42,980 nt of DNA. Origin: Ilumatobacteraceae bacterium (lineage in GTDB: Bacteria; Actinomycetota; Acidimicrobiia; Acidimicrobiales; Ilumatobacteraceae). Positions 1-42,980 of the stretch are shown in pieces; positions within the stretch are counted from its first letter, which is position 1; each line of letters begins with the position of its first letter. Below the pieces are notes generated by a model. That model was not told the DNA's origin and made no database searches. It was given only the letters and a program-made list of their open reading frames with translations. The stretch lies in assembly GCA_017859395.1 (NCBI GenBank), contig JAFMNE010000018.1, positions 1 to 42,980 on the forward strand, given 5' to 3'. The position numbers and the translations under genes were made by a program.

Positions 1-230
1 CTCCCGCGGCACTGTCGATTCTGTTCGGCACGAATGGTTTGGCGACGATTTTGGGGGCGACGTACACCGGGGCCGGTATTGGTGGCCTGTTCGGACCGCC
101 GATTGCGGGGGCAATCATCGACGGCGCCGGGTTCACAGCGGGCATCACGTTCGCGCTGGTGATGGGCGCGATTGCCACAGCGGTGCTGTACACGCTGCCC
201 GTGCGCACGCGCCCATCATCACGTAACTAA
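1..230 (+). CDS. MFS transporter, C-terminal end only (5' truncated by window)
   Basis: The reading frame is open from the left edge (codons in phase from base 3) to a TAA at 228-230, giving about 75 residues of a C-terminus. The visible part has two hydrophobic helices. The first contains a GAGIGGLFGPPIAGAIID stretch, the Gly/Pro-rich pattern of the last pair of helices in major facilitator superfamily permeases; the second is a plain hydrophobic segment followed by a short basic tail. This resembles monocarboxylate/oxalate-type MFS carriers, but the substrate cannot be read from the tail. No clear terminator follows before the next gene at 277. Confidence 0.6.
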   Translation, partial: PAALSILFGTNGLATILGATYTGAGIGGLFGPPIAGAIIDGAGFTAGITFALVMGAIATAVLYTLPVRTRPSSRN

Positions 231-276
231 AACAACCGGTGGTCCGACAATTGCACGTTTGGTAAGATCATAATTT

Positions 277-465
277 ATGTGGATGTTTAAAAAAGACAGC
301 GCGCGATTTAGGGCTCCCGAAACTCCGGCCCGAGCCGCAGTGTGGATCGTCGTTGCGGCCGCTTCGCTGGCAGGAGGAGTTCTTGTTTCTGCCGCTGAAA
401 TTGACGGCACAGTTGATTCGTCGTTTGCAAGTGATGGTGTTGCGTATGTGGATGGAGTCGGCTAG
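277..465 (+). pseudogene. Leader and first repeat of the surface protein, cut off by in-frame TAG
   Basis: ATG at 277 opens a 62-codon frame that ends at TAG 463-465. It encodes a basic N-terminus (FKK, R residues), a hydrophobic signal segment at about residues 20-42 and the start of a delta-60 repeat (DGTVDSSFASDG). The same frame continues past the stop through Ser, Lys and the ATG at 472. The second half of that first repeat (AVDSEGRILLAAG) lies after the stop, so the TAG splits one repeat rather than separating two genes. I read this as the secretion leader of the gene at 472-1944, lost by one base change, a sequencing error or, less likely, readthrough. A second possible start is ATG 283. 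There is no obvious ribosome binding site. Confidence 0.6.
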
Positions 466-471
466 TCGAAG

Positions 472-1944
472 ATGGCCGTTGACTCAGAAGGTCGAATTTT
501 GCTGGCCGCGGGCATCGACGACGACCCGGACGCCAGCGGTCCCGATTTGATCCGAGTCAGTCGCCTGGCAGTAGATGGCACTATTGACACCTCGTTCGGT
601 AGCAACGGATCGACCGACATAACGGGATTGAGTGGCTGGTCGTACCTCCAACTTATGACGCTGATGGTCGACGGTCAGGACCGCCCGGTGGTCATTATGG
701 GCGCGAATGGACTGCCGCAGGAGGCCGATACTGGTGCCGTGGTTCGCTTCACCGAGGCTGGAGCGTTGGACACGGCTTTCGGCGGCGATGGCTACGCAGT
801 GCTCACCACCGAAAGCGCGCGATCGAATATGGCGCCGAACATCGGCTTTATTGATGCGACTTCAGGAAACATTTATGCCTTGGGTGGCATCAACGGGGTG
901 GATCTCTACCGAGTCACCGCTGCTGGGGCGCAGGACACGTCCTTCTTCAGCGATGGTGTGGTGGATTTCGATTATTACTACGAAGCTGACGTGCCACTTT
1001 TCGATAGGGGCTTTGGTTTTCGCGGTAATCCTGTTGCGTTGAGCGTTGACAGCGATGAGTCCGGTGCCACAGTCGCGTTTACAAAGTCGGTAAGTGATGA
1101 AGCACGGCTCCTGATGATCAAGATTGATTTTTCGGCTGATGAGACGGTGCCGTTTTCTAGGACGTGGGGGCCCGATAACTACGGAATTCCGACCACGTAC
1201 ACCAATGACTCCGTCACTGATGGAGCGGATGGGACTCCGGATGGGATCGTGGACACCGGGGTTCCGTTGCTGGAGTTGGTGCGGGTGTCTGATGAGGTGG
1301 GTTCTGTGCCTGCTGCGTCGAGGACGCCGGAGCAGGTGGCTCAGATTCGTTCGGAGGCGGTGGCGTTGGTTGAGGCGTTGTCGTTGCGTGCTCCTGAGGG
1401 GTCGGATGTGCCGGTGCGGGTGGTGGAGACTGAGACGGGTGCGAATCTGTCTGGGTTGGTGACTGATCCTGCGGATGGGACGTCTGATTTGCCTGTTCCT
1501 GTTGAGGATGTGTTGTTGTTGGTGACGGATGAGCAGGCCCTGTTGTTGGGTGGTGCTGATGGTCCGGCTGATCCGGCTGATCTGCGTGGTGGTGTGTTGG
1601 AGTTGGGGCCTGATGGTGAGGTGTCGGCTTTGGCGTATGGGTTGACACCGGGTGCGTTGGGTGAGTTGGTTGTGATGTCGTCGCCGACGTTGATGGGCAC
1701 GTTCACTGTGGGTGCTGATGGGTCGTTCCAGGGTCAGGCGGCGTTGCCGTCGACGTTGGCGGCTGGTTCGCACACGGTGGTGTTGGCTGTTGATGGTTTG
1801 GTGGCGTCGGCTGGTGTTGTGGTGACTGGTGAAGTGGCGTTGCCGGTGACTGGGTCGGGTTCGTCGTCGGTGCCGTGGGCGGTGCTGGTGGTGGCTGCTG
1901 GTGCGTTGGCGGTGTTGGTGATCCGTCGGCGTGTGGTGGTGTGA
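472..1944 (+). CDS. Delta-60 repeat surface protein with C-terminal LPVTG sorting signal (leaderless fragment)
   Basis: This 490-residue frame carries further delta-60-type repeats, recognisable by [D/A]GxxDTxFxxDG turns (DGTIDTSFGSNG, AGALDTAFGGDG, AGAQDTSFFSDG) and by the DGxxLLAAG-type strand. Such repeats form a beta-propeller in exported proteins. From about residue 260 comes an unrelated Val/Leu/Asp-rich module with Ig-like character. It ends in LPVTG at residues 457-461, a hydrophobic helix and RRR, the classical sortase anchor layout. As drawn the protein has no signal peptide; the leader is in the same frame at 277-465 beyond a TAG. Codon choice changes sharply near base 1255, where codons end almost only in G or T. 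No sortase gene is in the window. Role (adhesion or envelope structure) is unknown. Confidence 0.7.
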   Translation: MAVDSEGRILLAAGIDDDPDASGPDLIRVSRLAVDGTIDTSFGSNGSTDITGLSGWSYLQLMTLMVDGQDRPVVIMGANGLPQEADTGAVVRFTEAGALDTAFGGDGYAVLTTESARSNMAPNIGFIDATSGNIYALGGINGVDLYRVTAAGAQDTSFFSDGVVDFDYYYEADVPLFDRGFGFRGNPVALSVDSDESGATVAFTKSVSDEARLLMIKIDFSADETVPFSRTWGPDNYGIPTTYTNDSVTDGADGTPDGIVDTGVPLLELVRVSDEVGSVPAASRTPEQVAQIRSEAVALVEALSLRAPEGSDVPVRVVETETGANLSGLVTDPADGTSDLPVPVEDVLLLVTDEQALLLGGADGPADPADLRGGVLELGPDGEVSALAYGLTPGALGELVVMSSPTLMGTFTVGADGSFQGQAALPSTLAAGSHTVVLAVDGLVASAGVVVTGEVALPVTGSGSSSVPWAVLVVAAGALAVLVIRRRVVV

Positions 1945-1995
1945 CGTGGCGCGTTAGCCGTTAGTGAGATTGGCCGCCGTGTGGGTGGTTGTGGG

Positions 1996-2027
1996 TGTGC
2001 CCGTGTCGGTTGTCCGGCACGGGCACA
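1996..2027. terminator. Hairpin between convergent genes, probable bidirectional terminator
   Basis: A 14-bp inverted repeat with one G-T wobble (left arm 1996-2009, right arm 2014-2027) encloses a TTGT tetraloop. It lies between the 3' ends of the surface-protein gene (+) and pepF (-). There is no T-tract, which is common for actinobacterial terminators. The fit to a termination role is from position and stem strength only. Confidence 0.6.
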
Positions 2028-2165
2028 TCTATTTCACCGGTGATGGTGATCGGCGTGCGGAGGCTGCTGTTCTGCTCACGGCATGCCGAGGCGACGCGCC
2101 GTGATGCCGTACGGCGGCGACATTTGGTGGGGGCATGCCGCGATCGCGAGTCGCGGGGATAGGTC

Positions 2166-3986
2166 TCAGAGGCGGCCAGCAGCACGTGCCGCATCGGTTG
2201 CGGCAGTGAGTTGAGCGTCGACGATGTCGAGCCCTGCGGACCAGAAACCCGGGTCGGTCAAGTCGCAGTCCACCAGTGCAGTTAGCTCCTCAGGGCTCAT
2301 CGAACCGCCGGCACGCAACATGTCGAGATACGACGGCACGAACGCCTCGCCACGTTCGGTGTAGCGCGCGTACACGCTGAGGGCCAGCAGCTGGCCGTAC
2401 GCGTAGGCATACACGTACCCAGGTGTGGCAATGAAATGTGGGATGTAACTCCACCAGGTGCGGTACCCCTCGGTGACCTCAACGGCATCACCCAGCATCG
2501 CCGACTGGCTGTCGGCCCACAGATCGCCGAAGCGGTCCGCGCTGATCTCGCCCACCTCGCGTCGTTCGGTGTGACACGCATGCTCGAAGCGGTTCATCGC
2601 GACCTGGCGGAACACGGTGGCGATCGAATCCTCCAAGGTTGCGGCCAACAGAGCGAAGCGCTCCCCGGGGTCATCCAACATCGACAGCAGACGATTGTTG
2701 GTGACGGTCTCGCCGAATACCGACGCGGTCTCGGCGAGCGTCAACGGTGTCGACTGATGGAAGATGCCCTGCTCACGCGCCAAGTAGCCGTGCACGCCGT
2801 GGCCCAATTCGTGAGCGAGGGTGGCGACATCGCGCGTGGTCGATGTCCAGTTCAACAGCACATATGGGTGATGGCTGGGAGTGGCGTAGGCACAAAAGGC
2901 GCCGCCGCGCTTACCGGGACGCACGGGCGCGTCGATCCAGTTCTCGTCGATGAAACGTCCAACGATGTCGGCTAACTCGGGAGAGAAACTCGCGTAGGCG
3001 TCGCGCACAATGCGAGTGCCGTCCGCCCAGCCGATCTCGGAGGCGCCGCTGTCGGCCACCGATGCCATGCGATCGAAGTCACGCAGGCGATCCACTCCCA
3101 GAATCTGTGCCTTCAACGCGTACCAGCGCTGCGGGATGTCATAGCGCGACACCACCGCATCGATGAGGGCCTGCACGCTCTCGTCGGTGGCCTCATTGTC
3201 CATATTGCGCGATGAGATCCAGCTCGGATACGAGCGCATGCGGTCGTCGGTGGCTTTGTCGAGCAGCAAGGTGTTGTAGATGTATGCCCGGGTACGCAGG
3301 CCAGGTGCAAGCGCCGTGGTCACCGCCGAGGCTGTCGTCGCGCGTGCGTCAGTGTCGGGCTGTTGCAGGTGGGCGAGCGCCGACATCAGTCCGACGCGGC
3401 CACCGAGATGATCGGGCAGATCGACCTCGATTGCTGAGGTCTGCTCCTCAAACAGGCGCACCCACGCCGCGGCACCCGACATCGAGGTTTCGCTCAGCAC
3501 GGTCTCGGCATCCTCGGACAGCAGGTGGGGTCGGCTGCGACGAAGTGTCTCGAGATGATGCCGGCAGAAATCGAGAGCCGGGTCGGCCAGCACCGCGGTC
3601 GCGTGGTCATCGTCGGCGGTCGCCCATTCGAGATCGATGAACAGCAATGAGGTGTTCAGAGCATTCGCTCGTTCGTTCACGGCTTGCATTGCTGCGGCGA
3701 TGTCGGCATCGGCGGTGTTCTCGGCGAATTTCAGCGAGGTGTAATGACCCGCACGCGACACGGCATCGGACAACTCGGCGAGGCGTCCCATCACCGCGGC
3801 CAGTTCGTCGGCATTCAGCGTGGCCACCCGTCCGCGAACATTCTGCAGTTCAGCAGCGATGGCCTCGGCGCGCTCGAGTAACTCGCTCGGGGAGGTGGCA
3901 TCGGCGCCCGACAACAACGTGTCGAGTTCCCATGCCACCTCGGCGGCGGTGAGGTCGGTGCTGGGGGCCTGCGCGTCGTTGCTCAC
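2166..3986 (-). CDS. pepF: Oligoendopeptidase F (M3B zinc metallopeptidase)
   Basis: A 606-residue protein of full family length. The zinc-binding HELGH motif is at residues 392-396, followed by E419 within ETASVFGE, the expected third zinc ligand, so the enzyme looks catalytically complete. The N-terminal half is the helical PepF domain and the C-terminal half the M3 catalytic domain. The family cleaves short peptides in the cytoplasm during peptide turnover; no signal peptide is seen. The start is GTG 3986 (MSNDAQ in translation). An upstream ATG at about 3993 is out of frame. It is transcribed alone and converges on the surface-protein gene with a strong hairpin between them. Confidence 0.95.
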   Translation of the reverse strand: MSNDAQAPSTDLTAAEVAWELDTLLSGADATSPSELLERAEAIAAELQNVRGRVATLNADELAAVMGRLAELSDAVSRAGHYTSLKFAENTADADIAAAMQAVNERANALNTSLLFIDLEWATADDDHATAVLADPALDFCRHHLETLRRSRPHLLSEDAETVLSETSMSGAAAWVRLFEEQTSAIEVDLPDHLGGRVGLMSALAHLQQPDTDARATTASAVTTALAPGLRTRAYIYNTLLLDKATDDRMRSYPSWISSRNMDNEATDESVQALIDAVVSRYDIPQRWYALKAQILGVDRLRDFDRMASVADSGASEIGWADGTRIVRDAYASFSPELADIVGRFIDENWIDAPVRPGKRGGAFCAYATPSHHPYVLLNWTSTTRDVATLAHELGHGVHGYLAREQGIFHQSTPLTLAETASVFGETVTNNRLLSMLDDPGERFALLAATLEDSIATVFRQVAMNRFEHACHTERREVGEISADRFGDLWADSQSAMLGDAVEVTEGYRTWWSYIPHFIATPGYVYAYAYGQLLALSVYARYTERGEAFVPSYLDMLRAGGSMSPEELTALVDCDLTDPGFWSAGLDIVDAQLTAATDAARAAGRL

Positions 3987-4184
3987 GGTGTCATTGTGGT
4001 GCGCGAAAGGCCCGCTGGCACACCGGAGTGCGTGGATGACCTCACACGACGCGGCAGCGGTGCTGTGTCACAACGCCCCATCGCGGTATCCAATCACGGT
4101 GTGCGGCCGTGACGTGTCGACACGCGGTCGCGGCGTCATGAAATTTGCATCCCTAGGCCCACTGCGACGTGCGTGGTGACCCCT

Positions 4185-4204
4185 GTCACACGGCCCTCTG
4201 TGAC
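4185..4204. promoter_or_regulatory. Inverted repeat GTCAC-N10-GTGAC upstream of MFS pump
   Basis: Perfect 5-bp arms at 4185-4189 and 4200-4204 lie in the 254-bp divergent gap between pepF and the MFS gene, about 37 bases before the chosen MFS start. It could be an operator for that pump. No regulator gene sits beside it. The rest of this gap shows nothing else that I can name. Confidence 0.25.
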
Positions 4205-4240
4205 TCCGATGGGGTTCAACCGCAGGGATATGGTCGCACA

Positions 4241-5542
4241 GTGCCCCCCGGTTCACCCGTCGGACAACTCGACGACACCTCGAGTTTGGTGAACCCATCT
4301 GTGGCGGCGCACCGATGGACGCCTGGTCGCAACGAGATGCTGGCGATCCTGTCGGCGATCATGGCGCTGATGGCCATGGCCATCGACTTGATGCTGACCG
4401 GCTTCGATGAGATGCGCGATGCGTTCGGGTTGGACCCCACATCGAACGAGGTCGCCAACGTCATCACGGTGTTCTTCATCGGTCTCGCCGTAGCCCAGTT
4501 GTTCTTCGGGCCGATCACCGACCGGTTCGGGCGCAAATCGGTGCTCTATGCGAGTGTGATCATCTACGTGATCGGCGCGGTGGGGTCGGCGCTGGCACCC
4601 TCGCTCGGATGGTTGCTGGTCGCCCGGTTCGTGTGGGGCATCGGTGCCGCAGGGGCGCGAGTGGTGGCCACCGCGGTGGTGCGCGACTACTTCGAGGGCG
4701 TCCAGATGGCCAAGGCGATGTCGCAGATCATGGCCGTGTTCATCATGGTTCCAGTGGTTGCTCCCACCTTGGGCGCGGCGATCATCGCCATCGCGCCGTG
4801 GCGCACCGTGTTCTGGGCATGTGCGGTGTGGGCACTGATGATGTCAGCCTGGTCGTTGCGTCTGCCCGAGTCGCTACCGCCCGAGAGTCGCCGCCGACTC
4901 AACCGTCGCGATATCACCAGTGCATATATCGAATTCGCCCGCACACGTCCGACCATCTGGTATTCGATCGCGTCGGTGTTCCTCCAGGCCTGTTTCACCA
5001 TGTACCTCGCATCGTCGGAGTTGATCGTGAGCGAGATTTACAACCGTCGTGAACAGTTCCCGTTTATCTTCGGCCTTACCGCTCTCGGGTTCGCGGTGGC
5101 GGCAGCGTTGAACGGTCGTGCCGTGGGCATATTCGGTGTGCGGCGTGTTATCTGGGCTGTGCTCGGCATCTTGATCACTGGTTCGGCGGTGCTCACCGTG
5201 GTGGTGACCGTGGTCGATCAGCCGTCTTTTTGGATATTCATGCCCGGTATCGGGCTGATGCTGATGCTGTTCATGTTCCTTATGCCGAATATGAGCGCCG
5301 AGGCGTTGCAACCGGTGCCACATATCGCTGGCACGGCGTCAGCCCTGTCGGGAGCGTGCCGCATGGCGGGCGGGGCTGTACTTGGGGGCCTTGTGGCCGC
5401 CCGTATCGACACATCGGTCACGCCGTTCGCGGTGGCGTTGCTGGTGTTCGCCATTGCCGCTGCCATCTGCTCGGCCATTGCAGTCGGTCGCCCTCGTAGG
5501 GCAGCGGCACCGGCGATGGCGGGTGCTGCCGTCACCACCTGA
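4241..5542 (+). CDS. Bcr/CflA-like MFS drug efflux transporter
   Basis: About 433 residues with twelve predicted hydrophobic segments, the layout of DHA1-type proton antiporters. Between helices 2 and 3 is the MFS signature DRFGRKSVL, and helix 5 carries the antiporter-type motif with Gly and Pro residues (IMAVFIMVPVVAPTLGAA). These fit the Bcr/CflA subfamily, which exports drugs and other small molecules across the inner membrane. The start is uncertain: the frame is open from 4169, but GTG 4241 has AGGGAT upstream and leaves an N-terminal tail of about 30 polar residues before helix 1, so I prefer it. A short gap separates it from the DUF3107 gene downstream. The substrate is not deducible. 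Confidence 0.85.
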   Translation: MPPGSPVGQLDDTSSLVNPSVAAHRWTPGRNEMLAILSAIMALMAMAIDLMLTGFDEMRDAFGLDPTSNEVANVITVFFIGLAVAQLFFGPITDRFGRKSVLYASVIIYVIGAVGSALAPSLGWLLVARFVWGIGAAGARVVATAVVRDYFEGVQMAKAMSQIMAVFIMVPVVAPTLGAAIIAIAPWRTVFWACAVWALMMSAWSLRLPESLPPESRRRLNRRDITSAYIEFARTRPTIWYSIASVFLQACFTMYLASSELIVSEIYNRREQFPFIFGLTALGFAVAAALNGRAVGIFGVRRVIWAVLGILITGSAVLTVVVTVVDQPSFWIFMPGIGLMLMLFMFLMPNMSAEALQPVPHIAGTASALSGACRMAGGAVLGGLVAARIDTSVTPFAVALLVFAIAAAICSAIAVGRPRRAAAPAMAGAAVTT

Positions 5543-5631
5543 CCGCGGCCGCGAACGCGTCGCGTCGCGTCGATTGGGCCAGCGACGACGACGATGCGAC
5601 CGCAGCCCGCCTGGCCGATACCCTGCGGGAC

Positions 5632-5862
5632 GTGGACGTGCGTATCGGAGTGACCCAAGCCCCCCGTGAACTCAACATGGATATCGACGACGATGGGCGT
5701 GACGATGTGATTGCCCGCGTCGACGCCGCCCTATCGGGCGACGTCGATGTGCTGTCGCTGACCGATCGCAAGGGACGGACCGTGTCGGTGCCGTCGGCGA
5801 AGATTGCCTACGTCGAGGTCGGCTCGGCCGAGGGCGAGCGCCGCATCGGCTTCGGTGGTTGA
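5632..5862 (+). CDS. DUF3107 family protein
   Basis: A 76-residue protein matching the small actinobacterial DUF3107 family: an opening MDVRIGVTQAPREL, a central helix, LTDRKGRTVSVPSAKIAYVEVG, and the ending ERRIGFGG. The family is widespread in actinobacteria and has no established function. The start is GTG 5632, with CGGGA a few bases upstream. The last codons (GTGGTTGA) overlap the likely start of the methyltransferase gene at 5855, suggesting translational coupling. The 89 bases between this gene and the MFS gene are GC-rich with GCGTC repetition and hold no clear signal. Confidence 0.85.
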   Translation: MDVRIGVTQAPRELNMDIDDDGRDDVIARVDAALSGDVDVLSLTDRKGRTVSVPSAKIAYVEVGSAEGERRIGFGG

Positions 5863-7129
5863 CACCCCCACATTCCGCGATCTGCCGACCATCCCCGATC
5901 GACGGGTGGCGGTGCGTCCCACCACCGCTGGCCTCGCGGCGGTCCGTCGCCATGACCCGTGGCTGTTCGATGGGTCGATCGCATCGGCAAGCCCGGACGA
6001 CTTGTCGGCCGGCGCCGTGGCGGTGGTGTTTGATGATCGGCGTCGTGTCGCCGGTGTTGGCCTGTGGGATCCGTCATCGCCGATCCGCGTGCGCATACTG
6101 CACGCCGGGGGTTCATGTGATGTCGGCGAGGATCTGTGGCGTCAGCGACTCAACGAGGCCCTGGCTCGTCGTTCGTCGTTGGTGACGACATCAGATACCG
6201 ATGCATGGCGGTGGGTGCATGGCGAAAACGATGGCCTGCCAGCGCTGATTATCGACCGATACGCGGACACCGTGGTCGTGAAGCTCTATAGCGCCGCCTG
6301 GTTAGCCCACTTACCATCGGTTATCGGTGCGGTTATGGCCACCGCCCCGTTCGCGGTGCGACGCGTGGTGGTTCGCGCGGCGCGCACCGTGGCCGATGCC
6401 GCGCGCGCAGCCGGGGTCGCCGATGGCAGCACGGTTGTGGGGACGGCCCCCGATGCGCCGGTGCGATTCGTGGAGCGAGGACTGCACTTGCGTGCCGATG
6501 TGGTGCGCGGCCACAAGACCGGTCACTTTTTGGATCAGCGCGACAACCGGGCCCTCGTGCGTTCGATGGCATCAGGTCGCCGCGTGCTCGATGTGTTCTC
6601 CGCCACCGGTGGGTTCGCGCTTGCTGCCGCGGCGGGCGGAGCGGAATCGGTGACGATGGTGGATGTGAGTCGACCCGCACTCGACACGGCGCGTGCGAAC
6701 ATCTCCGCGAACTCTGATCTGGTCGATGTCGCGGCCTGTGACGTCAACGACGTATGCGGTGATGCCATCGAGGTTCTCGACCGGTTCGCCGCCGAGGGGC
6801 GCACCTGGGACCTCGTAATCTTGGACCCACCCTCGTTTGCTCCCAATGCCGCATCTCGGGCGCGGGCCCTGCACGCCTATCGGCGTCTCGCCACGGCAGG
6901 TCTGCGCGTCACGGAACCCGGGGGCACCATGGTGCAAGCGTCATGTTCGGCACGCGTCGACGTCGACGAACTTGCCGATTGTGTGCAACGGGCTGCGCGT
7001 CATACCAATCGACGGGTGCGTGAGCAGCGGCGGACGGCGCACCCGATAGATCACCCCATCGGGTTCGATCGCGGTGCTTACCTCAAAGCGCTATACGTGT
7101 CGGTGGCGGCGGCCGGCACGAAGAACTGA
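5855..7129 (+). CDS. Class I SAM-dependent rRNA methyltransferase, RlmI-like
   Basis: About 424 residues. The N-terminal part is PUA-like and is followed by a Rossmann methyltransferase domain with KTGHFLDQRDNR, the SAM-binding loop VFSATGGFALAAA, the acidic strand VDVS, the catalytic LDPPSF motif and a late Cys in VQASCSARV. This order is that of RlmI/RlmK-type enzymes, which make m5C (or m7G) in 23S rRNA. The exact target base is inferred from the family, not seen. The frame is open from 5804, but GTG 5855 overlapping the DUF3107 stop is the better start. The 3' end runs 52 bp into the convergent HD gene on the other strand. Confidence 0.85.
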   Translation: MVDTPTFRDLPTIPDRRVAVRPTTAGLAAVRRHDPWLFDGSIASASPDDLSAGAVAVVFDDRRRVAGVGLWDPSSPIRVRILHAGGSCDVGEDLWRQRLNEALARRSSLVTTSDTDAWRWVHGENDGLPALIIDRYADTVVVKLYSAAWLAHLPSVIGAVMATAPFAVRRVVVRAARTVADAARAAGVADGSTVVGTAPDAPVRFVERGLHLRADVVRGHKTGHFLDQRDNRALVRSMASGRRVLDVFSATGGFALAAAAGGAESVTMVDVSRPALDTARANISANSDLVDVAACDVNDVCGDAIEVLDRFAAEGRTWDLVILDPPSFAPNAASRARALHAYRRLATAGLRVTEPGGTMVQASCSARVDVDELADCVQRAARHTNRRVREQRRTAHPIDHPIGFDRGAYLKALYVSVAAAGTKN

Positions 7130-7653
7130 CGGATCAGAGGTTCGAACGTCGACAGCGGTGCGCTGGTGAAGTCCGGGTCGAATGCGGTCTGGTCATACTT
7201 CGCGCAGAACTCCTCGGTGTACTCGAAGTACGGCGAGTCGCGGAACTCTTCGCGGGCATCGCGATTCCAGCCGAGGTGATGCCAGAAGTAGTAGCCCTGG
7301 AAGATGCCGTGGTGCAGCACCATCCAGTGGTTGGCCTCGGAGACGAATGGCTTCACGATGCCAGCAGCGATCGAGGGGTGATTGTTCGGCGCCAACGTGT
7401 CGCCGATGTCATGGAGTAGCGCGCACATCACGTATTCGTCATCACGGCCGTCCTCCATGGCGCGCGTCGCGGTCTGCAGGGAGTGCTCCAGACGGCTGAC
7501 GGGGAATCCACCGTCGTCGCGTTCCAGCATCTCGAGTTGCGTGAGGATGTTCGCGGCCGCCATCGCCTGCGTGTGTTTCATCTCGCCAGCGATGATCTGC
7601 CAGTCGTCGGCGGTGGACTCGTCGAAACTGCGGAAGGTTGCGTGCGCGGTCAT
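7078..7653 (-). CDS. HD-domain protein, PhnZ/MIOX-like metal-dependent family
   Basis: A 191-residue protein with metal-site motifs of an HD fold: LEHSLQTATRA (first His), ALLHDIGD (HD pair), a conserved His in PNNHPSIAA, HHGIFQGYYFWHHLGW, and a late Asp near KYDQTAFDPDF. The spacing resembles the mixed-valent di-iron oxygenases PhnZ and inositol oxygenase and their uncharacterised bacterial relatives, rather than a nucleotide phosphohydrolase. The substrate is unknown. The start is ATG 7653. It is divergent from pdtaS, with only 84 bp shared promoter space, and its 3' end overlaps the methyltransferase gene tail-to-tail by 52 bp. Confidence 0.75.
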   Translation of the reverse strand: MTAHATFRSFDESTADDWQIIAGEMKHTQAMAAANILTQLEMLERDDGGFPVSRLEHSLQTATRAMEDGRDDEYVMCALLHDIGDTLAPNNHPSIAAGIVKPFVSEANHWMVLHHGIFQGYYFWHHLGWNRDAREEFRDSPYFEYTEEFCAKYDQTAFDPDFTSAPLSTFEPLIRQFFVPAAATDTYSALR

Positions 7654-7737
7654 AGGCGAACCCTAGACCAGCTCACAGGGGGTGATCGACGCGGATATGC
7701 GCCACGTTGGGGCATCGGTGGGGCAAACTCGGTGGCG

Positions 7738-9222
7738 ATGTCGACGCTCTCCGACGTGATCCGCCAGAAGACCGACCTTGATCGCGACGAGGCAGCCCAT
7801 CTCGTCCGGCTTGTCTCCGAGTGGGGAATGATTGCCGATCTGTCATTCAGTGACTTGTTGCTACACCTTCGTGACGGCAACGGTGTGTGGTTCGTTGCCG
7901 CGCAGGTGCGCGCCGCCACCGGCCAGACCGTGTTCGATTCCGACATGGTGGGGGTGCCGACCGGCGTTGATGTTGCCTCGGCCTTGGACGCTGCGAGCTC
8001 CGGTGATGTGATGAATGGCACCATGTCGGTGGATGGCGATGATCCGCTGGAGGTGCTGGCAATCCCGGTGCCCCACGCTGGCCGGGTCGTGGCGGTGTTG
8101 ACCAGAGTGCGTGCGCCGCGCCCCAATCGCCGTCCTGGCGAACTTGAACGTGTGTACACCGAGGTATTTGCGCACTTCACGTCGATGATTGCCGCGGGCA
8201 AATTCCCTTTCGCCTCACGCGTGGGTGACTCGTCGTCGGCGCCGCGCATCGGCGATGGCGTGATCACGATCGACACCGAGGGAATGGTGCGGTATGTCTC
8301 ACCGAATGCGAACTCGGCATTGCATCGGGTGGGCATCATGTCGAATCCGGTTGGCACCTCGTTGCAGGAGTTGGGTTTCAATGATGAACCGGTGCGCCAT
8401 GCGGTGGAACGCCGCCTGCCGGTTATCGAGGAATTCGAGCAGGGCCGTGACATCACCTTGCTGTGCCGGTGTGTGCCCCTACTCGACCCTGACGACGATG
8501 GAGTGCGGGGCGTGTTGATGATGATGCGCGATGTCACCGAGTTACGACGGCGCGATCGGTTGTTGCTGTCGAAGGATGCAACGATCCGCGAGATCCATCA
8601 CCGGGTGAAGAACAACCTGCAGACGATCTCATCGTTGCTGCGCCTGCAGGCACGGCGACTCACACACCCAGAGGCGATTTCAGCGGTGGGGGAGTCGGTG
8701 CGTCGAATTCGCACGATCGCGCTCGTGCACGAGGCCCTCTCGCGCGAACCCGGCGAGGATGTGACGCTGCTCGAGATTGTGCGGCCACTATTGCGTCTGG
8801 CAGAGGAAGGGCTGCAGTCGCCCGATCGTCCGGTGCGCTTCACCGTCGAGGGCGATGGTGGTCGGGTGCCGGCCACGATCGCCACGCCGCTGTCGGTGGT
8901 GCTCACGGAGTTGTTGCAGAACGCGGTCGAGCATGGATTCGGCGACGGTGTCGGCGGTGATGTCGTGGTGCGTCTCGCCCATGACAGCGATCGTTTGCAC
9001 ATCACGGTGGTGGACGACGGCCGCGGTGTCGACCCTGGATTCGATCTCGAATCAGCCGAGGGCCTCGGCCTATCGATTGTGCGCACGCTGGTGACCACCG
9101 AGTTGGCGGGCACGATTTCTATTGCTGCGGCGACCGCAGGCGATCTTGTGGCGGCCGGTCTCGATAGCAGCGGTGGGCGTGGCACGGTGATCGAGATGGA
9201 TGTGCCGACGTTCGGTGAATGA
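7738..9222 (+). CDS. pdtaS: Cytoplasmic sensor histidine kinase of the PdtaS type
   Basis: A 494-residue kinase starting MSTLSDVIRQKT at ATG 7738; the frame is open upstream, but this start matches PdtaS N-termini. The order is an N-terminal GAF-like domain (WGMIADLSFSDLLLHLRDG), a PAS domain (about residues 170-270), the HisKA_2 box REIHHRVKNNLQT with phospho-acceptor His at 287 or 288, and an ATPase domain with N395 (LLQNAVEHGF) and DDGRG at 426-430. All catalytic motifs are intact and there are no membrane segments. In mycobacteria PdtaS phosphorylates PdtaR, an ANTAR antiterminator acting on RNA. No PdtaR-like gene is present here, so its partner must lie elsewhere. Confidence 0.92.
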   Translation: MSTLSDVIRQKTDLDRDEAAHLVRLVSEWGMIADLSFSDLLLHLRDGNGVWFVAAQVRAATGQTVFDSDMVGVPTGVDVASALDAASSGDVMNGTMSVDGDDPLEVLAIPVPHAGRVVAVLTRVRAPRPNRRPGELERVYTEVFAHFTSMIAAGKFPFASRVGDSSSAPRIGDGVITIDTEGMVRYVSPNANSALHRVGIMSNPVGTSLQELGFNDEPVRHAVERRLPVIEEFEQGRDITLLCRCVPLLDPDDDGVRGVLMMMRDVTELRRRDRLLLSKDATIREIHHRVKNNLQTISSLLRLQARRLTHPEAISAVGESVRRIRTIALVHEALSREPGEDVTLLEIVRPLLRLAEEGLQSPDRPVRFTVEGDGGRVPATIATPLSVVLTELLQNAVEHGFGDGVGGDVVVRLAHDSDRLHITVVDDGRGVDPGFDLESAEGLGLSIVRTLVTTELAGTISIAAATAGDLVAAGLDSSGGRGTVIEMDVPTFGE

Positions 9223-9281
9223 GCGTCGTGCGCACTGACGCGACTTGACCAAACGTCACCCAATCGTCATCCAATCGTGAC

Positions 9282-9295
9282 GTGAATGTCGTCAC
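9282..9295. promoter_or_regulatory. CRP-type site GTGA-N6-TCAC upstream of MscS
   Basis: GTGA at 9282-9285 and TCAC at 9292-9295 are separated by 6 bases, the core of CRP/FNR family operators, 33 bases before the channel start. Just upstream, the unit CGTCAYCCAATCGT is partly repeated (about 9254-9278). Binding by a CRP-like protein is an inference. Confidence 0.35.
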
Positions 9296-9327
9296 AATTG
9301 CACGAACTGTGGTGAATTGACGGCGTG

Positions 9328-10227
9328 ATGGCGGCGTTCGGTGGCACACTTCGCGATGTGGAGAACGTGTACTCAGCGGGCGTCTGGACGGGATGGTCCG
9401 CGCCAATCATGGTGGTTGCCGCCACGGTCGTGGCATGGATGGTTACGCGGGTCACCGGTGTGGTGTTGCGGCGCGTGGTGCGTCGCCTTGCCGACCGTGC
9501 CGTGCGCGCCCAGGCGGGACCATGGCGGGTGCGCTCGCGACGTCGTAATGAGGAGTCGAACGCTCTGCATGAGCAACGGCGCCGTCAACGCGTTGATGCA
9601 GCAGCGCGCATGATCAACCATCTGGTGTCGGTGGTGGTGTGGCTGATCGCGCTCATCGTCGTGTTTCACCTGCTCGAGGTTGATGCGGCATTCTTCCTGT
9701 CGAGCGCGGGCTTTATTGGTGCAGGTGTGGCCATCGGCGGCCAGCACAAGGTGAACGACTACCTGACGGGTCTGCTCGTGCATTTCGAGGACCGCTACGG
9801 CGTTGGCGACCTGATCGAGTGGGAGACCCCCTCGGGCGGCATGGTGTGCGGGGCGGTGGAGAACGTGGGTCTCTTCACCACTCGGGTACGCGAGGGCGAC
9901 TCATCGGTGCATATCCCGAACCACGCGCTGGCCCATGTTCGCAATCGATCCCAAGAAGCCGCGGCCACCACCTTGCATCTGCGAGTTGGCTCACGCGTGG
10001 ACGAAGCCGCCGTGACCTCGGCGTTGCGCGATCTTGCGGGCGAACCCGGGTTGACCGACGTGCTCTTTGTGGGCGACATTGCGAGTCATCAGCCCGACAC
10101 CGGTGAAATCCGCGTTGACGTGATGACGCCACGACCGCTCGATCCTCGGTTGCGTGAGCGCCTCGAGCGACGCGCGGAACGACGACTCGGCGCACAGGCC
10201 ACCGATGACGACCGCCCACTGGTGTAG
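9328..10227 (+). CDS. MscS family mechanosensitive ion channel
   Basis: About 299 residues. It has a first hydrophobic helix (about residues 22-48), a basic cytoplasmic stretch rich in Arg, a second helix (VVVWLIALIVVFHLLEV) and a third pore-type helix, FLSSAGFIGAGVAIGGQ, leading into the beta domain (VHFEDRYGVGDLIEW, VENVGLFTTRVREGDSSVHIPN). This is the small MscS architecture, which opens under membrane tension to release solutes during osmotic down-shock. Start codons GTG 9325 and ATG 9328 are adjacent; I chose the ATG. It is transcribed in the same direction as pdtaS with a 105-bp gap holding a CRP-type motif, so it likely has its own promoter. Confidence 0.88.
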   Translation: MAAFGGTLRDVENVYSAGVWTGWSAPIMVVAATVVAWMVTRVTGVVLRRVVRRLADRAVRAQAGPWRVRSRRRNEESNALHEQRRRQRVDAAARMINHLVSVVVWLIALIVVFHLLEVDAAFFLSSAGFIGAGVAIGGQHKVNDYLTGLLVHFEDRYGVGDLIEWETPSGGMVCGAVENVGLFTTRVREGDSSVHIPNHALAHVRNRSQEAAATTLHLRVGSRVDEAAVTSALRDLAGEPGLTDVLFVGDIASHQPDTGEIRVDVMTPRPLDPRLRERLERRAERRLGAQATDDDRPLV

Positions 10228-10245
10228 CGGGCAATTGGGTGGGCG

Positions 10246-10554
10246 TCAGCCCACGGGTTGCGCGCGACGGGCCTTCTCGGCGGCGGCGCGCTGACGGCGG
10301 ATGTCGCGACGTTCCTCTTCGGACAGTCCGCCCCACACGCCGGAGTCTTGGTTAGTAGCTAGGGCGTAGTCCAAGCAGTCACCGGTCACGGCGCACTCGC
10401 GGCACACCCGCTTCGCCTCGGCGATCGCCACCAGCGCCATGCCGGTGGTGCCGATCGGAAAGAACAACGCCGGATCGGTGTCGCGGCAGAGAGCGCTGTC
10501 GCGCCAGTCGTCGTCGGCGGTATCCAGAGCGGGGTTCGGCAGCGGGTAGGTCAC
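10246..10554 (-). CDS. WhiB family iron-sulfur transcriptional regulator
   Basis: A 102-residue WhiB-like protein. The four [4Fe-4S] cysteines are C23, C51, C54 and C60 (C-x27-C-x2-C-x5-C). They are followed by the GVWGG turn (residues 72-76) and a basic C-terminal tail (RRDIRRQRAAAEKARRA) that binds DNA or partners. WhiB proteins act with the principal sigma factor and sense redox or nitric oxide. GTG 10554 is preferred over an upstream start at 10608 because GAGGAGA lies just before it. The compact form resembles WhiB1, but the subgroup is not certain. It converges on mscS with 18 bp between stops and has a near-consensus promoter upstream. Confidence 0.92.
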   Translation of the reverse strand: MTYPLPNPALDTADDDWRDSALCRDTDPALFFPIGTTGMALVAIAEAKRVCRECAVTGDCLDYALATNQDSGVWGGLSEEERRDIRRQRAAAEKARRAQPVG

Positions 10555-10622
10555 GTTCGGCGATCTCCTCGTGTCGGGCCACCGAAGTGGCGGTCGGGGG
10601 TGCCCCACTCGGGACGGCGCAG

Positions 10623-10651
10623 ACGGTAGGGGCTGATCGTGCCGGTATCAA
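10623..10651 (-). promoter_or_regulatory. whiB promoter: TTGATA-N17-TACCGT
   Basis: On the minus strand the -35 hexamer TTGATA (10651-10646) and the -10 hexamer TACCGT (10628-10623) are separated by exactly 17 bases. This fits the principal sigma factor and predicts a leader of about 60 bases before GTG 10554. Directly upstream are two TGAACT direct repeats 11 bp apart (10653-10658 and 10664-10669). Further up are palindromes CGATATCG (10675-10682) and GAGATATCTC (10689-10698). These are candidate activator or repressor sites. Confidence 0.6.
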
Positions 10652-10809
10652 GAGTTCACCGATAGTTCATGCATCGATATCGCTAAACGAGATATCTCAT
10701 TCTCGGTAGTGATATTCGCGTCACGTCGGATCTGGCGGGTGGTGCACAGCGCGCATCACCGCCTCCCAACCTGCGGCTACCGTGCGGATGTGGGCGAAGG
10801 GAGGCGGCA

Positions 10810-11502
10810 ATGACGCTGATCGTGGCGCATCGTGGCAGTCACGACATCCACCGCGAGAACAGCGTGGCGGCCTTTCGTGACGCCGTCACTCGCGGTGCCG
10901 ACGGCATCGAACTCGACCTGCGCCGCAGCCGTGACGGGGTCGGTGTGATCCACCACGACGCCGCCCTGGCCGATGGCCGCGTGATCGCCGAGACCCTCGC
11001 CGCCGATCTCGGCGCCGATGTCTGCACCCTTGGCGACGCGCTCGATGCGTGCGCCGGTGCGTTCGTCAATATCGAGATCAAAAACCAACTCGGCGAGCCG
11101 GGCCACGATCCCGACGCGCGAGTGGTTGAGGTGCTCGCCGTTGAGCTCGAGCGCCGGCCCGATGCACCATCGCGCTGGTTGATATCGAGTTTCGATGCCG
11201 CCACATTGGCAACCGCACGACATCGGTTGCCACGGGTGCGTACGGCCTATCTCACGGCGCATGACCCCGCGAGCGCCCTCGACACGGTGATGGCCAACGG
11301 TCATCCCTGGTGGCACCCGTGGGATCAGACCCTGCACGTTGACGATGTGCGGCGTGCACATGCCAACGGTGTGGGCGTCACCGTGTGGACGTGTAACGAC
11401 TCATCACGGATGGCGATGTGGATGGGCGCTGGTGTGGATGCGGTGTGCACCGACGATGTCGGCACTGCGTTGAACATTCGCCGGCAGATCAGCGCCGGGT
11501 GA
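10810..11502 (+). CDS. Glycerophosphodiester phosphodiesterase (GDPD)
   Basis: A 230-residue TIM-barrel enzyme. The motifs are in order: HRG at residues 7-9, ENS (replacing ENT) at about 17-19, IELDLR, and IHHD with the catalytic His at about 48-49. It hydrolyses glycerophosphodiesters to glycerol 3-phosphate and an alcohol. There is no signal peptide, so it acts in the cytoplasm. GGGAGG lies a few bases before ATG 10810. It ends 2 bp from the convergent lipid-kinase-like gene. The pair could both serve phospholipid turnover, but they are transcribed in opposite directions. Confidence 0.88.
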   Translation: MTLIVAHRGSHDIHRENSVAAFRDAVTRGADGIELDLRRSRDGVGVIHHDAALADGRVIAETLAADLGADVCTLGDALDACAGAFVNIEIKNQLGEPGHDPDARVVEVLAVELERRPDAPSRWLISSFDAATLATARHRLPRVRTAYLTAHDPASALDTVMANGHPWWHPWDQTLHVDDVRRAHANGVGVTVWTCNDSSRMAMWMGAGVDAVCTDDVGTALNIRRQISAG

Positions 11503-11504
11503 TC

Positions 11505-12455
11505 TCAACCGCGATCGGCCGTGGCGCGTGGCAAGACCAATCGCAGCGCATCGGGCACATGCTCGAATTCGAGTCGGTCGGCCGCACCGAGATGATCGCC
11601 GTCCACCTGATAGGGCATGGCGTCGTCGCCGGTGCCATCGAGACGACTGAGCACGACCTGGTTGGCGTCGGTGAACACCTGCACCCCATCGATACCGGTT
11701 GGCGCGCTGCCAGAGAACACCCGCCGTACCGCGTGCAACATCGTGGGCATCGACAGTGACGACAGGCTGATCATCGTGAGGCCGCCATCGAGGGAGGTGC
11801 CAGGCACAAGGTCGAGCGGACGATTGCCGAGATACGTGTACGGCGATGTGTTGAGCACCACCGTGAAATACGCCCCCTCGCACACCATTCCCTGCTCGGT
11901 GGTGACCGAGAAATGCGGATGGGTCCGGTCGTAGCCCCGGGCCCACGTCGTGAGTGCTGCCCACACGAATAGTGGATGGCCGAACCATCGTTTCAACGCG
12001 GCACGTCGTTCCACCGCAGCCACCACCGCGGCGTCGAGTCCGACGCCGGTGTGAAAGCAGAAATATCGACCATTCACCCGGCCGAGACCCACCCTCGGCG
12101 ATGGCTCGTCGAGGGCGTCGGCCATAAGGGCCGCGGCTGCCAGCGGGTCGTTCGGAAGGCCAATCGTGCGAGCGAAGACATTGGTCGAGCCACCGGGCAG
12201 CACCGCGAGCGCAGTGTCGCTGCCGGCGAGTCCGGTGGCGGCTTCATTCAGCGTGCCGTCACCTCCGAAGGCCGCCACCACGTCCACACCACGCCGTGCT
12301 GCATCAGCTGCAAAGCGGGTCGCGTGCCCACGGCGATTGGTCTCGACCACCTCGACGTCATGTCGGCCGGCAGCGCCGAGCGCACGGTGCACGAGCACCG
12401 TGTTGCGGGCCGTCACCGACGACGCGAACGAGTTGACAATGAGCAGCACCCGCAC
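11505..12455 (-). CDS. Diacylglycerol/sphingosine kinase-like lipid kinase
   Basis: A 316-residue protein with the DAGK catalytic domain: a Rossmann-like start (VRVLLIVNSFAS), the nucleotide-binding GGDGTLNEAATG at residues 64-75, and LPGGSTNVFAR further on. The C-terminal half is the beta-sandwich domain of bacterial DgkB/YegS proteins, with an acidic segment (TSLDGGLTMISL). It phosphorylates a lipid, probably diacylglycerol, at the inner membrane face. The frame is open to 12806, but those codons overlap divergent etfB; GTG 12455, which gives the family's usual N-terminus, is the sensible start. It is divergent from etfB over a 108-bp gap. Confidence 0.85.
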   Translation of the reverse strand: MRVLLIVNSFASSVTARNTVLVHRALGAAGRHDVEVVETNRRGHATRFAADAARRGVDVVAAFGGDGTLNEAATGLAGSDTALAVLPGGSTNVFARTIGLPNDPLAAAALMADALDEPSPRVGLGRVNGRYFCFHTGVGLDAAVVAAVERRAALKRWFGHPLFVWAALTTWARGYDRTHPHFSVTTEQGMVCEGAYFTVVLNTSPYTYLGNRPLDLVPGTSLDGGLTMISLSSLSMPTMLHAVRRVFSGSAPTGIDGVQVFTDANQVVLSRLDGTGDDAMPYQVDGDHLGAADRLEFEHVPDALRLVLPRATADRG

Positions 12456-12505
12456 CGTGCGCGACGGTAGCAGTCGATTCGACCCGCCAGGCTCTGCGCA
12501 GCCGC

Positions 12506-12520
12506 GCACACTGGGTGTGC
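12506..12520. promoter_or_regulatory. Inverted repeat GCACAC-TGG-GTGTGC in the etfB upstream gap
   Basis: Perfect 6-bp arms with a 3-base spacer sit midway between the lipid-kinase-like gene and etfB. Either gene could be controlled from here. It could be an operator or simply a short hairpin in an mRNA leader. Confidence 0.3.
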
Positions 12521-12563
12521 ACACAGTTGGGATACGGGCTGACCAGTGGGTAACAATGACGCC

Positions 12564-13340
12564 ATGAAGGTGATCGTGTGCGTCAAGCAGATCCCCGACC
12601 CGGCAACGCCCGGCGAACTGGATCCCGCAACCAACCAACTCAAGCGCGAGGGCAAGCTGATCCTCGACGAGTCCGATAGCTATGGGGTCGAGATGGCTCT
12701 GCAGCTCGTCGATGCCGCTGGTGGCGGTGAGGTGGCCATCGTGTCGATGGCGCCGAATGACGAGGTGTCGGGCATGCGTACCGCCCTCGCCATGGGCGCG
12801 GCTCAAGGTGTGCTGGTTTCCGACCCAGCGCTCGCCGGCTCGGATGCGCTGACCACCGCGAAGGTGTTGGCCGCAGCCGTGCAGCGCCTCGGCGGCGCCG
12901 ACCTCGTGCTGGCCGGTACCGAGTCCTCCGATGGGTACACCGGCACCGTGCCCGAGCAGATGGCCGAACTTCTGGGCCTTCCCTCGGTCACCTTTGCCAA
13001 GAGCGTCGCCGTCGACGGTGGCAGCTTGAAGGTCGACCGTCAGACCGAGGCCGGGTACGACGAGGTGACCTGCCCGTTGCCAGCACTCGTCAGCGTGACG
13101 GCCGGCGTGGTCGAGCCTCGCTATCCCAGCTTCAAGGGCATCATGGCCGCCAAGTCGAAGCCCGTCGAGACCGTCACCGCAGCAGATCTCGGTGTGAGCC
13201 CGGCCGGTTGGGCTGGCGCCGGTCAGACCATCTCCGAGGTCGCTCAGGCACCGGCTCGTGAGGCCGGCACCGTCATCGAAGACGATGGCGAGGCCTTTGG
13301 AAAGATCGTCGAGTACCTAGAGGGCCTGAAGGTCATCTGA
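12564..13340 (+). CDS. etfB: Electron transfer flavoprotein beta subunit
   Basis: A 258-residue subunit starting MKVIVCVKQIPDP at ATG 12564. It has the family's AMP-binding features: LILDESDSYGVEMALQL near residues 33-49 and the later VLAGTESSDGYTGTVPEQMAELLG. With EtfA it forms the soluble FAD/AMP heterodimer that takes electrons from acyl-CoA dehydrogenases and passes them to ETF:quinone oxidoreductase. etfA follows 49 bp downstream in the same operon. The acyl-CoA dehydrogenase at 23891 is a plausible donor, although it is a separate unit. Confidence 0.96.
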   Translation: MKVIVCVKQIPDPATPGELDPATNQLKREGKLILDESDSYGVEMALQLVDAAGGGEVAIVSMAPNDEVSGMRTALAMGAAQGVLVSDPALAGSDALTTAKVLAAAVQRLGGADLVLAGTESSDGYTGTVPEQMAELLGLPSVTFAKSVAVDGGSLKVDRQTEAGYDEVTCPLPALVSVTAGVVEPRYPSFKGIMAAKSKPVETVTAADLGVSPAGWAGAGQTISEVAQAPAREAGTVIEDDGEAFGKIVEYLEGLKVI

Positions 13341-13389
13341 CCTGGGCTGCTGAACCACCCACCGAACGCAGGATCAAAGGACACCGAAC

Positions 13390-14358
13390 ATGGCCATCTC
13401 CACCATCTGGGTCTTCGCACAGGAGGCCAACGGCGCGCCCACCAGCGGCACGCTTGAACTGCTCACCAAGGCGCGGTCGCTCGGCGGCTCGGTCGCCGCT
13501 TTCGTTGGCGGTGACGCATCCGCCATCGCCGGTTCGCTCGGCGAGTATGGCGCCAGCACGGTCTACGCCACGGGCGATCTTGGTGGTGCCCTTCCCGGTG
13601 TGGCCGTCGCTTCGGCGATGAAGGCGGTCATCGACGGCGGGTCCAGCCCCGATCTCGTCATGTTCCCGCAGAACTATGAAGGACGCGACGTGATGTCGCG
13701 ACTGTCGGTGAAACTCGACCGCACGGTGTTGACGAACAGCATCGACATCGCGGTCGATGGCGACACCGTCAGCGCCACCACCCCGGTGTTCGGTGGTAAC
13801 ACACTGGTCACTGCCACATTCACTGGCACCGGCCCGCACCTCGTGGCGTTCCGGCCCAAGTCGTTCGCCGCAGAGCCCGCCGGTGGCGGTGCCCCTGAAG
13901 TGGTGTCCGCGCCGGTTCCCGATCTGGGTTCAACCGCGGGCGCTGCAGTGACCGCGGTCCATGTCGAGGAATCCACAGGTCCCAAGCTCGATGAGGCCGC
14001 CATTGTCGTTGCTGGTGGCCGTGGTCTCGGCGAGGCTGAGAAGTTTGCCATGGTCGACGAACTCGCATCGGTTCTCAAGGGTGCCGCGGGTGCATCGCGC
14101 GCCATTGTCGACGCCGGGTGGGTGCCCTACTCGATGCAGGTGGGCCAGACCGGCAAGGTTGTGAAGCCAAACGTATACATCGCTGCCGGCATCTCGGGTG
14201 CCACCCAGCACATGGTGGGCATGAAGGGCTCGAAGAACATCATCGCGATCAACAAAGACGCCGAAGCCCCCATCTTCGGTGTGGCCGATCTCGGCATCGT
14301 CGGCGACGTGCACAAGGTGCTGCCGAAGTTGATCGAGGCGCTGCAGGCGCGCGGCTGA
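13390..14358 (+). CDS. etfA: Electron transfer flavoprotein alpha subunit
   Basis: A 322-residue subunit. The N-terminal ETF domain starts [12 protein letters not shown]. The C-terminal FAD domain carries [14 protein letters not shown], the conserved [34 protein letters not shown] and [21 protein letters not shown], all FAD contacts. AAAGGA precedes ATG 13390. It forms the heterodimer with the adjacent EtfB. Its stop is one base from the stop of the opposing gene at 14360, and no terminator hairpin is visible in between. Confidence 0.96.
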
Positions 14359-14359
14359 G

Positions 14360-15403
14360 TTAGCCCCCGTCTACCGCTAAGAACACCCACGAGAGCCCGT
14401 CGTCGGGGGAGTGCGCCACCAGGCGTAGCTCCCATCCGCCGGCGGGCTCTGTCGTGTCCCACCACCACCATCGCAGTGGCCGCACTGCGGCACCGAGCTC
14501 GGCACCGTCGCCCCAGTCGTGGTCGACGTCGCACATCGTGGCCAGTAGCCACCACACGTTGAAGCGTGCGGTCGCCACACCACGGCGGCGTCCATGAGCT
14601 GCACCCGAGGCACCGGCCCATACAAGATGGGTCAATGCCGCGTTGAGGCCGATCTCGACGGCGCGAATGTGGCGCGGGCCTACCGCGGAGAGAGCGGCGA
14701 CATGGTCGCCCTCGACACAGATCATCTCGGTGCGTGCGGTGCTGTCATCGGTCCACACCTGCACGAGGGCACGGAAAGCGTCGTGGGTGTCGTCATCGTC
14801 GACCACAGCATGCGGAGAGGGTGACAAATCCATCGGTGTCAGATCTGTGGGGCGCGGCGGCGCCGGTGCTTCACAGCCATCGTCGGTGTATGTCGGGTGC
14901 AGATAGTCGGGTTCCCACGGTTGGCGTCTCGCAGGAAGATCGAGCACGCGTACGGCACTGAGCGCTACCGGGTTCGCGCTCGACGCGTTGTCGTCGATGT
15001 CGTCGCCGCGCAGCGCTCGTTCATGCGCCACGATGTCGCGAATGGGCCCGAGGGGAAGCAGTGGGGCCAACTCCGCCCAGGTGTGGTGAGTGGCGATGAC
15101 CTCTGAGAGCGGGCCGGGGGTGAAACGTCCCGCCTCGTCATCGATGGCCGCGACCGCCCACTCGGCAGGAGCCCAGAGCGCTAGGCGATACTCGGCCAAG
15201 GTGGCGGCGGGCCACAGTTGACGTCCGGTGCGTACCGCTGACCGACAGCGATCGCGGAGGCGCAACAGGCCTGCCCAGTCGCGTGTGGCCACGCGGTCGT
15301 CCACACATCGCACGAGGGCATCGAGATCGGCGGAATGAATGGCGGCGTCGAGCACCTCGTCGACCACCGGGTCGTCATCGGTGGGCGATACGTCATCGGT
15401 CAT
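14360..15403 (-). CDS. Uncharacterised acidic protein, last gene of the SCO1664/DUF3090 cluster
   Basis: A 347-residue protein that I do not recognise. It has no signal peptide or membrane helix. The N-terminus is very acidic ([20 protein letters not shown]). A helical region rich in Arg and Trp follows, then a Pro-rich linker (about residues 175-200), then a C-terminal domain with many Trp residues, including WWWW, and the ending [11 protein letters not shown]. It starts at ATG 15403, 36 bp downstream of the kinase-fold gene on the same strand, so it is probably the fourth gene of that operon. No function is proposed. Confidence 0.7.
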
Positions 15404-15439
15404 CGAGGTGCCGTCCGGATGAGGGGATCCATCGCTGCC

Positions 15440-16162
15440 TCAGATCAGTGGCCAGGGGTAGCGGTGGCCGGTTGTATCCGCAGGTAGTTCACCAATTGTC
15501 AGCAACTCGGCACAGCGCTGTGAGATGGCTGCTACTTCGTCATCGGTGAGCAGTGCCGCGACCTCGAGGGGAACCGATGTGGTGAATGCGTCGAGTCGGG
15601 GTACCACCGCGTCGGGCAGAGCGGTGCCAGCGAAGTCCCAGATCACCGTGCGAAGTTTGAATTCCTCGGAAAAACAAAGACCGTTGTCGATCGCCCACAC
15701 GGTGTCATGCGCCAGCAGGCAATGCCCGGCTTTGCGGTCGGTGTTGTTGGCGACGATGTCGAATACAGCGATGTCGACGAGGCGTTCGTGTAGGTCATCC
15801 CGGGCTTCGAGCACCGTGAAGTAGTGCTCGCTGTGATCGGCATCAACAAACCACTGAAACGAGCCCTCACCAAGCGGGCCGTCGCGGATCACCGTGGGTG
15901 GCACCACGCCGACGCCGAGCGCCTCGCTCACCAGGTAGGCGGCGCGTTCACGGCGGTGCAGCCCGGCGGGGAAATCCCACAGCGGACGCTCGCCGCGCAC
16001 GGGTTTGTACACGGCGCGTTGGGCCGCGTCGCCCGCGCGCAAGGTCACCAAGAAGGTGGCGTTCGAACTCCACGGAAGCCGACCGTCGATCTCGATGTCG
16101 GCGGTGTGGAGAAATGCGATGGGGTCATCGACGCCGTCGAGGGTCAGTTCATTCGCGCGCAC
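15440..16162 (-). CDS. SCO1664 family protein (PI3/PI4-kinase-like fold)
   Basis: A 240-residue member of the actinobacterial SCO1664 family. Kinase-like features are the invariant-Lys strand RAVYKPVRGERPLWDFP, the catalytic-loop pattern DIVANNTDRKAGHCLL (Asp, Arg, spaced polar residue) and AIDNGLCF in place of the DFG motif. The family is known by sequence only; a phosphotransferase activity is inferred from the fold. It overlaps the DUF3090 gene by 19 bases, so the two are tightly coupled. This fixed neighbourhood with DUF3090 and a histidine phosphatase is the family's hallmark. Confidence 0.88.
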   Translation of the reverse strand: MRANELTLDGVDDPIAFLHTADIEIDGRLPWSSNATFLVTLRAGDAAQRAVYKPVRGERPLWDFPAGLHRRERAAYLVSEALGVGVVPPTVIRDGPLGEGSFQWFVDADHSEHYFTVLEARDDLHERLVDIAVFDIVANNTDRKAGHCLLAHDTVWAIDNGLCFSEEFKLRTVIWDFAGTALPDAVVPRLDAFTTSVPLEVAALLTDDEVAAISQRCAELLTIGELPADTTGHRYPWPLI

Positions 16163-16668
16163 GGGTGCCCATCGGGATCGATCGGTCGACTACACCAACG
16201 ACAGTCGGGGCGCCCAGATGCCACCACCGATTCGGCATGGTCGCAGAAAGCGGCGGCCTGCTCGCGGCTGAGGTGCACACGCACCCGGTCGAGATCATCG
16301 TCGATGGGGTCGCCCTCCTCGTCGAGTTCGCCGAGTTCTTCGAGTTGTACCACCACCTGATCGGCACGCGGGTCGTACCCAAGGCCGATTTGACCGAGAA
16401 CGAAGCGCTCATGCGGCGGGGATGTCATATCGAGCGCGCCGGGCAGGGGCCGGTCGCGCACCGGAGGCAGATCTTGGAGCACATTGCGCAGATGTTCGGC
16501 CATGGCCGCCACCTGTACCTTTTCGCACTTCACATCAACATGGTCGGCGCCGACGCGGACCTGCAGGTAGAACGTGCGTTGACCGGGCCGGCCGATGGTG
16601 CCGGTGGTGAACACATCGACGCTGTCGTATGAGGTGTCGTCGGGGTCGAGTCCGCTCATGTCAGACAC
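16144..16668 (-). CDS. DUF3090 family protein
   Basis: A 174-residue protein of the DUF3090 family. Its core includes GRPGQRTFYLQV and CEKVQVAAMAEHL. The C-terminus has a small zinc-ribbon-like arrangement, CRWCSRPIDPDGHPCARMN, with three Cys and one His. It is encoded 1 bp after the phosphatase gene and overlaps the kinase-fold gene. It may be the scaffold or substrate of the flanking phosphatase and kinase-like proteins; that is inference from gene order alone. Confidence 0.88.
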   Translation of the reverse strand: MSDMSGLDPDDTSYDSVDVFTTGTIGRPGQRTFYLQVRVGADHVDVKCEKVQVAAMAEHLRNVLQDLPPVRDRPLPGALDMTSPPHERFVLGQIGLGYDPRADQVVVQLEELGELDEEGDPIDDDLDRVRVHLSREQAAAFCDHAESVVASGRPDCRWCSRPIDPDGHPCARMN

Positions 16669-16669
16669 C

Positions 16670-17347
16670 TCACGAGAGGGCGAGATCGCCGATCGGGCCG
16701 CCGGTTGTGTTCACAGCGAGTACCGCTGGGCCGTGATCCGACCAGGCCAGTGCCGACACCGAACAGGTGGAGATCACGATTCGTTGGAACAGATCGAGGT
16801 GGGTGCCCACGGCATGGGCGACAGCGGCCTTGATTGGGTCGGCATGTGACACGCACACGATGGTGCCACCCGGATGAGCCGCGCGCAGCCGATCGAGGGC
16901 GCTCACAATGCGTACCTGCATTTCGGTGAAGCTCTCACCGTTCGGGAACCGGAAGGTTGATGGTGCTCGCTGCACGGTGGCCCATTCGGGCTTCTTCATA
17001 AGTGCCGACAGTTCGGCCCCGGTCCAATCGCCGAAGTCGCATTCGAGCAAACCCCGGTCGACTCGTGCGCGCAGACCGCGAGCAGCGGCGATGGGCGCCG
17101 CGGTTTCGCGGGCTCGTTCAAGTGGCGAGCAGTACACGGCATCGACCCGTGCAAGTGCGCCGATGCGTTCACCCGCGGTCGCTGCCTGGGCCCGGCCGGT
17201 GTCGGACAGGTGCAGCCCTTTCGCACGCCCGGGTAGAACTTTGCCTGTTGTGGGCGTGTTGCCGTGACGGACCAGCAGCACCGTGGTGAACGCCGGTGCC
17301 GATGTGGTGCGCTTCTTTGACGATGTCGCTTTCGTGGCCATCGACAT
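16670..17347 (-). CDS. Histidine phosphatase family protein (MSMEG_4193 type)
   Basis: A 225-residue branch of the histidine phosphatase superfamily. The catalytic RHG is at residues 27-29 (LLVRHGNT), there is a conserved Arg in SPLERARETA, and a second catalytic His in VSHADPIKAAVAH. The motifs are complete, so phosphatase or mutase activity is likely; the substrate is unknown. The N-terminal 20 residues are Lys/Ser/Thr-rich. The start is ATG 17347, with a second ATG two codons later. It is the first gene of the operon running to 14360 and is divergent from the uracil-DNA glycosylase gene with only 21 bp between starts, so the promoters must overlap the coding starts. Confidence 0.9.
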   Translation of the reverse strand: MSMATKATSSKKRTTSAPAFTTVLLVRHGNTPTTGKVLPGRAKGLHLSDTGRAQAATAGERIGALARVDAVYCSPLERARETAAPIAAARGLRARVDRGLLECDFGDWTGAELSALMKKPEWATVQRAPSTFRFPNGESFTEMQVRIVSALDRLRAAHPGGTIVCVSHADPIKAAVAHAVGTHLDLFQRIVISTCSVSALAWSDHGPAVLAVNTTGGPIGDLALS

Positions 17348-17368
17348 TCCAACCTACTGTGCGGTGCC

Positions 17369-18064
17369 ATGGGGGGCATCGGCGAGCGAGATGATCTGGA
17401 GCGGCTCGCGGCCGACATTGTGGACTGCCGACGTTGTCCACGGCTGGTGCAGTGGCGAGAGCAGGTGGCACGGGAGCGACGCGCGGCCTACCGAGATGAG
17501 GAGTACTGGGGGCGACCGATCACCGGTTTCGGCGATCCGGCAGCACGCATCATGGTGCTGGGCCTAGCGCCGGCTGCGCATGGAGCAAATCGCACTGGTC
17601 GGGTGTTCACCGGGGATCGCAGCGGCGACTGGTTATTCCGCGCGATGCATACCGCCGGACTCGCCAACCAACCCACATCGACGCATCGTGAGGACGGGCT
17701 GGTGCTGCGCGATGCGTGGGTGAGTGCCGCAGTTCGCTGCGCCCCACCGCAGAATCGGCCATCGGTCGACGAACGTGATGCCTGTGCCGGCTTTCTGGCA
17801 CGCGAGTTCGCCCTGTTGACCCGGGTGCGGGTGGTCGTGTGCCTTGGAGGTTTCGGGTACGAGGCGGCGTGCCGGCACCTGGGTGTGCGACCCCGTCCAC
17901 GGTTCGGACACCTGGCGGAGGTCGCGGTGGCTAAGGGGCCGACGTTGCTGTGTTCGTACCACCCCAGCCAGCAGAACACCTTCACCGGACGGCTGACCGA
18001 AACAATGTTCGATGCGGTGTTCGAACGGGCGGTGGCATTGGCCGATAGCCTCACGACATCGTGA
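17369..18064 (+). CDS. Uracil-DNA glycosylase, family 5 (UdgB type)
   Basis: A 231-residue protein. [4Fe-4S] ligands are C20, C23, C124 and C139. Motif 1 is GLAPAAHGANRTGR (65-78), which lacks the catalytic Asp of family 4 as expected for family 5. Motif 3 is SYHPSQQNTFTGRL near the C-terminus. The enzyme removes uracil and other deaminated bases from DNA, useful in a GC-rich genome. The start is ATG 17369. The stop overlaps the GTG of the following lipoprotein gene. Confidence 0.92.
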   Translation: MGGIGERDDLERLAADIVDCRRCPRLVQWREQVARERRAAYRDEEYWGRPITGFGDPAARIMVLGLAPAAHGANRTGRVFTGDRSGDWLFRAMHTAGLANQPTSTHREDGLVLRDAWVSAAVRCAPPQNRPSVDERDACAGFLAREFALLTRVRVVVCLGGFGYEAACRHLGVRPRPRFGHLAEVAVAKGPTLLCSYHPSQQNTFTGRLTETMFDAVFERAVALADSLTTS

Positions 18065-18354
18065 GCCGTCGTCGAACTTCTCTCGCCTCTCTGGCTGCGC
18101 TCGCAGCCGTCGTCGCGGCGGGTTGCTCGTCGCCACCGCCGCCCAAAGAAGTAGCGATTGAGATGATCGAGTCGTTACGGAACACCGAAACCGGCGCAGG
18201 TGTGCCCATTTCAGATGCGGCCGTCGACTGCATGCTGGCCAAGGTCAACGATGACTACACCGAGGACATGGTGGCCGCGATTGCTGGCGCCGACCAGTTG
18301 AGCCTCGACGGGTTCAGCGCCGACCTCGCCACCTGCCTCACTGCAGGATCCTGA
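18061..18354 (+). CDS. Small secreted lipoprotein
   Basis: A 97-residue protein with an Arg-rich N-terminus, a hydrophobic segment and a lipobox ending AAGC at C22, so it should be lipidated and held on the outer face of the membrane. The mature part has two Cys residues (AVDCMLAK and LATCLTAG) that could form a disulfide. It starts at GTG 18061, overlapping the glycosylase stop as GTGA. I do not recognise the family; the coupling to a DNA-repair gene is probably only positional. Confidence 0.75.
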   Translation: MSRRRTSLASLAALAAVVAAGCSSPPPPKEVAIEMIESLRNTETGAGVPISDAAVDCMLAKVNDDYTEDMVAAIAGADQLSLDGFSADLATCLTAGS

Positions 18355-18358
18355 CCGG

Positions 18359-18372
18359 GCGCCGTCAGGCGC
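18359..18372. terminator. Short hairpin between convergent genes
   Basis: GCGCC-GTCA-GGCGC, a 5-bp all-GC stem with a tetraloop, lies in the 35-bp gap between the lipoprotein and the FrhB-like gene. No T-tract. The termination role is suggested by position only. Confidence 0.3.
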
Positions 18373-18389
18373 GATCGACCCGGGGTTGA

Positions 18390-19589
18390 TCAGTCGGCTG
18401 GTGCCGGCGCAGGCGCGGCGGCGGCTTTCTTCTTGGGTGGCGGCACACCGATCGTCGGTGCTGGGTCGGCGTCTTTGGGCCAGCGACGACGACTGACGAT
18501 CGACAGCATGCGCAGCAACTTCATCGCCTTCTCGTCCTCTTGAGCCGGTCGGGCGATAATCGAACCGTCGGCGATCATCCGGTTGATGACCTCCACGCCG
18601 AGATCGGTGCGCACGATCGTGAGCGTCCAATCGTTGTCCTCGCCGATGCCGCCGGTGGACACATCGGCATGCTCAGCAGCGAAGTCGGGGCAGTGCATGC
18701 AGCCCTTACGAGTCCACTGATGGCATTCCTTCAGATCGATCTCGTGGAACGAACCGTCCTTCATCCAGATCTGGAAGGCGCCCTTGATGTTCATCTTGAC
18801 CATGTCCTGTTTACGTAAGCCGTATTTGGCCTCGAACAGTTCGGCGAAGATGGCATCGTCGAAGGTCTTCGAGCAGAGCAGGCCGATATTGAACAAAAAC
18901 GGCTTCGACACCTTCCCGGCACGACGGTCCCACATGATGGGCGGCGAGGAGGTTTGGCACCCCATTCCGACCAGAGCGAGGCGCTCATGGCCGGCTTCTT
19001 TGGCGTCGCGCAGAGCCAACGGGTTTGCGCAGTAGGTGTACCGGCTGCCGGCGGTGGCGAGGATTTCCTCACGGGTCGATACGACCTGTGGCTTCGCCTT
19101 CCAACGGTCGTCGTCTTCCACACCCGACACCAACGCGGCATCGATGTAATCGTTCTCGCGCAGCCACAGCAGCATTGCCGACACCAGGCCACCGTCTTGG
19201 CCCATCTTGTGCACCATGTCGTCGCTGGCGCGGGTGAGCAACAGCTGCTGCCAGATGCCAGCCATTTCGTCGGGTTCACGCACCCGTCCGAATAGGTGCA
19301 TGTCGGCTGTGGGTTCCCAGGCGCCAAAGCGAGGGCAGGCGCGGGTGCAGGTGGTGCAGCCCTTTTCACCATGCACGCAGTTGTCGAGGCCGAGTTCTTC
19401 TTCAAGATGGAACGGCAGATACTTACCTTCGACGTGTTCGTATCCGATCACATCGTGTGGGCACGTCACCACGCACCCCGAACAGCCAGTGCACAAGCCG
19501 GTGGTCACAACCTCGGCGTAGAGTTCTTTCCACTGGGCGGTCCAGCGAGCCGGCTTGGCCGGGGCATCGGGGGTGGCGGTATCGGTCAT
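18390..19589 (-). CDS. FrhB-like F420 hydrogenase/dehydrogenase beta-subunit family protein with two [4Fe-4S] clusters
   Basis: A 399-residue protein. The N-terminus is a ferredoxin domain with C33-x2-C36-x2-C39-x3-C43-P and a second set C71, C78, C81, C85-P. An FrhB/FdhB N-terminal domain (KMGQDGGLVSAMLLWL) and C-terminal domain (CSKTFDDAIFAELFE, TRKGCMHCPDF) follow, and the tail is Lys/Ala/Pro-rich. FrhB-family proteins pass electrons between ferredoxin-like centres, flavin and coenzyme F420. The partner is not in the window. It is co-directional with amt-glnK, 57 bp after glnK, and may be read through from it. Exact substrate unknown. Confidence 0.85.
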   Translation of the reverse strand: MTDTATPDAPAKPARWTAQWKELYAEVVTTGLCTGCSGCVVTCPHDVIGYEHVEGKYLPFHLEEELGLDNCVHGEKGCTTCTRACPRFGAWEPTADMHLFGRVREPDEMAGIWQQLLLTRASDDMVHKMGQDGGLVSAMLLWLRENDYIDAALVSGVEDDDRWKAKPQVVSTREEILATAGSRYTYCANPLALRDAKEAGHERLALVGMGCQTSSPPIMWDRRAGKVSKPFLFNIGLLCSKTFDDAIFAELFEAKYGLRKQDMVKMNIKGAFQIWMKDGSFHEIDLKECHQWTRKGCMHCPDFAAEHADVSTGGIGEDNDWTLTIVRTDLGVEVINRMIADGSIIARPAQEDEKAMKLLRMLSIVSRRRWPKDADPAPTIGVPPPKKKAAAAPAPAPAD

Positions 19590-19646
19590 AATCCCACGCT
19601 ACGCGACGCCTGCAAGTGCATCATCGTCGGGCGCCAGCCAGAGCGC

Positions 19647-21210
<1,564 letters not shown>

Positions 21211-21234
21211 AGCGCTGGAAGGTAGGAACCAGAT

Positions 21235-21250
21235 GTTTCCACAATGTTTC
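21235..21250 (-). promoter_or_regulatory. Phased GAAAC-N6-GAAAC motif upstream of first amt (GlnR-like)
   Basis: On the minus strand GAAAC occurs at 21250-21246 and 21239-21235, 11 bp apart, ending 24 bases before the GTG of amt. The element one turn further up is CACAC. The pattern fits the b1-a2 part of the actinobacterial GlnR box, GTNAC-N6-GAAAC repeated. It is weaker than the site before the second amt. Confidence 0.45.
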
Positions 21251-21415
21251 GGGAATGTGTGCCCTTGCCGAATTGGCGTCTGCAGGTGCGATGACGCCGG
21301 TCGTGTCCGCAGCGCAGCTGTGGCACTCGGACCGCATATTCAGAAGTGGAAACGTTGGATTGCGGAGCCGACGGTGATGATGTGTTGATGACGAGATGTG
21401 GGTCGGGACGACAAA

Positions 21416-21445
21416 CGCCCCCGGGCCACATGTGACCCGGGGGCG
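21416..21445 (-). terminator. Rho-independent-type terminator after second PII gene
   Basis: Ten-bp perfect arms (21416-21425 and 21436-21445) flank a self-complementary CACATGTG centre. On the minus strand the stem is followed by TTTGT. It lies 42 bases after the second PII stop and separates the two amt-PII modules, so each is probably its own transcription unit. Confidence 0.7.
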
Positions 21446-21487
21446 CCCCTACCCCGCACGTGGGGGTGTCGGGCGGGCGGTCTCGGC

Positions 21488-21859
<372 letters not shown>

Positions 21860-23236
21860 TCAGGAGGTGGTCGTCACTGAGTCGCCGGTGTAGCCAGCGA
21901 GGCCGTGCTCGAGGACGTCGAGACCCTGTGTTTCCTCCTCGGCCGAGACGCGCAGGCCGATGGTCGCCTTGAGGATGGCGAACAGGATGCCGGTCGTGAT
22001 CGCAACCCAGAGGGCGATGATGATGACCATCACGGCCTGCATGGCGAGCTGGTCGAGGCCGCCGCCGAAGAACAGACCCGCATCTTCGCGGCCGAGGAAC
22101 GCATCATCGTACTGGGCGAAGAGGCCGATCGACAGGGTGCCCCAGATGCCGACCACGCCGTGCACCGAGATGGCGCCCACCGGGTCGTCGACGCGGACCT
22201 TGTCGAAGAACAGCACCGAGAACACCACGAGCAGACCGCCGACGCCGCCGATGATCACCGACGAGATCGGGCCGACTGCGCCGCACGGGGCGGTGATGGC
22301 GACCAGGCCGGCGAGCGCGCCGTTGCCGATCATGGCGAGGTCGGGCTTACCGGACTTCATCCAGATCGTGACGGTGGAGATCAAGGCGCCAGCAGCAGCG
22401 GCGAGCATGGTGTTCACACCGACGCTCATCACGTACTGGTCAGCAGCGAGCTCCGAACCGGGGTTGAAGCCGAACCAGCCGAGCCACAAGATGAACACAC
22501 CGAGGATGGCAAAGGGAATGTTGTGACCGGGGATCGCGCGCGGCGTCCCGTCGGGGCCGTACTTGCCGAGGCGTGGGCCGAGCGCGATGGCGCCCATGAG
22601 AGCGGCAACACCACCGGTCATGTGCACGATGGCCGAGCCGGCAAAGTCTGAGTAGACGGCGTCGCCGATGCTCATGCCGGCAATCCAACCGCCGCCCCAG
22701 GTCCAGTGGACTACGACGGGGTAGATGAATGCACACATCACGACCGAGAACACCAGGTATGCGCTGAACTTTGTGCGTTCCGCCATGGCGCCGGATGCGA
22801 TGGTCACCGCAGTTGCGGCGAACACGGCCTGGAAGAAGAAGGTCGTCGCGGGGCTCAACCCACCGTCGAATGCCGAATAGTCGTCGTAGCCGGTGAGGAA
22901 GAAGTTGTCGCCGCCGATCCACTTGCTGCCACCGCCGCCGAAGGCGAAGGCGTAGCCGGTGGCGAAGAACGCGAGAATGCCGATCGTGGCGTCCGCGAGG
23001 TTCTTCGCGAAGATGTTGACGACGTTCTTCGCTCGGGTCAGGCCCGCTTCAACGAGCGCGAAGCCCGCCTGCATGAAGAACACCAAGATGCCAGCGATGA
23101 ACACCCACAGGTTGTCGAGGACGGCCTGGACATCCTCTGGGGTGAGTTCTTGAGCGAAACCGACGTTCGGCGTCAGTGCCAGCAATGCCAGCGTGCCGCC
23201 GAGGCCGGAGATGACGCGAAGTGCACGTGTGCGCAC
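21860..23236 (-). CDS. amt: Ammonium transporter (second copy, with signal peptide)
   Basis: A 458-residue Amt channel. It has an N-terminal signal-like segment (residues 1-29, ending GFAQ), a short exported stretch and then eleven hydrophobic segments. The pore histidines are H205 (SAIVHMTGGV) and H359 (SVHGVVGIWG). The longer loops and signal peptide put it in a different Amt subgroup from the copy at 19993. GTG 23236 is preceded by AAGGAGGA, a very strong ribosome binding site. Upstream lie a -10 candidate and a full GlnR-like box. It leads the operon with the second PII gene. Confidence 0.95.
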   Translation of the reverse strand: MRTRALRVISGLGGTLALLALTPNVGFAQELTPEDVQAVLDNLWVFIAGILVFFMQAGFALVEAGLTRAKNVVNIFAKNLADATIGILAFFATGYAFAFGGGGSKWIGGDNFFLTGYDDYSAFDGGLSPATTFFFQAVFAATAVTIASGAMAERTKFSAYLVFSVVMCAFIYPVVVHWTWGGGWIAGMSIGDAVYSDFAGSAIVHMTGGVAALMGAIALGPRLGKYGPDGTPRAIPGHNIPFAILGVFILWLGWFGFNPGSELAADQYVMSVGVNTMLAAAAGALISTVTIWMKSGKPDLAMIGNGALAGLVAITAPCGAVGPISSVIIGGVGGLLVVFSVLFFDKVRVDDPVGAISVHGVVGIWGTLSIGLFAQYDDAFLGREDAGLFFGGGLDQLAMQAVMVIIIALWVAITTGILFAILKATIGLRVSAEEETQGLDVLEHGLAGYTGDSVTTTS

Positions 23237-23319
23237 GGGTCCTCCTTAGGGGTCGGGTGGGGGATCCACCTCAATTCGGGTAGGGATGCCCCTCGGCCAC
23301 GCTGCCCGGGACACCTGTG

Positions 23320-23373
23320 ATGGTAGGAGGCACTTTTTTCGGCGATGTCGCCTCAATGTTTCCAGTTCGTGAC
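23320..23373 (-). promoter_or_regulatory. GlnR-like four-element box and -10 element upstream of second amt
   Basis: Reading the minus strand from 23373 down to 23336: GTCAC-N6-GAAAC-N6-GCGAC-N6-GAAAA. That is four pentamers in 11-bp phase, matching the published Streptomyces GlnR consensus (gTnAc-N6-GaAAc twice) at 18 of 20 pentamer positions, counting n as a match. A TACCAT -10 candidate follows at 23325-23320, so an activator bound here would sit just upstream of RNA polymerase. The start codon is about 85 bases further down. Confidence 0.65.
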
Positions 23374-23462
23374 CAGTGCGTCCGGAGCCATCTCGTGGAG
23401 TTACACCGCAGCCAGATGGTGACGTTGCATGGCGAGACGGCTGGGTGGTGCAGCGGCAGCGA

Positions 23463-23753
23463 TTAACGCGCCAGCATCCAGCCGCGGCGGCGCACGGTGA
23501 CCAGGCGCTCGGCCCCGACGAGGCGGCGGATATCGACCATGAGCGCATCGCAGCGGCGCGGGCCGAGGTCGGCGATGCCGGCCGCGCGGGCGAGTTCGGC
23601 CCGGCTCACTACGCGACCGGCGCGGTCCAACAATGTTGCGTAGATCGCTGCTCCAGCCGGGCCGAGGCGGTCGGCGACCACATCGGGATGCGGTGGACGG
23701 TCGGCGGGATGGTTGAGATCGTCGAGGGCGGGGGAGGTGTCGGCGAGACTCAT
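23463..23753 (-). CDS. Receiver-less OmpR-type winged-helix DNA-binding protein
   Basis: A 96-residue protein. After a polar, Pro-rich N-terminus of about 30 residues comes an OmpR/PhoB-type winged helix: LGPAGAAIYATLLDRAGRVVSRAELARAAG, recognition helix RRCDALMVDIRRLVG, and wing RLVTVRRRGWML. There is no receiver domain. GlnR is itself an OmpR-type regulator, and this gene sits directly upstream of the GlnR-like box of the second amt, so it is a candidate nitrogen regulator. The start is ATG 23753 with no ribosome binding site (possibly leaderless). The frame is open to 23816. It could equally be a regulator of unrelated genes. Confidence 0.75.
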   Translation of the reverse strand: MSLADTSPALDDLNHPADRPPHPDVVADRLGPAGAAIYATLLDRAGRVVSRAELARAAGIADLGPRRCDALMVDIRRLVGAERLVTVRRRGWMLAR

Positions 23754-23797
23754 GGCGTCAGCGTTGCGTGCGTGCGTGTCGGTTCTGTTGGGGGAGT

Positions 23798-23813
23798 GTG
23801 AACACCGTGTTTC
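23798..23813 (-). promoter_or_regulatory. GAAAC-N6-TTCAC motif upstream of the winged-helix gene
   Basis: On the minus strand GAAAC (23813-23809) is followed after 6 bases by TTCAC (23802-23798), 45 bases before the winged-helix start. It resembles a partial GlnR box (b1 full match, a2 four of five) but lacks a1. It could mark autoregulation. Confidence 0.3.
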
Positions 23814-23854
23814 CACCCGAACGGTGATCTGGACGAGGTGAACGTGACCACGGT

Positions 23855-23866
23855 TACCGATCGGTA
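23855..23866. promoter_or_regulatory. 12-bp palindrome TACCGATCGGTA upstream of acyl-CoA dehydrogenase
   Basis: A perfect palindrome centred 30 bases before ATG 23891. Its form is typical of TetR-family operators that control fatty-acid genes in actinobacteria. No TetR gene is adjacent; the only one seen is at the far right of the window. Confidence 0.45.
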
Positions 23867-23890
23867 GGCGCGCTCGGGCAGACTGTGAAC

Positions 23891-25135
23891 ATGGACCTGT
23901 CGTACCCCACCGAAGCCGAGGAATTCCGCGTCGACATCAGGGCGTGGCTTGAGAACAACCTGCCCGATGGCTGGTTCGACGAGGGATTCGAGATGACTGC
24001 CGACGAACGTGCCGAATTCAACCGCACGTGGCCCCACAAGCTGTTCGAAGGCGGATGGATTTGCGCGACCTGGCCCACCGAATACGGCGGGAAGGGCCTA
24101 ACCACGATGCAAGGTGTGGTGTTGGCCGAAGAATTCGCCCGTGCTCGTGCGCCGATGCGCGGCGACTTCTTCGGTGACACATTGGTGGGTCCCACCTTGT
24201 TGCAGTGGGGAACCGAGGAGCAAAAGCGTGAGTTCCTTCCCGGCATCCTCCAGGGCCGCACGCGCTGGTGCCAGGGTTTCTCCGAGCCGAACTCGGGATC
24301 TGATCTGGCCAGTTTGAAGACATCTGCGGTGCTCGATGGCGACCAATGGGTGATCAACGGCCAGAAGGTGTGGACCACCCAAGGCCATCACGCGGACTAC
24401 TGCTTCTTGCTGACCCGCACCGATACCGATTCACCGAAGCACGCGGGTATCTCGTATCTGCTGGTGCCGATGGACCAACCCGGCATCGAGGTGCGTGGCA
24501 TCACCCAGCCCGACGGCACTGCTGAATTCTGCGAAGTGTTCTTCACCGATGCGAAGTGTCCGAAGGACAACGTCGTCGGTGGTGTCAACAACGGTTGGAA
24601 GGTGGCGAACTCGACACTCGCGTTCGAGCGCGGGCAGTCAGCCACCACGGGATACCGCCGCTTCGAAGAGGAGTACCGCTTGATGGTGGAGGTCGCGACC
24701 ACTAACGGGGCCATTTCCGACCCGGTGATTCGCCAGCGCCTCATGGAGTACTACACGAAGATTCAGATCCTGAAGGTGAACGGTTTGCGCAACCTCACGG
24801 TGGCGGTGACCGGTAAAAAGGATCTCGGCACAATCGCCCTGGGTGCGACCAACAAGATGTTCTGGTCGGAAATGCACAAGGCCGCCATGGAACTCGCGCT
24901 CGACATCCATGGCGCGGACGCGATGCTCGTCGATAGCGGTCCGCCGAGTGGCTCGTGGCCCGGGGCGATGCGCGAGAAGCGCCGTGATGGCTATCCGGTC
25001 AGCGGCATGATGTCGGCGTTCTTCTTTTCCCGTTCGGAGACGATCTGGGGCGGAACCAGCCAGATTCAGCGCAACATCGTGGGCGAGCGCGTGCTCGGGC
25101 TGCCAAAAGAGCCCAAGCCGCCATCAGGCGACTGA
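23891..25135 (+). CDS. Acyl-CoA dehydrogenase (FadE type)
   Basis: A 414-residue flavoenzyme with the family order. There is an N-terminal helical domain (DLSYPTEAEEFRVDIRAWL), a middle FAD-binding domain with GFSEPNSGSDLASLKTSA and WVINGQKVWTTQGHHADYC, and a C-terminal domain ending WGGTSQIQRNIVGERVLGLPKE. It oxidises an acyl-CoA to the enoyl-CoA and passes electrons to ETF, encoded here at 12564-14358. Chain length is not deducible. The start is ATG 23891; GTG 23885 in the same frame is also possible. It is a single gene with a 12-bp palindrome upstream. The 157 bp after it hold no clear terminator. Confidence 0.92.
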   Translation: MDLSYPTEAEEFRVDIRAWLENNLPDGWFDEGFEMTADERAEFNRTWPHKLFEGGWICATWPTEYGGKGLTTMQGVVLAEEFARARAPMRGDFFGDTLVGPTLLQWGTEEQKREFLPGILQGRTRWCQGFSEPNSGSDLASLKTSAVLDGDQWVINGQKVWTTQGHHADYCFLLTRTDTDSPKHAGISYLLVPMDQPGIEVRGITQPDGTAEFCEVFFTDAKCPKDNVVGGVNNGWKVANSTLAFERGQSATTGYRRFEEEYRLMVEVATTNGAISDPVIRQRLMEYYTKIQILKVNGLRNLTVAVTGKKDLGTIALGATNKMFWSEMHKAAMELALDIHGADAMLVDSGPPSGSWPGAMREKRRDGYPVSGMMSAFFFSRSETIWGGTSQIQRNIVGERVLGLPKEPKPPSGD

Positions 25136-25292
25136 CAATTGCAACCGGAAGCGGGTAGTGCTCGCGGTGGGCGTTAGCCGCTGTGGTGTGTGGGGTCATG
25201 GGTGAGTCGGTTGCCCAGACGCTCGAAGTGGCGGTCGATATGGTGCGCTTAGCCGACGATTGCTAATCGCTGGTCGCCGTCGGGGGTGACGA

Positions 25293-25886
25293 TCAGCGAC
25301 GCTTCGCGCGTGCGGCCTGATCGCGTCGGGCGGCGGCTTCGGCTTGCTTGCGTGCTTTTGCTTCGCGACGACGCGCTTTGAGTTCTTCGCGTTCGGCATC
25401 GTCGGTGGGTGCGTCGCGTCGTTCAGGGATGATCGAGCGCTCGTCGCTCGGCGGCAATGCCAGCACCTCATCGGTCTTCAAGATGTCGCGGATGATCGCC
25501 GCGGCGGGGACATCATCCGTGATTGCTTGGGCCAGCATGATCCGCGTGCAAGCCAATCCGTGCATCTCGATCAACTCGGGTAATACCGCGCGCAGTTCAT
25601 CTGACGAGGGGTGATCTGCGCTGTCTCCCAATTTTTCGATGCAGTCATTTCTGCATGGGAGCGTCAGCACGAGGGCAATCGCTTCCATCGTGCCGTCGAG
25701 TCGCCCCCGGCTGATTGCGTCGCGCAGATGGTCAGCATCGTGGTCGGGGCCGGCAACCTCGGTGAGCGCATCGGTGTGCTCCTCGTCGAGGGCGGCGACG
25801 AGGGCGACCAAGGTGTCGTCGTCGGCGAGTTGCAGAGTGCGATCGAGCAGTCCGAGCGTCTGGAGGCGGGATTTCACCTGATTCAC
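25293..25886 (-). CDS. Hypothetical protein with helical core and basic coiled C-terminus
   Basis: A 197-residue protein that I do not recognise. The N-terminal 150 residues look all-helical, with two Cys in LPCRNDCIEKLG and a third in HGLACTRIMLA. The last 40 residues are a highly charged Arg/Lys/Ala helix (AEREELKARRREAKARKQAE), likely to bind nucleic acid or form a coiled coil. No signal peptide. The start is GTG 25886; it is divergent from the ABC ATPase gene (159-bp gap). It converges on the acyl-CoA dehydrogenase. Confidence 0.65.
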   Translation of the reverse strand: MNQVKSRLQTLGLLDRTLQLADDDTLVALVAALDEEHTDALTEVAGPDHDADHLRDAISRGRLDGTMEAIALVLTLPCRNDCIEKLGDSADHPSSDELRAVLPELIEMHGLACTRIMLAQAITDDVPAAAIIRDILKTDEVLALPPSDERSIIPERRDAPTDDAEREELKARRREAKARKQAEAAARRDQAARAKRR

Positions 25887-26045
25887 ATCGGAGACGCTAT
25901 CGGCACCGTGCGTGGCGCCGTCCCCAGCCCGCTGAGGGTGGCCGGCTGATGGGTGCGGGGTCTATGCTCGCGGGGTCCGCATGGAACCGCTTGCAGGCGG
26001 GTCCGACAGATGCCGCATACGCGGCCGAGGGGGTGCTCCTGACAC

Positions 26046-27218
26046 ATGGCGACCGTCACGCTGGAGAACGTCAACAAGGTCTACGACAACGGCTTCCAAG
26101 CCATCTACGACCTATCGCTCGACATTGTCGACGGGGAGTTCCTCGTGCTGGTCGGTCCGTCAGGTTGTGGCAAGTCGACGGCATTGCGCATGATCGCTGG
26201 TCTCGAGGAGATCACCTCTGGTGAGATGCGTATCGGCGATCGCGTCGTCAACGACGTTGAGCCAAAAGACCGCGACATCGCGATGGTGTTCCAGAACTAC
26301 GCGCTGTACCCGCATATGAGCGTGGCGGAGAACATCGGGTTCGCGTTGAAGCTCGCCAAGGTGTCTAAGGAAGAGATCACCGAGCGGGTGAATCGCGCTG
26401 CAGAGATTCTGGAGTTGACCACCTACCTCGATCGCAAGCCCGGCCAGTTGTCGGGTGGCCAGCGTCAGCGCGTGGCGATGGGTCGCGCCATCGTGCGCCA
26501 GCCGGCCGCGTTCTTGATGGACGAACCGCTGTCGAATCTCGATGCGAAGCTGCGCGTGCAGATGCGCGCCGAGATCGCCAGCCTCCAACGTGAACTTGGT
26601 GTCACAACGTTCTACGTCACTCACGATCAGGTCGAGGCAATGACGATGGGTGACCGGGTGGCGGTGATCAAAGACGGGGTGCTGCAACAGGTCGATACCC
26701 CGCAGAACCTGTACGACAACCCGGTGAACGTGTTCGTTGCCGCCTTCATCGGCTCGCCATCGATGAACCTGTTCGATGCCACCGTGCGCATCGGTGATAA
26801 CGGAGGCTCGATCACCCTGGGACCGCACACGTTGTCGTTGTCGGCAGCCGCTATTGCTGCCCGCCCGGGTTTGCGCGCCTACGACGGCCGCCAAGTGGTC
26901 GTTGGGGTGCGCCCGGAAGACCTCGAGGATGCAACCCAGACCCCCGACGCACCCGCCGATCAGCGGTTGTCGGCGCCGGTGCGCCTCATCGAGGCGTTGG
27001 GTTCAGAGATCATGGTGCATATGTCGATCGACGCACCCACCGTTGACTCGGGTGACCCGGATGCCCCGGAAGAACTTCCCGGTGAGGGCCAGGCCAACGC
27101 GGTGGGTCGTTTCAATCCGCGCAGTGCCGTGCGCGCCGGGCAGACGGCTGAGGTGGCGGTAGCCACCGACAATTTGCATTTCTTTGATGCCGAGACCCGG
27201 CTCGCGATCCGCGACTGA
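26046..27218 (+). CDS. Sugar ABC transporter ATP-binding protein, MsiK/UgpC type
   Basis: A 390-residue CUT1-type ATPase. Walker [10 protein letters not shown] is at residues 37-45, the Q-loop is [11 protein letters not shown], the signature [17 protein letters not shown], Walker [14 protein letters not shown] and the switch His VTHDQ. A C-terminal MOBE/TOBE regulatory domain follows (VVGVRPEDL and beyond). In actinobacteria MsiK serves several sugar importers from one locus, which fits the absence of permease or binding-protein genes here. AGGGGG precedes ATG 26046; TATGCT about 60-70 bases upstream is a -10 candidate. It converges on the LLM gene with 12 bp between stops. Confidence 0.92.
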
Positions 27219-27230
27219 GCGTCGCGTGGT

Positions 27231-28322
27231 TCAAGCCGTTGCGGGGCTGTGCTGCCAGCGCGGCTTCAGCGGTGCGTGATCGATGCGGTGCAGTACGTGC
27301 TCGGTGAAGAGGTCGCATTCGGCGCGGTGGGTGTACCCCGACAGAATGAACGCGTCGACACCGACCTCGCGATAGGCCTGCAGTTTGGCCAGCACCTGGT
27401 CGGGGTCGCCGACGATGGCAGCGCCGGCACCTGAGCGAGCGCGCCCGACACCGGTCCACAGATGATCTTCGGCGTAGCCATCGTCGCTGGCTTCGTCGCG
27501 TAATTGGGCTTGGCGGGCCACGCCAACCGATGCTGCGTCGAGGGAACGGTTGCGGATGGCATCACCGGTGTCGGCATCGAGTTGAGACACCAATCGCTCG
27601 GCCGCGGCCCGCGCTTCCGCTTCGGTGTCGCGCACGATCACATGGGCGCGCAGCCCACAGAGGATGTCGCGGTTGTATCCGGCAGCTCGGTCGCGCATCT
27701 CGGTCACGGTGGAACCCACCGCCGCCACCTTGTCGGGCCAGGTGAGGAAGACGTCGGCCTCGGCAGCGGCGACATCTTTGGCGGCATCGGAGAAACCGCC
27801 GAAATAGAACGGTGGGCACCGCCCATCGATGGTGCGCGCACGTGGCGGGTCGAGTTCGAGGTGGACGAAGTCGCCGTCGATCGAAATCGACTCGCCATCG
27901 AGCAGACGTCGAAGGGTCTGCATCCATTCACGGGTGCGCTGGTAGCGCGGGCCCGAATCCAGAGCCTCCCCAGGAATGTCGGACGAGATGATGTTCACGG
28001 TGAGTCGCCCGTTGGCGAACTGGTCGATGGAGGCCAACTGGCGGGCCAACTGGGGCAGCCACATCTCGCCCATGCGCACCGCAAGCAACAAGTTGATGTT
28101 CTCGGTGTGGGTGGCAATGGCCGCGGCAAACGCGGTCGAGTCGATTCCTAGTGCGTAGCCCGACGGCAACAGCACGTTGTCGAATCCGTTGCGATCTGCC
28201 GCGGTGACGATGTCGCGGCAGTGGTCCCAACTCGACGCCAGCGCCGGGTTGGGCACGCCGAGGTATTCGTAGTCGTCATCGCACAGGGCGCTGAACCAGG
28301 AGATTTCAACAGGGGTGGTCAT
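27231..28322 (-). CDS. LLM-class flavin-dependent monooxygenase (SsuD-like)
   Basis: A 363-residue luciferase-like TIM barrel related to FMNH2-dependent alkanesulfonate monooxygenase: EISWFSALCDDDYEYLG at the start, DNVLLPSGY, LLAVRMGEMWLPQLARQLASIDQFANGRLTVNIISS, and the late AIVGDPDQVLAKLQAYREVGVDAFILSGY with HRAECDLF. The family splits sulfonates or other C-heteroatom bonds with O2. The real substrate is unknown, and no sulfonate transporter is nearby. The start ATG overlaps the aldo-keto reductase stop by ATGA, so the two are translated together. Confidence 0.85.
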   Translation of the reverse strand: MTTPVEISWFSALCDDDYEYLGVPNPALASSWDHCRDIVTAADRNGFDNVLLPSGYALGIDSTAFAAAIATHTENINLLLAVRMGEMWLPQLARQLASIDQFANGRLTVNIISSDIPGEALDSGPRYQRTREWMQTLRRLLDGESISIDGDFVHLELDPPRARTIDGRCPPFYFGGFSDAAKDVAAAEADVFLTWPDKVAAVGSTVTEMRDRAAGYNRDILCGLRAHVIVRDTEAEARAAAERLVSQLDADTGDAIRNRSLDAASVGVARQAQLRDEASDDGYAEDHLWTGVGRARSGAGAAIVGDPDQVLAKLQAYREVGVDAFILSGYTHRAECDLFTEHVLHRIDHAPLKPRWQHSPATA

Positions 28323-29218
28323 GGCAGTGGCTGTCCGTCTGATGCCTGGACGAGGGAATACACGTCACCGCGGTCGAGGGTGACACGGGTGGCCGCGAGT
28401 GACGCCGCAATGCGCTCGGGCTGTTGGGTGCCGATGATCGCCACCGGCTGCGCCGGATGGGCCAGCACGAAGGCGAGGGCAATGGTGGCGCGGTCAACGC
28501 CTTCACGTGTGGCGATCGAGTCAAGGGTCTCGATGAGTTCGCTGGGCAGACCGTCGCCGGTGGCGAGGCGTCCTCCGGCGAGGGGACTCCAGGCCAGTGG
28601 CACGATCCCATCGCGCATGCATAGGTCGAAGGTGCCGTCACGCATTGGTGTGAGATGAGCAGCCGAATATTCGGGTTGGGTGCTGACCACCGGTAGCTCG
28701 CTATGCGCGGCGAGGGCTTCGGTCTGGGCGACGGTGAAGTTCGAGACACCGATGGCACGAATCTTGCCTTCGTCGTGCAGGGCACCCAGGGTGGCGGCAA
28801 GTTCGGCGGGGTGGGTGTACATGTCGGGACGGTGGATTTGATAAAGGTCGATCGTGTCGACGCCGAGCCGACGTAGTGAATCCTCACAGGCGGCGCGAAG
28901 ACCAGCGGCCGACGAGTCGTATGGGGTGGGTGGCCGGATCCCGCCCTTGGTGGCCAACACCATGCGGTCGCGCAACGCCGGTGCGTCGGCGAGCACTTCG
29001 CCCAAGGCCGACTCGACAGTGCCGAACCCGGTGCCGTTCCAGTCGAGGCCATACACATCAGCGGTGTCGATCAGGTTCATGCCGGCGTCGAGCGCTGCTT
29101 CGACGAGAGCGCGGCGTTCCGCGAGGTCGCTGCCGGTGAATCGCCACATCCCGTAGGCGATGGGGCCGATCTCGCCGAGTCCGCCGAGTCGTCGGGGTGC
29201 TGCATTCACGAGTGTCAT
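28319..29218 (-). CDS. Aldo/keto reductase
   Basis: A 299-residue TIM-barrel oxidoreductase. The catalytic tetrad is visible: Asp and Tyr in NLIDTADVYGLD, Lys in MVLATKGG, His in LYQIHRPDMY. The cofactor-binding end is AIIGTQQPERIAASLAA. It reduces an aldehyde or ketone with NAD(P)H in the cytoplasm; the substrate is not deducible. ATG 29218 with GGAGA upstream is the start, although the frame is open to 29386. It overlaps the following LLM gene by 4 bases and is 64 bp downstream of lacI, a likely three-gene unit controlled by that repressor. Confidence 0.9.
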   Translation of the reverse strand: MTLVNAAPRRLGGLGEIGPIAYGMWRFTGSDLAERRALVEAALDAGMNLIDTADVYGLDWNGTGFGTVESALGEVLADAPALRDRMVLATKGGIRPPTPYDSSAAGLRAACEDSLRRLGVDTIDLYQIHRPDMYTHPAELAATLGALHDEGKIRAIGVSNFTVAQTEALAAHSELPVVSTQPEYSAAHLTPMRDGTFDLCMRDGIVPLAWSPLAGGRLATGDGLPSELIETLDSIATREGVDRATIALAFVLAHPAQPVAIIGTQQPERIAASLAATRVTLDRGDVYSLVQASDGQPLP

Positions 29219-29282
29219 CGGTTCTCCACGCTGTGTCGACGTGACGCGTCGGCTGGCGCGCCGACGTCCAGTCTGCCAGCGA

Positions 29283-30317
29283 TCAGGCCGAGTGCACAGG
29301 CCCGGTGGTGCCGCGCTCCACCAGACGGGTCGGCAGCACCACACGATCGACCACATGGACATCATCGTTGTGTTCGGAGTCGACACGAGCGATCAGCTGT
29401 CGGGCGGCGGATACGCCAACAGCACTGGGATCCTGCGCCACCGTGGTCAGATCAAACAGTGCAGCGAGTTCGTGGTCGTCGACACCGAGCAGGGAGATGT
29501 CACCGGGAATATCCAGCCCGGCTCGTTCCGCCGCGCGCCGCGCGCCGAAGGCCATCTCATCGCTCAGGGCGAATACGGCGGTGGGCGGGCTCGACATGGC
29601 GAGTAGGGACGTCATGGCTTCTGCGCCACCACCGACCGAGAAGTTGCCGTCAGCAAAGAGATGGGGGTCGTGGTCGATACCGGCATTGGCGAGTGCGATC
29701 CGAAAGCCGCTGGCACGTAATTCGGGCACCGCGAAACGGAACGGCTCTGTGCGTGTCGACCCGATGAGCCCGATGCGGGCGTGACCCAACTCGATCAGGT
29801 GCTGTGCCGCCATCTCGCCCACGGCGGCATCATCGATTCCCACCGTGCAGAAACCACCGGTTGCAGCGCCCACCGACACCACCTCGATTCCCGCCGTGCG
29901 GAATGCGGCGACGTTGTCGTCGGTCAGGGCGTAGTCCACCATGACCAAACCGTCGACGCGGCGCTGCAGGGTGGGGGCATCATTAGCGAGGTCGCTGAGT
30001 CTTTCGGCAGAACCGGCCGACTGGACGATGAGGTCGAATCCGGCTTCGGCACATACGGCTTCGACACCGGCGACGACCTGAGCGAAGTACCAACCGCCGA
30101 GTAGTGGCACCACGCATCCAATGGTGCGTGAACGCCCGGTGGCGAGACGCGTCGCCATCGGGTCAGCGACGTAGTGGAGATCAGACGCCACGGCGGAGAT
30201 GTGAGCGCGTGTGGACATGGCCACGTTCGGTAGGCCACGTAACGCCCGGCTCACCGTGGCAACCGACACCCCCGCAGCTGCAGCGACATCTTCGATTGTG
30301 ACGCGTGTGCGTTCCAC
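29283..30317 (-). CDS. LacI family transcriptional repressor
   Basis: A 344-residue regulator. The LacI HTH is at about residues 6-28 (VTIEDVAAAAGVSVATVSRALRG), followed by a hinge helix region and a periplasmic-binding-protein-like sensor domain (TIGCVVPLLGGWYFAQV, VFALSDEMAFGARRAAER, SLLGVDDHE). It binds a sugar or related effector. The start is GTG 30317, overlapping a CCACTGTGG palindrome that may serve autoregulation. Downstream are the aldo/keto reductase and LLM genes; the nearby MsiK-type ATPase hints at carbohydrate control, which is inference. Confidence 0.92.
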   Translation of the reverse strand: MERTRVTIEDVAAAAGVSVATVSRALRGLPNVAMSTRAHISAVASDLHYVADPMATRLATGRSRTIGCVVPLLGGWYFAQVVAGVEAVCAEAGFDLIVQSAGSAERLSDLANDAPTLQRRVDGLVMVDYALTDDNVAAFRTAGIEVVSVGAATGGFCTVGIDDAAVGEMAAQHLIELGHARIGLIGSTRTEPFRFAVPELRASGFRIALANAGIDHDPHLFADGNFSVGGGAEAMTSLLAMSSPPTAVFALSDEMAFGARRAAERAGLDIPGDISLLGVDDHELAALFDLTTVAQDPSAVGVSAARQLIARVDSEHNDDVHVVDRVVLPTRLVERGTTGPVHSA

Positions 30318-30372
30318 TGTGGTGACGGTACTCCGCAGGCGGTCAGCGCTTGGGGTTAGGCAACGGCGGGTG

Positions 30373-30786
30373 TCAGGTGCGCTTCACCCATTTGGACTCT
30401 GCGCTCACATCGGCCACATCACCGCCGGCGTCTGCCCAACCATTGAACCCAACAGTGAGGTGGGCCACGTTGGTGTAGCCGATGTCCATCAGCACCGAGG
30501 TGGCCAATGCCGATCGCTGGCCACCGGCGCAATAGAGCACGTAGCGCTGATCGAACTGGTACATATCGCGGTAGTACGGGCTGTCGGGATCGAACCAGAA
30601 TTCGAGCATCCCGCGTGGGGCCGACACCGCCGACGCAATCGCGCCCTTCTCGAGCCGTTCACGGAAATCGCGGATGTCGATCACTGTGCAGGTGCCCGCA
30701 GCGATTTCGGCCTGCAACTCGGCCACAGAGAGTTCTTCGATGCGCTCCTTGGCCTCGCGCACCATGTCGGTCACTGAACGTCGCAT
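30373..30786 (-). CDS. Rhodanese-like domain protein
   Basis: A 137-residue single-domain rhodanese. The CH2A region is VIDIRDFRERLEKGAIASAVSAPRG and the active-site loop is C86-AGGQRS. The loop follows the YVLYC strand, as in sulfurtransferases. It probably carries persulfide sulfur or acts in thiol chemistry; no partner is evident. A charged N-terminal helix (MVREAKERIEELSVAELQAEI) precedes the domain. The start is ATG 30786, divergent from the SDR gene across 136 bp containing a palindrome. It lies 55 bp before lacI on the same strand. Confidence 0.85.
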   Translation of the reverse strand: MRRSVTDMVREAKERIEELSVAELQAEIAAGTCTVIDIRDFRERLEKGAIASAVSAPRGMLEFWFDPDSPYYRDMYQFDQRYVLYCAGGQRSALATSVLMDIGYTNVAHLTVGFNGWADAGGDVADVSAESKWVKRT

Positions 30787-30885
30787 GTTCGCACCATATC
30801 CACCGCTGCGGGTTGCCTGGGAGTCGCGGTGGCAGTCGTGTGCGGTGTGTCGGGTGCCATCTCGACGAGCACGAGAGGCATCGAG

Positions 30886-30910
30886 CACCACGGTGTTCCA
30901 CACTGTGGTG
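30886..30910. promoter_or_regulatory. Inverted repeats CACCAC...GTGGTG and CCACACTGTGG before the SDR gene
   Basis: CACCAC (30886-30891) pairs with GTGGTG (30905-30910), and the 11-bp palindrome CCACACTGTGG lies inside at 30898-30908. A related CCACTGTGG sits at the lacI start (30314-30322). Possible operator sites for the same regulator; low certainty. Confidence 0.3.
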
Positions 30911-30922
30911 ATGGAGACGTTG

Positions 30923-31582
30923 ATGAGAGCACGCGCGTTGGTGGTCGGTGGAACCGGGGGCTTGGGTCAGGCCATCACTGCGCGACTGTCGGCCGATGGC
31001 GCTCAGGTGGTGACCGTGTCGCGCGACGCTGCCGAGGTACCAGGTGCCGTTGGTCATATTGTCGGTGATGTCACCGTGGCTGCCGATCGTGATCGGATGA
31101 TCGACGAGTCAGCAGCCATTCTGGGCGGCCTTGATGTGGTGATTCTGGCCTCTGGTGTGGTCGGGTTCGCACCCGCGGCCACACAGCGCAGCGATGACCT
31201 CGCGGCATTGATCGATGCTGATCTCACTGGACCGCTGGCCTTGCTTGGACTGGCCTCTGCCGCCGTGGACGATGGTGGTGCGATCGTCGTGATTACCGGC
31301 GCCATCGTCGACGGGCCGATTCCGGGTACCAGCGCCTACGCCGCGGCGAAAGCTGGTTTGTCATCGGCGGCGAAGGTGGTGGCGCGCGAGGTGCGGCCTC
31401 GGGGTATCACCGTGATCGATGCGCGTCCTCCTCATACCGAAACGGGGCTGGCATCGCGAGCCGTGTTCGGTGAGGCACCGGCATTCCGCACCGGTGCAGC
31501 ACCGGCGGCGGTAGCCGATCGGATCGTCGCTGCGGTGCTGGCTTCCGAACGGGAGTTGCCACCTTCGTCGTTCGGATCGTGA
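30923..31582 (+). CDS. Short-chain dehydrogenase/reductase (SDR)
   Basis: A 219-residue SDR with the NAD(P)-binding GGTGGLGQ at residues 9-16, ILASGVVGF in place of the NNAG strand, and the catalytic Y139-x3-K143 (SAYAAAKAG). The Ser position before it is occupied by VITGAIV, so the usual catalytic Ser may be replaced by Thr. The substrate is unknown. ATG 30923 is chosen, with GGAG upstream; ATG 30911 in the same frame is an alternative. The stop overlaps the GTG of the next gene (GTGA), so they are coupled. Confidence 0.85.
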   Translation: MRARALVVGGTGGLGQAITARLSADGAQVVTVSRDAAEVPGAVGHIVGDVTVAADRDRMIDESAAILGGLDVVILASGVVGFAPAATQRSDDLAALIDADLTGPLALLGLASAAVDDGGAIVVITGAIVDGPIPGTSAYAAAKAGLSSAAKVVAREVRPRGITVIDARPPHTETGLASRAVFGEAPAFRTGAAPAAVADRIVAAVLASERELPPSSFGS

Positions 31583-31977
31583 CCTGGCCACGCAAGATCG
31601 AATTGGCGCCCGAGGCGGCCGCGTCGATCAACCAGATTCTTGGCATCGTGATCGATGCAGCGATGGCCGGGTGGACACCTGAAGGTGATCCGCTCCTTGG
31701 GTGGAACTTTGACCTGAGCGAGGTGGTGGCGCTGGAGGCGCGCCTCAGCGAGGTGTTCACTCCCGAGCAACTCAGCTCCGGTGGTGGTGAGGCCCACGTT
31801 CTCGACCTGCATATCGAGGAGGTCGCGTTGGTGCTGCACGGCATGGCCTACACCGAGGTGATGTCTGCTGATTATCCCTGGATCGACATGGTGCGTTGGA
31901 CGTCTGATTTCGTGGCCGGCGAGTTGCGGCCGCTGTGGACCGAACAGGAATGGGCCGACTTCAGCGCCGTGGGGTGA
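31579..31977 (+). CDS. Hypothetical protein coupled to the SDR
   Basis: A 132-residue acidic protein that I do not recognise. It has no signal peptide or membrane segment. It is rich in Trp and Glu (GWTPEGDPLLGWNFDLSEV, RPLWTEQEWADF) and looks like a small alpha/beta domain. GTG 31579 overlaps the SDR stop by four bases, so the two are made together and may act together. It ends 25 bp before the convergent lipoprotein gene. Confidence 0.65.
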   Translation: MTWPRKIELAPEAAASINQILGIVIDAAMAGWTPEGDPLLGWNFDLSEVVALEARLSEVFTPEQLSSGGGEAHVLDLHIEEVALVLHGMAYTEVMSADYPWIDMVRWTSDFVAGELRPLWTEQEWADFSAVG

Positions 31978-32002
31978 GGTCGAGCACGTCGCGGTGTCGG
32001 CG

Positions 32003-33205
32003 TTAGCTCCCGGCGGCCTCGACGGCGGCGAGCGGTGATCCAGCGATGATCCCGTCGGCACCCATGTCGAACATGGCTTGGTAGAAATCCGGGTTCTCCT
32101 GGCTGGCGCCGTTCGGCCATACCCAGACGTCGTAGCCCTCGTCGTGGGCGCGAGCGGTGAGGTCGGGACTCATGACCTCGATCCCGGTGTACTCGGGTGG
32201 TACTTGGAGCACAAGATCGGACGGATGCAATTTGCCACCGGCGAGGAACCACTGGGTGAGTGCGTTGAGGCCGGGGCTGGTGGCCACGTCAGGTGCCAGA
32301 TCACGGAATGCGGCAACCACGTCGTCGTTGAATGATGTGACAATCACCGAGTCGGTGCGATCGAGTTCGTCGATCAGGCGCGCCAGTTCAGCAGCGGCTG
32401 CAATTCCGGTGGAGGGATCCGTTTCGCCGTCGGCCCCGCGCTGCACCTTGATTTCGATGTCGAGTGGGTGATCGGGGTAGGCGGTGGCGATGTCAATGAA
32501 TCGAGCCACGGCGAAGTCGTCGCGCATGAAGCCTTCTGGTGCGGTGGTGTCACCAGTGCGCACACCCCGTAGTGGGTAGGCCGATGCGTCGTCGTCGCGG
32601 CAGGGCCAGCATCCTGGTTGGTGCCACCAGGCATTGTCGAGAGCGACGATCTCGGCGTAGGTCATGTCGCGCACCGCACCAACAACGCCGGTGGTGCCCT
32701 CGGTGGTGTCGTCGTGGTGCACGATGAGCACGCCGTCGCCGGTGAGTTGCACATCCATTTCCAACATGTCCACACCGGCAAGAGCGGACATGGCGTAGGC
32801 GTATGGGGTGGAATGCGGAAGTTCTTGGTCGCCGCCCGCATGAGCGATGATCAACGGCCGTTCGATCGCCAACAGTTCGGTGATCGTGCGCGCTGCTGGT
32901 GCGGGAATGTTGGTGGGGACGGTGATGGTGAGTTCGCTGGCTGGCACCTCGGTGGTGGTTGTGGTGTCGGGCGGTGCCGTCGTGGTGGTGGCGGCCACGG
33001 TGCTGGGCACGGTGGTGGCGAGCACGGTTGTTGCCGGTGCTGAGGTGGGCTGGCTGGCATCGGCTGGGTCGTCACTCGATGCAGGGTCGTCGCTGCTGCC
33101 GCAGGCGGCGAGGAGCCCCAGCACGGCGCACGCGGCGACAGCGGAACGCGTGGTTCGCCGAGAGCGGGATGGGGGAGCGATGCGGGTGACGGATACGGCA
33201 CTCAT
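32003..33205 (-). CDS. Secreted lipoprotein with GDPD-like phosphodiesterase domain (altered active site)
   Basis: A 400-residue protein. The N-terminus has Arg residues, a hydrophobic segment and a lipobox LLAAC with C35. A Ser/Thr/Pro/Ala-rich linker (about 40-100, with runs of Thr) follows. The C-terminal TIM barrel resembles glycerophosphodiester phosphodiesterases: LEMDVQLTGDGVLIVHHDDTTEGTTG holds the metal ligands and acid-base His. However the HRG motif reads HAGG, and ENT is replaced by HST, so activity may be altered. It should work outside the cell membrane. ATG 33205 is chosen; the frame is open to 33589 but overlaps the cupin gene. It follows the cupin gene by 10 bp. Confidence 0.82.
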   Translation of the reverse strand: MSAVSVTRIAPPSRSRRTTRSAVAACAVLGLLAACGSSDDPASSDDPADASQPTSAPATTVLATTVPSTVAATTTTAPPDTTTTTEVPASELTITVPTNIPAPAARTITELLAIERPLIIAHAGGDQELPHSTPYAYAMSALAGVDMLEMDVQLTGDGVLIVHHDDTTEGTTGVVGAVRDMTYAEIVALDNAWWHQPGCWPCRDDDASAYPLRGVRTGDTTAPEGFMRDDFAVARFIDIATAYPDHPLDIEIKVQRGADGETDPSTGIAAAAELARLIDELDRTDSVIVTSFNDDVVAAFRDLAPDVATSPGLNALTQWFLAGGKLHPSDLVLQVPPEYTGIEVMSPDLTARAHDEGYDVWVWPNGASQENPDFYQAMFDMGADGIIAGSPLAAVEAAGS

Positions 33206-33215
33206 GGTGCTGGTT

Positions 33216-33788
33216 CTAGTCGATGGTGTCGCGGGGGCTGATGACCAGATGGAGCCGATCGGTGCGCAGCACCACATCGGTGTCGGTGTGGTCGCCGCCG
33301 TTGCGCACGGTGTGGGTGGGAGTGTGCACCAGCACCATGTCGCCATCGTCGATTCGCGCGAGGGTGGCATCGCGGGGCGAGCCAGGGGCGTCAGCGACGG
33401 TGTCGACCGGAATGAGGATCGGTGCGCCATCGGGCACCCGTGGCAGGAAGAACTCGAGGTGGTGATCCACATCAGGTCCGGGGTTCGCGCATCGGTGTGC
33501 CACCCCTGCAGGAATGAGTGCGAGTTCACCGGGTGTGAGCATGTGGGCCTCGCCTGAGATTTCAACAGCGACACCGCCGGCGGTGGCAAGAATCAACTGG
33601 TCGACCACGTGGTGGTGCAGGCCCGGCCCGCATCCTCCGGGTTGGGTACGAAAGGCCTTCACCGCTGCGGTGGGGTCATCGAGCACGTTCTGGATGTCGC
33701 ATCCGGGCGTGCCGAGCGGTGCCCATGCTGTGTCATCGGGTGGCGGGACGGCGGGCATCTCAGGCGTCGATTCTGCTGTAGTCGGCAT
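33216..33788 (-). CDS. Cupin domain protein
   Basis: A 190-residue protein with a single cupin barrel at about residues 45-120. Motif 1 is GPGLHHHVVDQLILATAGG with its His metal ligands, and motif 2 is PGELALIPAGVAHRC with the last His. After the barrel is an extended tail with LVHTPTHTV. It may be a dioxygenase or a sugar/metabolite-binding protein. It overlaps the FAD monooxygenase gene by 29 bases on the same strand, so the two are probably one pathway (aromatic or similar oxidation), which is inference. The start is ATG 33788. Confidence 0.82.
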   Translation of the reverse strand: MPTTAESTPEMPAVPPPDDTAWAPLGTPGCDIQNVLDDPTAAVKAFRTQPGGCGPGLHHHVVDQLILATAGGVAVEISGEAHMLTPGELALIPAGVAHRCANPGPDVDHHLEFFLPRVPDGAPILIPVDTVADAPGSPRDATLARIDDGDMVLVHTPTHTVRNGGDHTDTDVVLRTDRLHLVISPRDTID

Positions 33789-35058
33789 CGACGAGTGAAT
33801 GTCCCTGCGCGAGTGCTTCGAGCGCGAATCCGGCGGTGCGGCGATACCCCTCGGTGACCTCCAGGATCTCGTCGCGTGAAATGACGTCGTCGATGGATGC
33901 GAAACCATCGGGTGCGCGTTCGTGCACTAACTGCATGGGTGCTTCGGGTCCGAGCCCACGGTTGGCAAGCACGATGGCCCCGGTTGTGGGGCGACGCCGG
34001 GCGTCGTAGATCCCAAGGGCGGTATCGAGATCGTTGGAGTGTGCGAGTACACATCCGGTCAGCACTCGTGCGTCGAGAATTGCCTGAGATGCGCCGTTCG
34101 ACCCGATTGGGTACATCGGGTGTGCAGCGTCGCCGAGCAGGGTGACGCGGCCCTCATTCCATGTGGGCAGTGGGTCGCGATCCACCATGGGGAACACGAA
34201 CGTCTGCGGTGCCGAGGCGATGAGAGTTGGAATGTTGAGCCAGTCGAAGCACCAGTCGGTGAAGCGCGGCAGGACATCGTCGAGGTTGCCGACGCGGTTC
34301 CAGTCCTCTCGTTCGCCGAGGTCGTGGTCGACGGTTCGGTACTCGGCGATGAAATTGATCATCTGGCGTCCATCGTCGAGGTCGGCGATCGGGTAGGCCA
34401 CGAACTTCTGGTCGGTGTGGCCAGCCCACACCATGGTGCGGCCATCGAGGATTGGTGCATGAGCGACGGCGCCGCGCCACATCAGTGCGCCATTCCACAG
34501 CGGTGCACCTTCGTGGGGGTGGCGAGCACGACGCACTGCGGAGTGGATGCCATCGGCGGCCACCACGACGTCAGCACGATGCTGCACGGTCGTGTCGTCA
34601 CCTCGGCGGTGGTAGGTGACAGTGGCACCGTTGTCATCGCTCACCACGTCGACGAGGTGGTGCCCGGTGATCACCCGCTCGGGGCCCAGTCGCTGCAGGG
34701 CAGCGTCGTGCAGAATCATCTGCAGTGTGCCGCGGTGGATCGATAACTGTGGCCAGTTGTAGCCGGCAGCGCGTCCGCGGGGTTCGTCCCAGATGGACTG
34801 GCCATGGGCGGTGAAATAGGCGAGCGTGTTCGGGGTCACCGCAGACGCTTCAAGGGCATCGAGTAGGCCGAGGGCATCGAGCTCGCGCACCGCGTGTGGC
34901 AACAAGTTGATGCCGACCCCGAGGGGTTGCACCTGCTCAACGGATTCGTGCACGACGACGTCACAGCCGTGTTCGTGAAGGCTGAGCGCGGTGACGAGTC
35001 CGCCAATGCCACCTCCGACGATGTCGATGGTCGATGTGGGCAGGTCGTGAGCGGTCAT
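33760..35058 (-). CDS. FAD-dependent aromatic monooxygenase (PhzS/salicylate hydroxylase type)
   Basis: A 432-residue group A flavoprotein monooxygenase. The FAD motif GGGIGG is at residues 15-20, the DG motif is VVVAADGIHSAVRRA, and the GD motif is VTLLGDAAHPMYPIGSNGASQA. It hydroxylates an aromatic ring using NAD(P)H and O2 in the cytoplasm. PhzS-like members act on phenazines, but no phenazine genes are here, so the substrate is open. The start is ATG 35058. It heads the cupin/lipoprotein run and lies 21 bp after the Fur-family gene on the same strand, so read-through from that promoter is possible. Confidence 0.88.
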   Translation of the reverse strand: MTAHDLPTSTIDIVGGGIGGLVTALSLHEHGCDVVVHESVEQVQPLGVGINLLPHAVRELDALGLLDALEASAVTPNTLAYFTAHGQSIWDEPRGRAAGYNWPQLSIHRGTLQMILHDAALQRLGPERVITGHHLVDVVSDDNGATVTYHRRGDDTTVQHRADVVVAADGIHSAVRRARHPHEGAPLWNGALMWRGAVAHAPILDGRTMVWAGHTDQKFVAYPIADLDDGRQMINFIAEYRTVDHDLGEREDWNRVGNLDDVLPRFTDWCFDWLNIPTLIASAPQTFVFPMVDRDPLPTWNEGRVTLLGDAAHPMYPIGSNGASQAILDARVLTGCVLAHSNDLDTALGIYDARRRPTTGAIVLANRGLGPEAPMQLVHERAPDGFASIDDVISRDEILEVTEGYRRTAGFALEALAQGHSLVDADYSRIDA

Positions 35059-35079
35059 AGCTGGCTGGCGGTACTCGGG

Positions 35080-35502
35080 TCAGTCGTGGAGTCGGGTGAT
35101 GCAGGTGGAGCACGTGCCGGTGACGCGCACATCGATACCGGCAGCATGAAAGTCGGACCCGGCACCGAGCTGGGTGCGCAGGGCATCGACCGCGTCGGTC
35201 GCGTGATGGGTGGTGGCACCACACAGTGAGCACACGAGGTGGATCACGTCGTCGGGGTGGGCGACTTCCCAGGTGCTGGCCTCATCGGTGAGGCGAGATT
35301 CGCGCACTAAGTCGAGGTCGGCGAATAGGCCAAGGGTGCGATACACCGACGAGGAGTTGATGCCGGGGTCGAGTTCGTGGACCGCGGCAACGATTTCGGC
35401 GGCGCTCAGGTGACGGCCGGTGGAATTCAATACGTCCCATACGACGCGTCGTGGTCGGGTCATACGGTGGTCGCTCGCGCGCAGGGTGGCTTCGAGCAGC
35501 AT
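35080..35502 (-). CDS. nur: Fur family metal regulator, probable nickel regulator Nur
   Basis: A 140-residue Fur-family protein. The winged helix is at residues 10-70 (TRPRRVVWDVLNSTGRHLSAAEI, NSSSVYRTLGLFADLDL). The metal sites are in HPDDVIHLVCSLCGATTHH, and two CxxC pairs (CSLC, CSTC) make a structural zinc site. It is divergent from a CbiMQO-type importer whose promoter holds a near-consensus Nur box, which is why I favour Nur over Zur or Fur. A -10 element TAGTGT (35514-35509) lies exactly 6 bases before ATG 35502, so the transcript is probably leaderless. Zur remains the main alternative. Confidence 0.82.
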   Translation of the reverse strand: MLLEATLRASDHRMTRPRRVVWDVLNSTGRHLSAAEIVAAVHELDPGINSSSVYRTLGLFADLDLVRESRLTDEASTWEVAHPDDVIHLVCSLCGATTHHATDAVDALRTQLGAGSDFHAAGIDVRVTGTCSTCITRLHD

Positions 35503-35598
35503 GCGCGCACACTAGGTGATGGAGCAGGTGTTCGGAATAGGGGTCGACCTCTACCGGTTATGAAGGGCCTCGGCGATTCCGGTGCCGCGATGGCGTTA

Positions 35599-35638
35599 TT
35601 GCGAATCAGTTGCATTTGTGTCCGCAACCGTTTAGTGT
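35599..35638 (+). promoter_or_regulatory. Promoter with overlapping Nur box for the metal importer
   Basis: The -35 hexamer TTGCAT (35610-35615) and -10 hexamer TAGTGT (35633-35638) are exactly 17 bases apart. TTGCGA (35599-35604), 5 bases, then TTGCAT matches the Nur operator reported for Streptomyces (tTGCaa-N5-ttGCAA) at 10 of 12 positions. The right half-site is the -35 element, so a bound repressor would block RNA polymerase directly. The predicted leader to ATG 35694 is about 50 bases. No cobalamin-riboswitch core is visible. Confidence 0.68.
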
Positions 35639-35693
35639 CAAAACCAATCCGGTGACCGCGCCCCCCGCGGTCCCCGGTGAAGGGATAGACGAC

Positions 35694-36701
35694 ATGTTTG
35701 ACACGCCAGCCATCGTCGCCATGCACGCACCCGATGGTTTCTTGGAGCCAGGCGTCGCCGTCGTCACCGCCGTGATCGCCGTCGTGGTGACCGCCATCGG
35801 TCTGCGCCGCGCAACCGACGAACTCGGTGACCGCCAAGTCCCCCTGGCCGGTCTCGCTGCGGCGTTCATCTTCGCGGCGCAGATGTTCAACTTCCCGGTC
35901 GCGGCGGGCACCACCGGCCACCTGCTCGGCGGCGCACTTGCCGCGATCTTGCTCGGCCCCTGGGTCGGTTCGTTGATCGTCACCGTCGTGGTCGTGGTGC
36001 AGGCGGTGCTCTTCGCTGACGGCGGGTTGACTGCTCTGGGTTACAACACCATCAACATGTCGATCGTGACCGCGTTTGGCGGATGGGCTGCGTTCCGGCT
36101 GCTGCGCCGCGTGATGCCCGCGAACTCTGCGGGAGTGGTCGGGGCGACCGCGTTGGCCGCCGGTATCTCGGTGGTGCTGTCGTCGGCAGCATTCTCGATT
36201 GAGTGGCTCTTCGGCGCGTCGGCACCGGTCGCGTTCGACACCGTGTTCGGCGCAATGGTCGGTGTACATGCCCTGATCGGCATCGGCGAAGGCCTCATTA
36301 GCGCACTGGTGATTGCTGCGGTGCTCGCTGCGCGCCCCGATCTTGTTGCCGGTGCCGCAGATCTCGACCTCGCCGACCTCTCACGTCCGGCGCGCGTCGG
36401 TACGCGTACGTTCGTTATCGGAGCGTTCTTGTCCACAATTGTGGTCGCGGCTGTCGTCAGCCAGTTCGCGGTTGACAACCCTGATGGTCTCGAAAAAGTC
36501 GCCGAGGACGAGGGGTTCATCTCCAGCGCCCGTGACCACGCTCTCGACTCGAGCATCTTTGCCGACTACGCCACCTCTGGTGTCGACAACGCCACGGTGT
36601 CGCTCGCGGTGGCCGGCGTGGCCGGCGTGCTCATCACCTTGGCGGTGGGTTATGGCCTTCTTGGGGCCAGCCGGCTTGGCCGTCGCACCCAGGGTGCCTG
36701 A
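35694..36701 (+). CDS. cbiM: ECF nickel/cobalt transporter S component, CbiM fused to PDGLE (NikMN-like) domain
   Basis: A 335-residue membrane protein. CbiM/NikM begins MHAPDGFLEPG at residues 10-20, with about seven hydrophobic segments (FNFPVAAGTTGHLLGGALAAILLGPW is the conserved core). From about residue 235 comes a second domain with NPDGLEKVAEDEG flanked by two helices, the PDGLE/NikN type. It captures Ni2+ or Co2+ for the CbiQO module next door. ATG 35694 has GAAGGG upstream, but the metal-binding Met-His of the family would then be internal; ATG 35721 would place it at the terminus. It is first in a three-gene operon. Confidence 0.88.
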   Translation: MFDTPAIVAMHAPDGFLEPGVAVVTAVIAVVVTAIGLRRATDELGDRQVPLAGLAAAFIFAAQMFNFPVAAGTTGHLLGGALAAILLGPWVGSLIVTVVVVVQAVLFADGGLTALGYNTINMSIVTAFGGWAAFRLLRRVMPANSAGVVGATALAAGISVVLSSAAFSIEWLFGASAPVAFDTVFGAMVGVHALIGIGEGLISALVIAAVLAARPDLVAGAADLDLADLSRPARVGTRTFVIGAFLSTIVVAAVVSQFAVDNPDGLEKVAEDEGFISSARDHALDSSIFADYATSGVDNATVSLAVAGVAGVLITLAVGYGLLGASRLGRRTQGA

Positions 36702-36704
36702 TCA

Positions 36705-37472
36705 ATGGGTGGTGGGCACGGTTCCTCGGTCGATCGGCTGCATCTCGCTGGCGACACGATCATTCATCGGCTCGCACCACACGTGAAGATTGTCGCCACA
36801 TTCGCTTTCGTGATCAGTGTGGCGATTTCGCCGCGTCAACGCGTTGAGGTATTCGCCGTCGCGTTCGCCTGTGTGCTCACGCTCATCATGGTGGCGCGCA
36901 TTCCACTCCGGGTGTGGTTGGCCCGCTGCGCGGTGATTTTGCCGTTCATGACCATGGCGGTGCTGGTGCCCTTTGTGGGCGGCGGAGAGCAGACCGAGGT
37001 GCTGGGCGTGTCATTGTCGACCGATGGCCTGTGGGCAGCGTTCAACATCGCGGCCAAGGCGCTCATTGGCGCGTCGGCATCCATCGTTTTGGCGGCAACG
37101 ACACCGGTGACCGGCCTGTTGGAGGGCTTTGCGCGGTTACGGGTGCCACGCGTGCTGATCTCCATTGTGGCGTTCATGATTCGTTATCTCGATCTGCTGG
37201 TTGCCCAGCTCGGCAGGATGCGCACCGCCATGGTGGCCCGCGCGCACGATCCACGCTGGCTGTGGCAGGCCAAACCCATCGCGTCGTCAGCTGGTGCGTT
37301 GTTCGTGCGTTCCTACGAGCGTGGTGAGCGGGTGCACCAGGCCATGCTCGCGCGTGGGTACACCGGTGTAATGCCCGACCTAGTGGAGCAGTCGCGGCCC
37401 CGGTCGGACTGGTGGGCAGCGATCGTCGTGCCGGCTCCGGTGGTTGCCGTGTTGGTGTTGAGACTGTTGTGA
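36705..37472 (+). CDS. cbiQ: ECF transporter T component CbiQ
   Basis: A 255-residue membrane protein with about five hydrophobic helices and the two coupling-helix signatures: ARAHD near residues 177-181 and ERGERVHQAMLARGYTG further on, both of the Ala-Arg-Gly type that docks to the ATPases. It links the CbiM S component to CbiO. It is 3 bp after cbiM. The start is ATG 36705. Confidence 0.9.
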   Translation: MGGGHGSSVDRLHLAGDTIIHRLAPHVKIVATFAFVISVAISPRQRVEVFAVAFACVLTLIMVARIPLRVWLARCAVILPFMTMAVLVPFVGGGEQTEVLGVSLSTDGLWAAFNIAAKALIGASASIVLAATTPVTGLLEGFARLRVPRVLISIVAFMIRYLDLLVAQLGRMRTAMVARAHDPRWLWQAKPIASSAGALFVRSYERGERVHQAMLARGYTGVMPDLVEQSRPRSDWWAAIVVPAPVVAVLVLRLL

Positions 37473-37482
37473 GGAGATCGTT

Positions 37483-38226
37483 ATGAGTTGTGCACCATTG
37501 AGTGTGGATGGGTTGTGCTTTACCTACCCCGGGGAGCATCACCGGGCACTTGACGGTTTCGGTCTTCAGGTCGCTGCCGGTGAACGGGTGGCGGTACTCG
37601 GTCCGAACGGGTCGGGAAAGACCACGTTCGTGATGCATCTGAATGGTTTGCATCAGTTGCAGCGAGGCGCGATCACCATCGGTGATCTTGAGATGTGCGA
37701 TGACAACCTGGCTGAGATTCGCCGGCGGGTCGGTGCGGTATTCCAAGATGCCGACGACCAGTTGTTCATGCCGAGTGTGCGTGCCGATGTTGCATTCGGG
37801 CCGGCAAACCTCGGGGTGCCCAAGGCTGAACGCGACGCCATTGTGGAACGGGCCCTCACTCAGGTGGGCGCGATGGATCTCATCGATCGCACACCGCATC
37901 ACCTGAGCGGGGGAGAGAAGCGTCGAGTGGCGATCGCTACCGTGCTGGCGATGGATCCGCACATGCTCGTGCTCGACGAGCCCACCTCGGGTCTCGACCC
38001 TTTCGGTCGCCGTGAGTTGGCAGATCTGTTGGTGTCGTTGCCCCAGACCCAGTTGGTGGTCACCCACGATCTTCCCTTCGCGTTGCAGATCTGCCCGCGA
38101 TCGGTGGTGGTGAGTGGCGGCCGCGTGGTGGCCGATGGCCCCACAGCGGAGGTGCTGGCCGATACTGCGTTGCTGGAAGAGAACCGTCTCGAGTTGCCCT
38201 ACGGCTTTGACCCCAGCCGTGTCTGA
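37483..38226 (+). CDS. cbiO: ECF transporter ATPase CbiO
   Basis: A 247-residue ABC ATPase. Walker A GPNGSGKT is at residues 40-47, the Q-loop is AVFQDADDQLFMPSV (the ECF type), the signature HHLSGGEKRRVAIATVL, Walker B MLVLDEPTSGLD and switch His VVTHDL. It powers nickel or cobalt import with CbiM and CbiQ as a homodimer. GAGGAG lies just before ATG 37483, 10 bp after cbiQ. The operon ends here, converging on the DHPS-like gene with a 46-bp gap and no strong hairpin. Confidence 0.93.
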   Translation: MSCAPLSVDGLCFTYPGEHHRALDGFGLQVAAGERVAVLGPNGSGKTTFVMHLNGLHQLQRGAITIGDLEMCDDNLAEIRRRVGAVFQDADDQLFMPSVRADVAFGPANLGVPKAERDAIVERALTQVGAMDLIDRTPHHLSGGEKRRVAIATVLAMDPHMLVLDEPTSGLDPFGRRELADLLVSLPQTQLVVTHDLPFALQICPRSVVVSGGRVVADGPTAEVLADTALLEENRLELPYGFDPSRV

Positions 38227-38272
38227 CCTCGGTCGCGAGTGATCCCCGGCGTTGCTCGGGCAGTCGCCGTGG

Positions 38273-39160
38273 TCAAGAACACAGGCGGGCCATGTCGAGC
38301 ACCGGTTGCACCCGGGCGACTTCGTGGCTGCGAATCAGTCCCGCGCGGGCCTGCACCGCGAGCACGGCCATTGCGGTTTCTGCCACCCGTGCTTCATCGT
38401 GGAACAGGTACACCGACGAGGCCATGGTGACGCAGGTCGGCCAACCCAGCGAACGGAAGCGGAACGACTGCACCAAATTGTCGGTTTGGTAGCGCACTCG
38501 CGCGGGCCCATCGGGAAGGTTCAGAGCAAAACCGAAACCCGGGTCGATCCAGATGCGTTCCACACCCGCGCCGCAGATCATGTCGAGGCGTTCGGTGAAG
38601 AAGGCCATCTGCTCATCGATCATCCGCTCGGCGGTGGGAACGTCATCACCTGATCGGGCGGTGGTGCCCGGCGTGTAACACAGGATCAAGCCGGCCTCAT
38701 GGGCGGCGATCGATTCGTAAAGGGCGGCGTCGTCCACTCGTCCCGTGAGGTTGATGACCGCGGCGCCGGCATCGAGGGCGGCGACAGCGACCTCGGTGTG
38801 GTACGTCTCCACCGACACCAAGATGTTCTCGTCGACGAGGGCACGCACAACGGGTAACAAGGTGTCGATCTGGCGTGCAATGTCGACGAGGTCGGCGTTG
38901 GTTCCGGTGGACTCGGCACCGATGTCCACCATCGCTGCGCCTTCGAGGGTCATACGTCGTGCGCGGTAGAGCGCGGCATCAAGGTCGTGCACGATGCTCT
39001 CGCGGTACGACGAGTCGCGCGACAGGTTCATCACGCCGAGTTGGTACGGCTCATCGTGGAGGGTGCGGTCCTGACGGGGAAAATGCAATGAGCGCACGGG
39101 TGCTGTGGCTACGTCGCGGTGAGCAGACCACAACTCCAAGAGATGGTCAGGCGTGATCAT
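38273..39160 (-). CDS. Dihydropteroate-synthase-like TIM-barrel protein with degenerate active site
   Basis: A 295-residue protein of DHPS fold: LGVMNLSRDSS replaces NVTPDSFSDGG, MVDIGAEST fits the DVGGEST strand, IDPGFGFALNLPDG keeps the DPGFGF motif and LIRSHEVARV keeps the last Arg and His. Key residues are lost: STRPG reads STGTN, SVDT reads SVET, and the Lys of SRKS is replaced (MASSV), so the pterin and pABA sites are not standard. It is 42 bp after folK on the same strand, in folate-gene context. It may have another substrate, and true folP would then lie elsewhere. The start is ATG 39160. Confidence 0.75.
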   Translation of the reverse strand: MITPDHLLELWSAHRDVATAPVRSLHFPRQDRTLHDEPYQLGVMNLSRDSSYRESIVHDLDAALYRARRMTLEGAAMVDIGAESTGTNADLVDIARQIDTLLPVVRALVDENILVSVETYHTEVAVAALDAGAAVINLTGRVDDAALYESIAAHEAGLILCYTPGTTARSGDDVPTAERMIDEQMAFFTERLDMICGAGVERIWIDPGFGFALNLPDGPARVRYQTDNLVQSFRFRSLGWPTCVTMASSVYLFHDEARVAETAMAVLAVQARAGLIRSHEVARVQPVLDMARLCS

Positions 39161-39202
39161 GATGGTGTCCTCGCTGCGAGTGGTGGGTGAGCAGTGGTCT
39201 GG

Positions 39203-39760
39203 TCAGGCGATGTTGTCATGTAACCGGCTATCCACCTCATCGTCGTGGCGATGCCACTGCTGGGCGACAACGGTGAGGTCTCCGTCGACGACGGGGAGGT
39301 CGGCCAACAGGTCAGACATCGGCCGTCCGAGCACTGGGTGGATCATGTCGGGGGTCACATCGCACACCGGCACCAGAACGAAACGGCGTTCGTGCTGTCG
39401 AGGGTGTGGCACGTAGAGGTCATCGTCGTTGCTGATGTGGCTGCCGTGTATGAGCAGGTCGAGATCGAGGGTGCGTGGGCCCCAGCGGATGCGTCGCACA
39501 CGAGCGCGGTCTGCCTCAATGAGGTGCAGCGCCGCCAGCAGGCCGGTGGCTGATCGCGTGGTTGTAGCGGCGAGCGCAGCGTTGAGGTACGGGCCCTGCT
39601 GATCGGGCCCGCCCACGGGTGCGGTCTCGTACAGCGCCGACACGGCGGTGATTTCCACGTGGTCGAGCGCGTCGATCGCGCCAACCGCGGCGCGTAGGTG
39701 CTCAAGTCGATCGCCTAGGTTCGAGCCAAGTGCGATCAGGCTGTGAACGGTGTTGGACAT
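39203..39760 (-). CDS. folK: 2-amino-4-hydroxy-6-hydroxymethyldihydropteridine pyrophosphokinase
   Basis: A 185-residue HPPK with the signature GSNLGDR at residues 12-18, PVGGPDQQGPYLNAA, and RIRWGPRTLDLDLLIHG, whose two Asp residues bind magnesium. It transfers pyrophosphate from ATP to the pterin in folate synthesis and looks complete. The C-terminus extends about 25 residues beyond E. coli FolK. It sits between an F420-type LLM gene (12 bp upstream) and the DHPS-like gene. The start is ATG 39760. Confidence 0.93.
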   Translation of the reverse strand: MSNTVHSLIALGSNLGDRLEHLRAAVGAIDALDHVEITAVSALYETAPVGGPDQQGPYLNAALAATTTRSATGLLAALHLIEADRARVRRIRWGPRTLDLDLLIHGSHISNDDDLYVPHPRQHERRFVLVPVCDVTPDMIHPVLGRPMSDLLADLPVVDGDLTVVAQQWHRHDDEVDSRLHDNIA

Positions 39761-39772
39761 TCTGAGAGGGGA

Positions 39773-40711
39773 TCAGGTGCCAGCCAGGGCGGCAACAACT
39801 GGCGCGAACGTGTCGATGGCGTCGAGTTGCACCGTGACGTACGAGCCCTGCCAGCGGTCGCGCTGCTCCACCAGTTCATCGGCGATCTGTTCGGCGGAGC
39901 CCACCATGGTGTGCGGGCTCGCCAAGATGGTGGCGGCATCGATGCCCATGGCGCCACCCACTTTCTCTGCGACGGTGTCGCGATCGTCGGTGACGTTGGT
40001 GACGAACTTCAAGATGCTGATCTCAAGGTCGTCGAAACGGTCGCCAGCGGCATCGCGCACCCAAGTGAGTTTCTCGTCGGTGGCGTCAGCCGACATCGAT
40101 GCGATGGCTGCTGGTCCGAATGATCCGGCACCGACGTTCGGGTTCACGCCAACGATGTCGGCGAGTCGTGCGGCGGTGGACAGCACGCGCTTGCCACCAC
40201 CACCGACGATGAGCGGCGGCCCACCGGCCTGCACTGGCTTGGGCATGCCGTTCATCTCGGTGATCGTGTAGTGCTCGCCGGAGTAGGAGAACGGTTCGGG
40301 CCCCCAGAGGCCACGGAGGACCTCGATGGCTTCGATCATGCGGCTGATGCGGGTGCCGGCGCTGTCGTGAGGCACACCGGTCCAGCGGTAGTCGTCATCC
40401 ATCCAGCCGGCCCCCACGCCAACCTCGAGTCGGCCGTCGCTGAGCAGGTCGATGGTGGCGGTGTCTTTTGCGAGCAGTGCCGGGTGCCGGAAGTCGTTGG
40501 CGAACACCAGTGATCCGACGCGCAGGTTGGTGGTGGCGGCCGCCGCAGCGGTCAGTGCCGGGATGACCCCCAGTTGGTCGCCGTAGTGATCGGGCATGAG
40601 CAGAGCCGAATAACCGAGTTCTTCTGCTTTGCGGGCGGTGGCGACCCAGTCGGCACCGGATGAGGCTTTGGCGGCCATGAGGCCGAAACGGAACGGTCGG
40701 GGATGAGCCAT
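39773..40711 (-). CDS. LLM-class F420-dependent oxidoreductase (MSMEG_2516-like)
   Basis: A 312-residue luciferase-like TIM barrel. It starts RPFRFGLMAAKASSGADWV, with AEELGYSALLMPDHYGDQLG, GRLEVGVGAGWMDDDYRWTG and MVGSAEQIADELVEQRDRW. These are marks of the actinobacterial F420-binding subgroup, distinct from the SsuD-like LLM at 27231. The substrate is unknown. The start is ATG 40711. It leads the minus-strand run LLM-folK-DHPS-like and is divergent from the SulP gene over 217 bp holding a CRP-type site. Confidence 0.87.
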   Translation of the reverse strand: MAHPRPFRFGLMAAKASSGADWVATARKAEELGYSALLMPDHYGDQLGVIPALTAAAAATTNLRVGSLVFANDFRHPALLAKDTATIDLLSDGRLEVGVGAGWMDDDYRWTGVPHDSAGTRISRMIEAIEVLRGLWGPEPFSYSGEHYTITEMNGMPKPVQAGGPPLIVGGGGKRVLSTAARLADIVGVNPNVGAGSFGPAAIASMSADATDEKLTWVRDAAGDRFDDLEISILKFVTNVTDDRDTVAEKVGGAMGIDAATILASPHTMVGSAEQIADELVEQRDRWQGSYVTVQLDAIDTFAPVVAALAGT

Positions 40712-40785
40712 GAACCGACCCTAGTTCGCGCCTGTTCTGATCTCTCGGAGCGCAGATCGTCGACGTCTGGCGCGGTACTGCCTCG

Positions 40786-40803
40786 GCGTGACGTGGGTCA
40801 CGC
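40786..40803. promoter_or_regulatory. 18-bp inverted repeat with CRP-type core upstream of SulP
   Basis: Seven-bp arms GCGTGAC and GTCACGC flank a 4-base centre. The core GTGA-N6-TCAC is that of CRP/FNR operators. It lies about 125 bases before the SulP start and 75 before the divergent LLM start, so it could control either. Confidence 0.4.
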
Positions 40804-40928
40804 ACCGCGTTGGCGGCGGCGTGCCTTGTTACGGTGCGCGAGTCGGTGCGTGGTGAGTTCACGCCCGCAGAATCGTGTTGCGCTGATCCCACGGCGTCAC
40901 GGTGCCCCCGTCGACCGAGGAGTCAGCC

Positions 40929-42434
40929 ATGGCCATGCCCACAGTTCCCGTACGCGATGCCCGCGATGACGATGCATCGGTGCTGGCCACATTGCGCTCA
41001 CCATCGCGGCTGCGCATGGAATTGCTGGCGGGTCTCGCCGTCGCGCTCGCGCTGATTCCCGAAGCGATCTCGTTCTCCATTCTCGCCGGTGTCGACCCGC
41101 GTGTCGGTCTGTATGCGTCGTTCACAATGGCAGTCACAATCGCCGTCGTCGGTGGTCGACGGGCGATGATCTCGGCCGCCACTGGGGCGGTTGCACTTGT
41201 GGTGTATCCGGTGGTGACCGAGCACGGTGTGGACTATCTGTTGGCTACGGTGATCGCGGCCGGCGTATTGCAGATTGCGTTGAGCCTCGTGGGGGTGGCG
41301 CGGTTGATGCGGTTCATTCCACGCAGCGTCATGGTCGGGTTCGTGAACGCGCTGGCGATATTGATCTTTTGGGCGCAAGTACCGGAGCTGATCGATGTGC
41401 CTTGGCAGGTCTATCCGCTGGTGGCAATCGGTTTGGCGGCGCTGGTGCTGTTGCCGCGGTTCACCACGGCGGTGCCGGCCCCACTCGTGGTGGTGGTCGG
41501 CCTTGGGGTAGCCACGGCGGTGACCGGGGTGGATGTGCCAACGGTGGGCGACAAGGGTGAGTTGCCAAGCAGCCTTCCGCGTTGGGTGATCCCCGATGTG
41601 CCCTTCACCCTCGACACCTTGCGCATCATCGCGCCCTATGCCTTTGCGATGGCCGTTGTTGGCCTGCTTGAGTCGTTGATGACCGCCAAGTTGGTGGACG
41701 ACATCACCGACACCCATTCCGACAAAACGCGTGAAGGGTGGGGCCAGGGTGTGGCCAATGTGGTGACCGGTTTCTTCGGCGGCATGGGTGGTTGCGCGAT
41801 GATCGGCCAGACGATGATCAACGTGAAGTCGTCACGGGCTCGTACCCGCATCTCCACGTTCGCCGCGGGCGTGTTCTTGTTGGCGTTGGTGGTGGCACTG
41901 GGTGATGTGGTGGCACGGATTCCCATGGCCGCGCTGGTGGCCGTGATGGTGATGGTGTCGGTGGGCACGATGGACTGGCACAGCGTGCGGCCCGCAACGT
42001 TGCGCACCATGCCCGCGAGTGCCACGACGATCATGGTGGTCACGGTGGTGGCCACCATCGGCACGCACAATCTCGCGGTAGGTGTCGGCGCGGGTGTGGT
42101 GGCATCGATGGTGTTCTTCGCCCGTCGCGTGGCGCACTTCACCGAGGTCGTCGCCGTGGATTGGCCCGATGACGACACCCGGGTGTACGCGGTGCGCGGG
42201 GTGTTGTTCTTCGCCTCCAGCAACGACTTGGTGTACCAATTTGATTATGCGGGTGACCCCGTCCAGGTCGTGATCGACCTGTCGGAGGCTCAGATCTACG
42301 ACTCGTCAACGGTTGCAGCTCTCGACGCGGTAGTCACCAAGTACGCCGCGAAGGGCACCGCAGTGGAGATCATCGGTATGAATGAGCCCAGCCGGAAGTG
42401 GCATGAGCTCAGCGGAAGCTTGAGCGGCCACTGA
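40929..42434 (+). CDS. SulP family anion transporter with STAS domain
   Basis: A 501-residue protein with ten to fourteen hydrophobic segments and the SulP hallmarks LVVALALIPEAISFSILAGVDP-like helix 1, GLYASF, and FFGGMGGCAMIGQTMINVKS (a conserved Gly-rich helix). The C-terminal STAS domain (VQVVIDLSEAQIYDSSTVAALDAVV) follows the permease. SulP proteins import sulfate or bicarbonate, with Na+ or H+. The STAS domain has a Ser in DSSTVAAL as in anti-sigma antagonists. GAGGAG precedes ATG 40929. The tRNA fragment lies just after the stop. Confidence 0.9.
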   Translation: MAMPTVPVRDARDDDASVLATLRSPSRLRMELLAGLAVALALIPEAISFSILAGVDPRVGLYASFTMAVTIAVVGGRRAMISAATGAVALVVYPVVTEHGVDYLLATVIAAGVLQIALSLVGVARLMRFIPRSVMVGFVNALAILIFWAQVPELIDVPWQVYPLVAIGLAALVLLPRFTTAVPAPLVVVVGLGVATAVTGVDVPTVGDKGELPSSLPRWVIPDVPFTLDTLRIIAPYAFAMAVVGLLESLMTAKLVDDITDTHSDKTREGWGQGVANVVTGFFGGMGGCAMIGQTMINVKSSRARTRISTFAAGVFLLALVVALGDVVARIPMAALVAVMVMVSVGTMDWHSVRPATLRTMPASATTIMVVTVVATIGTHNLAVGVGAGVVASMVFFARRVAHFTEVVAVDWPDDDTRVYAVRGVLFFASSNDLVYQFDYAGDPVQVVIDLSEAQIYDSSTVAALDAVVTKYAAKGTAVEIIGMNEPSRKWHELSGSLSGH

Positions 42435-42449
42435 CGCGTTAGGTAGGGG

Positions 42450-42473
42450 TGGCCTCGGCAGGATTCGAACTTA
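42450..42473 (-). other. Orphan tRNA 3'-end remnant (possible att site)
   Basis: On the minus strand the 3' half of a tRNA T-arm and the acceptor end are present: TTCGAATCCTGC, then CGAGGCCACC. The 5' T-stem reads GTAAG where GCAGG would be expected for perfect pairing, and no D-arm, anticodon arm or 5' acceptor strand lies upstream. It is not a full tRNA gene. Site-specific integrases use this part of tRNA genes, so it may be a leftover attachment site. The left edge of any such element cannot be seen. Confidence 0.5.
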
Positions 42474-42513
42474 CGTGGATGATGCTGACCACAGTCGCAA
42501 TTTCATACGTTGT

Positions 42514-42980
42514 TCAGTGTTCGTCGGGAGTGTTGTGTTGTTGAGCGTCTTGTACAAGTAGCTGTAACAGCTTGAGTTCGAGCGCGCGGTGGGCAGCGAT
42601 GTCGATGGGTTTATCACTGATGACGTCAGGGAATGCAGCAATGGTGATCACACCAGCCATGAGTCGCTGGGCGAGCAATAACGCGACGGTGTCATCCAGC
42701 CCGAGCCCGGTAGTGAATGTGCTCATCAGCTGTTCCGCAATCTCGCGACTTCCGGTTGGCACACCGCTGTCGCGGTTTTGTGACAACCAAACAGCAAGGT
42801 GTGCGAGGTGGATGATTTCCGGCCGGAGCGTGTCGCCATCGAGGGGTGCCAATCCGGCAGCTGCTTGGGCTTGCACTATCGGATACACGTCTGCAAGAAG
42901 CTCGGCTTTGCCGCCGAAGTAATCAGGCACGTAGCGGTGGTATACCCCCGCACGATCAGCGATGTCGCGGATGGTGAGGT
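42514..42980 (-). CDS. TetR family transcriptional regulator (5' truncated by window)
   Basis: The frame runs in from the right edge. It begins within the HTH, LTIRDIADRAGVYHRYVPDYFGG, which is the TetR recognition helix with a Tyr/Phe turn, and goes on to KAELLADVYPIV, then a helical ligand-binding domain. About 155 residues are visible and the first part of the HTH is outside the window. The target is unknown. It lies just past the tRNA remnant and could belong to a transferred segment. Codon use is slightly less GC-rich than the neighbours. Confidence 0.8.
   Translation of the reverse strand, partial: LTIRDIADRAGVYHRYVPDYFGGKAELLADVYPIVQAQAAAGLAPLDGDTLRPEIIHLAHLAVWLSQNRDSGVPTGSREIAEQLMSTFTTGLGLDDTVALLLAQRLMAGVITIAAFPDVISDKPIDIAAHRALELKLLQLLVQDAQQHNTPDEH

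Follow-up and report, generated by a model that had tools for sequence, protein, structure and literature searches.

The window analysed here, a stretch of 42,980 bases from a genome of 2.25 Mb (G000; 95 contigs, 95% complete), carries a Fur-family regulator gene that is divergent from a three-gene ECF operon, with an intergenic stretch of 218 bp. We consider it likely that this locus is a nickel-uptake switch, with nickel as the best-supported cargo and effector. The product of the minus-strand gene would be a Fur-family repressor, presumably dimeric, translated from a leaderless mRNA. With sufficient nickel in the cell, the metal-bound repressor would bind a 17-bp palindrome that includes the -35 element of the nikM(N)QO promoter, thereby blocking RNA polymerase. 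Under nickel shortage, the metal would leave the sensor site, the repressor would release the DNA and the ECF importer would be made. The imported nickel would mainly supply Ni-superoxide dismutase (Ni-SOD). The gene pair, the operator and its overlap with a conserved -35/-10 pair, the leaderless regulator gene, and a genome with Ni-SOD but neither of two corrin markers come from comparative sequence analysis; metal-dependent binding, repression and the role of nickel as effector and cargo are the steps that we infer.

The operator, TTGCGAATCAGTTGCAT, lies on the plus strand at 35599-35615 and is formed by TTGCGA (35599-35604), a spacer of five bases (35605-35609) and TTGCAT (35610-35615). It agrees at 10 of 12 positions with TTGCAA-N5-TTGCAA, the operator of Streptomyces coelicolor Nur (SCO4180; 3EYY), the box being given as tTGCaa-N5-ttGCAA in PMC3919588. 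The earlier note had claimed this match, and its letters and coordinates were correct. The site was the sole match of at least 10/12 in the window, with four others reaching 9, and a single pass covered both strands since the consensus is palindromic. Dinucleotide shuffling gave p 0.012 for a 10/12 box within the 218-bp intergenic stretch, so that the window by itself is weak evidence and conservation decides.

We have therefore relied on orthologous loci. A regulator search in 200 genomes of the family yielded 19 orthologues, all below E 1e-35 and followed by a match at 2.7e-16, and a search in 395 genomes of the class yielded 25 at E <=2.5e-29, four of them already seen, with two more at 4.3e-23 and 5.8e-22. 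The orthologues are thus patchily distributed (19/200 and 25/395). Among the resulting 40 loci, that of genome G079 (L025) was dropped because its contig ends inside the intergenic stretch; G079 has the regulator and was counted among the genomes without the module. Loci L004-L007 were left out as having the same sequence as loci of G142, G514, G425 and G533. A box matching at 9 to 12 of 12 positions was present between regulator and importer in all 39 assessable loci, with a consensus of about TTGCGAANNNTTYGCAR and with T2, G3, C4, A6, G14, C15 and A16 invariant throughout. The loci are not 39 independent events, since they share descent and 15 of them belong to the genus of the window. Taken singly, 36 of the 39 boxes had p <=0.035, with L168, L173 and L175 at 0.055-0.075. 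The divergent CbiM/NikM gene was also found in 39/39 loci, in L023 as its first 43 residues at a contig end. The weaker Fur-family homologues L177 and L178, our negative control, had neither importer nor box.

The right half-site, TTGCAT (35610-35615), coincides with the putative -35 element of the importer promoter, whose predicted -10, TAGTGT (35633-35638, plus strand), follows after 17 bp, a TANNNT at a conserved distance from the half-site. Both hexamers match the textbook ones at 3 of 6 positions and a strict sigma-70 consensus scan of 35400-35800 returned no promoter, so the promoter call rests on the conserved spacing. A TANNNT located 16-18 bp from one half-site occurred in 35 of 39 loci, against 2.5 expected when the following bases were shuffled; it was absent in L033, L159, L163 and L173. 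The right half-site served as the -35 in 23 loci; in the window's family this was so in 17 of 18 loci, with a spacing of exactly 17 bp. The left half-site did so in 12 loci, which all belong to other families of the class, namely f36, f39 and f51. The half-sites start 11 bp apart, about one DNA turn. The operator is thus shifted relative to the -10 with one half still serving as -35, and it would keep covering the promoter. Repression by occlusion draws its strongest support from this conserved half-site/-10 geometry. The box of Nur likewise overlaps the promoter of a target, sodF, according to PMC3919588.

The right half-site had been proposed before as the -35 of a 17-spaced promoter, with direct repression of the importer promoter as the mechanism; the first proposal held, in its letters and in a spacing from one or the other half-site that is conserved in 35/39 loci, with the negative strict scan as a caveat, and the second is well supported by the conserved box, the spacing and the divergent gene pair. 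That the 10/12 box is a chance match rather than an operator has a negligible probability. The shuffle value of only 0.012 and the negative promoter scan would fit such a match, which we rejected because the box is kept in all 39 orthologous loci and, in 35 of them, a -10 is correctly spaced from it. As judged from the sequences, the operator-promoter is real and conserved.

The regulator gene appears to have a promoter of its own on the minus strand. Its -10, TAGTGT (35509-35514), is separated by 6 bp (35508-35503) from the ATG at 35502, which predicts a leaderless mRNA, as the earlier note had suggested. A TANNNT was found 5-8 bp before the regulator ATG or GTG in 35/39 loci, against 1.3 expected, and this conserved pattern supports a leaderless regulator.

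The regulator gene itself (35080-35502, minus strand) encodes 140 aa and matches PF01475 with E 3e-19 (Pfam). In both sequence and profile searches its nearest solved relative was 3EYY, the S. coelicolor Nur, which was the best PDB sequence match with E 2.5e-11. Its structure was predicted with a pLDDT of 89.8; Foldseek ranked chains of Fur, PerR and a manganese regulator above 3EYY (20th), a ranking that shows only that the folds are alike. The 40 loci provided 28 regulator proteins that were aligned for invariant residues and 24 that entered a tree, the window included in both. In this 48-row tree the orthologues formed one branch, with the Fur-family genes L008-L012 beside it and L177-L178 inside it, split from Nur at 99/98; Nur was placed among other genes of the Fur family (95/94). 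This placing is unsure, since several of the reference rows are either long or incomplete.

H31, E79, H82, D84, H88, H99 and four cysteines were invariant in the 28 aligned orthologues. The metal-site histidines of Nur we take to be H33, H70, H72, H86, H88 and H90. With Nur numbered in this way, two of them have counterparts in the regulator (H33 in H31 and H90 in H88), and the other four positions are changed (H70 to E68, H72 to R70, H86 to D84 and H88 to V86). One of the two nickel sites of Nur is possibly a crystallization artefact, as stated in PMC7055735, which weakens any reading from those residues. By its sequence, the regulator would work in a Nur-like way, with the fold and operator of Nur but with other ligand residues and apparently in another branch; it is probably not an orthologue of the Streptomyces protein.

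The Nitriliruptoria genes L008-L012 share H31, E79, H82, D84, H88 and H99. We rejected them as orthologues, as there was no importer in the stretch examined and no box of at least 10/12 (three have 9); the ligand set is therefore wider than this gene pair. A mycothiol-synthase-like gene was seen by eye near several of them. In L177 and L178, Gln replaces His31 and Gly replaces Asp84; these altered ligands, together with the missing importer and box, hint at a link between ligand and target. Another arrangement was observed in L039 (G078), where a Fur-family gene that groups with Nur stands codirectionally before a different CbiM, with the perfect palindrome TTGCGACTGAGTCGCAA between them (1919-1935).

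Next to the regulator gene, about 20 bp after it, lies a PRK07538-type FAD monooxygenase gene (33760-35058, minus strand). Within 1.5-kb flanks, it adjoins the regulator in 12 of the 15 same-genus loci, the others being L019-L021, and it is absent beside the regulator in the g19 loci L022, L024, L025 and L033. We know of no connection of this monooxygenase with nickel.

The importer operon is read from the plus strand. A likely ribosome-binding site, GAAGGG (35679-35684), is placed by sequence 9 bp before the ATG at 35694. The first gene (35694-36701, start predicted) encodes a NikM-type S component with a fused PDGLE domain (PF01891 E 1.5e-55 and PF13190 E 7.7e-16, run from 35721), the second (36705-37472) a NikQ/CbiQ-type T component (PF02361 E 7e-32; TIGR02454 above cut-off) and the third (37483-38226) a NikO/CbiO-type ATPase (PF00005; ECF ATPase models below their cut-offs). 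The metal-binding N-terminus of the S component, MHAPDG, starts at 35721, following a predicted leader of nine residues. The S component was closer to 4M58 (E 8e-28), which we take to be the nickel-binding TtNikM2, than to 5X3X, a cobalt CbiM (E 5e-11). The NCBIfam models that matched it mostly bear the name cobalt transporter CbiM, and its second domain was matched by CbiN models, all below cut-off; PF02553 CbiN was not among the Pfam matches of the importer. Riboswitch control of the importer was rejected, as 35000-38400 gave no Rfam match up to E 1.

The operon has the make-up of a NikMNQO-type system, an M component with an MHxPxG N-terminus, Q and O in three consecutive genes. It shares with NikMNQO (TtNikM2, 4M58) the MH-P-G N-terminus of M, a fused second domain, and Q and O in one operon; the second domain here is PDGLE. 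NikR is named as the NikMNQO regulator in PMC2667541, whereas here the operon faces a Fur-family gene. The M, Q and O families are also common to CbiMNQO; unlike that system, the window has neither the PF02553 match nor a riboswitch match, and neither corrin marker (CobN, CbiC/CobH) was found in its genome.

In all 18 family loci, a short stretch that may be translated as a leader, with Ala as its last residue, precedes MHAPDG: MFDTPAIVA in the window (35694-35723) and MIA, MTSVLA, VTSLFA or VTHIA in the other family loci (L016-L024, L026-L033). At least 10 loci of other families had no ATG or GTG within nine codons upstream, so that the apparent start is at the motif itself (non-family loci compared: L157, L160, L161, L167-L169 and L173). 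In L167, Leu (TTA) stands before the His, and the start must therefore lie in a leader. A leader of this kind, 3-9 residues long, would have to be removed.

The choice of metal is backed by genome content and not by the box. TGCGAAT-N-ATTCGCA inverted repeats are ordinary Fur-superfamily geometry; because of this common geometry, the place of the regulator outside the Nur branch and the different ligand positions, the box does not itself specify the metal. Ni-SOD (PF09055) was found in the window's genome with E 5.8e-41 and in 36 of the 39 module genomes (17/18 in the family and 19/21 in the class). Among genomes without the module, it was present in 11 of 41 from the family (G079 among the 41) and in 33 of 52 from the class, where the association is weak and confounded by shared ancestry. 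With the module being patchy, many Ni-SOD genomes must obtain nickel otherwise. Ni-SOD was the commonest nickel enzyme in module genomes: strong urease matches (E <1e-37) occurred in 8/39 (2/18 family and 6/21 class), and NiFe hydrogenase covering most of the model in 3/39 (G489, G429 and G467). Weak partial urease matches in G000, G100, G123 and G142 were left uncounted, as were weaker hydrogenase matches in G210, G276, G427, G436, G514, G515 and G533, mostly to the N-terminal part (G427 also 282-508). Three module genomes, G158 (78% complete), G337 and G514, had none of Ni-SOD, urease or hydrogenase at the cut-offs used.

The corrin marker CbiC/CobH (PF02570) was matched in 2/39 module genomes (G337 and G444) and in 2/21 other genomes in that search, and CobN in 0/18 family module genomes and in 2/59 of all searched. 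The window's genome has one CbiM and gave no CobN, CbiC or hydrogenase match. With no Rfam match in 35000-38400 either, it offers neither a match to the two corrin-synthesis markers nor a B12 riboswitch match as a sign of CbiMNQO. The earlier note had derived nickel, not cobalt, from the box; nickel is supported, on account of Ni-SOD in 36/39 and a corrin marker in 2/39 module genomes, but the box does not hold as its basis.

An unlikely reading keeps the same architecture and makes it a cobalt switch, with Co2+ as effector and cargo, needed for cobalamin or for a different cobalt enzyme. Either metal, Ni or Co, is carried by proteins of the CbiM family (PMC2667541), the NCBIfam names, CbiN models included, are mostly cobalt ones, albeit below cut-off, and two genomes combine the module with a corrin gene. 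One of these, G337 (L157; 95% complete, 2 contigs), is the sole genome with a perfect 12/12 box; it has a corrin gene, and none of Ni-SOD, urease and hydrogenase was matched in it at the cut-offs used. Box similarity alone is thus no predictor of nickel. G337 is a fair counter-example, in which the cargo may be cobalt and the locus possibly a cobalt version of the same switch. Against cobalt as the general rule are CbiC/CobH, unmatched in 37/39 module genomes including the window's, the missing CobN in the 18 module genomes of the family, the riboswitch result and the prevalence of Ni-SOD. Just as improbable is a dual Ni/Co sensor and importer with no strong preference, in which case each genome would determine the need. 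A single regulator branch with a single box does occur both in Ni-SOD genomes and in the corrin genome G337, but the genome counts are uneven, with 36/39 for Ni-SOD and only 2 for a corrin gene.

Generic control of the operon by a Fur or Zur-like protein responding to iron or zinc is very improbable. The ordinary box geometry and the Foldseek order would be compatible with it, but sequence and profile searches put 3EYY first, and CbiM/NikM proteins are not known as iron or zinc importers. Moreover, the genome has separate Fur-family genes whose neighbours, identified by eye, suggest these roles: L001 (contig C60) is beside a rubrerythrin-like gene and has B. subtilis PerR as nearest solved relative, and L003 (contig C17) is beside a zinc-ABC-like ATPase gene, with PerR and then Zur as nearest solved relatives, suggestive of PerR and Zur roles, respectively. 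A nickel-responsive switch remains our preferred reading.

We have also looked for further targets of the regulator, as a scan of the genome for the box near urease, hydrogenase or sodF/sodN had been suggested. The pattern TTGCRANNNNNTYGCA gave 96 matches in 19 genomes, against 68 for the reversed control. Of these, 22 were at the importer itself (palindromic sites counted twice), leaving 74 against 68, and a larger regulon was therefore rejected. The window's own genome had 2 exact matches against 3 for the control, the second match being inside a reading frame. A box at Ni-SOD was likewise rejected: the own Ni-SOD locus (L066, 3.35 kb) held none of at least 10/12, and 3 of the 58 Ni-SOD loci scanned held scattered 10/12 matches. 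The scan thus returned no second target, and the simplest reading of this strict-pattern search is a one-operon local repressor. Nur, in contrast, controls nikABCDE and sodF, according to PMC7055735.

Searches of the literature, covering few subscription papers, brought up no report of a switch of this kind in Acidimicrobiia. We tentatively propose, at somewhat below even odds, that these regulators constitute a second nickel-sensing Fur branch, non-orthologous to Streptomyces Nur and patchy in the class (probably Acidimicrobiia). Such a branch would have its own ligands (H31, E79, H82/D84, H88 and H99), a one-operon regulon on ECF nickel importers and an operator whose position relative to the promoter differs between families by one helical turn, with either half-site serving as -35.

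If the switch operates as proposed, these genomes would gain a defined nickel-starvation switch and promoter, and Nur-like control would extend beyond the Nur branch. The loci would also provide naturally varied operators and ligand sets with which to study nickel/cobalt discrimination by Fur proteins, with G337 as a natural exception.
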